A stretch of 51,423 bases of DNA, taken from contig WAJV01000086.1 in assembly GCA_015523725.1 (NCBI GenBank), forward strand, positions 1 to 51,423, in the 5' to 3' direction. The notes beneath the pieces were generated by a model that was not told the origin of the DNA, ran no database searches, and was given only the letters and a program-made list of their open reading frames with translations. Below are positions 1 through 51,423 of the stretch, piece by piece. The DNA is from Candidatus Geothermarchaeota archaeon. GTDB taxonomy: Archaea > Thermoproteota > Nitrososphaeria > Geothermarchaeales > JDFR-13. Position 1 is the first letter of the stretch; each line of letters starts with the position of its first letter. A program made the position numbers and the translations under genes.

Positions 1-47
1 GACATTCCTAAGCCGTGCCCCGTTGGCCAGGCTAGGGGAACCCCCGC
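1..47 (-). tRNA. partial tRNA-Leu (5' portion, probable UAG anticodon), truncated by window edge, probably intron-containing
   Basis: Reverse complement reads GCGGGGGTTCCCCTAGCCTGGCCAACGGGGCACGGCTTAGGAATGTC: acceptor 5' strand, D-arm AGCCTGGCCAA typical of archaeal tRNA-Leu, anticodon loop CTTAGG. Sequence after G37 does not pair with CACGG, suggesting an intron at 37/38. Confidence 0.65.
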
Positions 48-143
48 AAACAATACTATTCATATATTTCTTATGTTAATTTTTAAGTTTTTGGCTGTCG
101 TTATCTGCGATATTAAAATATCATTTCTATACATATTTATTTC

Positions 144-716
144 ATGGTTAAGAGTAGGTTAATTATCTCGGGCTTATTAATTTTCGTTGGTGTGGCTCAA
201 TTTTTCTTTCTTATGAATATTGCTGCTTTTCTCTACCCTGGTTATAGTGTTTCGGGTAATTATATCAGTGAGTTAGGTATTGGTCCCTCTGCACCTATTT
301 TTAATATATCTGTATTTTTATTGGGTTTGTTTGGTTTAGTTTCAATATATTTGCTTTATTATGAAGGTTTTGATAGGGTTTTCATAGTTTTAATGGGGTT
401 GGCTTCATTGGGAGCTATGGGAGTCGGATTATTCCCTATGAATGTACCATATCTACATACAATATTCTCCTTGATTACTTTCTTATTCTCATCATTGGCT
501 GCAATTTATTCTATTAGGATCGATATAACAGTATTTAGGTATATTTGGGTGTTGTTAGGAGTTATTGCATTGTTGTCACTGGTTCTTTTCGTAATTGGTT
601 CTTACCTTGGTTTGGGTAAGGGTGGTATGGAGAGGCTTATAGTATATCCTGTTCTGATATGGTTATTAGGTTTCTCTATGAATATTGCCGGCGGTAAAGT
701 TATTAAGAAAGGATGA
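144..716 (+). CDS. DUF998-like multi-pass membrane protein
   Basis: ORF 190 aa, about six hydrophobic segments, GYSVSGNYISELG motif typical of DUF998. Confidence 0.7.
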   Translation: MVKSRLIISGLLIFVGVAQFFFLMNIAAFLYPGYSVSGNYISELGIGPSAPIFNISVFLLGLFGLVSIYLLYYEGFDRVFIVLMGLASLGAMGVGLFPMNVPYLHTIFSLITFLFSSLAAIYSIRIDITVFRYIWVLLGVIALLSLVLFVIGSYLGLGKGGMERLIVYPVLIWLLGFSMNIAGGKVIKKG

Positions 717-763
717 TATCGTTGCCCTCCTCCTAGACCCTTTTTATTGTATTATTGAATTCC

Positions 764-988
764 CTATTTTTGTTCAGTAGCGACCTGGGTCTTACAGGTA
801 TTTGTTCCAAGTATTTTGTAGAGGGGACAGTATCCTGATGCGCCAGTTACTAGCATCAATAGGCCTATTATTCCTATTACTATACCTATTAATTGGCTGT
901 ATAGCCCTAATAGAATCATTAGTCCAATAAGTATGATTCCCACTATTACCCTAATTCCTCTATCGATTCCCCCTACGTTACACTCCAT
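764..988 (-). CDS. DUF2892-like small membrane protein
   Basis: MECNVGGIDRGIRVIVGIILI...GASGYCPLYKILGTNTC; start chosen at MECNVGG because GGTGAG lies just upstream (the longer ORF runs to 1057). Confidence 0.7.
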   Translation of the reverse strand: MECNVGGIDRGIRVIVGIILIGLMILLGLYSQLIGIVIGIIGLLMLVTGASGYCPLYKILGTNTCKTQVATEQK

Positions 989-1164
989 TTCACTCACCAT
1001 TGATTTTTTATGTATGGGTATATTATATCCATTATATATACAAAATGTATATCTCAATTAACATATGGATTTTCTAGTTTACATTGTATATTTAGTATAT
1101 AAAATAAAGAACAAATTTTATTCCTAAAACAATCCATTATATTATTGATGTATCCTTTGGGAGA

Positions 1165-1824
1165 CTATATTATGTATTTGGTTAGCAGTATTATGAAGCT
1201 TGATGTGGGGACACTTATATTATCATCTATGAATTCATAATGCTCTACTATACTGGATATTATGGCTGCAATAACTCCTAGCCATTTATATGTTACGAAT
1301 CCGATTGGAATGCATAAGACAGCCATGGCTAGATTGCCTATCCATGCTTTGGTTCGGCGGCTGTATCTAAGGTTTCGGATTATGCCGGTTATCCCGTCCC
1401 CCCATGCCATAAATATGATTGGTATTACGCCCAGCCAGACATCTATTATCCACCCTATGAATATTAATATTCCCCACATTATTGTGAAGTATACTTCGGC
1501 TATGTTGTCTGGCACTTGGAACCAATACATTAGTCTATTGGTTTTATGAGGTATATAGACTACTATTGTTAATATTGAGGCCATGATTACTGGGAGTAGG
1601 GGGGATTGAAATAAATATGGGACTAGTAATGCGACCAATCCACCTGCTAGGAAGTGGATTATTTTCCTAGCAAAGTATATCCCGGCTCTCTCTCCTCTAT
1701 ATGTTTTGATCCATTCATATCCTTTTTTGGCCAAAATGTTTACGACGAATACAACCCATATTAATAATATTGATGCATATATCGTTTCGTTAAATATGTT
1801 TGTAGTCGTCCATTCAGTATACAT
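1165..1824 (-). CDS. phytol/dolichol kinase-like (VTE5-like) membrane protein
   Basis: RKIIHFLAGGL...AWGDGITGIIRN...SSIVEHYEFIDDNISVP pattern. Confidence 0.6.
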   Translation of the reverse strand: MYTEWTTTNIFNETIYASILLIWVVFVVNILAKKGYEWIKTYRGERAGIYFARKIIHFLAGGLVALLVPYLFQSPLLPVIMASILTIVVYIPHKTNRLMYWFQVPDNIAEVYFTIMWGILIFIGWIIDVWLGVIPIIFMAWGDGITGIIRNLRYSRRTKAWIGNLAMAVLCIPIGFVTYKWLGVIAAIISSIVEHYEFIDDNISVPTSSFIILLTKYII

Positions 1825-1919
1825 AACTTAAATATATATTTTTTGTATTTGGTTATAAATTATTGGGTTTATCCCTGGATCAAAACTTGTTTTTATGTTT
1901 CCTCAGTAGATGGAATATC

Positions 1920-2378
1920 TTATAAAATGTTGCTAAGGTTTCTGTGTACGTTTATTTTATCGTCGTCAATTATGTGGATAACTTGGTATCCCTCTTTTAC
2001 TAATGTATGTGATATGTATCGTCTGTGGCATTTAAACCATAATTTTTCACTGCACATTATTGCTATACGCCTTTTGTTAGCTAGTTTCTTTATCATTAAT
2101 ATCCCCTCTTGATATGCTGGAGTTTCCATGTATTTTTTATATCCGCCTTTCCTGTATCCACCCAAGTTTTTTCCGAGCCACATGTATATAATTCCGTTAG
2201 TCTTTAGATTCTTTTTTAGAGTCTCTTGGTTAAACCATGGGAATTTTCTGCTCTTGGGGAATCTCCTCACATCTATTAATAGATTGATATTGTATTTTTT
2301 TAGTAGCTTGATGAAGTGATAGGCTTCTCTGTTTGAGTGACCTATTGTATATATCTTTATCTTGTTTTTCATATTCAC
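1920..2378 (-). CDS. DUF488 family protein
   Basis: IYTIGHSNR...LIDVRRFPKSRKFPWFN...MCSEKLWFKCHRR. Confidence 0.8.
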   Translation of the reverse strand: MNMKNKIKIYTIGHSNREAYHFIKLLKKYNINLLIDVRRFPKSRKFPWFNQETLKKNLKTNGIIYMWLGKNLGGYRKGGYKKYMETPAYQEGILMIKKLANKRRIAIMCSEKLWFKCHRRYISHTLVKEGYQVIHIIDDDKINVHRNLSNIL

Positions 2379-2424
2379 CTAATCTCCTCATATTTTTTAT
2401 ATTTTATTATTATTCTAATGTTTT

Positions 2425-2491
2425 GGGCTATGATGAATGAGGTCCTTAATGATATATGGTGATTGGCCCCTTCGAGGACGGGTCTGAGCCC
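2425..2491 (+). ncRNA. candidate C/D-box guide sRNA
   Basis: GGGCT-ATGATGA (box C 2430-2436) ... CTGA (box D 2484-2487)-GCCC; flanking GGGC/GCCC terminal stem, 67 nt, intergenic; plausible degenerate D'/C' (ATGA 2449-2452, TGGTGAT 2457-2463). Confidence 0.5.
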
Positions 2492-2618
2492 ATAAGGGTA
2501 CATAGCATATTTATACTTGGTTTGGCTAGTATGATTAATGCCTATAGAACTATTATAGGAGTTTGTTTATAACCAAATTATTTTTTATGGATTATATTCT
2601 TATTTTAATCAATGGTGG

Positions 2619-3074
2619 TTGTTCTTGAGGATAGCTATAGGATGTGACCATGCTGGTTATGATTTAAAGAAATTTATTATGGAGCGTTTGGGGGGTAGAG
2701 TTAGTTTCGTTGATGTGGGAACTTATTCAAAAGAATCTACTGATTATCCGGATTATGCTGTTAAGGTGGCTGAATTGGTTTCTAAAGGAGATGTTGAAGC
2801 TGGAATTTTGATATGTGGTACCGGTATTGGTATGTCGATTACGGCTAATAAGTTTCCTGGGGTTTATGCTGCTTTAGTATATTCTAGGGAGAGCGCTATC
2901 TTGGCTAGGAGGCACAATAATGCTAATATAATATGTCTAGGGGGTAGAACAATGCCCTTCGAGGATGTTGTTGAGTGGGTTGATGCATGGTTAAGTGAAT
3001 CTTTTGAGGGGGGTAGGCATTTAAGAAGGATTAATAAGATTAGGAGTATTGAGGAGAGATTATGCGGCCATTGA
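2619..3074 (+). CDS. rpiB: ribose-5-phosphate isomerase B-type (RpiB/LacAB family)
   Basis: RIAIGCDHAGYDLK, STDYPDYA, GILICGTGIGMSITANKFPGVYAAL, NNANIICLGGR; true start may be TTG at 2625. Confidence 0.85.
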   Translation: MFLRIAIGCDHAGYDLKKFIMERLGGRVSFVDVGTYSKESTDYPDYAVKVAELVSKGDVEAGILICGTGIGMSITANKFPGVYAALVYSRESAILARRHNNANIICLGGRTMPFEDVVEWVDAWLSESFEGGRHLRRINKIRSIEERLCGH

Positions 3075-3706
3075 TTCAAGTTGCTTTGGATCTGATTGAT
3101 ATAAAGGATGCTATTGATATAGCTTCTAAAGTTTTAGATTATGTTGATTATATTGAGGCTGGAACTCCGTTAATTAAAACATTAGGCCTTAAGTCGGTTG
3201 AATTGTTGAAGAAGAACTTCGGTGAGAAGGTTGTGGTTGCTGATATGAAGACTATGGATACTGGATATTTAGAGGCTTCTTTAGCATATAAATATGGGGC
3301 GGATTATTCGACTGTGATGGGGTTGGCTGATGAAGACACTATTAAAGCATCTATTGATGCGGCTAGGGAATTTAGTAGGGGGATCATGGTTGATTTGATG
3401 GGTGTTAAGTCAATGAATTTAGTTAGGAAGATTGATGAATTTAGGCCGGATTATATGATAATTCATTCTGGTATAGATATGCAGCATAAGGGTGTCACTC
3501 CCTTTGAGTTCTTGGGCAAGGTGGCTGAGGCGGGCTTATCGAGTAGGTTGGCTGTAGCTGGGGGTATTAATCCAGATAATCTAACTAGATTAAGTAAGTA
3601 TAAGGTTGAGTTGATTATAGTTGGTGGATATATAACTAAATCAAGTGACCCTGCTCGGGCTGCTGAGACATTGTTTAACAAGGTTGAGGAATTATTCGAT
3701 GGTTAA
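3062..3706 (+). CDS. hps: 3-hexulose-6-phosphate synthase (OMPDC superfamily)
   Basis: LIQVALDL...YIEAGTPLIK...VVADMKTMDTGYLEA...MIIHSGIDMQ. Confidence 0.8.
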   Translation: MRPLIQVALDLIDIKDAIDIASKVLDYVDYIEAGTPLIKTLGLKSVELLKKNFGEKVVVADMKTMDTGYLEASLAYKYGADYSTVMGLADEDTIKASIDAAREFSRGIMVDLMGVKSMNLVRKIDEFRPDYMIIHSGIDMQHKGVTPFEFLGKVAEAGLSSRLAVAGGINPDNLTRLSKYKVELIIVGGYITKSSDPARAAETLFNKVEELFDG

Positions 3707-3729
3707 TCCTTTAATGGTGGCGTGGGTAA

Positions 3730-4740
3730 TTGTTCTCAGCTAATTATAATCATATATTGGTTGTCGCCGCTGGCGGTGGAGGTGATATAGTTACTTCTGC
3801 TGTGTATGCATCTAAACTTAGGAGGTGGGGGTTTAGGGTATCCTTGGCGGCATATCCCTGGGAGAGGTTTGTCGTTGATAGGGTTCCTGGCCCTATTGAC
3901 TTGAGTGAAATATATTCTTTTAGGGATAGAGGGAACTATTATTTGACGATAGATGGCTCATCTTATTCGATTCGGGGAGGCAGGATTGTGCGTTTTCAGG
4001 CGGCCAATGTCTCTCTCGCCCTTAATGAACCCATTGATATCTATACATTGAGGAGAGGAGTTTTGGGTGCGTATAGAGGTATTCGAGAGATTTGTAGGAG
4101 TAAGGGAGTCGATTTAGTGGTTGGTCTCGATGTGGGTGGGGATATTTTGGCTAAGGGTAATGAGAGTGATTTATGGAGCCCACTTGCTGATCAAGTTACG
4201 TTGGCTTCTCTATATTTGTTATGGGATCGGGACGGTATTCCTTCATATGTTGCTGTCGCTGGCCCTGGTGTAGATGGTGAGTTGAGTAGAGATTATATAT
4301 TTAAATTATTGGGTGGGTTTGTTAGGGATGGGTCATACTTAGGGAGTATAGGCTTCGGTAAATCTGATATAAAGTTATTCGAGGATATATTGAAGCATTC
4401 CATATCTGAGGCTGGATATATGATACTGGAGGCTGTCAGGGGAAATTATGGTTGGAAGAATATAAGGAATGGGACTAGAAGAGTATATCTGGATATTTTG
4501 TCTACTATGGTTTTCCATATCGACTCTAAGTCAGTGTATAAAGCTTCTCCAATGGCTCATAAAATATTAGCTACTGAGTCGATTGATGAGGCTAATCAGA
4601 TTCTTTTGTCCATGGGTGTGCCGACTGAGTATGAATTAGAGAACATTTTAAGCGATTTATTTGAGGGAAGTATTGATTATGGAATGATAATGGAGGCGAG
4701 GAGAATCTTACTAGATAGGATTCGGCGAGAAAATACATAG
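3730..4740 (+). CDS. DUF1152 family protein
   Basis: VVAAGGGGDIVTSAVYASKLRRWG; LVVGLDVGGDILAKGNESDLWSPLADQ. Confidence 0.8.
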   Translation: MFSANYNHILVVAAGGGGDIVTSAVYASKLRRWGFRVSLAAYPWERFVVDRVPGPIDLSEIYSFRDRGNYYLTIDGSSYSIRGGRIVRFQAANVSLALNEPIDIYTLRRGVLGAYRGIREICRSKGVDLVVGLDVGGDILAKGNESDLWSPLADQVTLASLYLLWDRDGIPSYVAVAGPGVDGELSRDYIFKLLGGFVRDGSYLGSIGFGKSDIKLFEDILKHSISEAGYMILEAVRGNYGWKNIRNGTRRVYLDILSTMVFHIDSKSVYKASPMAHKILATESIDEANQILLSMGVPTEYELENILSDLFEGSIDYGMIMEARRILLDRIRRENT

Positions 4741-4817
4741 ATGTGGAATATATACTTCATTCTACATTTAACTAAACCTAATGTTAATTCGAATGGTTGC
4801 ATTGAAGAATTATTATT

Positions 4818-5468
4818 ATGAATATAATTACTATCGTAAATAGTCTATTTGCCTCAAATACATATGTGATTATTTCCAAGGGGAAAGCCTTGATTATTGA
4901 TCCGGGTTCCTCAGTAACGGAATTATTTAAGGTTTTGGATGAGTGGAAGGCCGCTCCCATCGCGGTATTGGCTACACATGGGCATATAGACCATGTTATA
5001 GGTGCTTATGACGTATGCACAAAGTATAATATACCTTTTTATATTCATGAGTTGGATTCTTATCTCCTCAGTCTGGATGAGGTAAGGAGATTAAGGATTT
5101 TTATTAGGGATATTGACGTCAAGTTGCCGCAGTCCAAGGAATTTATTGAAGAAGGTGAACTTAGGATAGAGGATTTTTCCCTCGGTATTATTCATACTCC
5201 GGGGCATACTATGGGTAGTGTATGTATTATGATTGGGAAACATGTCTTTACAGGTGACACTATATTCCGCGAGTCCATTGGTAGAACCGACTTTGGTGGC
5301 GATTTAAATCAATTAATAGAGTCCATTCACAATAAACTTTTTTCTGCCTTGGATAGTGGAACCATTCTACATCCCGGCCATGGCCCCTCAACAACCGTTG
5401 AGTATGAGATCAGAAATAATCCATTTGTAGGGATAAAGGGTATCTATCCCTACAAACCAAGTAGATAG
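4818..5468 (+). CDS. MBL-fold hydrolase (glyoxalase II-like)
   Basis: THGHIDHVIG, HTPGHTMGSV, FTGDTIFRESIGRTDFGG, HPGHGPST. Confidence 0.85.
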   Translation: MNIITIVNSLFASNTYVIISKGKALIIDPGSSVTELFKVLDEWKAAPIAVLATHGHIDHVIGAYDVCTKYNIPFYIHELDSYLLSLDEVRRLRIFIRDIDVKLPQSKEFIEEGELRIEDFSLGIIHTPGHTMGSVCIMIGKHVFTGDTIFRESIGRTDFGGDLNQLIESIHNKLFSALDSGTILHPGHGPSTTVEYEIRNNPFVGIKGIYPYKPSR

Positions 5469-5561
5469 GATTATTCACTATTAATCAATTGATCTAAATA
5501 TCCCTATTTTATACCACTTATTAGGCTCCCCTACAATAAGTTATACAGATGGTGTAATATC

Positions 5562-5984
5562 TTGTCTTTGATTAGATGGAGTATTTGGCTTAAACGGGAA
5601 TCTGCGACTACTAACGATATGTTTTCGAAGGATCCACTGATTTTAAGTAAGATGAGTAACGGAACTATTGCTAGGGAAAATTTACCAATAAAAATAATCA
5701 TCACCTTTAAAAAGGAAAAAGTTATTTTACAATATTTTCTTCCAGAGGGTAGTGGAGATTATCCTTATGTCCATGTAAAAGAGACTTGGTTCAACGATGG
5801 AGATAAAAACAAAAATTCTAGGGACACCCAGTTGAGACTTGATGTTCTTAGGGGATATCTGAATAGTGGGTATATCGAGATAGAAATAGAGACTGATCAG
5901 AGGTATGCCTATGCGGAGTTTGAGAAAGGACATAGGAAAAGACGTATATATGCCTATACAATTCATGAAGGGGAGACAACTTAA
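5562..5984 (+). CDS. hypothetical protein
   Basis: 140 aa ORF without recognised motif, tRNA-proximal. Confidence 0.5.
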   Translation: MSLIRWSIWLKRESATTNDMFSKDPLILSKMSNGTIARENLPIKIIITFKKEKVILQYFLPEGSGDYPYVHVKETWFNDGDKNKNSRDTQLRLDVLRGYLNSGYIEIEIETDQRYAYAEFEKGHRKRRIYAYTIHEGETT

Positions 5985-6110
5985 CCTCTTCCCCTTAATT
6001 TTTTATATCAACATGATGACTCGAATCGTTTAAGTTTATAACCAAAAAAATATATTTTTATTGCGTTCATCTCTCACTTTAGATCTATTACATAGAATTA
6101 TTTATTGTAT

Positions 6111-6183
6111 GCCCCGGTAGCTCAGCGGTTAGAGCGGCGGCCTCGTAAGCCGCAGGTCGGGGGTTCAAATCCCCCCCGGGGCT
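6111..6183 (+). tRNA. tRNA-Thr (anticodon CGT)
   Basis: GCCCCGG acceptor pairs with CCGGGGC; anticodon arm GCGGC-CTCGTAA-GCCGC; T arm GGGGG-TTCAAAT-CCCCC. Confidence 0.95.
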
Positions 6184-6186
6184 CTT

Positions 6187-6212
6187 TCAAGTATTTCGAC
6201 TAAAATACTTGA
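6187..6212 (+). terminator. hairpin + T-tract directly after tRNA-Thr
   Basis: TCAAGTATTT-CGACTA-AAATACTTGA perfect 10-bp stem followed by TTTTTA. Confidence 0.6.
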
Positions 6213-6687
6213 TTTTTATCACATCTTTATTGATGGATATATTTCTTCGATACCCTTGATTTCAATATAGTGGGTATATCTGTTTTATATAATGTACTGT
6301 GACGCAAGAATATATGTGACGTGTATCTTAGGTTTGTGATGATTTATGATGTAGATGTTTTGGTTGAGATTCGATAAAACTCTTAATATAAAGACTCGGT
6401 GAACTTAAAATATATGGCTTTGGAGCGTGTTTATTGTCGTAGGTCTTTAAAGTCGCTGTTTTCCCTTGCACTCAGCCTTTAATATAATAATTTATTTCTC
6501 AACTTAAGCTGACTAGAGCGGTGTTTTTCATCTTATTATCAGCCACTATAAATCCTGACTAACTAAATTCCTCTTATCTAAATGTTTGGTGCTTTAATAA
6601 TATGTTTTTCGTTTTCTCGTTTAATTTATCTTTTTAGATTCTAATTGATTTACTGAGTATTAAGTTATTATTGCCTATATTAATATC

Positions 6688-7584
6688 TTGAGGTATATGA
6701 AGAAGGTTCTAATTGCTGGCGCAACAGGATATTTGGGGAAGTATGTTGTTAAAGAATTTAAGAAACGTGAATATTGGGTTAGAGCTTTGGTAAGGAATCC
6801 GGATAAACTTAGTGAAACCGGTCCCTTTTTAGAACCTAAAATAGATACGTTTGTTGATGATGTTTGGATTGGAGATGTAACTAAGCCTGAAACCTTGAGT
6901 GGGTTATGTGAGGATATAGATATCGTTTTCTCCTCAGTTGGATTGACTAGACCTGGTGAGAGGGTTACTTTCATGGATGTTGATTATAAGGGAAATAGGA
7001 ATATATTATTTGAGGCTATCAAGTCGTCTACAGATAAATTTATATTTATCTCAGTGTATAGGGCTAGAGACTTCACGTTTATCGAGGGTATTAAGGCTAA
7101 GGAAATGTTTGTAGATGAACTTATATCCTCAGGATTAAAGTATACAATTATACGTCCAACTGGGTTCTTTTCGGATATGACACAGTTCCTCGATATGGCT
7201 TTAAAAGGTAGGGTATATCTTATTGGGGACGGTGAGAATAGGATGAATCCTATACATGGGGCGGATCTCGCAAAGGTGTGCGTAGATTCAGTGGATCAAG
7301 ATGTTGAGGAGGTGTCAGTAGGTGGACCAGAGATATTAAAATATATCGACATAGCTAGACTGGCCTTTAATATAATAGGTGAAAAGCCTAAAATAATGAG
7401 GGTTCCTAAGAAACTGGTTGAGTTATCCACTATACCACTTAAAATATTCTCTAGAAATTATTATACCCTAATAAAATTCTTTGTAACTGCAATGACAAAT
7501 GATTTCATCGCGCCCTGTAGGGGGAAACATAGGTTAAAAGATTATTATAAAGAATTGTTGAGGATGAGGGGAATTAAGGTATGA
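6688..7584 (+). CDS. NAD(P)-binding SDR / NmrA-like epimerase
   Basis: VLIAGATGYLGKYVVKEFKKR Rossmann motif; TIIRPTGFF. Confidence 0.8.
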   Translation: MRYMKKVLIAGATGYLGKYVVKEFKKREYWVRALVRNPDKLSETGPFLEPKIDTFVDDVWIGDVTKPETLSGLCEDIDIVFSSVGLTRPGERVTFMDVDYKGNRNILFEAIKSSTDKFIFISVYRARDFTFIEGIKAKEMFVDELISSGLKYTIIRPTGFFSDMTQFLDMALKGRVYLIGDGENRMNPIHGADLAKVCVDSVDQDVEEVSVGGPEILKYIDIARLAFNIIGEKPKIMRVPKKLVELSTIPLKIFSRNYYTLIKFFVTAMTNDFIAPCRGKHRLKDYYKELLRMRGIKV

Positions 7585-7603
7585 TGGATTTGTATGTAAA
7601 CAA

Positions 7604-7616
7604 CCTCGTAAGCCGC
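7604..7616 (+). repeat. 13-nt direct repeat of tRNA-Thr anticodon-arm sequence
   Basis: CCTCGTAAGCCGC, identical to 6141-6153 inside the tRNA. Confidence 0.8.
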
Positions 7617-8109
7617 CGGTTTGAATTAGCATACTTTAGGCCTTTATTTATATATTTGAGGAGAATTCATGGGCATCCCGTTGGATATGTTGTTTCCAGT
7701 ATTCCTGGCTTGAGTCACATGATTATCTGTATCTGCATCATTAACTCAGATTATTTTAATAAAGGCTAAATTAGGTACTGTGGATATATGATAGTCCACG
7801 GAAGAGGGTCTTGAATAGAGTGAGGAAAAGTATGGTGCATTTACATATTATAAGAAATCTCATATAGGTTTCATAGTTTTGCAAGAGTGAGAGCGTATTA
7901 CTTTATTGTTGTGTGAGCTTATCAATAGATGAATGTCTCGGTTGTTATTTAGTGTTTTGTTGAGATGAATAGTTATTTGGGTTTTGTATTAGGTGTTATT
8001 GGAGTTATTATATAACACTGTTAAATAATAACCTCTACTATTAATTTACATGGAATTATTTGAATTATAATTATGGTTGGTGGTTTAATTCTCTATAGGT
8101 GATGAGGTT

Positions 8110-9354
8110 ATGTTTGATCCATATGAAATTAGGAAGGATTTCCCTATACTTAATCGTAGGGTTAAGGGGAAGCCTTTGATTTATTTTGATAATGCGGCTA
8201 CTAGTCAGAAGCCTATTCAAGTGATTGAGGCGATCAGGAATTATTACATGTATTATAATAGTAATGTGCATAGGGGTGTTCATACATTATCTCAAGAAGC
8301 GTCTCAGTTGTATGAGGATGCTCATGATTATGTAGCTAAGTTTATCGGTGCTAGGAGTTTTAGGGAGATAGTGTTTGTTAAGAATGCGACTGAGGCTATT
8401 AATTTGGTTGCTTATTCCCTTGGTTTGCATGAATTTGGTGAGGGTGATGAAGTATTAGTTACTTTGATGGATCATCATAGTAATATTGTGCCGTGGAATA
8501 TTGTGTCTGAGGTTAAGGGGTTTAAGGTTAAATATGTTAACATTACTGGTGATGGTAGAATTGATATGGATGATTTGTACTCGAAGTTGTCGAGTAATAC
8601 TAGGATAGTTTGTGTACCACACGTCTCTAATGTATTGGGTACTATTAATGATGTCAAGTTGATTGCAAAGGCTGCTCATGAAGTCGGTGCATATATTTTG
8701 GTTGATGGGGCTCAGTCGGTTCCACATCTCCCAATTGATGTTAGGGGATTTGATATCGATTTCTTGGCCTTTTCTGGGCATAAGATGCTGGGTCCGATGG
8801 GTATAGGTGTTTTGTATGGTAAGGAGGAGATTCTTAGTGATATGGAGCCTTTTTTGGGTGGTGGGGATATGATTAGTAGTGTCTCAGCTAGGGCTAGGGA
8901 GGGATTTAATATTATTTATAATGCTCTTCCATGGAAGTTTGAGGCTGGGACGCCTAATGTTGCTGGTGCCATTGGTTTAATGGAGGCGATTAAATATTTG
9001 GAGAGGCTTGGTATGGATAATGTTCGTAGGTATGAGGAGGAGCTAGTTAGATATACCATTGAGAAGTTGGGTGGTTTGGATGGTGTTGAGTTTTATGGGC
9101 CTCGCGACCCGTCTCTTAGATGTGGTGTTGTGGCATTTAATGTTGAGGGTTTGGGCGGTCATGAAACAGCATCTTTATTAGATGATTACGGTATAATGGT
9201 TAGGAGTGGGCATCATTGTGCACAACCTCTACATGAATTTTTTAGGATAAATAACTCGGCTAGGGTTAGTTATTATATTTATAATCTTAGGGAGGAGATA
9301 GATGTATTTATTGAGGCTTTGAAGGAGATAGTGGTGATGACGAGTGAATTATAG
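8110..9354 (+). CDS. sufS: cysteine desulfurase, SufS/CsdA type
   Basis: IYFDNAATSQKP, AFSGHKMLGPMGIGVLYG, RSGHHCAQPLHEFF. Confidence 0.92.
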   Translation: MFDPYEIRKDFPILNRRVKGKPLIYFDNAATSQKPIQVIEAIRNYYMYYNSNVHRGVHTLSQEASQLYEDAHDYVAKFIGARSFREIVFVKNATEAINLVAYSLGLHEFGEGDEVLVTLMDHHSNIVPWNIVSEVKGFKVKYVNITGDGRIDMDDLYSKLSSNTRIVCVPHVSNVLGTINDVKLIAKAAHEVGAYILVDGAQSVPHLPIDVRGFDIDFLAFSGHKMLGPMGIGVLYGKEEILSDMEPFLGGGDMISSVSARAREGFNIIYNALPWKFEAGTPNVAGAIGLMEAIKYLERLGMDNVRRYEEELVRYTIEKLGGLDGVEFYGPRDPSLRCGVVAFNVEGLGGHETASLLDDYGIMVRSGHHCAQPLHEFFRINNSARVSYYIYNLREEIDVFIEALKEIVVMTSEL

Positions 9355-9613
9355 GTCTTTTATTAAGAAAATTGAGAAGTTGTGTGGGGAGAAGAAAGGG
9401 TATATGGTTTTATTCAAGGATGATTATTCAGAGGCTGCTTTGTCGAGGATCTATAGGGTTTTTGGGGTTTCTAATGTGAGGCCATTGGTTAGGGTTAGGA
9501 GGGATGGTTTAGAATTTAATATATTTAGGACTGGTAAGATAATTATCAAGGGAGTTGATAAGGAGAGTGATCTCTGGAGTATTTTGGATGATATATATAG
9601 GGATGTAGACTGA
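9344..9613 (+). CDS. small protein, possible half-TBP-like fold
   Basis: Overlaps sufS end; LEFNIFRTGKIIIKGVDKESDLWSILDDIY resembles one TBP repeat. Confidence 0.5.
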   Translation: MNYRSFIKKIEKLCGEKKGYMVLFKDDYSEAALSRIYRVFGVSNVRPLVRVRRDGLEFNIFRTGKIIIKGVDKESDLWSILDDIYRDVD

Positions 9614-9734
9614 TCCTCTGTTTTGATGGATATATTCTATATATTAATATTTTTATTGGAATCTTGTGCATAAATAATATTTCATTATGGTCTATCATTC
9701 TAATATTCTATAGTTTTTTTGGAAGTGGGTCATT

Positions 9735-10880
9735 TTGAGGTTGCTTGTTATTGGTGCTGGATTAGTTGGTAGTGTTATTGTTAGGGATCTAGTTAGGTTT
9801 TACAGTGATATTGATGAGGTTATTGTCGGTGATATTGACGTAAATAGGGTTGATACACTTGCGAAGTCATTTGATAAAGTTAGTGGCGTATATTTAGATG
9901 TTATGGATGGGGCTGCATTAAGGGAATATTTGCGTGGTGTTGATTGCGTAGTTAATGCTACTTATTATGGTCTTGCTAGGTATGTTTTGGATGCTGCCTT
10001 GGATACTGGGACGCCTTATCTAGATTTGGGTAGTTCTTTATATAATTATGATAAGGCTTTTAAGGAGAGGAGTCTGACAGCGTTGATCGATGTTGGTGGG
10101 GCTCCTGGCTTGATTAATATGTTGGCTAAATATTTGGTTGAACGTTTTGATGAGGTAAATTATATTCATTTGTATGATGTTAATAGGGAGATTAGGGGTC
10201 CCTTTAAGAAGGTTCCAATAAGATGGAAATACTCGGTTGAGACGATGTTGGATGAGTCAATTATGGATGCAGTTGTTTATAGGGGTGGTAGATTCATTAA
10301 GGTGCCTCCGTTTTCGGAAGTTGAGGAAAGATGTTTCCCTGAGCCTATAGGGTGTGCGAAGGTTTTCTTGATATTTCATCCTGAAGTTATGACATTGGCT
10401 GAGACTTATGCTGATAAAGGGATTGATGAAGTTTGGTATAAGATTGATGCATTTAACTTACCTTGGGATGAGGGTATGAAGTGGAAGCTTATTGCTGATC
10501 TGGGCTTAGCATCTAATGATGCGGTTAATTTAGATGGATATGAGGTTGTTCCTAGGAAGGTTCTTCTTAAGCTGTTGCGTTCTTTAAATCTTTCTTTCGA
10601 TGGATGGGCTGGTTACGAGATGCTCCAAGCTGTTGTGAGTGGTGTTCTCCGTGGGACCAAGTTAATCGGTGTGGCTACAGCGGTTGCTGAGGTTGATTCT
10701 GATACTGGTTCATTATTAACCGCTGTACCTGCATCTATTGCATCATATTTGTTGGCTAAGGGTGTAATTAATGTCCCTGGAGCCCATCCAATTGAGAGAA
10801 TAATGGATACTAGGCTGTTCTTTGATGAGGTTTTGAGGCGCGGCATAAAATTATCTTTCGAGTTTTCTCCATCTCATTAA
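9735..10880 (+). CDS. saccharopine dehydrogenase-like oxidoreductase
   Basis: RLLVIGAGLVGSVIVRDL Rossmann; DVGGAPGLINMLAKYLVE. Confidence 0.8.
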   Translation: MRLLVIGAGLVGSVIVRDLVRFYSDIDEVIVGDIDVNRVDTLAKSFDKVSGVYLDVMDGAALREYLRGVDCVVNATYYGLARYVLDAALDTGTPYLDLGSSLYNYDKAFKERSLTALIDVGGAPGLINMLAKYLVERFDEVNYIHLYDVNREIRGPFKKVPIRWKYSVETMLDESIMDAVVYRGGRFIKVPPFSEVEERCFPEPIGCAKVFLIFHPEVMTLAETYADKGIDEVWYKIDAFNLPWDEGMKWKLIADLGLASNDAVNLDGYEVVPRKVLLKLLRSLNLSFDGWAGYEMLQAVVSGVLRGTKLIGVATAVAEVDSDTGSLLTAVPASIASYLLAKGVINVPGAHPIERIMDTRLFFDEVLRRGIKLSFEFSPSH

Positions 10881-10915
10881 ATGATTTAAAATTATATTTT
10901 TATCCATTATTTTAT

Positions 10916-11800
10916 TTGATGAAGGCTGTTGAAGTTATTGGGCATGGTTCGTTGCCTTTTATAACTAGTATTACTAGTGGTTATGCGGCATCGATGGGTG
11001 TAGACATTCCTTTACGTGTAGTGGCGTCATTCACGGATAAATCTGGTGAGGTTGAGTTTATTATTAAGGGTGAGTGGGATAAGGATACTAAGCTGATTAA
11101 TCAGGTTAGGAAGGGGTTTCTAAATAAATATCTTAATAGGATTAAGGACCGTGGTATTAGGTTAGAGATTGACTCGAGGATTCCTCCAGGTATTGGGTTG
11201 AAGAGTGGAGCATCTGTATCTGTGTATTCGGTTTTGGCTGCTACTCAATTGCTTGAGTTATCTTTCTCCGAGAATGACGTTATTCATCAGGCGTTGAATA
11301 TATCTAAGGCTGTTAGTGGATTCTATTCTGCATCATTAGATGGTATTTATGCATCCCTTAAGGGTGGTGTTGTTTATACCGATAATATGGGTGGTAGGGT
11401 TATTTCATGGTACACTGGTGTGCCCAATAAGTTTGTTATAATAGCTTATAGAGGGTCTTCGGGTTCCGATTTGTTATCGAGGATGAGGGAGATTAGGAGA
11501 TATGGTGAGTTGTTTAAGAAGATTTTTGATGTGGGTCAGAAGGGAGGTCATTTGAAGGCGGCTACTTTAAACGGTATTCTATTTTCAATACTGGGGAATT
11601 TGGATTATGAGACGTTGGTGGAGACTTTGACTGAGGGTGCTGTGGCGGCATGTATAGCTGGCACGGGTCCTAGTTTATGTATATTTGTTAGGGAGGACGA
11701 TGTTGACAGATTTGATGCTATGTTGAGAGATAAGGGATATAAGACTTTGATTACTAGGCCTACTTCTAAAGGCTATTCCTATAAGGTTATTGAAGATTAG
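10916..11800 (+). CDS. aroK: archaeal-type (GHMP) shikimate kinase
   Basis: SRIPPGIGLKSGASVSVYSVLAATQ GHMP loop; CIAGTGPSLCIF. Confidence 0.8.
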   Translation: MMKAVEVIGHGSLPFITSITSGYAASMGVDIPLRVVASFTDKSGEVEFIIKGEWDKDTKLINQVRKGFLNKYLNRIKDRGIRLEIDSRIPPGIGLKSGASVSVYSVLAATQLLELSFSENDVIHQALNISKAVSGFYSASLDGIYASLKGGVVYTDNMGGRVISWYTGVPNKFVIIAYRGSSGSDLLSRMREIRRYGELFKKIFDVGQKGGHLKAATLNGILFSILGNLDYETLVETLTEGAVAACIAGTGPSLCIFVREDDVDRFDAMLRDKGYKTLITRPTSKGYSYKVIED

Positions 11801-11867
11801 TTTCAAAAAATTTTGATTCTTCAATCAAAGATATGCTATATAAATATTTTGAAGTCATGGAATTTGG

Positions 11868-13121
11868 TTGATGAGCATCTATCTGACTTTTGATGAGAGT
11901 AGTGGTTCGGAATTTGAGGTGGAATGGAGTTTATTCAGGAGGGGCATTAATTTTGTGGGTAGGTATGTTGATTCGATTATAATTGAGTTTTGCGAGTATG
12001 CTTATAGCCATGGTTATCATTCAGTCTTGTTTGATGTCATGGGGGAGTGGTTTAATATTGATTTAGGTGTAGGGGATGTTTCAAGATATTTATTTGGTGT
12101 TGATATACCTGCTAATATTTTTCTTCCACCACCTGGATTAGATAAGTATTTTTATTTTGAATTGGTTGCTGATTATCTTGATGTAGTAGCTGGTAATTTG
12201 GGTTATAGGGTGAGTGGCTGGAAGCCGCTCTTCATAGATCTATTGATTAGTGTTTACGAGTCTGAGGGTACGATTAATAATGAGATTTTGAGTAGCCGTG
12301 TCGAGATTCTTAGGAATGAGGCTTCTGGGTATGATAAGGTTGTTTATAATTGGTTGGCTGGGTTATTAAGATATTTGATTTATAGTTCAGATGTTAAGAG
12401 GCTTTATTATGTTGATGAGCCGATTAAGTATGAGTATGTTGTGGGTGATGCATCGTTAATTGATTATTCTGCTATAAAGGGTTTTTATCAGAGGCTTCTT
12501 CCGTATATCGCCACTCTATTTACCAGTTTGGTGTATGATTTTAAGCGGTTAAATATTTTTTTCTTAGGTGAATTATATCTAGAGAATCCTGCACCTAGTA
12601 TGGTCAATGTTTTGTTAAAGTCTTATAGTTATTTGATTAACCTTATACATTTTAGTTATTATAAGAGTAATTTGTTTAGTTATTTGCCGGCTTATAATTT
12701 ATTTGTAGATAATTCTTTTGTTGATAGGATTTTGAAGTATTATGGTTTTGATAGGATAAAGTTTATTGACGCTTCGACGCACCACTATATATCCCTAGGT
12801 AGATTTTTGCCGATCAGTGTTGATAGGGAATTGAATGAATTAAAGACGAATTTTTCTAGTGACGTATCAGTAGATGAGTCGTATGCTCCAGATAAGTCTC
12901 TTGTTAAGAGGATATTGCTTATTGTTAGGGATTTGGGGAGTGTGGGTGTTGAGGGTATCTATATGTATTTGCGTGAGTATGGTCGTGGTGATGTTTATAT
13001 GGCGGTTGAGTGGATGTGGAGGGAGGGTCTATTGAAGAGGAGTAGATTTGGGAGAGGATATGTTTATAAGATTAGTATCAAGGGCTTAATGTGGCTTAAG
13101 GAGGGTGGGGATGATGGTTGA
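11868..13121 (+). CDS. uncharacterised protein with C-terminal winged-helix-like region; remote HerA-like resemblance
   Basis: SVLFDVMGEWFN resembles HerA-type DPHGEY segment, no Walker A; C-terminal SLVKRILLIVRDLGSVGVEGIYMYLREYG...WREGLLKR wHTH-like. Confidence 0.55.
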   Translation: MMSIYLTFDESSGSEFEVEWSLFRRGINFVGRYVDSIIIEFCEYAYSHGYHSVLFDVMGEWFNIDLGVGDVSRYLFGVDIPANIFLPPPGLDKYFYFELVADYLDVVAGNLGYRVSGWKPLFIDLLISVYESEGTINNEILSSRVEILRNEASGYDKVVYNWLAGLLRYLIYSSDVKRLYYVDEPIKYEYVVGDASLIDYSAIKGFYQRLLPYIATLFTSLVYDFKRLNIFFLGELYLENPAPSMVNVLLKSYSYLINLIHFSYYKSNLFSYLPAYNLFVDNSFVDRILKYYGFDRIKFIDASTHHYISLGRFLPISVDRELNELKTNFSSDVSVDESYAPDKSLVKRILLIVRDLGSVGVEGIYMYLREYGRGDVYMAVEWMWREGLLKRSRFGRGYVYKISIKGLMWLKEGGDDG

Positions 13122-14106
13122 GAGATATATTGTTAGGAGTATTCCAAGGCTGAATACTTTTTTTGGGGGTGGAATACCTAAAGAGAGTATGGTTCATTTA
13201 TATGGGCCGTTCCAGAGTGGTAAGACTTTGTTGGTTTATCAACTGCTATATGAGCTTGTTTACCAGGGTTTGGGGAATGCATTGTATATAGATACAGAGG
13301 CATCATTTAGAAGCAATTTCTCGGATACAGTGGGAAGAAGATTTGAAGAGAGGTTCGGAAAAGGTGTGAGATTATGTGACGTTAAGTTATCTAGGAGTGT
13401 TTTAATGCGTGGTGGTAAAAAATTAGGTGTGAGTGAGTTTAAGAGGGAGTTGGCTGCTATACTTGATGATTTAGGTATATTATATGATATTGAGGACTTG
13501 AGTGACGCCGTTAGATTGTTTACTAGGAAGGTTGATTTGGTTAGTGATGAGAGGGGGAAGAAGATTATATATTTACTAGATGGTGTAGATCTGGCTCTTG
13601 CCCTTAAGATTCTCGATATAGAAGCGGAAGTGGGGCGTAAGGGTGAGAAGACTGAGGTTAAGATAAAGGGTTTGTCGGATCCTGTTACATCACCCTTGGC
13701 TAAGTTTATTAGAAAATATAGGGTATCATTCTTAGTTATTGATAGTATGGGGATGCTTGTTAAGGGTTTAGCAGTTTCTCTATCTGATTTACCTGCTAGA
13801 GCCGTTGTCACCAATCTAATTATCGGTAGTTTGATAAGGTTGGCCAGCATATATGGTTTGGTTGTTATAGCGACTAATCATGAGAGTAGGAATCCTACTG
13901 GTAAAGGGTTTCATTCATTTTATGGGGGGAATGCATTTGGATATGGTTTTAAGTATTCACTTTATCTATCGAAATTGGGTAAAGGCCTTAGGAGATTGGT
14001 GGCTGAACGCTCGCCTATACTGCCTGAATATAGTGAATATATTGATTTGAAGATCGGTGAGGATGGTTTCTATGAGGTTGAGAGTGTTGATAAAGATACT
14101 GGCTAA
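13105..14106 (+). CDS. RecA/RadA-superfamily ATPase paralog
   Basis: GGGIPKESMVHLYGPFQSGKTLLVYQL Walker A; VSFLVIDSMGML Walker B; long insert between them. Confidence 0.8.
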   Translation: MGMMVERYIVRSIPRLNTFFGGGIPKESMVHLYGPFQSGKTLLVYQLLYELVYQGLGNALYIDTEASFRSNFSDTVGRRFEERFGKGVRLCDVKLSRSVLMRGGKKLGVSEFKRELAAILDDLGILYDIEDLSDAVRLFTRKVDLVSDERGKKIIYLLDGVDLALALKILDIEAEVGRKGEKTEVKIKGLSDPVTSPLAKFIRKYRVSFLVIDSMGMLVKGLAVSLSDLPARAVVTNLIIGSLIRLASIYGLVVIATNHESRNPTGKGFHSFYGGNAFGYGFKYSLYLSKLGKGLRRLVAERSPILPEYSEYIDLKIGEDGFYEVESVDKDTG

Positions 14107-14449
14107 AATTAGCTTGTTTATCTTTACTTTCATCTTTCTAAGTATTGGTGTGGGAGTGATATATGGTTCCAGCGAATTCTCCTTATTGATCGATGTAGTA
14201 ATTATCTCTATATTAATTTATTTTATTTTCCTCAGTAGGATGGGGTTTCTGAGGAAGTTAGTGGTTATTTTACTCACCATGTTGTTCATAGTTTATCCAT
14301 ATTTGATAGGTCTCTTATTGATTATATATTTATTGTTGGTTAATCGTCATCTATTTCCGATCCTTCTCTATTATGTCCAAGATATCTTTAATAGGTGGCG
14401 GGTGGTTTTAAATGGTTTTCTCCGTCTTCGAAGTGAGGAGGAGGATTGA
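14057..14449 (+). CDS. small multi-pass membrane protein
   Basis: Hydrophobic ORF overlapping both neighbours. Confidence 0.6.
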   Translation: MRMVSMRLRVLIKILAKISLFIFTFIFLSIGVGVIYGSSEFSLLIDVVIISILIYFIFLSRMGFLRKLVVILLTMLFIVYPYLIGLLLIIYLLLVNRHLFPILLYYVQDIFNRWRVVLNGFLRLRSEEED

Positions 14450-15221
14450 TGGATTTCTGACTAGTGATTTTCATGTTTTGAACCTATATATATCTTTCAT
14501 TGGTGCAGGTGTATCTATAGTATTGGAAGCGCGTGGAAAAGATGGGTATAATGTTTTTAGGTATGGAGCCCCTGGCCCTCAAATCCCAAAGGGGACTTTG
14601 TTCAAGTTTTTTCCTGGTTTAAAGGAGGAGGAATGGCTTACTCTCCATTTCGGTGAGGTGCTGTTATATAATGTCGTTAGATATGGGAGGCGGTATAGGT
14701 GGGGTGTGTATAAAGGTTTTACCAGCGGCAGGTCATTGTTCAATGGTATTAGGAGGAGGTTAATAGCTATGGGATTAGTGAATAATAAGATGGTTAAACA
14801 GTATAGGGAAGATTATTTTAAAATTAGATTAGTAATTGATCTTGGTCCAAATGTTCTCGATGCTTTGGATATATTGAGATATCTACCTGGGCCCAGAGCC
14901 ATAAGTAAACGTTTATATTCGTTCTTGGCTCGATATGGGAATAGCTTGAATATTCCTATTAAATATTTGTATAGGATTAGTACCCCATTATCTAGTTTCA
15001 AGGACGAGTTGGTGATGGATTATATCCAATATAATTCTAGGTTTGGATCTGACTTGAATAATTGGATCAATGGTTTGGTATTCAATAGAGATATTGTAAT
15101 CGGGTTTGTACCTAATATTAGGCATGATGGAGTTAATGTGTGGTCTGGTGATTCATGGGTATTGGGTAGTTTGATGGATATGGATGATGAGGGAGGGTTT
15201 ATATGTAGGTTGGTTATTTAA
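14412..15221 (+). CDS. uncharacterised protein
   Basis: 269 aa ORF, overlaps preceding gene; no recognised family. Confidence 0.6.
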   Translation: MVFSVFEVRRRIDGFLTSDFHVLNLYISFIGAGVSIVLEARGKDGYNVFRYGAPGPQIPKGTLFKFFPGLKEEEWLTLHFGEVLLYNVVRYGRRYRWGVYKGFTSGRSLFNGIRRRLIAMGLVNNKMVKQYREDYFKIRLVIDLGPNVLDALDILRYLPGPRAISKRLYSFLARYGNSLNIPIKYLYRISTPLSSFKDELVMDYIQYNSRFGSDLNNWINGLVFNRDIVIGFVPNIRHDGVNVWSGDSWVLGSLMDMDDEGGFICRLVI

Positions 15222-15871
15222 TATTGAGGGCTCTTCGATATTCTATATATTATACCGGCTATTAGACCGACTGCGAAGCCTCCTATGTGGGCCCAATATG
15301 CTACTGGTAAGTTGATTAATGATATTATTGTTATTGATGCAAATATTGCTTGTAATATGAACCAGAAAAATATGTAGTATATTGCCTTTACTTCGATAAT
15401 CCTGAAGAAATAATATCCTATGGGAATTACGGTTAATATTTTTGCGTTTGGGAATAACACTAGGTATGCGCCTAGTATTCCGGATACAGCTCCGGAGGCG
15501 CCTATAGCTACTATGTAGGGATTTACCGCTGTTATCGAGAATAGTATTGAACCGGCTGCTCCTGATAGTATGTATAGGATTAGGAATTTTAGTCTGCCGA
15601 ACTTGTCCTCTATATTATCGCCGAATATCCAGAGAAACCACATGTTTCCTATTACATGTTCTAAACCTCCGTGGAGAAACATTGATGTTATTATCGTCTC
15701 AATTCTCTCCATTTTATATAGATAGATGGGTCTAAAGCCGAATCTATCTATTATCTCTTGGTAGTTTGGCTGTATTGCTAGATATATGAATATTATTATG
15801 TTTATGATGACGAGTAGTTTTGTTAGTATCGGGGATTTCTCTGTTTGGTTTATATCTTTTATAGGGAACAT
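15218..15871 (-). CDS. rhomboid family intramembrane serine protease
   Basis: HVIGNMWFLWIFGDNIED, GASGAVSGILGAYL, AHIGGFAVGLIAG. Confidence 0.9.
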   Translation of the reverse strand: MFPIKDINQTEKSPILTKLLVIINIIIFIYLAIQPNYQEIIDRFGFRPIYLYKMERIETIITSMFLHGGLEHVIGNMWFLWIFGDNIEDKFGRLKFLILYILSGAAGSILFSITAVNPYIVAIGASGAVSGILGAYLVLFPNAKILTVIPIGYYFFRIIEVKAIYYIFFWFILQAIFASITIISLINLPVAYWAHIGGFAVGLIAGIIYRISKSPQY

Positions 15872-15948
15872 TATATTAGTTAATTACGGTGTTATAGTAA
15901 TAATTGTTTTTTTATCGAGTTATTAAATAACCTATTGTTTTAGATTTT

Positions 15949-16434
15949 TTGGATATGATTGACTTGTCTTATATTCCGTTTTATAAGGGTTCTTTAAGGG
16001 TTGAGTATTTGGGGAGAGTGGTTTATGGAGTATCTTACATGAGTGGGTTGGTTTTGAGTAAGAATTTGGTTGGCCGTGTTCCGAGATATTTCTTGGATTA
16101 TGTTAAGGGGAGGCGTGTAGAATTTAGTGATTTAGAGTTGGCCACTGGGTTGGGGACTGATTTTGATTATAAGGTGTGGAAGGCCACTAGGCTCATAAGG
16201 TATGGTGAGGTTAGGAGTTATAAGTGGTTGGCTGAAAGGGTTGGTGGGAAAAAATATGCAAGGGCTGTGGCCAGTTCGCTATCTAGAAATCCTTTCCTGA
16301 TCGTTGTTCCCTGTCATCGTGTAATTAGAAGTGATGGTGGGTCTGGTGGCTTCTCCTCTGGAGACGGCATAGAATTGAAGAGGTATATGTTGGAGTTGGA
16401 GGGGGTTGCCCGATTGGTTAAATATTGGGGATAA
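15949..16434 (+). CDS. ogt: methylated-DNA--protein-cysteine methyltransferase
   Basis: RYGEVRSYKWLAERVG...NPFLIVVPCHRVIRSDGGSGGFS. Confidence 0.9.
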   Translation: MDMIDLSYIPFYKGSLRVEYLGRVVYGVSYMSGLVLSKNLVGRVPRYFLDYVKGRRVEFSDLELATGLGTDFDYKVWKATRLIRYGEVRSYKWLAERVGGKKYARAVASSLSRNPFLIVVPCHRVIRSDGGSGGFSSGDGIELKRYMLELEGVARLVKYWG

Positions 16435-16443
16435 TTCCTTTTT

Positions 16444-16515
16444 GCTCAGCCTGCCCGTCTACTACATCTACCCCTTCATGGGGTATCAATTAGCTACAAT
16501 GGCTCATCATCGCTA
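16444..16515 (-). ncRNA. candidate C/D-box sRNA
   Basis: Minus strand: box C ATGATGA (16510-16504), box D CTGA (16449-16446), internal TACCCC-ATGAA-GGGGTA hairpin; terminal stem weak. Confidence 0.35.
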
Positions 16516-16544
16516 CTGCTTACAATAATTATTTTGTATTTATA

Positions 16545-17459
16545 TTATTTATTGATTATTATATTCTTAGTTGTTTTAGCTGTCTCCCATAGATGGGTTG
16601 CGGCGCCTCTCCATATTATTGGTATATAGATTAGGGTGGCTAGGTAAGATGTTATGGTGGATATAATTAGGTTTAGATTTCTACTATTTAATAGTTGTTC
16701 TATAAATAGGCGTGTTTGTTGGATCAGTTCTAATCTATCGTGTATTGATTTTTTAATTAAAATATCTAGTTGTTTGTGTCCTAAATATCCTCTTAATATT
16801 TGTGATGCAAAATCTCTTATTGTGGTAGGTGGTGTGAAGTATATCTTAACTTTATCTAGATATTCAATTTGGTAACCTTGTTTACTAACTATGCATTGCA
16901 GATATAGGTCTGGTGATATTAGGTTGGTTGGTATCATGATCTTTTTTGCTATTTTGGTTTTTATACCCAGTGTCCTCCCCATAATTGTGAATTGACTTCT
17001 TGGATGCTTCTTTCTAACTAAGTGGAGCCATTGTGCAACGACATAGGTTGCCTTGGCGGCTATAGATTTATCTATCAATGGCTCTGTTCTGCATCCTATT
17101 ATACCGAGTCTATTATTTTGGTAGAGTTCTTGGGCTATTGTTTTGATAGTCTTTTCACCGAGTTTTATATCTGCATCTAGGAGGATAATTATTTCGCCCC
17201 TTGCTTCTCTAAATATTTTGTTCCATGCGTTTGCCACTCCTTTTCTCTCTTTATTGTGGATGTAAATAATGGGATATGGATATACTGTTGTTTTCAAGTG
17301 TTTTTCAATTAGTGTCTTTGTGTAATTATCGCTATCATCAACTATAATTATCTCTTTTATTGTTGTCTTGTATTTACGATATTCATCCTTGATTTGGTTG
17401 AGGAGATTTATAAGGTTTTTACCCTCATTGTATGAGGGGATCCCTATAGTGATTGACAT
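16545..17459 (-). CDS. family 2 glycosyltransferase
   Basis: ITIGIPSYNEGKNLINLL, EIIIVDDSD, IILLDADIKLG. Confidence 0.88.
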   Translation of the reverse strand: MSITIGIPSYNEGKNLINLLNQIKDEYRKYKTTIKEIIIVDDSDNYTKTLIEKHLKTTVYPYPIIYIHNKERKGVANAWNKIFREARGEIIILLDADIKLGEKTIKTIAQELYQNNRLGIIGCRTEPLIDKSIAAKATYVVAQWLHLVRKKHPRSQFTIMGRTLGIKTKIAKKIMIPTNLISPDLYLQCIVSKQGYQIEYLDKVKIYFTPPTTIRDFASQILRGYLGHKQLDILIKKSIHDRLELIQQTRLFIEQLLNSRNLNLIISTITSYLATLIYIPIIWRGAATHLWETAKTTKNIIINK

Positions 17460-17463
17460 TTAA

Positions 17464-17889
17464 TCACCTATTTAACTCGCTTCTCTCTTCATCCGACCAC
17501 CAAGCTGTATCGGGGTTTTCATCTATATATACTGCTATCCACTTTATTCCTCTATTTTCATCCCATATTCTAAGTAGTCTAATTAAATAATGGGTGAATG
17601 TTGGGTAGTCATATATCTCCCATATTACTCCATGATTTATTTTTAAAGTTTCTATCCCGGTATCCAAGAAATATCCCTCTGAGATTAGTAATTTGATTAT
17701 TTCGCTTCTGCCTTTATATTTCTCAAGCGTCTTCTCTATAATATCTATTATTTCTGCCTCTGCATCGAGTGTGGCTCTGTAAAATGCTACCCTTGAGTTT
17801 CTATATTTTCTTATTGAGCTGTGGTTGGCTTGTTTATTGAGGATATTATTTAGGTCATCTAAAATATTTTCTCCATACATTTTAAACAC
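17464..17889 (-). CDS. hypothetical protein
   Basis: 141 aa ORF adjacent to glycosyltransferase. Confidence 0.55.
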   Translation of the reverse strand: MFKMYGENILDDLNNILNKQANHSSIRKYRNSRVAFYRATLDAEAEIIDIIEKTLEKYKGRSEIIKLLISEGYFLDTGIETLKINHGVIWEIYDYPTFTHYLIRLLRIWDENRGIKWIAVYIDENPDTAWWSDEERSELNR

Positions 17890-17950
17890 TTTTGTTAATT
17901 ACTTATCTTAAATAAATTCATTCTATTAAGAATTATTTTTTTGGTTTGTT

Positions 17951-18394
17951 TTGTTGGGGGGTATGTTTATGAAGAGCGGTGGAATTGAGAGAGTATTTGT
18001 TGGGAGATTAGAGAGAGGGACTGATGTTCTTAAGGAATTGACTAGGATAGTTGAGCGTGAGGGTATTCGTAGTGGTGCTATATTCTTGATTGGTAGTTTG
18101 GATAGAGTTAATGTAGGTTTCTTCGATGAGTCTAGAGGTGAGTATCTCAGTGTTTCTGGTGAGGGTTTCTATGAACTAGTATCGGGCGTCGGGAATATAT
18201 CTTGGATGGATGGTAAGCCGGTTGTCCATATTCATATTTCTGCCTCTAGGCACGATGGTGATCTGAAGTTGGGGCATTTATTGGAGGGTAACATAGCTTC
18301 CCTAACGGTTGAGTATGTAATATTTGCTTTTGACTTCGATTTGGGACGTAAGTTCGATGAAAAGACGGGGTTGAATTTACTAGATACTGAGTAA
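17951..18394 (+). CDS. DUF296/PPC-domain protein
   Basis: FVGRLERGTDVLKELTRI...GIRSGAIFLIGSLD...VVHIHISASRHDGDLKLGHLLEGNI. Confidence 0.85.
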   Translation: MLGGMFMKSGGIERVFVGRLERGTDVLKELTRIVEREGIRSGAIFLIGSLDRVNVGFFDESRGEYLSVSGEGFYELVSGVGNISWMDGKPVVHIHISASRHDGDLKLGHLLEGNIASLTVEYVIFAFDFDLGRKFDEKTGLNLLDTE

Positions 18395-18407
18395 TTGGTG
18401 AGGTATT

Positions 18408-19310
18408 ATTATTGGATTAGCTGGGTTATTGACTCTCGATGAAAATATCGCTGGTGATAAGGTTACTAGGGGTGTAGGAGGCTCTGTTTATTTCATTTCT
18501 TCTGTTTTGAATTTTTTCATGAAGTCTTTTCTTATTTATACTGCAGTTGGCGTTGATTTTGATTTGAATAGGCTTAGGGAGGATTTCATTAAATATTTTG
18601 TTATTAGAAGGTATGGAAAACCCAATATAAAATTTAGGAATGTTTATAGGGTTGGTGTTAGGCGTCAATTTGTTGAGAATTATGGTTATAAGTTTGATTT
18701 GGGTGATCTCCTTGATGTTTTTTGTAGAGCTGATATTGATATATTGGGTTTAGTTCCAGTTCTTGGTGAGTTATCGCCAATTGATATATTAACACTTTCA
18801 AGGTATTTCAGTGTTGGTTTGGATCCTCAAGGCCTTGTAAGGTTGGTGGAGAATAATAGGGTTATTTATCAACGAATAGACCCTATGTTCTTTAGATGGT
18901 GTAAGTTCATTAAATTTTCTTTGGATGAGGTTTCTTCATTGTTTAGTGGAGTTAATGAGATTATTCAATATAGTTTAATAATTGATGGTTTTATGGTACT
19001 GACTTTAGGTTCATATGGCTCCATTTTGGTTAGGGATGGGTCTTTCATATATATACCTACATTGCCTGTTAGTGGGATTGTAGATACCACCGGCGCCGGA
19101 GATGTTTATATGGCTGGTCTTTTGCATAGTTGGGTTAGTGGATTGGACCCTCTTGATGGATGTGTTTTTTCTTCTTCTTTGGCTAATGCCTATCTCAGAG
19201 AAGGGTTCGAGGGCCTCTCCAAATATGTTGATTTTTCTGATTTAATTTGGGGTGGTGTGGAGGAATTATCTGTTAGTAGGGTTGAGGAATTGATAGGCCA
19301 ATATTTTTAG
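18408..19310 (+). CDS. PfkB-family carbohydrate kinase
   Basis: DTTGAGDVYMAGLLHSW; N-terminus extended to ATT codon because GGTGAGG lies at 18397-18403 and IIIGLAGLLTLDEN matches PfkB N-termini (ORF track starts at TTG 18429). Confidence 0.8.
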   Translation: MIGLAGLLTLDENIAGDKVTRGVGGSVYFISSVLNFFMKSFLIYTAVGVDFDLNRLREDFIKYFVIRRYGKPNIKFRNVYRVGVRRQFVENYGYKFDLGDLLDVFCRADIDILGLVPVLGELSPIDILTLSRYFSVGLDPQGLVRLVENNRVIYQRIDPMFFRWCKFIKFSLDEVSSLFSGVNEIIQYSLIIDGFMVLTLGSYGSILVRDGSFIYIPTLPVSGIVDTTGAGDVYMAGLLHSWVSGLDPLDGCVFSSSLANAYLREGFEGLSKYVDFSDLIWGGVEELSVSRVEELIGQYF

Positions 19311-19585
19311 TAGTATTTTATTCTGAAGTCCTTGAATTCTCCTTTGTATTCTTCCTCAATCACATCAACTTTCTTTACTATTGCTAAGGGGGGTCCTCTA
19401 TGGAAGAACTCAAGCATCTCTTTAAGCTTCTCCTCATCGCCTTCTATTACAGCCTCTACTCTTCCATCTGGTAGGTTTCTTATCCACCCGGTTACGCCTA
19501 GTTGGTCGGCTAGTTCTTTCGACGTATATCTAAAGAATACTCCTTGTACTCTTCCCGATATATATACATGAAATCTCTTTTTCAT
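19307..19585 (-). CDS. acyP: acylphosphatase
   Basis: VYISGRVQGVFFRYTSKELADQLGVTGWIRNLPDGRVEAVIEGDEE. Confidence 0.97.
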   Translation of the reverse strand: MKKRFHVYISGRVQGVFFRYTSKELADQLGVTGWIRNLPDGRVEAVIEGDEEKLKEMLEFFHRGPPLAIVKKVDVIEEEYKGEFKDFRIKYY

Positions 19586-19669
19586 TGCCTTAAATCACCA
19601 TTTAATCATTCCACTATTTCATAAGAATTATTTATTTTTTGTTCTGGTTGTTTAAAGTATTTAGTTTAT

Positions 19670-20590
19670 TTAGAGGCTTTCTGCATCGTATCCCAATCTA
19701 TTCAATTCATTGGCGAAGTATTTTGAGTATCCAAATATTGTATAGATTTTTTTCGGTGCTACTTTATCCACTACTCTGAGGAGGTTTGGATAGTCTGCAT
19801 GGTCACTTAATGGCAGTCCTTTATCTTCTCTTCCAACCATCCAACCCGTTAACCTAATTATTTTTGTTCTAAGCCTAAATTTTTTAAGGTCTATTTTCGA
19901 GGTATTCGATTTAATTAGTAGAATGGGTTCGATTATATTCTGTTCATTGTATATTTTGTATTTAGTCTCCTTCATATATCCTAGTTTCTGATATGCTTTA
20001 TTGTAGTTATATACCGATTTGGATACATATAGGTTTTCATAATCTTTGAATATGTTTGTTAGTAACTGGGTTTTTCCGAGGGGATATGCTTCAAGGATGG
20101 TGTTCACTCCATTTACTAATGATTTATATACTTTTTGGATTAATTTATCGAGTAATTTGTTATATTCTCCAAATATATATTTTCTCAGGCCATATGTAGC
20201 TTCAATAATTAGTATATCGGCTTGGGGTGGTCTAAATCCTTTTAAGAATTCCCTATCATATATGTTGATGTCGCCTGTATATAATATATTTCCGTTTATT
20301 AGGAATGCTTTAGAGCCTAATATATGTCCATTGTCTATTAATTCTATATCTCTGTATTTGTCTCCATTATCTGCTATATATTTGTATCCTCTTAGTTTTG
20401 CGAGTTCTATTGTTTCGTTTGATGCTAGTACTTTCATATTTCCCCCTGGTGGGAGATGGTCTGTATGTGCGTGGGATACCAAGTATAGGTCTGCACTAAC
20501 ATTTTTCGGAACTTTGTCTATTGCTATCCTTTTATTATAAGTATCTATTACAACTCCGTTTCCGACTCTCCTTATTACAGGTCTATTCAT
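19670..20590 (-). CDS. MBL-fold exonuclease / CPSF-like hydrolase
   Basis: LVSHAHTDHLPPG, NGHILGSKAFLI, YTGDINIYDREFLKG, EATYG. Confidence 0.8.
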   Translation of the reverse strand: MNRPVIRRVGNGVVIDTYNKRIAIDKVPKNVSADLYLVSHAHTDHLPPGGNMKVLASNETIELAKLRGYKYIADNGDKYRDIELIDNGHILGSKAFLINGNILYTGDINIYDREFLKGFRPPQADILIIEATYGLRKYIFGEYNKLLDKLIQKVYKSLVNGVNTILEAYPLGKTQLLTNIFKDYENLYVSKSVYNYNKAYQKLGYMKETKYKIYNEQNIIEPILLIKSNTSKIDLKKFRLRTKIIRLTGWMVGREDKGLPLSDHADYPNLLRVVDKVAPKKIYTIFGYSKYFANELNRLGYDAESL

Positions 20591-20654
20591 CGTGTATTCA
20601 AAAATATTTGTATACTCGGCTTATCAATATAACTATTTATTGTGGGTGTGTTGA

Positions 20655-21869
20655 ATGACTGACTTGAGGATCGGTATTATCGGTAAGACTAATACTGGTA
20701 AGACGACTTTCTTTAATGCAGCTACATTGCTTAATGCCGAGATTCAGCCGTATCCATTTACTACTAAGAGGCCTAATATTGGTGTGGCCCACGTCTCTTC
20801 ACCATGTGTATGTAGGGAGTTTAATGTGAAGTGTCAACCTAGGAATAGTGTATGTATTGGTGGTTGGAGGTTTCATAGGATAACATTAATAGATTTACCT
20901 GGTTTAATTAAAGGTGCTCATATGGGGAAGGGTTTGGGTAACCAGTTCCTAGGGGTGGCTGCTCAGTCGGATGCGTTGATTCACTTGGTTGATGCCTCTG
21001 GAAGTATTGATGCGGAGGGTAATATTGTTGAGGTTGGTTATGGTGATCCATTGGCTGACTATTATGATATTGAAGAGGAGCTTGCACTATGGTATCAGAG
21101 GATCATTGAGGGTAATAGGATGACAATTGAGAAGCATGAGAAGAATATTGGTTTGGTTGATGCTTTATATTCTGTGTTATCGGGTATTAAGGTTAAGAAG
21201 GAGCATATTGAGGAGGCTCTCATACTCAGTGGGTTGGAAGACACTCCTTTCAGGGATTGGTCGATGGATGATACTAAGGTATTTGCTTATAGGGTCAGGG
21301 AGATATCTAAGCCGACTATTGTTGTAGCTAATAAAATTGATTTAGAGGGGGCTGAGAAGAACTATATTAAGCTTAATAATACTCTTAAGGATGTTGTAGT
21401 TATTCCTGCATCGGCTGACTCGGAGTTGGCACTTAGGCGGGCTGAGCAGAAGGGGTTAGTTGAATATATTCCTGGTGATGAGGAGTTTAGGGTTAAGGAT
21501 CCATCTAGGTTGACGGAGAAGCAGAAGAAGGCCTTGGAGTATATGGAGCGATTTGTGTTCTCCAAGATTATGAGGACTGGTGTACAGTTTGCTTTGAACA
21601 CTTTGGTGTTTAAGGTTATGGGTTATAAGTATGTGTATCCAGTGCATGATATTGAGCGTTTGAGTGATAAGAAGGGAAGGATATTGCCTGATGTTTATTT
21701 GTTGCCTAGGGAGGCTGATTTGGAGGATTTGGCTGGTGAGATTCATACGACTCTAAGGAAGAATCTTCTTCATGGTATTGATGTAAGGACTGGTATTAAA
21801 TTACCTAGGAACTATATTTTGCATGATAGGGATGTTGTTCATTTGGTGGTTGCGCGTAGGGGAGGATGA
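20655..21869 (+). CDS. ychF: YchF/OLA1-type Obg-family GTPase
   Basis: GIIGKTNTGKTTFFNAATL, DLPGLIKGAHMGKGLGNQFL, VANKIDLEGAE. Confidence 0.93.
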   Translation: MTDLRIGIIGKTNTGKTTFFNAATLLNAEIQPYPFTTKRPNIGVAHVSSPCVCREFNVKCQPRNSVCIGGWRFHRITLIDLPGLIKGAHMGKGLGNQFLGVAAQSDALIHLVDASGSIDAEGNIVEVGYGDPLADYYDIEEELALWYQRIIEGNRMTIEKHEKNIGLVDALYSVLSGIKVKKEHIEEALILSGLEDTPFRDWSMDDTKVFAYRVREISKPTIVVANKIDLEGAEKNYIKLNNTLKDVVVIPASADSELALRRAEQKGLVEYIPGDEEFRVKDPSRLTEKQKKALEYMERFVFSKIMRTGVQFALNTLVFKVMGYKYVYPVHDIERLSDKKGRILPDVYLLPREADLEDLAGEIHTTLRKNLLHGIDVRTGIKLPRNYILHDRDVVHLVVARRGG

Positions 21870-22810
21870 AGTCCAGACTATATGTCGGTGATAGATTATT
21901 TAGTTATGGTTTTGAGGATCATCCTCTAAGTAGGGATAGATATAAGTTTTTTCTAGATTTATTTAGGAGGGATTCTGGTTTAGCTAGGGGGCTAGAGGTT
22001 ATTGGTGTAGATGGCTTATGTAGTGACGATGAAATTTTGTACTTGTTTCATACTAGGGATTATGTTGAGAAGGTTAAGAGGCTTTCGGAGAGGGGTTATG
22101 GCTATATTGATTATGGGGATACTCCTGTGTTTAAAGGTATTTATGAAGTTTCTTTGGAGTCGGTTTGTGTATCTTGCCATGGCGCTGATTATGCTTTCAA
22201 GTTTAGTGGGATTGCATTTAATTTGGCTGGTGGTTGGCATCATGCGTATAGGGATAGGGGTGGTGGTTTCTGTGTCTTCAATGATATTGGTGTCTCTATT
22301 GAGTATATAAGGAGTCGGTATGGTCATGATATTACTTTTTTCTATGTAGATATAGATGCTCATCACGGGGATGGAGTATATTATTCTTATGAGTATGACC
22401 CGAAAGTTTATATCTTCGATATTCATGAAGATGGGAGGTTCCTTTATCCTGGTACTGGTTTTAGTAGTGAGCGGGGGAGGGGAGAGGCTTTTGGAACGAA
22501 GTTTAATGTTCCATTGCCGCCTTGGTCAAGTGACAGTGAGTTACATAGATACATTGATGAGTGTTTGGAACATTTGTATAGGGTTGGGCCGGATATAATT
22601 TTATTTCAGGCTGGTCAGGATGGGTTGGCGGGCGATCCAATAACACATTTGAGTTATACGGATGAGGGTTATTTAGATGCTGTTGCTAAGGTTTTTAGGG
22701 CTGGGAAGGAGTTGGGTGTTGGTATTTTATTTTTGGGTGGGGGTGGTTATCAACCTGAGAGGGTGGCTAGGAATTGGGTGAAGGTTTTGAGGGTTGCCGT
22801 GAACCTCTAG
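21866..22810 (+). CDS. histone deacetylase / acetoin-utilisation family amidohydrolase
   Basis: GGWHHAYRDRGGGFCVFNDIGVS, FFYVDIDAHHGDGVYYSY, PGTGF, FQAGQDGLAGDP; metal ligands present. Confidence 0.93.
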   Translation: MKSRLYVGDRLFSYGFEDHPLSRDRYKFFLDLFRRDSGLARGLEVIGVDGLCSDDEILYLFHTRDYVEKVKRLSERGYGYIDYGDTPVFKGIYEVSLESVCVSCHGADYAFKFSGIAFNLAGGWHHAYRDRGGGFCVFNDIGVSIEYIRSRYGHDITFFYVDIDAHHGDGVYYSYEYDPKVYIFDIHEDGRFLYPGTGFSSERGRGEAFGTKFNVPLPPWSSDSELHRYIDECLEHLYRVGPDIILFQAGQDGLAGDPITHLSYTDEGYLDAVAKVFRAGKELGVGILFLGGGGYQPERVARNWVKVLRVAVNL

Positions 22811-23850
22811 TAGTAGGGGATAGATTCGGTATATATAATTTATTTTTATATAATGAGTATAGGGGTCATAACTATTTAGTTGGTTTATCTGAAATACCTG
22901 AGGAGCATGTTAGTCTACATCCAGTGATAGATTTTATTCCGGATGATTCGATAAACTTATATGTATCGTTCTTGGAGAAGGTTGTTATTGACGATATTTA
23001 TGGCGTTCCCCCAATGGCTTTCGCCATATTAGGTTTTTATAATTCGTATGGAGATTCGTTTGTGAAGGAAGGCTTGTCCAGTTTCTTGGTAAATGGCTTT
23101 AAATTATGGACTGTTCAGTGGTTTTCTTGGATGGTTAGGCCATTTAGAGTCGAGAATTGCGCATTGTTTGATTATGTTTTATCATATTCTAGGTTCCTAC
23201 CTTCTAGTTATAGGCCTGAATTGATTAATTCTAAGTTTGGTGTTGTGATTAATGGTATCCATTTTTTTAATTATACTTCTTTTAATCAGTGTCTCGATAT
23301 TAATTCTTTAAGGGTCTTTCTTAGGGGGAGTGGTGGGGATTACGTATTAATTTTCCCTCCTAACATCATAAATATTCCATTTGTATGTGATGTGGATGAG
23401 GTTTATCGGTGGTTTCTTTTTGGCTATGATAGGTTTGGTGAGCGGTATTCTCCAATTGGTTATAAGTTTATGGATAGGGTTCTTAGATTTTATAGGAATT
23501 TTTTTGAGGATCTCTTGGTTGGATTTAAGTCGGTTATTATTCCCTTTTTTGTGTGTAGGGATGGTGCCTTGGATGTATTTTATATAGTCTATGATGGGAG
23601 GTGGAGGGTTGTGGAGGGACCTATCTATGATGGGGATGATTTTGTTATCGACCCATTTGGTGAATATAGGGGGGTTAAGATGAAGATTTATTTTAGTCTG
23701 TGGGGTAGGACAGTTATGAGGAAGGGTTGGAGTATAGTAAATTATCTTAACTTTAGTAGGTATAAAATTGTTGGTTCGAGGATGTTTTATGAAGTGAGAT
23801 TTGGTGGTAAACTTATATATTCTTCTCCATCTCGTTTAGGTATAATTTAG
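22774..23850 (+). CDS. uncharacterised protein
   Basis: 358 aa ORF overlapping HDAC gene end; no recognised family. Confidence 0.6.
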   Translation: MGEGFEGCREPLVVGDRFGIYNLFLYNEYRGHNYLVGLSEIPEEHVSLHPVIDFIPDDSINLYVSFLEKVVIDDIYGVPPMAFAILGFYNSYGDSFVKEGLSSFLVNGFKLWTVQWFSWMVRPFRVENCALFDYVLSYSRFLPSSYRPELINSKFGVVINGIHFFNYTSFNQCLDINSLRVFLRGSGGDYVLIFPPNIINIPFVCDVDEVYRWFLFGYDRFGERYSPIGYKFMDRVLRFYRNFFEDLLVGFKSVIIPFFVCRDGALDVFYIVYDGRWRVVEGPIYDGDDFVIDPFGEYRGVKMKIYFSLWGRTVMRKGWSIVNYLNFSRYKIVGSRMFYEVRFGGKLIYSSPSRLGII

Positions 23851-24657
23851 CTATAGTATGGCTATCGGTGTATTTCGTTTAAAGTATGATTCTTCAAATT
23901 TTTTTCTTATTAAACCTATTTTCTCTATTGTTATTTCATTATCTAATCTTGATATGTCTTCATATATTTCTTGATCAGTTTTACTCTTAACTATTCCCTC
24001 TAGAATAGCATCTATTAATGTATCTTCATTGATTCTGATGTTTTTCTTGAAGCGTGTCCATTCATCGTCTAGATCGATCCCCTTTGTGTATTGTAGTATA
24101 TGTAGTCTTCCCACTAATTTGTTTAGTTGAGTTTTATATATTTTTGTTAATGGTAGTAGATCCATTGATTTTGTGTATATTTGATTGAATATGCCTAGTA
24201 GCCAATTGCTTCGGTTCACATCTCCAACTAACAGGAGGTCTCTCGCGTCGGCTATCTCCCTTAGTATTAGTGCCTGTATTACTTTGTTTGTGGGTGTTCT
24301 CTCTTTATGTATAAATGTTTTTATGTAGTTGTTAAGGTCTTTCGCTACTGAACCTATCTCGATGTATTCATAGGATATCTTTAGGAATTTCATTAGTTTA
24401 TCTAGATTGGGGGGCATTTTGTACCTTCGCTCGCTTATGAAATATATAGCATTTACTTTTGCGGGGTTCCTTAGTGATCTTACGCCTATTGCAGTTAATA
24501 ATATTGATTCTAATGTATTTGTTATGTTTATTAGTATTCCATTTTTATCTCTATCTTCGACGGTCTCTCTAATGTCTCTAGTAATACTATAAATTGCATG
24601 GTCGACGTTGAAGACTTTTATTGATTTAACTAGTGTGCTTGTCATTTTATATCTCAC
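23851..24657 (-). CDS. NadE-like protein lacking the PP-loop motif
   Basis: LLLVGDVNRSNWLLGIFNQIYTKSMDLLPLTKIYKTQLNKLVGRL aligns by eye with NadE GTSNKSE...PIGNLFKTEV; SGGxDS position reads NITNTLES; overlaps NAPRTase gene. Confidence 0.75.
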   Translation of the reverse strand: MRYKMTSTLVKSIKVFNVDHAIYSITRDIRETVEDRDKNGILINITNTLESILLTAIGVRSLRNPAKVNAIYFISERRYKMPPNLDKLMKFLKISYEYIEIGSVAKDLNNYIKTFIHKERTPTNKVIQALILREIADARDLLLVGDVNRSNWLLGIFNQIYTKSMDLLPLTKIYKTQLNKLVGRLHILQYTKGIDLDDEWTRFKKNIRINEDTLIDAILEGIVKSKTDQEIYEDISRLDNEITIEKIGLIRKKFEESYFKRNTPIAIL

Positions 24658-25864
24658 CTAATTCATGGATTTTCTCTAATTGTTTAAGTACATATTCTCT
24701 TGTTTCTTCTACATTTGCATATTCTTCTAATACCTTGCCGTTTTCTATAACTTTATGTATTAGTGGCTCCATTTTTATTCCGCAGTTGGGGCAAGTTAGT
24801 TCCTGAGTCGTGTATTTAGTTACGGTGTATCGGTAGCATTTTGGGCATCTGTATACTTGTTTCATACCAGATAATTTTCCTCTCTTGGCTATTGGTTTAT
24901 TCTCTATCTCTACGATGTCTAGTGCGTAGTCTATGGTGGGTGCGTTTGAAACGGATGTTCCGACTCCGAATCCGTCTGCACCAGCTTCTATCATTTCTTT
25001 AATATTGTCTATGTTTACGCCTCCCGATACTATTATCTTTACTTTTTCGTGTCCTCTTAGGTCTAATTCCCATCTTAATTCACGAATAATTTCCTTAATA
25101 TCTCCTCTTCTACTTTTTGGAGTATCTATTCTGACTCCATATAATTTTTCTCCGAGTGCTTCAGCAGCCATTATACCTTCTACCTTTTCATCATATAATG
25201 TATCGATTAAGGCTATTCTTTTTACATCCTTTTCTACATATTTATCAAATGCTTTCCAGGCCTCGACTTGGTCGCCTATTATTAGTATTAATGCATGGGG
25301 CATCGTTCCTTGGGGTTTTAGTCCTAATATGTCTGCGCTTAGGATGGCTGATACACCATCGAACCCAGCTATATAAGCAGCATAATCTATTAATGGAGTT
25401 ATTGCGGGGTGCATCCTTCTGGCTCCGAATGATAATAATACTTTGTTCCACGCTGTTATTCTGATGTGTGCACTATATGTAGCTACTCCACTTGCTTGGC
25501 ATAATAATCCTAGTAGTGGTGTTTCATATTTTCCAAAAACTCCGTATTCTCCTACTAAGTAGCCTATGGGTACCCTGTATCCATAGACGTCATTTGGTTT
25601 GAATACAGTTCCCTCCCTCATTATATATAGGTCTAGCTTCTTGTCTCTGAATAGATTTATTACTTCTTGCACTCCTGCTACTACTCCCCATGTAAAGTTG
25701 TGGGGGAGCGATCCTGCAGTTATCTCCATTTTTACTTTAGTATCCAGTTTTCCGACTTCTTTGAGTATTTTTTCGGTTCTTAGGAAGTAAATGTCGGTTG
25801 TTAATCCATTTTTTATTTCATCTTCTTTGGAGATTAGGAATAATCGGTCCTTTGGAAACCTCAT
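24647..25864 (-). CDS. nicotinate phosphoribosyltransferase with C-terminal zinc ribbon
   Basis: SFGARRMHPA, SGGVNIDNIKEMIEAGADGFGVGTSV; CPKC...CPNC. Confidence 0.9.
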   Translation of the reverse strand: MRFPKDRLFLISKEDEIKNGLTTDIYFLRTEKILKEVGKLDTKVKMEITAGSLPHNFTWGVVAGVQEVINLFRDKKLDLYIMREGTVFKPNDVYGYRVPIGYLVGEYGVFGKYETPLLGLLCQASGVATYSAHIRITAWNKVLLSFGARRMHPAITPLIDYAAYIAGFDGVSAILSADILGLKPQGTMPHALILIIGDQVEAWKAFDKYVEKDVKRIALIDTLYDEKVEGIMAAEALGEKLYGVRIDTPKSRRGDIKEIIRELRWELDLRGHEKVKIIVSGGVNIDNIKEMIEAGADGFGVGTSVSNAPTIDYALDIVEIENKPIAKRGKLSGMKQVYRCPKCYRYTVTKYTTQELTCPNCGIKMEPLIHKVIENGKVLEEYANVEETREYVLKQLEKIHELGEI

Positions 25865-25950
25865 TTTAATGCCACCTTAATCCCTCCATCCCTCAATATA
25901 AATATATTATGAAAGTTATTAACTCTGTGTATACTAATTTGTTTGGGGAA

Positions 25951-27750
25951 TTATTTTGCTATGTAATAATATTCTCCCCTCTCTTTTTGCTCTCTATCAA
26001 GCCTGCTATTTGGTTTATTTATCCTAGGTCTCCCGCTATGTTTGTCTCTTCTCAGAGTTATATTTACTTGACTTAGGAATTTATTCATTCCTTCTCTTTT
26101 GTTTTGGGGTTTTCCTCCATAACCCTTTTTACTGGGTTCTCCATCGAATACTATTATTCTATCTGAGACTGCATCTATTAGTATGAGGTCGTGGTCTATT
26201 ACGGCTGCAGGTTTTTTATTTAATTTAATGAATCTATTAATGGCTGTTGCTACTTCTAATCTGTCCTCAACGTCTATGAATGCTGATGGTTCGTCTAGTA
26301 AGTATATGTCTGCATTTTGGAGTAATGTTGCTGCTATATATACTTTCTGTAGTTCGCCTCCAGATAAATTTCTTACTTCTCTCTCTAATAGATTATAGAT
26401 GTTTAGTGGTTTTAGGAGTGAGTTTATTGCCCATCTAGATGTGGCGTTTTTACCAGCTTTATCGGTTAGGAAGTCTTCTACTGTGCCGTCGTAGTCTGTG
26501 GATAAATATTGTGGTTTGTATGCCATTTTCTCCGGTGATATTATTATTTCTCCTTCGTCGGGCTCTATTTCGCCGACTAACATTCTGATGAAGGTTGTTT
26601 TACCTATTGCATTGGGGCCTACTATTCCTATTACCTCTCCCTGCATTATTTCTCCTTCATCGATCTCTAACGAGAATCCTTTAAAATATTTCTTAAGTTT
26701 GGTGTATTTCATTGCTGGGTATGCCTCTGGACTATGTTTGGGTGCTACTGTACTAAATTTTATTGGTGATTCTCTGAATCTCATGTTGTCTGATGGTATG
26801 TATCCATCTAGAAAAATATTTATACCTGTTCTTACGCTTTCTGGCCTGGTGAATATGCCGTATGCACCAGGTTCTCCATAGACAACTGATACATAATTGC
26901 TTATGTAGTCTAGGAAAGCTAGGTCGTGGTCTACTATGATTACATATTTGTCTCTAGATAATTTATTTATGTATTTTGCTACGGCCATTCTTTCGAAGAT
27001 ATCGTTGTAACTGCTTGGTTCATCGAATAAATATACATCAGCCTTCTTTAGTGATGCGGCTGCAATCGCTAGTCTTTGTAGTTCGCCTCCCGATAATTCT
27101 TTTATATCTTTGTTTAATGAGTTTTTGAGGTGTAATATATCTATTGTATAATCCTTGTCTCCATATTCATAGGCTTTTTCTATTAAGTCTTTTACCTTAC
27201 CTTTTACTGCTTTCGGTATTAGATATACCTCTTGAGGTTTATATGCTACTTTGATGTTTCCTTCGTATAAATCTTTGAAGTAGTAGTATAATTTTTCTCC
27301 CCTAAAGAATTCTATAACTTTGTCTGGATCTGGTTTAGATGTGTAATCCCCTAAGTTTGGTATGAGTTTACCCGCGAGTATTTTTATTGCAGTAGATTTT
27401 CCTGTTCCATTCCTACCTATTATACCAAGCACTCCGTCTTTAGTGGGTGTTGGTAATCTGAACAGTCGGAACTCATTTACTCCGTATTGGTGGATCAATT
27501 GGGTGCTCAGTTCCTTCGGTAGGTTTACTATAGTTATTGCTTCGAAGGGGCATTTCTTTACACATATTCCGCATCCTATACATAGTTCTTCATTTATTAT
27601 TGGTTCGCCTTCAACAAATTCTATGCAGGGTATTCCCATTCTTACTGGTGGACAGAATCTTTGGCATTCGTGGGTGCATCTATCTGGGTTACATAGTTCT
27701 CTGTCTATTACTGCTACTCTGAGGGGAGTCTCTTCACTCAATTGTTTCAC
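25951..27750 (-). CDS. ABCE1/RLI ribosome-recycling ABC ATPase
   Basis: N-terminal Fe-S domain CNPDRCTHECQRFCP, CIGCGICVKKCPF; two ABC domains GRNGTGKST / GPNAIGKTT, LSGGELQ x2. Confidence 0.97.
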   Translation of the reverse strand: MKQLSEETPLRVAVIDRELCNPDRCTHECQRFCPPVRMGIPCIEFVEGEPIINEELCIGCGICVKKCPFEAITIVNLPKELSTQLIHQYGVNEFRLFRLPTPTKDGVLGIIGRNGTGKSTAIKILAGKLIPNLGDYTSKPDPDKVIEFFRGEKLYYYFKDLYEGNIKVAYKPQEVYLIPKAVKGKVKDLIEKAYEYGDKDYTIDILHLKNSLNKDIKELSGGELQRLAIAAASLKKADVYLFDEPSSYNDIFERMAVAKYINKLSRDKYVIIVDHDLAFLDYISNYVSVVYGEPGAYGIFTRPESVRTGINIFLDGYIPSDNMRFRESPIKFSTVAPKHSPEAYPAMKYTKLKKYFKGFSLEIDEGEIMQGEVIGIVGPNAIGKTTFIRMLVGEIEPDEGEIIISPEKMAYKPQYLSTDYDGTVEDFLTDKAGKNATSRWAINSLLKPLNIYNLLEREVRNLSGGELQKVYIAATLLQNADIYLLDEPSAFIDVEDRLEVATAINRFIKLNKKPAAVIDHDLILIDAVSDRIIVFDGEPSKKGYGGKPQNKREGMNKFLSQVNITLRRDKHSGRPRINKPNSRLDREQKERGEYYYIAK

Positions 27751-27803
27751 CCTTGAAATAATCTGGGGTAATGATATTTAAGGTATGGTTAAAAGTATTT
27801 TAT

Positions 27804-28145
27804 TCAAATTATTTTATCGAGGTCTTTCTTAAATTCTTCTAGAGTCTCTATTTGTTTGGCTAGGTCACTTCCTATATTTTTTATCGGATATTTTCTTTTG
27901 AATAAATTTATTATTGTTCCTACTCCCATGAGTATAATTCCGATAAGCTCTGATATCCCGAGTATGGGTAGAAAGAATATGAGTGCACCCAGCTTAATTA
28001 GTCTTGTTGATACTGTGTTTTTCCCCTCTAACTCACTATATAGGGTATTGATTGTCTCGTTGAGATTATTTAACTCATTTAAGATTCTTTTATTGTATTT
28101 TTGTTTGTGTTTTAGTAGCTGTGGTATGTATTTATATTTCTTCAT
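27804..28145 (-). CDS. small membrane/coiled-coil protein
   Basis: 113 aa ORF with central hydrophobic stretch. Confidence 0.5.
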   Translation of the reverse strand: MKKYKYIPQLLKHKQKYNKRILNELNNLNETINTLYSELEGKNTVSTRLIKLGALIFFLPILGISELIGIILMGVGTIINLFKRKYPIKNIGSDLAKQIETLEEFKKDLDKII

Positions 28146-28234
28146 TTTTCCCTGTTAATTAATTGTTGCCGCCCCATCTTTATAGTTGATGTAACTTTTT
28201 TGTTGGTTGGCTTCGAGACTTTTAAATTTTTATT

Positions 28235-28579
28235 TTGTGTATAATATGTTTTATGGTTGATTTGGGTGAGGTTCTCTATTGGGTTTCTTGGGGTTTTGCT
28301 ATCCTGTGGTTAGGTTTTTCCATTATAGTAGGTTATTTGGCTGGGGCTAACATTTTAGGTATTTATCTCTTGGGTATTGGTGTTTATGGAGTTGTATTGG
28401 GTTTATATGCATTTGATAGGTCTTCTGATAAGGTTTACTTGATTTTTGTTTCTGCTGCTTTGGTGTCTTTATTGGTGGGTTCCTCGATTCTGCTTGGTGG
28501 TGTTATTGATCCTATTATTTTGGTAGGGGTTATTTTGGTTATTATTGGTATTATGTTGATTATATATTATGTTGTTTGA
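28235..28579 (+). CDS. small multi-pass membrane protein
   Basis: 114 aa hydrophobic ORF. Confidence 0.5.
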   Translation: MCIICFMVDLGEVLYWVSWGFAILWLGFSIIVGYLAGANILGIYLLGIGVYGVVLGLYAFDRSSDKVYLIFVSAALVSLLVGSSILLGGVIDPIILVGVILVIIGIMLIIYYVV

Positions 28580-28629
28580 TGTTTTTGTGTAAATTTTTAT
28601 ATTATGGATGTTGTATTTGAATAGGGAAT

Positions 28630-31254
28630 ATGATAAAATATGCTGATGAAGCTATATCTATGCGGGATTTAATGCATTATCTGGATGTTGATGTTTATAG
28701 GTGGTTTAGTAGATTTGGAGAGCTTACTCCCCCTCAGAAATATGGGATATTGCCTATTGTTAGGGGGGAGAATGTTTTAATATCTGCTCCCACTGGCTCT
28801 GGAAAGACTTTGACAGCTTTTATATATATAATTAGTGAGTTGGTTAAGCTGGATAAGATTGGTATGTTGGAGGATCATGTGTATGCTGTATATATTAGTC
28901 CATTAAGGGCTCTAAATAATGATATCTATAAGAATCTTATATCTCCATTGAATGAAATTAATCAAATGGTTAAGGATAAATTGGGTAGGGATTTGGGTAT
29001 TAGGGTAGCGGTCAGGACTGGTGACACTTCCCAAGCGGAGAGAAGTAGAATGCTTAGGGAACCTCCTCATATATTGATTACTACTCCTGAGAGTTTGGCG
29101 TTGGTTATTACTGCGCCTAAGTTTAGGCGTTTCTTGAAGGATGTTAAGTGGGTTATTGTGGATGAGATCCATAGTTTATGTGAGAATAAACGTGGGGTTC
29201 ATTTAGCGTTGTCTTTGGAGAGGTTGGTTGATCTTGTGGGTGGTGATTTTATACGTATAGGGTTGTCTGCCACTATTAATCCGCTTGACGTTGTGGCCCA
29301 ATATTTGGTGGGGTTTAGGGATGATGGGTCTCCTCGGGATTGTGTTATTGTTGATACTAGGTTTCATAAGAAGATGGTTCTTCGGTTGATTGCCCCCGTA
29401 AAGGATTTAATTTATGTGTCATCTCAGGAGCTTTCTAATTCTATGTATAGGTTCTTGAGTAGAGTATTGAAGAGGTATAAGACCACGCTTATTTTTACCA
29501 ATACTAGGAGTGGCGCGGAGAGGGTTACGTATCATTTGAAGAGGCTTAATATAGTCGATGCTGATGAGTTGGGTGTTCATCATTCATCTCTCTCTAGGGA
29601 GATTAGGTTTGAGATTGAGAATAAGTTGAAGCAGGGGTTGGTTAAGGGTATTGTGACTAGTACTTCCTTGGAGTTGGGTATAGATATTGGGCATATTGAT
29701 GCTGTGGTTCAGATAGGGTCTCCTAAGAGTATTAATAGGGGGTTGCAGAGGGTGGGGCGGAGTGGGCATTCAATGGATAAGGTTTCTAGAGGATATTTTA
29801 TTGGGTTGGATGTGGATGATTTGATTGAGGATGGTGTCTTGATTAAGGAGGCTTTGGAGGGTAGATTGGATAGGGTTTATATTCCTAGGAATTCGTTGGA
29901 TGTTTTGGCTCAGCATATTGTTGGTATGGCTTTGGTTAGGAAGTGGAGTGTTGATGAGGCTTATAGGCTCGTTAGGAGGGCTTATCCATATAGGAATCTT
30001 GGTAAGGAGGTTTTCATTAGGGTGCTGAGGTATTTGGCTGGTAAGTATCATGATTTGGAGAGGTATAGGGTGTATGGTAAGATATGGTTTGATGAGGATG
30101 AGGGGGTTTTTGGTAGGAGGGGGAGGTATCTAAGGCCAATCTATTTTCAGAATATTGGGACTATCCCTGATGAGGCTCATATTGTGGCGTATCATGGTAG
30201 GAGGAGGATTGGTTATTTGGAGGAGACGTTTGTAGAGAATCTTGATTTTGGAGATATATTTGTTTTGGGAGGTAAGACCTATCGATTCTTGGGGTCGAGT
30301 GGGAATAAGGTTTATGTTGAGCCCGTGTCTGGTTTGAAGCCCACTGTTCCCAGCTGGATTTCTGAGATGCTTCCTCTATCTTTTGATTTGGGTGAGGCAG
30401 TTGCTGAGGTAAGGAGTTATTTATGGATGCTTATTTCTAGGGGTGATTATGAGGAGGCGTACAGGTTTATTATGAGTAGGATGAAGGGGAATAGGTATGC
30501 GGCGGAGAATATTATTAGATATATTAAGTTACAGGGGGAGTTCCTCTCTAAATTGGGTGTTGATGTTTTTCATAGTAGGAGGAATTTATTGATTGAGAAT
30601 TATGTTGATTATGGTGATGGTTTAAGGTATAATATTTTTCATACTGTTTTTGGTAGGAGGGCCAATAATGCTTTGGCTAGGGCTTTCGCATATTTAGCTA
30701 GGAATATGGTTAATTATTCGATTCGCGTGTTGGTTGATGATCATGGATTTGCACTCATATTACCCTCATATTTGAATCTTAATTTAGACGATTTGCTTTC
30801 ATCATTGCGGAGTTCTAATATTAGGGGTGTTCTTAAAGAGGCTATTAAGAATAGCCAGTATATATGGAGGATATTTAGGCATGTTGCGAATAGGGGGTTA
30901 ATGATATTAAATTATTATAAGGGGAGGAAGACAAGTATATCTAGGCAGCAACTTAATTCTGAGGCTATTTATAGTGCTTTTAGGGATAGGGATGATTTTC
31001 CACTTATTATGGAGGCTATTAGGGAGATTATGGAGGATAAGATGGATGTTTTGAATGCTGAGAAGGTTCTTAAGGATATTGAGGTTGGTTTTAGGAGGTG
31101 GGTGGTTTTACCGGAGTATGATGTTCCTTCTCCATTTTCACATGGATTGTTGTTGAGGGGTATGCAGGATGCGGTTCTTATGGAGGATAGGGTTAAGATC
31201 TTGCAGAATTTATATAAAAAGATTATGTTGAGGGTGGGTATGAGGAGTGATTGA
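28630..31254 (+). CDS. lhr: Lhr-family ATP-dependent helicase
   Basis: ISAPTGSGKTLTAFIY, VDEIHSLCENKRGVHLALSLERL, GIDIGHIDAVVQIGSPKSINRGLQRVGRSGH. Confidence 0.95.
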   Translation: MIKYADEAISMRDLMHYLDVDVYRWFSRFGELTPPQKYGILPIVRGENVLISAPTGSGKTLTAFIYIISELVKLDKIGMLEDHVYAVYISPLRALNNDIYKNLISPLNEINQMVKDKLGRDLGIRVAVRTGDTSQAERSRMLREPPHILITTPESLALVITAPKFRRFLKDVKWVIVDEIHSLCENKRGVHLALSLERLVDLVGGDFIRIGLSATINPLDVVAQYLVGFRDDGSPRDCVIVDTRFHKKMVLRLIAPVKDLIYVSSQELSNSMYRFLSRVLKRYKTTLIFTNTRSGAERVTYHLKRLNIVDADELGVHHSSLSREIRFEIENKLKQGLVKGIVTSTSLELGIDIGHIDAVVQIGSPKSINRGLQRVGRSGHSMDKVSRGYFIGLDVDDLIEDGVLIKEALEGRLDRVYIPRNSLDVLAQHIVGMALVRKWSVDEAYRLVRRAYPYRNLGKEVFIRVLRYLAGKYHDLERYRVYGKIWFDEDEGVFGRRGRYLRPIYFQNIGTIPDEAHIVAYHGRRRIGYLEETFVENLDFGDIFVLGGKTYRFLGSSGNKVYVEPVSGLKPTVPSWISEMLPLSFDLGEAVAEVRSYLWMLISRGDYEEAYRFIMSRMKGNRYAAENIIRYIKLQGEFLSKLGVDVFHSRRNLLIENYVDYGDGLRYNIFHTVFGRRANNALARAFAYLARNMVNYSIRVLVDDHGFALILPSYLNLNLDDLLSSLRSSNIRGVLKEAIKNSQYIWRIFRHVANRGLMILNYYKGRKTSISRQQLNSEAIYSAFRDRDDFPLIMEAIREIMEDKMDVLNAEKVLKDIEVGFRRWVVLPEYDVPSPFSHGLLLRGMQDAVLMEDRVKILQNLYKKIMLRVGMRSD

Positions 31255-31987
31255 GTTATATGGTGGCGACCTATTTATAGCTGATCCTTGGCCGGCGGTT
31301 TATGTGAAGTCTATGGATGCGATTGTGTTGGCTGATTTACATTTGGGTATTGAGGGTGCTTTAGCCAATGAGGGTATTTTTCTGCCTATGAGTATTAGTG
31401 AGTCGACTTTACGTTTGGTGTATAGGGTTTTGGATGATTATAGTCCAAGTATGGTTATTTTTGATGGGGATGTTAAGCATGGTTTTGGGCTGCTTAATAC
31501 GAGTGAGTGGGTTCATGTTAGGAATCTTTTTAGGGAGATTAGTGATAGGTTTGATGTTGTAGTGGTTAGGGGGAATCATGATAATTACTTAGGTGTTATC
31601 TTGAGTAGATTTAATATACCTTTTGTTGATAGGTACGACTATGGTATGTATACTTTTATTCATGGGCATACTAAGCCGCCTGATTTGAGGGATATCGTCA
31701 TTATTGGGCATGAGCATCCATCCATAACTCTTAGGGATGATGTCGGGGTTAAGTATAAGTTTAAGTGTTTTCTTTGGGGGGAGGCTCATGGCCATAGAGT
31801 ACTTATTTTACCATCTGTAGGTGAGTTGGCTACTGGTGCGACGATTAATATTTATGAGGAGGAGAGGCTTAGCCCCTTGATTAAGGATATTGATATCACT
31901 GGATTTAAGGCTTATGCTGTGGTGCCTGGTGAGACTGTGCAAGAATTTCCGGTCTTGAAGGATTTTATTGATTTCTTTAGTCCTTAG
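31247..31987 (+). CDS. metallophosphoesterase (Lhr-associated type)
   Basis: VLADLHLGIEGAL, FDGDVKHGFG, VVRGNHDNYL, GHEHPSITLRDD. Confidence 0.92.
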   Translation: MIELYGGDLFIADPWPAVYVKSMDAIVLADLHLGIEGALANEGIFLPMSISESTLRLVYRVLDDYSPSMVIFDGDVKHGFGLLNTSEWVHVRNLFREISDRFDVVVVRGNHDNYLGVILSRFNIPFVDRYDYGMYTFIHGHTKPPDLRDIVIIGHEHPSITLRDDVGVKYKFKCFLWGEAHGHRVLILPSVGELATGATINIYEEERLSPLIKDIDITGFKAYAVVPGETVQEFPVLKDFIDFFSP

Positions 31988-32009
31988 TATTTAGGCATTT
32001 ACCTAAATA
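31988..32009 (+). terminator. hairpin directly after phosphoesterase stop
   Basis: TATTTAGG-CATTTA-CCTAAATA followed by TTTATT. Confidence 0.5.
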
Positions 32010-32074
32010 TTTATTAGGTGATATATTAATCCTTCTTTAAATAATAGTCTATTATAAGGTTTTGGATTATCTCG

Positions 32075-33124
32075 GTGGTGTTTGTTGTGAAGCCTGTGAA
32101 TGGTGTTGGTATATTTGGATATGGGGCTTATATTCCTAGATATATAATTGAGAATAGTTCGATTGCTAGTGTGTGGGGGAAGTTGTCTACACCGATTAAG
32201 AGTAAGACTTTTCCTTCCTATGATGAAGATAGTTTAACTATTGCTTATGAAGCTTGTAGAATTGCGTTAGAGTCGTCTGGGGCGCCTAGGGACAAGATTG
32301 GGGCTATATATATTGGGTCAGAGTCTAAGCCTTATGCTGTTAAGCCGTCTGGGACAGTTCTTGTTGATGCCCTCGGCTTGAGTAGGAATATATTGTCAGC
32401 TGATTTCGAGTTTGCTTGTAAAGCTGGTACTGAGGCTATTCAAGCGGTTTCTGGGCTCATTGCATCTGGCATGATTGAGTTCGGTATTGCTATCGGCACC
32501 GATACTTCTCAGGGCAGGCCTGGGGATGAGTTGGAGTATACTGCCGCTGCCGGTGGTGCTGCTTTTGTTTTGAGTAGGGCTTCGAATGGGGTTGTTGCGG
32601 AGATTGAGGCTTCTAATTCATATGTATCTGATACACCGGATTTTTGGAGGAGGTCGGGTGAGAAGTATCCTAGGCACCTATATAGGTTTACTGGTGAGCC
32701 GGCGTATTTTCACCATATAATTACTTCAGTTAAGCATTTTTTTGAGGAGTATGGTTACTCGCCGAGGGATTTTGATTATGCGATTTTTCATCAGCCTAAC
32801 TCAAAATTTCCACAGCGTGTTGCGAAGATGCTTGGTTTTACAATGGATCAGATTAGGCCAGGTTTACTATCGCCCATTATAGGTAATACTTATTCCGGTG
32901 CTACTTTGGTTGGTTTAGCCGCTACTCTGGATGTATCTAAGCCTGGTGATAGAATATTACTTGCTAGTTTTGGCTCTGGCGCGGGGAGCGATGCTTTTTC
33001 ATTTGTGGTAACTGATTTGATTGAGGAGCGTAGGGCTAAGCCTCCTCTTAAGTCTTTCTTGGAGCGCTTGGTTACTAAGGATTATTCTACCTATGTTAGG
33101 TATAGGGGTAAGTTATGGGTCTAG
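32075..33124 (+). CDS. hydroxymethylglutaryl-CoA synthase
   Basis: IYIGSESKPYAVKP, ADFEFACKAGTEAIQA (Cys), FHQPNSKFP (His); catalytic residues present. Confidence 0.94.
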   Translation: MVFVVKPVNGVGIFGYGAYIPRYIIENSSIASVWGKLSTPIKSKTFPSYDEDSLTIAYEACRIALESSGAPRDKIGAIYIGSESKPYAVKPSGTVLVDALGLSRNILSADFEFACKAGTEAIQAVSGLIASGMIEFGIAIGTDTSQGRPGDELEYTAAAGGAAFVLSRASNGVVAEIEASNSYVSDTPDFWRRSGEKYPRHLYRFTGEPAYFHHIITSVKHFFEEYGYSPRDFDYAIFHQPNSKFPQRVAKMLGFTMDQIRPGLLSPIIGNTYSGATLVGLAATLDVSKPGDRILLASFGSGAGSDAFSFVVTDLIEERRAKPPLKSFLERLVTKDYSTYVRYRGKLWV

Positions 33125-33127
33125 GGG

Positions 33128-34288
33128 GTGGATATTATGGATAATAATGTTGTAGTTGTTGGTTATGGTATGGTTCGGGTAGGGGAGTATTGGTATAAAG
33201 ATATTGTGTCTATTGGTGTGGAGGCGGCTGAGAGTGCGTTGGAGGCTGCTGGGAATCCTGATATTGATGCGTTTTATGTGGGTTCTGCATTGAGTTCGGC
33301 TCTTGGTATCCAAGGTAATGTTGGTCTTCATATTGCTGACGAGATTGGTTTGGATGATTTTATTGTTGAAACCATATCATCTGGCGGTGTGTCCTCGGGT
33401 CTTGCATTCATCAATGGACTTCATTATTTGGCGTCGAGACATGGTTATGTTTTAGTGGGAGGTGTTGAAAAGACTAGTGATAATTTGCCGACTGAGGTTT
33501 CGGAGGCGGTTTTGGTTGATTTGGATAGGAGGGTTATGAAGTATAGTGGTTTGACTGAAGCTGGGTTGGCTGCTATTTTGGCGCGTCTATATATGGAGCG
33601 TTACGGTGTTGATAGGAGTAAGATCACTCAGATATCTGTGTTGGATCATGAAAATGCTGTTGATAATCCTTATGCAATGTTTAGGAAGGCTGTTACTTTG
33701 GATATGGCTCTATCATCACCTATTGTGGCAGATCCATTAACTATATTTGATGTAAGTCCTTATGGTGATGGAGCAGCTTTTCTTGTATTGACTACTAAAG
33801 ATAGGGCTATTGAGGATGGTTTGAGGTATGTTGAGGTGGCTGGTTATGGATTTGCAAGGAATCGGGTTCCGATAAATTATAGGGAGGATATCCTCAGTTT
33901 TAGGGCGACTGCCAAGGCTGTTGGGGATGCTTTGGGTTCTGCAGGTATATCTTTGGATGATTTAGATATTATTGAGTTATTTGATTCATATTCTATCTCT
34001 GGATTATTGGCATTGGAAGGTATTGGTGTATGTGAATCTGGATCATCTGCAAACGAATTTTCTAGAGGGATGTTTAGGCGTGGGATGAGGCCATCAATTA
34101 ATACTTTTGGTGGTTTGAAGGCTAGGGGTTATCCTATAGGTGCTACAACCGCGTATCAGATTTCTGAGGCGGTTATTAGGCTATTGAGCGATTCTGATGA
34201 TTACAGTACGGCATTGATTCACTCGATGACTGGTTTTGATGATGAGGCTTTGGCAATTATTTTGAGGAGAGGTGGTTTGAATGCCTGA
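33128..34288 (+). CDS. thiolase-family protein (SCP-x-like) with substituted catalytic residues
   Basis: ALSSPIVADPLTIFDVSPYGDGAAF and GGLKARGYPIGATTAYQ are thiolase-like; position between HMGS and DUF35 genes. Confidence 0.88.
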   Translation: MDIMDNNVVVVGYGMVRVGEYWYKDIVSIGVEAAESALEAAGNPDIDAFYVGSALSSALGIQGNVGLHIADEIGLDDFIVETISSGGVSSGLAFINGLHYLASRHGYVLVGGVEKTSDNLPTEVSEAVLVDLDRRVMKYSGLTEAGLAAILARLYMERYGVDRSKITQISVLDHENAVDNPYAMFRKAVTLDMALSSPIVADPLTIFDVSPYGDGAAFLVLTTKDRAIEDGLRYVEVAGYGFARNRVPINYREDILSFRATAKAVGDALGSAGISLDDLDIIELFDSYSISGLLALEGIGVCESGSSANEFSRGMFRRGMRPSINTFGGLKARGYPIGATTAYQISEAVIRLLSDSDDYSTALIHSMTGFDDEALAIILRRGGLNA

Positions 34289-34676
34289 GATAACTGAGTG
34301 GAGGGATAGGTTGTGGAGGTATAGGCTAGTAGGTTCTAAATGTTTGTCGTGTGGGGCTAGGTATTATCCTCCACGCAATAGTTCTTGTATCAAGTGTGGC
34401 GGTGAATTGGTGGATGTTGAATTGCCTAGGCGGGGTAAACTGCTTTCCTATACTGTCATTTATCAAGCACCTGGAATATATAGATTTGCCTCGCCTTACA
34501 TTGTAGGCTTTATTGAGCTTGAGGATGGGACTAGGTTGTTTGCTATGCTCACTGATGTCGAGCTGGATGAGGTTAAGGTTGGTATGGAGGTTGAGGCTAC
34601 ATTTAGAAAGCTCTATACATACGGTGATTCGGGGCACATTGTTTATGGTATTAAATTCAGGCCTCTAGTAACTTAG
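34281..34676 (+). CDS. DUF35 zinc ribbon/OB-fold protein
   Basis: CLSCGARYYPPRNSSCIKCGGELVDVELPRRGKLLSYTVIYQAP. Confidence 0.95.
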   Translation: MPEITEWRDRLWRYRLVGSKCLSCGARYYPPRNSSCIKCGGELVDVELPRRGKLLSYTVIYQAPGIYRFASPYIVGFIELEDGTRLFAMLTDVELDEVKVGMEVEATFRKLYTYGDSGHIVYGIKFRPLVT

Positions 34677-34677
34677 T

Positions 34678-35220
34678 TCATAGATTCTCTCTAGCATATG
34701 TTCGAAGCATCCACCTAATCTTTCCCAATAGATCTCTTCTTCTTGTTTCATTACCGTGATCCATAAACTCTATTTGGGATAATACCCCATTTTTTTCATC
34801 CATTGTATATATAAATCTCTTGCTGGGTTCTAATTCGCCTTTAGCCTCTCTCTCCAAGTCTTCTTCAAATAACTTGTCGAGTTCTCTCTTTATATAGGCT
34901 ACTAATTTATGATCTATTGGTATATTGGCTTCTAGAGATATATCTACAACAACTCTATCTAGATATATCTCTACCCAAGCTAGGGTCTTCCCCCTCCAGT
35001 TAAATAATGGTTCTCGTCTTATAGGTCGTTCAACGGTTCTCTCTTCAGGTTTCTCTTTTATTTCTATTGCGGGTTTGTAACTTATGTTTTCAATTAGTTT
35101 ATCAATGATTTTTAGGGTTAATTCCAATTCATCCAATTCTTCTTTTAAATTTTTGATCCTTTCCTCGATTTTCTCCCTCAACTCTACTATCTTCTCTATA
35201 TTTACCTCATCGCTACTCAT
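34678..35220 (-). CDS. archaeal hypothetical protein with N-terminal coiled coil
   Basis: 180 aa ORF. Confidence 0.6.
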   Translation of the reverse strand: MSSDEVNIEKIVELREKIEERIKNLKEELDELELTLKIIDKLIENISYKPAIEIKEKPEERTVERPIRREPLFNWRGKTLAWVEIYLDRVVVDISLEANIPIDHKLVAYIKRELDKLFEEDLEREAKGELEPSKRFIYTMDEKNGVLSQIEFMDHGNETRRRDLLGKIRWMLRTYARENL

Positions 35221-35306
35221 GTCTCATCAATATAAATAATTATGCATCTAAATTAGTATTCTTATTGTGTGAGTAGCATCCTCTAATTAATTTTTGGTAA
35301 GTGGGG

Positions 35307-36641
35307 TTACGTTAGAATATTTATTTTTTTGGTAAATTTGATCAGTTCCTCTTTCAATTCACCTGTAAAATCTTCTACTTCATATGTTATCTGTATGATT
35401 GGCTTATTTATATCGAGAATATTCGCTAGTCTAGTTGGTGTAGCTGATATTATATAATCTGCATCCAGTTCATTTAATAATTCTTCAAGTTCTTGTATCT
35501 GTTTTTTGCTATACCCTAATGCCGGGATAACTTCTTTCAAGTGTGGGTATTTACTAACTGTATCCTTAATTGTTCCTTTAAAATATGGTCTAGGATTAAT
35601 TATGTCTGCACCTTTTTCCTTTGCATATAAGTAAGCGGCTCCGAAACCCATTTCTCCATGAGTTACCGTTGGTCCATCCTCCACTATAGCTACTTTCTTA
35701 TGCTGGAGGTCGACATCTCTATCTGGGAAATATTTGATGGATATTGGTATTATCCTTGCTTTTTCATTGATTTCCCTGACTTTTTTCTCGGCTTTCTCGA
35801 CTAATTCTCTCGGTGCCGTATTTACCTTACTTATAACGACTATATCAGCTGCCCTGACATTTGTTTCTCCTGGATAATATGTATCGATATGCTCCCATCT
35901 ATATGGATCTACTACACATATATATAGGTCTGGCCTGATGAATGGATAGTCATTATTTCCTCCGTCCCATATCAATATATCATTCTCCGCCTCAGCCAGA
36001 TGTAGTATTTCTTCGTAATCTACTCCGCTATAGACGGTGAAGCCATTTATTATATGTGGTTCATAGTCCTCCCTCTCTTCGATAGTTACTTCATATCTAT
36101 CTAGATCTTCTAAAGTTGTAAATTTCTGTACCTTTTGTTTAACTAGGTCTCCATAAGGCATGGGATGTCTTATAATTCCTACTTTAAATCCCATTGATTT
36201 CAGCGTTTTTGATACATATCTTGTAGTGGGGCTTTTACCTGCACCGGTCCTCATGGCTGTTATGGCTACAACGGGTTTCTTTGACTTGATCATAGTGTCA
36301 TTTGGCCCGAGTAGATGGAATGAGACTCCCATGCTTTGCACTAGGGATGCCCGGTTCATTACATATGTGTGTGATACATCACTGTATGAAAAATATACAT
36401 CTGTTACGTTATATTCTTTAATTAATTGTGGCAGCATTCCTTCTGGATATATTGGAATTCCCTCTGGGTATTGAGGTCCAGCTAATTCTGGTGGATATCT
36501 ACGTTTCTCTATGAATGGAATTTGTGTTGCTGTAAATGCGACTACCTTGATATTTGGATTATTTCTAAAGAATACGTTGAAGTTGTGGAAATCTCTTCCC
36601 GCGGCACCCATTATTATTGCACGCCTCATGTTGATCACCAC
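35307..36641 (-). CDS. cyclic 2,3-diphosphoglycerate synthetase
   Basis: RAIIMGAAGRDFHNFNVFFRNNP, VVAITAMRTGAGKSPTTRYVSKTL, IWDGGNNDYPFIRPDLYICVVDP. Confidence 0.88.
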   Translation of the reverse strand: MVINMRRAIIMGAAGRDFHNFNVFFRNNPNIKVVAFTATQIPFIEKRRYPPELAGPQYPEGIPIYPEGMLPQLIKEYNVTDVYFSYSDVSHTYVMNRASLVQSMGVSFHLLGPNDTMIKSKKPVVAITAMRTGAGKSPTTRYVSKTLKSMGFKVGIIRHPMPYGDLVKQKVQKFTTLEDLDRYEVTIEEREDYEPHIINGFTVYSGVDYEEILHLAEAENDILIWDGGNNDYPFIRPDLYICVVDPYRWEHIDTYYPGETNVRAADIVVISKVNTAPRELVEKAEKKVREINEKARIIPISIKYFPDRDVDLQHKKVAIVEDGPTVTHGEMGFGAAYLYAKEKGADIINPRPYFKGTIKDTVSKYPHLKEVIPALGYSKKQIQELEELLNELDADYIISATPTRLANILDINKPIIQITYEVEDFTGELKEELIKFTKKINILT

Positions 36642-36779
36642 GTTACATTTAGATATTATAAATGGATTATCTGTTATAAATGTAACTATTTACTGATGAC
36701 ATAAAAATTATTTTTAGTTAGCTTGTAATTTTTAAAGGAGATTTTATAAATAGGGTTTGGATAAATGATAAATAAGTTG

Positions 36780-36802
36780 GGAGTCTAATGTTTACTGACT
36801 CC
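36780..36802 (-). terminator. hairpin immediately 3' of alba
   Basis: GGAGTC-loop-GACTCC inverted repeat abutting the alba stop codon. Confidence 0.35.
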
Positions 36803-37093
36803 TTACTCCTTCTTCTTCAAGATAATCTCTATCGTAGACACTTTCCGTATGTTGGGTTCCTCGCCGACTTCTTCGGTGTCGATTTTGCAGCTGCTTACTT
36901 CAACCTTATCTTGGTATAGTCTTCTCTTAACTATTTCTGCTACATCTACCGCTTTTGATATCGCTTTTCCTCTTGCCCTGAGGATCACTTCGTCGGCTCC
37001 GGCGTCGAATTGTAGAAGTACTGCTAGGACATAGTTCATGACGGATTTTCGGCCTATGAAAATTACGTTGGTTTGTTCACTCATTACACTCAC
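36803..37093 (-). CDS. albA: Alba DNA/RNA-binding protein
   Basis: VIFIGRKSVMNYVLAVLLQFDAGADEVILRARGKAISKAVDVAEIVKRR. Confidence 0.95.
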   Translation of the reverse strand: MSVMSEQTNVIFIGRKSVMNYVLAVLLQFDAGADEVILRARGKAISKAVDVAEIVKRRLYQDKVEVSSCKIDTEEVGEEPNIRKVSTIEIILKKKE

Positions 37094-37160
37094 CTAAGTA
37101 ATTAATAAAATTATGATTATCCATTATGTTATAAATAAATAAAAATGAGTATATATTTGG

Positions 37161-37466
37161 CTATAGCTCTACTATTGAGTCCTCCTTTTCTGCCTCAATC
37201 AACCATTTTAGGGGGATGGGTTCAAAGTCTTCTTTAAAGGGTAATTTTCTTTTTATTGATAGCGGTAGAACACCCTCCTTTACTTCTCTTTCGGCAATCT
37301 CTATGGATGACATAGGCTTATCTACTTTTATGAAGGGTCTCGCGCCATAATCAATCTGTATAGCTCTTACACCAATGATTCTCGCTTTTTCAAATGCCGT
37401 GAGTCTAGGGGGGCCAATTGGAATCAATTTCTTATATTTAATTTTTTTATCTGTCATTTTCATCAC
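37161..37466 (-). CDS. rpoK: RNA polymerase subunit K (Rpb6-like)
   Basis: PPRLTAFEKARIIGVRAIQIDYGARPFI...AEREVKEGVLPLSIKRKLP. Confidence 0.92.
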   Translation of the reverse strand: MMKMTDKKIKYKKLIPIGPPRLTAFEKARIIGVRAIQIDYGARPFIKVDKPMSSIEIAEREVKEGVLPLSIKRKLPFKEDFEPIPLKWLIEAEKEDSIVEL

Positions 37467-37528
37467 TAAAATATGATTTTAATTTTTATGTTATTATGGG
37501 AGTGTACGGTAGTATTTAAACTTATTTA

Positions 37529-37954
37529 TTGAACATTCTATTTAAATTATTACTTAACTCTGTTTATCAATCTGGTGCATCAGTGATGTCTTTATATATT
37601 GATTATGAGGTTGATTTGGGTTCAGGGAAGAAGTTTATATTATCTTTATCGAAGTCTAGGGCTCTCCCAATTATTAATGAGTTGAATAGACGGGTTCCGA
37701 TTAAAACTTATGTGTTTAGGCGCGGGTCAAATATCTATATATATTTGGGTATTCGGAAGGGTGGCGTTTCCCAGGTAGCTTGTTCATTTGGAAAAGTGTT
37801 ATACGATGTTGTCCAAGATTGTCTAATGATATGTTTGAGTGATAAGAAAATTACCTCTAGAAAATTCATTGAGGTGGGCTCTGTTAAGGAAGGTATTGAG
37901 TTGGTTATGAGTATTGAGGATAGGGTCGATGTAACTATAAAGCGTTTAGGATGA
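37529..37954 (+). CDS. cyclophilin-like fold protein (TM1367-like)
   Basis: SKSRALPIINELNRRVPIKTYVFRRGSNIYIYLGI pattern. Confidence 0.5.
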   Translation: MNILFKLLLNSVYQSGASVMSLYIDYEVDLGSGKKFILSLSKSRALPIINELNRRVPIKTYVFRRGSNIYIYLGIRKGGVSQVACSFGKVLYDVVQDCLMICLSDKKITSRKFIEVGSVKEGIELVMSIEDRVDVTIKRLG

Positions 37955-38254
37955 TACTGGTGCATATATTTCTACATCACGATGCTTTTCTAATAGTTCC
38001 AATAATCCTTCTTCCTTTAGTTTCCTAAGAAGTCTTCTCGCAATACTTATTCTAACCTCTCCCCTTCGAGCTAGCATAGATGGCGTTATATATCTTTGTT
38101 TTAGGATATATTTCTTTAGTTCATCTTCTTCTTTGGACGTTAAAAATCCTTTATAGATATCTCTCTTCTTTTCTTCCCCCTTTCTGGAGGATGAATCTCT
38201 ACGCATAGCCATCTTTTTTAACTTCGATATGGTAGGTTTCTTTGTTCCACCCAT
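37946..38254 (-). CDS. ribosomal protein S25e
   Basis: MGGTKKPTISKLKKM...YITPSMLARRGEVRISIARRLLRKLKEEGLLELL. Confidence 0.93.
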   Translation of the reverse strand: MGGTKKPTISKLKKMAMRRDSSSRKGEEKKRDIYKGFLTSKEEDELKKYILKQRYITPSMLARRGEVRISIARRLLRKLKEEGLLELLEKHRDVEIYAPVSS

Positions 38255-38375
38255 TTTTTACACCTCCAATATTCATTACACAATATAAACCTATGTTAAC
38301 TATATTAATTTAATTTTATTCTATTCTGGTTAATTTTCTTTATATACTGATTTTATGTAATTAAATAACACTGTA

Positions 38376-40133
38376 TTATTCAATCTTCCTTCTTTGTTGT
38401 TTAAACATCTCTATTAACTCTTTCTCTGTAGTAGCGTCTTCTGGACTTTTGTCATCCCTATATCTTCCTGTGAATCGTGGGAATCTTAGTGCTAATCCCG
38501 CTCCCTCCTGGAAAACATTGTATGCTGCTCTATGCACTGGGCTTAGTGTAATTTCGGCAGCCTGTATCTCGAGTACAATTTTAGGCTCAACCCAATAATC
38601 AGGCTCCATACCTGACTCCACTCTTGCTGGTCTTTTATCTCTCAATAATGGTTTTAATATCTTATTCATATATGCTATGTCTTCATCCTTAAATCCTGTC
38701 CCTACTTTACATACTGACCTAAATATATCATTATCTGGGTCATAAACTGCCATTAGGAAGCTACTTAGGTTTCCACCCTTTCTTCCCCTACCGTATAGTG
38801 CTCCTATAACCACTAGATCTAATGTGTCTACTAGTTCTGCTCTATAGTCTCTCTTTAGCTTTATCCAGAGCCATCCCCTTGCACCTGCTTGGTATATAGA
38901 TTCGGGTCCAGCGTTTTTAATTACTAATCCCTCACACCCATTTTCTATTGCTAGTAGGAAGAAGTCCCATAATTCTTTTACGTTTTTTGGATATATTAGT
39001 TCAGATGGCTTTATCCACTCCGATTCTTCGATAATTTCTTCGAGGATTTTTCTTCTTTCTGGGAATGGTTTTTTCATTAGGTTCTCTCCATTCAAGTAGA
39101 CTATATCAAATACCCTTAGTGTTACAGGTATCTCCTTTATCATTTTCTCTATGTCGTATTTTCTTTTCCTACGCATTAGTTCTTGGAATGGCCTGAATTC
39201 ACCGGTGTTTTTATCTATTGCCACTGCTTCTCCTTCTATTATGACTTTGTTTGCCTTGACTGATTTTTTCACCGTCTCAACTACATCTGGGAATTGGTAT
39301 GTAATGTTTTCCAGTCGTCTACTAAATATTAATACGTTATCCTGATCTTTGTGGATTTGCATTCTTTCACCATCGTATTTGAAGTCTGCGGCTAATTGTC
39401 CATTTGTTTTTTCCCATGCCTCCTCTGGGCTTTTAACTCTTTCAGCTAACATGGGTCTTACTGGTATCCCTAATTTAATATCTATTTTTTTCACTCCTTC
39501 TATTCCCTTCTCATAGGCTACTTTTGTTATATATCCTATGTCTGGAACCATATTGTATGCTTCCTCGAGCACTGGTTTATATTCTCTGCTCCCGAGGTGT
39601 ATTGAGAGTGCTTCTAAAAGTGTCATATCGGCGACTCCGATTCTCATTACACCTTCTGCTATCCTAGCTATATATCTTGCTTCGAGGCCGGATGCGTCTA
39701 CTAGTAGACTGGCCAACAGCCTTATTTTATCATTTATCGAGCCTTCGCCAGATGTTTTGGATATTTTGTCTAGAGTATCATATACTCTCTTAACGTTTAG
39801 TTCTGTTGTGAAGAGCGTCATTTGTCTTTTTTTCGATATGAAGTACTCGGCCACCTTTCCTATGTCACCCAATTCATTTAGTTTTGATTCCACTTGGTTG
39901 GCGTCATATCCAGATGCCATTGATATGCTTCGAATTATTAGTTTTTCACTCATACCGAGTTCTAGGCCTACATATGGTGGATGAATTTCCCCTAATACTA
40001 GATATGATACCATCGACGCTTCATCAGGGTCAGTAATTTTTTTGTATAATTCAGCCAATATAGCCATCATATCCAGTCTTGAACTAGTGTTTTCCAGTCG
40101 CTCGAAGTATGTTACTAACTCACTGAACTTCAA
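38376..40133 (-). CDS. lig: ATP-dependent DNA ligase
   Basis: AADFKYDGERMQIHKD adenylation motif; EGLVIKN; WIKLKRDY. Confidence 0.97.
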   Translation of the reverse strand: MKFSELVTYFERLENTSSRLDMMAILAELYKKITDPDEASMVSYLVLGEIHPPYVGLELGMSEKLIIRSISMASGYDANQVESKLNELGDIGKVAEYFISKKRQMTLFTTELNVKRVYDTLDKISKTSGEGSINDKIRLLASLLVDASGLEARYIARIAEGVMRIGVADMTLLEALSIHLGSREYKPVLEEAYNMVPDIGYITKVAYEKGIEGVKKIDIKLGIPVRPMLAERVKSPEEAWEKTNGQLAADFKYDGERMQIHKDQDNVLIFSRRLENITYQFPDVVETVKKSVKANKVIIEGEAVAIDKNTGEFRPFQELMRRKRKYDIEKMIKEIPVTLRVFDIVYLNGENLMKKPFPERRKILEEIIEESEWIKPSELIYPKNVKELWDFFLLAIENGCEGLVIKNAGPESIYQAGARGWLWIKLKRDYRAELVDTLDLVVIGALYGRGRKGGNLSSFLMAVYDPDNDIFRSVCKVGTGFKDEDIAYMNKILKPLLRDKRPARVESGMEPDYWVEPKIVLEIQAAEITLSPVHRAAYNVFQEGAGLALRFPRFTGRYRDDKSPEDATTEKELIEMFKQQRRKIE

Positions 40134-40291
40134 TTTATATTCACCAAATATATGTTAGGTATATTTGAAAAAATAACTTTATTAGCCGACTTTTATTTGC
40201 ACTTTTAATTAAATGGTTATTGAGTTAGAAGTGTCCTGAGTCACAATTGTTTATAAACATAATTATGTTTTAGAGTTTATTTGAGGTAAAG

Positions 40292-41575
40292 ATGCAGGAG
40301 GAAGTATATGGTTTATTTCTGGCAGCGGCCGTTATTTTTGTCGGATTTTTGGGTGCTTTTCTTCTTAATAGGAAGAATATTCCAGATGCTATATTCCTAA
40401 TTGGATTTGGATATATATTGGGTCATTATTCTGGATGGCTTGATCCGAATCAGTTTTCAAGCATAGCTGGCTACATAGGTGCATTGGCGTTAATAGCTAT
40501 TATGTTTGAGAGTAGTTTAGATATAGATCTGAATGAATTGCTCATATCTGCTAAACCTGCCTTGATTATGGCTTTCGGAGGCTTTATTGTCTCTACTTTG
40601 GTAACATTTTTCATCCTTTATTATGGTTTCAATTTCTTTCCTGAGAATCCATTATACAGTATCTTAGTTGGAACTATTGTGGGTGGGGGTAGTGGCGCCG
40701 TCATAGCTAGTATTGCTCCTAGAATATCTATACCTAGTAGTCTTCAGCTTGCCCTAAGCCTTGAGAGTGTATTGACGGATGTTTTTGTTATAGTTTTTAC
40801 TCTGACTATTTTGTCTATAGTTAAGAATCAGGTTCTGGGTGGTACTACTGCGATATCGATACCTGATGTTGCAGGGCAGATTGCCGCTAAGTTCTCGACG
40901 AGCTTGGTATTAGGATTTATAGGTGGAATTATTTTATCTAATTTGATTTTTAGGTTCAAGAAAGAACAACATATTTATGTCATGACTTTTGCATATTTAA
41001 TAATGTTGTATGCTGGTGCGGAGTTTGTTGGTGGTAGTGGGGCTATTACTATATTAACTGCTGGGATAATCTTGGCTAATCTCGCTTATTTACCTCAATT
41101 TATGGCTGGGAGTAATATAGTTGATGTAGTAAGATATCAATTATTTAGCATGGAGTCCACACACGCGGAATTAACGTTATTAATTAGGGTTTTCTTTTTC
41201 GTCGAGGTTGGATTAATACTGGATTTAAGTAATGTTTTTCTGTTGATGGTTTCGCTTTTATTATCTTTCGCCTTATTGATTGCTAGATATCCATTGGCTT
41301 ACTATATTAGTCGAGGATTGGGTTTTCGGAGGAAGACTGGTATTGCCGCGTCGGTGGCAAGTGTTTTTTATGCTAGGGGTTTGGCGGCTGCTGTAATGGC
41401 TATCTTTGTTTCTCAGGCTACTGTTACTTCGGCTGGTTCGGAGGTGCCACTTGTCCCTCCGTCTATTAGTGCCTCTATATTAACGATAGCGTCAGCGGTA
41501 ATCTTATTTACGAATATTATATTGACTATAGGGGTTATTCTTCTAAAGGAGAAGGCTAAAGAACTTTTGATTTAG
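40292..41575 (+). CDS. CPA-family Na+/H+ antiporter
   Basis: 427 aa, about 12 hydrophobic segments; GGGSGAVIASIAPR, ESVLTDVFVI. Confidence 0.88.
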   Translation: MQEEVYGLFLAAAVIFVGFLGAFLLNRKNIPDAIFLIGFGYILGHYSGWLDPNQFSSIAGYIGALALIAIMFESSLDIDLNELLISAKPALIMAFGGFIVSTLVTFFILYYGFNFFPENPLYSILVGTIVGGGSGAVIASIAPRISIPSSLQLALSLESVLTDVFVIVFTLTILSIVKNQVLGGTTAISIPDVAGQIAAKFSTSLVLGFIGGIILSNLIFRFKKEQHIYVMTFAYLIMLYAGAEFVGGSGAITILTAGIILANLAYLPQFMAGSNIVDVVRYQLFSMESTHAELTLLIRVFFFVEVGLILDLSNVFLLMVSLLLSFALLIARYPLAYYISRGLGFRRKTGIAASVASVFYARGLAAAVMAIFVSQATVTSAGSEVPLVPPSISASILTIASAVILFTNIILTIGVILLKEKAKELLI

Positions 41576-41637
41576 TTAATTCTAATGTATTAATTCTATT
41601 TATTCAGATTTTTTATAAAGAGTGGATTTGGGGACTA

Positions 41638-42210
41638 TCAGTAGTATATTAGACGAAGTTCCTCTAGTTCATTACGTAGTTTTTCTATTGCTGTATAGAT
41701 ATATTTTTCTCCTCTAGCTCCTGTACATACTATTTTCCCGCTGGCGAATAGGAGAATAACTACTTTTGGGTCTCTCATGCTATATATTAATCCAGGGAAT
41801 TCTTCTGGTTCATATATTGCAAATTCGAATGTTTCAGCAGCTTTTTCTAAGTCGATTAACCCTTTTAGATTCCCTGATGCAACTACATTCTCAATCTTTA
41901 CATTCGGTTTAGCGTCTTTTATGATTCTTTTTGATATTAATGTTTTTATTAGTTTATCTACTGCTTTGTATACGTCTTCCTCCGCTTTGGCGCCTGTTAT
42001 CACCATATTTCCAGATCCGAAAATTAATATAGCCGTTTTCGGTCTATTCAATCTGAACACAAGTCCTGGGAATCTTTTTGGATCATATTCCGCCTGGGGA
42101 ATTTTTTCTAGAATTCTCCTTAAATTTATTTCCTGATTTAGTTTTACTGTTGCTACCACATTTACTATCTTGATTTCCGGCTCTGGTCTAGGAATTAAAC
42201 CATCTGGCAT
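41638..42210 (-). CDS. tbp: TATA-box-binding protein
   Basis: Two direct repeats: FPGLVFRLNRPKTAILIFGSGNMVITGAK / FPGLIYSMRDPKVVILLFASGKIVCTGAR. Confidence 0.97.
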   Translation of the reverse strand: MPDGLIPRPEPEIKIVNVVATVKLNQEINLRRILEKIPQAEYDPKRFPGLVFRLNRPKTAILIFGSGNMVITGAKAEEDVYKAVDKLIKTLISKRIIKDAKPNVKIENVVASGNLKGLIDLEKAAETFEFAIYEPEEFPGLIYSMRDPKVVILLFASGKIVCTGARGEKYIYTAIEKLRNELEELRLIYY

Positions 42211-42287
42211 TAATCACACCTCATTAATCGATTGAAATGAAGATTAAGACTAGATAAAGTGAAATTTAAAATAGTATATAAATTAAT

Positions 42288-42860
42288 TTATATATAATTT
42301 GATTCCCCCTCCTCCTTTCCCTCCTCTTTGAAGATTTCCTGTGCTTCCATTATTATAAACAATGTAAATATAATTATTATCGTTAGGTAATTATATGGAG
42401 GTTTAAAGATTCTTGTTATAATTCCAAGCTGGGGAATTATCATTATGACCTTTCCGACTACGTCATTCTCCCTAACTAAGAAGGGATCTGGCGCATAATT
42501 TGCATCTCCTTTGGTTCTGAAGGTCAGAGGGTTTGTTTTTACTATTTCTATTATTCTGTGGACTATGCAATGCCCTGATTCACATGATTGGTTGGGATAG
42601 TTGGGGTTTTTGAATACTATTATGTCCCCTACTTTTAGTGTATGCGGGTCGACTCCTTGTACAATTATTAAGTCGTTTATATTTATGGTTGGTCTCATAC
42701 TCCCTGATACGACAACCATTATTGGTGTGTCTGTGTTTAAGGCTAATTTTAGACCTCCCGTAAATATTATATATAATCCTATTACCAAGACTATTAGAAC
42801 CACTATTTCCTTTAATAATTTCTTATATCTCGTATCTTCTTCCGTCGTCTTTACCACCAT
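42288..42860 (-). CDS. archaeal signal peptidase I
   Basis: VVSGSMRPTININDLIIV, GDIIVFKNPNYPNQSC, GHCIVHRI. Confidence 0.9.
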   Translation of the reverse strand: MVVKTTEEDTRYKKLLKEIVVLIVLVIGLYIIFTGGLKLALNTDTPIMVVVSGSMRPTININDLIIVQGVDPHTLKVGDIIVFKNPNYPNQSCESGHCIVHRIIEIVKTNPLTFRTKGDANYAPDPFLVRENDVVGKVIMIIPQLGIITRIFKPPYNYLTIIIIFTLFIIMEAQEIFKEEGKEEGESNYI

Positions 42861-42949
42861 AATAATTGATACTTAGTATCAGTATACCTCTATTTTGATT
42901 GATTATTATATTTATGTATTAATTTATGTAATTTGGTAACGTGAGTAAA

Positions 42950-43249
42950 TTAAATCATTGCTCTACTAGTCAATATAGTTATTATTAATAGGCCCCAACC
43001 AATTATTAAGATGATTTTTACCCACTTTTTAGCTGCTTCAATCATCTCCAGGATGAGGTATAATGCTGTGAGGCTTATTAGGAATGATATTGCCTCACCG
43101 TAAGTAGCTGCATAGTCTGGATGTCCTTTAAATAATGTGTTTTCTAGTAAGAATGCTATGGCATTGCGTAAGAAGTAATATATTGCATATAGAAAGTTTA
43201 CTATTTGTTCGGGAGATATTTGGGGGATTGGTAATGCCATAATATACAC
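42950..43249 (-). CDS. small membrane protein
   Basis: 99 aa ORF with hydrophobic segments. Confidence 0.55.
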   Translation of the reverse strand: MYIMALPIPQISPEQIVNFLYAIYYFLRNAIAFLLENTLFKGHPDYAATYGEAISFLISLTALYLILEMIEAAKKWVKIILIIGWGLLIITILTSRAMI

Positions 43250-43358
43250 CTCAATTTTATTGAATGAATTCTATCCAATAAATTAAGGATGTAGTAATAT
43301 TTAACTTAAATTAGTTGTCTACGTGGATATCTATTTTTAAGTTACATTTATTAGGAAT

Positions 43359-43874
43359 TTATCTTGGGAAGAATACCTTTATTATTAATGCTATTAAAGA
43401 GATTGTTGTGATTAATATACCTAAGTTCCTAATCCTATTTTCTGGTATAGATAATTTCTCTACATTTATTTTTATTATTAGAGTTATGGAGTGTAATGTG
43501 GGGTTCTTAATTTGTATTATATATATTCCGTCACGCCCAGCTTTTATTGTTATGTTTTGAGTATGGCTTACATTGGCTGGCCCCCATACTATTCTTTCAT
43601 TGGACCCTATGTTTGGGAATTCACCACTTACGTCTATTTTAGGTATTGAACTTATTACTACGATATCTGTGAAGCTCTCTGGCTCCATTACTGTTATGCT
43701 AAACTTTATTTCATCTCCTTTTTTCATGTGGTAGTTATATATTTTCATATAGTATTTATCCAGGGTTATTAATTCATTTTTTGAATATATCAGTCTAACT
43801 ATTTGGTTTGCGCCAATATATATTGAGGCGCCTAGAATCGCTATTATAAATATTAATAACGTGGTTTTGTTCAT
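43359..43874 (-). CDS. membrane-anchored extracytoplasmic protein, unknown function
   Basis: N- and C-terminal hydrophobic segments flank a polar domain. Confidence 0.55.
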   Translation of the reverse strand: MNKTTLLIFIIAILGASIYIGANQIVRLIYSKNELITLDKYYMKIYNYHMKKGDEIKFSITVMEPESFTDIVVISSIPKIDVSGEFPNIGSNERIVWGPANVSHTQNITIKAGRDGIYIIQIKNPTLHSITLIIKINVEKLSIPENRIRNLGILITTISLIALIIKVFFPR

Positions 43875-43983
43875 TCTGGGTCTAAGAGGTATATATTACT
43901 CCTTAAGACTTAAATTTAAATTTATGTTGTATTAACAGAAATAATTTTGTTTGGTAATGGTTTGGGGGGATGGTGGATAATTA

Positions 43984-45033
43984 ATGGGATTAGCTAAATA
44001 TGTATCATATAGAGTTGTGAATGCATTAATTATTTTGTTTTTCGTCCTATTAATAACTGCCTTCCTGATGAATAAATATATGGAAGATACTATCAAGACT
44101 GATATCGAGAATCGGATTCAACAGGAGGTTTATAGAAATCCCAAATATGCTAGGTTATCAACGGAGCAAAAGGAGCAAATAGCCGCTCAGAAAAGAGCTT
44201 TTTATTATGCTAAATATGGTCTTGACCAACCATATATTATTAGGGTTCTTTATCGTGCTTACGATGCGATGACCTTTAACTTTGGTAAGGCTGTGACTCT
44301 GAGGAGTTCATCTGGTTCATCTTATGTTACTGATATCATTTTGGAGGCTTTGCCTAGGACTATATTGTTGTTTACGACCGCCACTATAATAAACATTATT
44401 CTTGGGATTTTCTTGGGGATGAAAGCAGCTTCAAATATTGGTTCTTTGTTGGATAGAAGTATATCTACATTTGCGATGTTTACATATAGTCTTCCGATGT
44501 GGTGGACCGGTATATTATTTATATTACTGTTTTCTTATATGCTAAATCTATTTCCAAGTGGGGGAATGATAAGTGTTCCTCCGCCATCCGGAATTATGCA
44601 TTATGTAGATATTCTTTGGCATATGGCTTTACCCTTAATCACCATAGTGTTCGTTAGTTTTGGCGGATGGGCTTATATGACCCGGAGTATCGTTACAAAT
44701 GTCTTAACTGAGGATTTTGTGATTACGGCTAAGGCTAAAGGTGTTCCTGAGAGGAAGATTCTATATGGGCATGTATTGAGGACTGCCAGCCCGCCTATTG
44801 TTACGTCTATAGTATTATCTATATTGGGTTCCCTTAGTGGAGCTATTATTACTGAGGCCGTCTTCTCATGGCCTGGTATTGGCCGACTCTATTGGATGGC
44901 TATTAGTAGTGGTGATATGCCAGTCGTCCTGGGCTTAGTATATATTACGACGTTTTTGTATGTATTTGCTGTGCTTATATTAGATTTGGTATATGGTTTG
45001 TTGGATCCGAGGGTTAAGGTCGGTACAGTGTAG
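43984..45033 (+). CDS. peptide/oligosaccharide-type ABC transporter permease (DppB-like)
   Basis: ITAKAKGVPERKILYGHVLRTASPPIVTSI...TEAVFSWPGIGRL. Confidence 0.93.
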   Translation: MGLAKYVSYRVVNALIILFFVLLITAFLMNKYMEDTIKTDIENRIQQEVYRNPKYARLSTEQKEQIAAQKRAFYYAKYGLDQPYIIRVLYRAYDAMTFNFGKAVTLRSSSGSSYVTDIILEALPRTILLFTTATIINIILGIFLGMKAASNIGSLLDRSISTFAMFTYSLPMWWTGILFILLFSYMLNLFPSGGMISVPPPSGIMHYVDILWHMALPLITIVFVSFGGWAYMTRSIVTNVLTEDFVITAKAKGVPERKILYGHVLRTASPPIVTSIVLSILGSLSGAIITEAVFSWPGIGRLYWMAISSGDMPVVLGLVYITTFLYVFAVLILDLVYGLLDPRVKVGTV

Positions 45034-45051
45034 CTTGTTTAGGAGGTCTGT

Positions 45052-46467
45052 TTGGGGATGTATGTTCTTGGATGGAGAGGGGTTATTAGAGAGTTCTTTA
45101 GGTATAAGAGTGGAGTGGTAGGATTTGCTTTGCTTATGTTTTTAGTTGGTTTAGCAATATTTGCTCCGCTTCTGGCTCCTGAACCAATATTCTATAACTG
45201 GTATGTTCCTACTTATTGGTCGCAGCAGACTTTGCCTAAAGCTGCTCCCCCTGAGTGGATTAATTCATTTTCTGATAAAAAATTTGCTGTTAGGCAGGTT
45301 CTTGACCCCATTAATTCTTATGAGTCTCCCTCGGCCTATAACTTCACATTTATCTATAATTATCAGTATGATATACCTACTTATGATATTTACTTTGAGA
45401 TAGATAGTTCTATTGCTAATAATAGTAAAATGCTTATGTTGGTGGATTTGATTAGACCCGATGGTAATAAAATTGTTAGGTTGATTGACTTAAAGATTGA
45501 TCAGCCGTTTGTAAGGATATCTTTGAGGAGTCTTGAGGAAAGCATAAGAAAGATCTTTGGTTTCGGATTAGCATATGAGTCCGAGGAAACTAGGAAGAAT
45601 ATTACTGAGCGTGGCTTACTCAAGGTGCTTAACCCGATGAACGTTATATTTAGTTCCACAGGTGAGGGCATTGTATTCGGGAAGACGAAACCCCTCAAAG
45701 GTCGTTACCAATTTAATGTAGTGATATTTAAAATAAATCCATCTAATAAAGTTAATCAAATCAAAATGATCGTAACTGGTAGCGTATATGGATTGCTTGG
45801 TACTGATGCATTGGGTAGAGACCTATTTGGTGGAGTTGTCTGGGGATCTAGGATAGCCCTTATAATAGGGCTGGGTGTAGCTATATTAAGTACGTTAATC
45901 GGCGTAGTCTATGGAACTATTAGTGCTTATGTAGGTGGCTGGGTTGATGAGGCTCTTCAGAGGATCCAAGAATTCGTTATATCTATTCCTGTCTTACCTA
46001 TATTGCTGATTATGGCTTATGTCCTCTCTCCCACTGTATGGAACTTAATATTTTTATTGGTTATCTTCTCTTGGCCTGGTCCTGTTAAAACGATTAGGAG
46101 TATGGCGCTACAGATTAGAGAGCAACTATATGTATTAAGCGCTAAAGCTATTGGGCTATCTACTTGGAGAGTTATAACTAGGTATATTTTGCCACAAATC
46201 TTACCATATACTTTTGCATTAGTGGCTTTCTCTGTTCCTGGTGCCATACTGACTGAGGCTGGTGTTAGTTTTCTGTTAGGTAGTCAAGGTACTTTGGAGG
46301 TTACTTGGGGGAGGATTCTTAATGATGCTGAGAAGTACTCGGCTGTGTTGACTGGTATGTGGTGGTGGGTTATTCCGCCTGGTCTGATGATTGCTTTAGC
46401 TGGGTTGGCTTTTGTGTTGGTTGGTAATGCATTGGATAGGGTTCTTAATCCTAGATTAATTAGGTAG
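45052..46467 (+). CDS. ABC transporter permease (DppC-like) with large insert
   Basis: LLGTDALGRDLFGGVVWGSRIALIIGLGVA; VLSAKAIGLSTWRVITRYILPQI. Confidence 0.93.
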   Translation: MGMYVLGWRGVIREFFRYKSGVVGFALLMFLVGLAIFAPLLAPEPIFYNWYVPTYWSQQTLPKAAPPEWINSFSDKKFAVRQVLDPINSYESPSAYNFTFIYNYQYDIPTYDIYFEIDSSIANNSKMLMLVDLIRPDGNKIVRLIDLKIDQPFVRISLRSLEESIRKIFGFGLAYESEETRKNITERGLLKVLNPMNVIFSSTGEGIVFGKTKPLKGRYQFNVVIFKINPSNKVNQIKMIVTGSVYGLLGTDALGRDLFGGVVWGSRIALIIGLGVAILSTLIGVVYGTISAYVGGWVDEALQRIQEFVISIPVLPILLIMAYVLSPTVWNLIFLLVIFSWPGPVKTIRSMALQIREQLYVLSAKAIGLSTWRVITRYILPQILPYTFALVAFSVPGAILTEAGVSFLLGSQGTLEVTWGRILNDAEKYSAVLTGMWWWVIPPGLMIALAGLAFVLVGNALDRVLNPRLIR

Positions 46468-46484
46468 GTCTTGGTGATACATGT

Positions 46485-47438
46485 ATGGAGACTATTTTAA
46501 AAGTTGAGGGATTAAAAACGTATTATTTTACGAGTACAGGAGTTGTGAAGGCTGTAGATGGCGTTAATTTTACGATGCAGAGGGGAGAATCTTTAGGGAT
46601 AGCTGGGGAATCGGGATGTGGTAAGTCTACATTGGCTTATAGTTTAATGAATTTGGTTCCGCCTCCTGGTAAAATAGTCGATGGTTCAATTATTTTGGAT
46701 GGGATGGATATAGCAAAGATGGATGAGGATTCTTTGAGGAATGAAGTAAGGTGGAAGAAGGTTGCAATGGTTTTTCAGGGTGCGATGAATGCTCTTACAC
46801 CAGTATATAAAATTGGTAAGCAGTTGGCTGAACCCTTGGTTATACATGGAAATATCTCTGAGGATGAGGCCATTGAGAAGGCTAAGGAGATATTGCCTAA
46901 GGTTGGTCTGGATCCAAATATAATTAATAGGTATCCTCATGAATTGAGTGGAGGTATGAAGCAAAGGGTTATGATTGCTATGGCTCTCATAATGAATCCA
47001 GATATTGTTATAGCTGATGAGCCTACTACTGCTTTGGACGTAATTGTTCAGGCTCAGATTCTTAATTTGCTTAAGAAGTTGAAGTGGGAGATGGGTATTA
47101 ATCTAATCTTGATATCCCACGATTTAAGTATTATGGCTGAAGTGGTTGACAGATTGATTATAATGTATGCTGGGAAGATCGTTGAGATAGGGAATAGTGA
47201 GGATGTTTTTGGAAAGCCTAATCATCCATATACACAAGGTCTATTGAATTCTATACCTAAACTTGGGACGCATGAATTAAATTATATTCCTGGTCTTCCA
47301 CCTGATTTAAGGAATCCACCAAAGGGCTGTAGGTTTGCAGATAGGTGTCCATATGTTATGGATATTTGTAGGAGAGAAGAGCCCCCTATGTTTGAGGTGG
47401 GGAATGGCCATTATTCATACTGTTGGTTGAATAGGTGA
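46485..47438 (+). CDS. ABC transporter ATP-binding protein (DppD-like)
   Basis: GESGCGKSTLAYSL, LSGGMKQRVMIAMAL, ADEPTTALDV, C-terminal oligopeptide domain. Confidence 0.95.
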   Translation: METILKVEGLKTYYFTSTGVVKAVDGVNFTMQRGESLGIAGESGCGKSTLAYSLMNLVPPPGKIVDGSIILDGMDIAKMDEDSLRNEVRWKKVAMVFQGAMNALTPVYKIGKQLAEPLVIHGNISEDEAIEKAKEILPKVGLDPNIINRYPHELSGGMKQRVMIAMALIMNPDIVIADEPTTALDVIVQAQILNLLKKLKWEMGINLILISHDLSIMAEVVDRLIIMYAGKIVEIGNSEDVFGKPNHPYTQGLLNSIPKLGTHELNYIPGLPPDLRNPPKGCRFADRCPYVMDICRREEPPMFEVGNGHYSYCWLNR

Positions 47439-48559
47439 AGTTAATGGGAAGTGTGGTCGATGTAACTGAGGGCATGTTTTTTCCTGATGAAAAGAATGTT
47501 ATGGTTGTTAGGGATTTGAGTAAATATTTTCCAGTTCGCCGTGGCTTAAGCGATGTTATTCTCCGTAGGCCAGCTAGGTTTGTCAGGGCAGTTGATCACA
47601 TTGACCTCGATATTCCTGAGGGTAAGATTCTTTCATTAGTCGGTGAATCCGGTTGTGGTAAGACTACAACTGGTATGACCTTAATTAGGTTATATGATCC
47701 AACTAGTGGAAGTATATTTTTTGAGCCCAAGGAAGAGACGTTGGATAAATTGAAGAGAGAGGTTGGCAACTTAGATATATACAATGGATATATTGATATA
47801 GCCAAGTTACCAGCTAAATACGTTAAGTTTTTAAGAACCGACATGCAGATAATTTTCCAAGACCCTTATTCTTCTTTAAACCCGACTTATAGGATATATG
47901 ATATTTTGGAAGAACCGTTGAAAGTTCATGGTATAGGGGAGTCTGAGGATGAGAGGAGGGATATGGTTTTAAAAGCCCTTGAGGAGGTTAAGCTAGTCCC
48001 CGCGGAGGACATCGCCGCTAGATTCCCGCACATGTTGTCTGGAGGGCAAAGACAGAGGGTGGCTATTGCAAGGGCGCTACTATTGAACCCTAAGTTTATT
48101 GTTGCTGATGAGCCTATAGCTATGATTGATGTATCATTGAGGGCGGAGATATTATTATCACTTATGGAGTTGAGAGATAAGCATAAAATAACAATTCTAT
48201 TTATTACCCATGACCTAACGATTGCTAACAATATTAGTGATTATATTGCAGTAATGTATTTGGGTAAGATTGTTGAGATAGGGACTCCGGATGAGATTGT
48301 TAATAATCCTCTCCACCCATATACAAAAGCTCTTATAAAGGCTATACCCATTCCTGACCCGAGTATGAGGAATAAATTAAAGGATATTTGGATTAAGGGT
48401 GAGGTACCTAGTGCAGTTAATATACCGAGTGGCTGCCGTTTCCATCCTCGATGCATGGATTATGAGTTTCATCCAGAGATACAGGAGAGGTGTAGAAATG
48501 AGGAGCCTAAGCTTATAGAGGTTGAGAAAGGCCATTATGCTGCTTGTTGGCTGTATTGA
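47435..48559 (+). CDS. ABC transporter ATP-binding protein (DppF-like)
   Basis: GESGCGKTTTGMTL, LSGGQRQRVAIARAL, GCRFHPRC. Confidence 0.95.
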   Translation: MKLMGSVVDVTEGMFFPDEKNVMVVRDLSKYFPVRRGLSDVILRRPARFVRAVDHIDLDIPEGKILSLVGESGCGKTTTGMTLIRLYDPTSGSIFFEPKEETLDKLKREVGNLDIYNGYIDIAKLPAKYVKFLRTDMQIIFQDPYSSLNPTYRIYDILEEPLKVHGIGESEDERRDMVLKALEEVKLVPAEDIAARFPHMLSGGQRQRVAIARALLLNPKFIVADEPIAMIDVSLRAEILLSLMELRDKHKITILFITHDLTIANNISDYIAVMYLGKIVEIGTPDEIVNNPLHPYTKALIKAIPIPDPSMRNKLKDIWIKGEVPSAVNIPSGCRFHPRCMDYEFHPEIQERCRNEEPKLIEVEKGHYAACWLY

Positions 48560-48661
48560 TTTAAACATTTTACAAAGAAATAGGATATTTTATTGTCTTT
48601 AGAATAATAAATAACTCTTAAATATATGTTGAATTGATTAATTTAATTTGAGGTGTAAATC

Positions 48662-51353
48662 TTGAGATATAGAGCTAGTGCTCTCTTGATTATATTTCTG
48701 TTTGTTCTAGGTCTCTTCCCGTTGATGACAGCATATACCACCGCACAAGGAGTTCAAAACGGGCCGCCTACTGATAAGATATATGTTGATGTACGTTTGT
48801 CGCAAGAAGTAGGTATAGGAGATGTAGCTGCAGGAAGAACGGATCTTTTCTTATGGGGCGTTTCTCCAGCTGTTCTCCAAAGACTCCCAGAACAAGTAAA
48901 GGATAATATAAAATTGGCAGAATCCAGAGCCGGATTCTGGTCTCTTATTTTTAATCCAGTACAAACCGAGGATCTAGGACCAGGTGTTGTCAATACTACA
49001 GGAGGCGAAGTCCACTTTAATCCATTCGCGATCAGGAAAGTAAGATTTGCCATGAATTATCTAGTGAATAGAAAATATTTAATTGATGAGATATTGCTAG
49101 GTGGAGGAGAACCAATGTATTCTCCTATCCTACCCGGTAATCCTATGCTTGATATGATTCAGGATATCATCCAAAAATATCATCTAACGCCTGAGGGTGA
49201 TAAAGAGTTAGCGAAAAATATGATAGACCAGGCCTTGACTCAAGTAGCAAATGAATTGGCAAACTATGGATATTCACTAACCAAACAGTCTGCCCCAGAT
49301 TCACCTGCAGGTTATTGGTGGACTTTTAGCGGCCCCGGTGTTCCTGGTGGCTCAGAAGTTGTTACTGTTAACTTTGTTATAAGGATTGAAGACGAAAGGC
49401 ATGAAGAGGGACTGGCCATAGCTAATTGGATAGAAGAAACAGGTATTAAAGTAAATAGATTGGAATGGGATAGAAGAAAAGCAATAAGGACTGTTTATGT
49501 ATCGGATCCTCATGATTTTGTTTGGAGCATTTATACTGAAGGATGGATATCAATGAGTGATTTCCCATATGTCGAAGGGGACTTTAGCTTCTTCTATTCA
49601 CCTCTAAGTGGCTTTGTTCCAGCCTATCCAATAGAGCCATGGTTAGTATATAGAAATGCTACTATTGAACATCTTGGAAATATGATTGATACCGGTGCTA
49701 TTGCTAATCCAGATCAATATAAACAAGTTATAAGGCAAATATATGAACTAGGTCTCCAAGAGAGTGTTAGAGTATTCGTCTTGACTCAAATAGAATATTG
49801 GGCCTATAATCCAAGGGTAAGTAATTTAGTGACAGGTTTTGTTACTGGTCCAGCTAATATATGGCCATATAGAACCATGAGCACTCCAGATGGTATAGTA
49901 AAGCTAACTGAATTCTCTGCTTCTGGAGCGCTGTTCCTCACAGTGTGGAATCCAGTCCTCGGATTCACTGGTTATTATGCTGATATAATCAGGATGGCTA
50001 TTAGAGACTATGGAGACTTCCCCGACCCAGCTACAGGGGAACCAATCCCCATCAGGAGTACATGGAAAGTCGAGAAGAACTTTGAAGTTAATGAGACCAG
50101 CTTAGAACTGATTCCAAAATTAGATGTACCATCAGATGCAATGGTGTTCGATCCAGTTTCCGAGAAATGGGTTACTGTAGGGCCTGGAAAGAAGTCAATT
50201 GTTGCTGTGACTTATAACTTCAAATTTAGTAACTGGCATAGTGGTGTATGGAAACTATTATCATCCATACTCAGATAATGTAATAGCGGACTATTTCCAG
50301 TTATTCCCAGACTTGCCGTGGGAAGTTTGGGCAGCTATGGAATATGTAGTGATTGAGGGAGGTCCTAAAACTGGTACTACTTATTACTGGGAAACAATTG
50401 AGGGGGCTGAGGGTCTAGACTTGATTACGCCCAGTCATACTAAAGATATGGTTGCTGCTTTAAGAGATTTAATGAACAATGGCTGGGTTGTGACAGCAGG
50501 TAACAATACGGTTAGAAACGTAACTGCTCCATATATACCTCCATACGCCGCTCCTTGGATTACTGAAGATGAGGCAGTGACTCGATACGAGGCTGCAATA
50601 GACTTTGGAACACGATTTAACCACATGTATATCAGCAATGGACCTTTTGTGTTGAAGCAGTATAAGCCTGAGGAGAGGTTCTTGGAATTAGATGCGTACA
50701 GGGATCCAACCTATCCATTCGGTAAGACTTATTGGCAAGGCAAATTAGTGGTGGCATCCTTAAGGATTGATAATATTGTTTTGCCTGCGGAGAGGGAGCA
50801 AGGTCAGTCATTTGCGGTTGACGTATTTGTTAGCTACACTGAGACCTATCCTGAGGTAATTGATCAGCCTGCCACTAAGGGTGTTGTAACTGTACAGCTG
50901 GTCTCAGCAGGAGGGGAAACCCTTTACAAAGCGAAGGCAGATTTGGTTGCTCCTGGACAGTTCAGGGTCGTTATACCAGATTATGTGACACTAGACTTGG
51001 AGCCTGGTACCTATACTATTAAGGTTTCCGCATCAGTTGGTGGACTATGGGGTACAGTTGGTGAAGCATCAATAGTCATTAAGGAAAGTACTTCAAGTAA
51101 ACTTGTTAAGCAGTTAGCTGACTTTAGCGAGAGTGTAGCCAGTGCATTTAACCAGCTGAGTAACTCCATTAATAGTCTGTCGAGTTCAGTTAATCAATTA
51201 AGTTCCAGTGTATCAGGATTACAATCTACAACGGAGGCTATAGAGGAGAATACAAAGGGATTATCTGGACAGTTGAGTACATTAACCATGATGGTGGCCG
51301 TAACTATAATCCTAGCATTGATAGCTATTGTTGTGCCTTTCGTCAAGAAGTAG
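48662..51353 (+). pseudogene. ABC transporter substrate-binding protein, split by a frameshift near 50240
   Basis: ORF 48662-50278 has a signal peptide; ORF 50241-51353 in another frame has the C-terminal coiled coil and TM anchor. Together they form one family-5-like SBP. Confidence 0.75.
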
Positions 51354-51423
51354 TTATTTAACTCACCTTTCTTTATTTAAAATTTTTTTATTGAATTTAT
51401 CAATTAATTGTATCCTTAATAGA

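Follow-up and report, generated by a model that had tools for sequence, protein, structure and literature searches.

At the point where membrane lipid synthesis begins in archaea, the HMG-CoA synthase (HMGS) complex is a standard case of substrate channelling, and the locus described here raises the question of why such an operon should retain a thiolase that lacks the residues of thiolase catalysis. The window, by which we mean the whole 51,423-nucleotide stretch of DNA that was analysed, contains three consecutive genes on the forward strand. The first (positions 32,075–33,124) encodes an archaeal-type HMGS that scored 466 bits against TIGR00748 and 491 bits against NF003274, both above the cut-off. 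Its catalytic Glu83, Cys115 and His239 are all kept, as a preliminary description of this DNA had proposed, and are invariant among 14 aligned sequences. Three bases separate the HMGS stop codon from the GTG start of the second gene (33,128–34,288), an ORF of 386 residues. Its product is a thiolase-fold protein without the thiolase catalytic residues, denoted here the pseudo-thiolase, that scored above the cut-off for both Thiolase_N and Thiolase_C_1. The score against NF053570, the NCBIfam equivalog for archaeal acetoacetyl-CoA thiolase, was 216 bits, below the cut-off of 600. The third gene (34,281–34,676) overlaps the second by 8 nt and encodes a DUF35 (ChsH2-type) zinc ribbon and OB-fold protein (PF01796 and PF12172, both above the cut-off), in which the four zinc-ribbon cysteines noted previously (Cys 21, 24, 36 and 39) are invariant in 12 aligned sequences. 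HMGR was also found in the window genome, which is 73% complete.

The closest solved relatives of the pseudo-thiolase by sequence alignment are the thiolases of P. furiosus (7yvy, 224 bits) and M. thermolithotrophicus (6esq, 168 bits). Alignment with these two archaeal structures and 16 relatives confirmed that the thiolase catalytic positions are replaced: the Cys and both His are absent. The nucleophilic Cys corresponds to Gly87 (codon at 33,386–33,388, forward strand), with ISSGGVSSG equivalent to VEAACxSGG. The preliminary description had equated VETISSGG with VExACASGG; it was right that there is no Cys, but its register was off by three residues, as judged from the conserved Ser89. The shift does not alter the conclusion that the Cys is lost. 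The His of the HDxF motif is replaced by Phe285 (33,980–33,982, forward strand; motif FDSY) and that of the GHP motif by Tyr335 (34,130–34,132, forward strand), both as originally described. The reading of DVSP for DCSP as a further catalytic loss did not survive, since active enzymes vary at this site (DASP in 7yvy, HCSP in 6esq). The only Cys in the protein, Cys302, lies outside the motif and is not conserved. An AlphaFold model of the pseudo-thiolase had a mean pLDDT of 90. The structure that it matched best by query-normalised TM-score (0.91) was the thiolase from the M. thermolithotrophicus complex (6et9/6esq). The model thus has a thiolase fold like that of 6ESQ chain A, and the gene lies in an HMGS-thiolase-DUF35 cluster. 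Because three catalytic positions are lost jointly in a protein that is well aligned and confidently modelled, chance or misalignment can be rejected.

The M. thermolithotrophicus complex (6esq/6et9) consists of the same three genes and folds, and the catalytic residues of the window HMGS are likewise intact. However, the window thiolase lacks the Cys and the His residues of HDxF and GHP, and should therefore be unable to make the intermediate that is channelled in the known complex. PFC_04095 (7yvy), the P. furiosus thiolase and nearest solved relative in sequence (34% identity), retains CASGG, HDAF and GHP, whereas the window protein does not. Another archaeal protein of thiolase fold, Sulfolobus tokodaii ST0096 (4YZO), likewise has no nucleophilic Cys, with Ser in its place (TSGSGG), but this protein retains both His, unlike the window protein, and its counterparts in family f30, described below, are not beside HMGS. 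The PhlABC acyltransferase of Pseudomonas protegens (5M3K) resembles the window trio in being a three-part complex in which one condensing partner has no catalytic residues, but in mirror image, with a dead HMGS-like subunit (PhlA) and an active thiolase-like one (PhlC) (PMC6392133).

The idea that this is an oddity of the window genome was rejected by surveys of both the family and the phylum. None of the ten further genomes in the family has the Cys (Gly in six, Ala in two, Asp and Glu in one each), and in each of the two trees described below the family forms a single Cys-less group with full support. The catalytic triplet differs among the three genomes of the window genus, being Gly-Phe-Tyr, Gly-Phe-Asn and Gly-Phe-His. 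Gene order (HMGS-thiolase-DUF35) is conserved in all ten family loci in which HMGS is visible (an eleventh contig begins inside the thiolase), and the thiolase reading frame is open in every relative.

For the wider survey, HMGS loci were taken from the best 80 matches among named genomes, a set biased towards relatives of the window HMGS, and from 151 genomes sampled evenly across the phylum. A linked thiolase was found for 190 of 205 HMGS ORFs, together with DUF35 in 169 of the 190. Once duplicates, fragments and four paralogues of HMGS had been taken out, 177 thiolases linked to an intact HMGS were left from archaea and Chloroflexota; the Cys is absent in 104 and present in 73. The Cys-less copies have Gly (31), Asp (26), Glu (15), Ala (5), Ser (4), His (3) or Thr (3) at this position, or Asn, Gln or Leu (one each), and in 14 the loop is missing or unalignable. 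In the phylum sample alone, the Cys is absent in 54 of 86 linked thiolases and 20 of 33 families; records titled Chloroflexota lack it in 29 of 33 cases. A cultured Chloroflexota isolate, Thermanaerothrix daxensis (L068), has Asp-Asp-Asn at the three catalytic positions of its thiolase-like protein. HMGS retains its Glu, Cys and His beside every Cys-less thiolase for which the HMGS is complete. The finding is real and broader than the preliminary description supposed, and the window operon is best regarded as a variant of the known complex.

Several other arrangements were seen among these loci. Loci L213–L216 are HMGS-like paralogues that have lost the catalytic triad (TGP, TLY, TLY and TVS) and adjoin a Cys/His/His thiolase, the mirror of the window operon and comparable to PhlABC. 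In L197, L198, L200–L209, L217 and L218, HMGS and DUF35 are fused into a single ORF of ≈500–540 residues, and upstream of these fusions is a thiolase-like gene with motifs YDQS and GNPxGA from which the nucleophile loop is missing. In family f16, three linked thiolases (L139, L140 and L142) have the Cys and the HD His, with Asn at the GHP His, possibly a first step of decay; other members have Thr/Ser-Phe-His or Glu/Asp-His-His.

The state of the Cys position required nine changes on a FastTree phylogeny of 182 rows, at least six of these on well-supported branches, and eleven changes, at least seven of them forced, on a 106-row site-mixture tree with the catalytic columns masked. Such counts give no direction in themselves, and the changes are read as losses because functional thiolases use the Cys as their nucleophile. 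A tendency for the Cys and the GHP His to be lost together had a consistent direction among independent pairs (≈4.5 of 7), with a median p of 0.06, and is not claimed here. The ratio of thiolase to HMGS distance was 1.79 in 44 Cys-less pairs and 1.16 in 26 Cys-bearing pairs (Mann-Whitney p = 3e-6; the pairs were nearest matches from a greedy selection, so their independence is approximate), so that relative to HMGS the Cys-less thiolases evolve about 1.5 times faster. The DUF35/HMGS ratio did not differ between the two groups (p = 0.36). Within the window genus, where synonymous sites are partly saturated, thiolase dN/dS was 0.24 and 0.16 in two pairs, compared to 0.09 and 0.04 for HMGS, and there were no stop codons. 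The combination of rapid change and low dN/dS indicates that selection is relaxed at some sites while constraint persists. Sites that are fixed in the presence of the Cys and free in its absence include those of the active-site motifs (86, 87, 285, 288, 335, 366 and 368), and 30 sites are fixed in both groups, e.g., Gly112, Lys115, His174, Asp214, Gly215, Lys331 and Gly338.

If the linked thiolase is inactive, acetoacetyl-CoA would have to come from elsewhere. The preliminary description had proposed a search of the remaining genome for a Cys-containing thiolase, and a Cys/His/His enzyme (L035) with its own DUF35 gene was found on contig C6. The window genome also encodes a second Cys-less thiolase-like protein (L036, G000:C73:8134-9258; motifs GGATP, FNPY and GHP) with an adjoining DUF35 gene and HMGS unlinked. 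Each of the 21 genomes whose linked thiolase is Cys-less has an unlinked thiolase, and in 20 of the 21 there is an intact one. By contrast, an unlinked intact thiolase was found in only 5–6 of the 16 genomes in which the linked thiolase has the Cys, and in most of the others the linked gene is the sole thiolase. This contrast was significant when counted by genome (Fisher p = 5e-5 to 2e-4) and by family (12 of 13 versus 3 of 10, p = 0.006). Thiolase and HMGS are unlinked in families f10 and f25, and the one thiolase of this type encoded elsewhere in those genomes is Cys/His/His; in f29 (L287, L289 and L290) a Cys-less thiolase (Asp-His-Phe) is still found beside DUF35 with HMGS elsewhere in the genome. 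There is one exception to the supply rule, which counts against the explanation that we favour. In two f30 genomes (L286 and L288; G173 and G106; ≈99% complete), HMGS is present and the linked thiolase is Cys-less, but no Cys thiolase was found; the only other thiolase is a Ser/His/His protein of the ST0096 (4YZO) kind, beside DUF35.

We consider it likely that the pseudo-thiolase is a subunit dead to chemistry that has been kept as a structural partner of HMGS and DUF35, with acetoacetyl-CoA provided by a separate thiolase. A retained pseudo-thiolase had already been suggested in the preliminary description, and is supported by the lost active site, the kept frame and gene cluster, purifying selection (dN/dS 0.16–0.24) and the separate Cys/His/His enzyme. 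In 6ESQ, all three proteins contribute to the interface at which CoA binds (PMC6392133), and the CoA site is common to thiolase and HMGS (PMC12329534); HMGS could therefore still need a thiolase that is itself inactive. The pseudo-thiolase would most likely still be part of the HMGS/DUF35/thiolase complex and contribute its portion of a CoA site built jointly by the three proteins, which would allow HMGS to bind its CoA substrates. Help in building this shared site is, in our reading, what best accounts for its retention, and of the roles offered earlier (scaffold, acyl-CoA binding, allosteric), that of a scaffold with a shared CoA site would fit best. Acetoacetyl-CoA would be made by a different thiolase, in the window genome probably the Cys/His/His enzyme on contig C6, and would reach HMGS via the free pool rather than by hand-over within the complex. 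Three further observations count against this explanation. The HDxF position is still His in 57 of the 104 Cys-less copies, and some residual chemistry could be present in those lineages. Furthermore, a linked thiolase is missing from ten of the HMGS loci in the phylum sample, and genetic linkage is therefore not obligatory. Lastly, the window genome is incomplete (73%).

The conserved core could also be explained if the dead pocket bound acetyl-CoA or acetoacetyl-CoA and tuned HMGS allosterically, since many of the glycines and of the Lys, His and Asp residues typical of the thiolase core are kept in both Cys-bearing and Cys-less copies. The lining of the catalytic center, however, varies within a single genus (Gly-Phe-Tyr, Gly-Phe-Asn, Gly-Phe-His), unlike that of a conserved ligand sensor, and we regard a regulatory subunit of this kind as unlikely. 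The same variability bears on the idea that the protein has turned into a CoA enzyme of another kind, e.g., an aldolase like Ltp2 or Sal, as the replacements at the three sites differ between close relatives and thus do not constitute a conserved new catalytic set. The Ltp2-ChsH2(DUF35) and Sal-Shy(DUF35) aldolases (6OK1, 9MYR) do resemble the window protein in being DUF35-bound thiolase folds with other catalytic residues and no nucleophile (PMC12329534), and in 24 of the 104 Cys-less copies the HDxF His is replaced by Tyr, at the site of the catalytic Tyr in the YDHF/YDCY motif of Ltp2/Sal. In the window protein, however, the motif is FDSY and this Tyr is replaced by Phe285, a change (Tyr to Phe) that abolished activity in Sal (PMC12329534). 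In addition, Ltp2 and Sal have a hydratase partner, whereas the operon partner here is HMGS. Identification of the window protein as an aldolase of this type is therefore unsupported, and new catalysis in general appears quite improbable, more so than a regulatory role.

That the protein might still be a thiolase, with Ser84, Ser85 or Ser89 in place of the Cys, is suggested by the proximity of Ser84/85 to the site and by the invariance of Ser89. However, Ser89 is equally invariant in enzymes that have the Cys, as part of their CxSGG motif, Ser84/85 vary within the family, and both catalytic His are lost; a serine thiolase is accordingly very hard to credit. We give just as little credence to a functionless, decaying pseudogene. 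The gene evolves quickly compared to HMGS, as a pseudogene would, but the frame is open in all relatives, dN/dS is 0.16–0.24, the trio is conserved, and the loss of the Cys is ancient, being common to the whole family. The pseudogene reading was rejected on the grounds of reading frames, dN/dS and synteny.

Our preferred reading, a structural partner of HMGS and DUF35, can be extended beyond the window. On balance, and with somewhat less confidence than for the window protein itself, we favor the view that the thiolase of the complex has repeatedly and independently turned into a pseudoenzyme in archaea and Chloroflexota where another thiolase is present, that it persists as an obligate builder of the CoA site of HMGS, and that isoprenoid synthesis in a large share of these lineages proceeds without channelling of the intermediate. 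We found no mention of a dead thiolase in the HMGS complex in the open literature, the founding PNAS 2018 paper lying outside that search. Given the recurrent loss of the Cys in archaea and Chloroflexota, the textbook hand-over between the two enzymes probably fails in many of these organisms. If more than half of the sampled complexes do have a dead thiolase, annotation of this protein as acetyl-CoA acetyltransferase would be wrong in those lineages, and channelling would not explain why the complex has been conserved in them. Comparison of naturally occurring live and dead versions would then allow a direct test of what a non-catalytic partner does for HMGS. Together with PhlABC, in which the HMGS-like subunit is dead and the thiolase is live, the window complex would represent the other of two mirror-image forms of one architecture.
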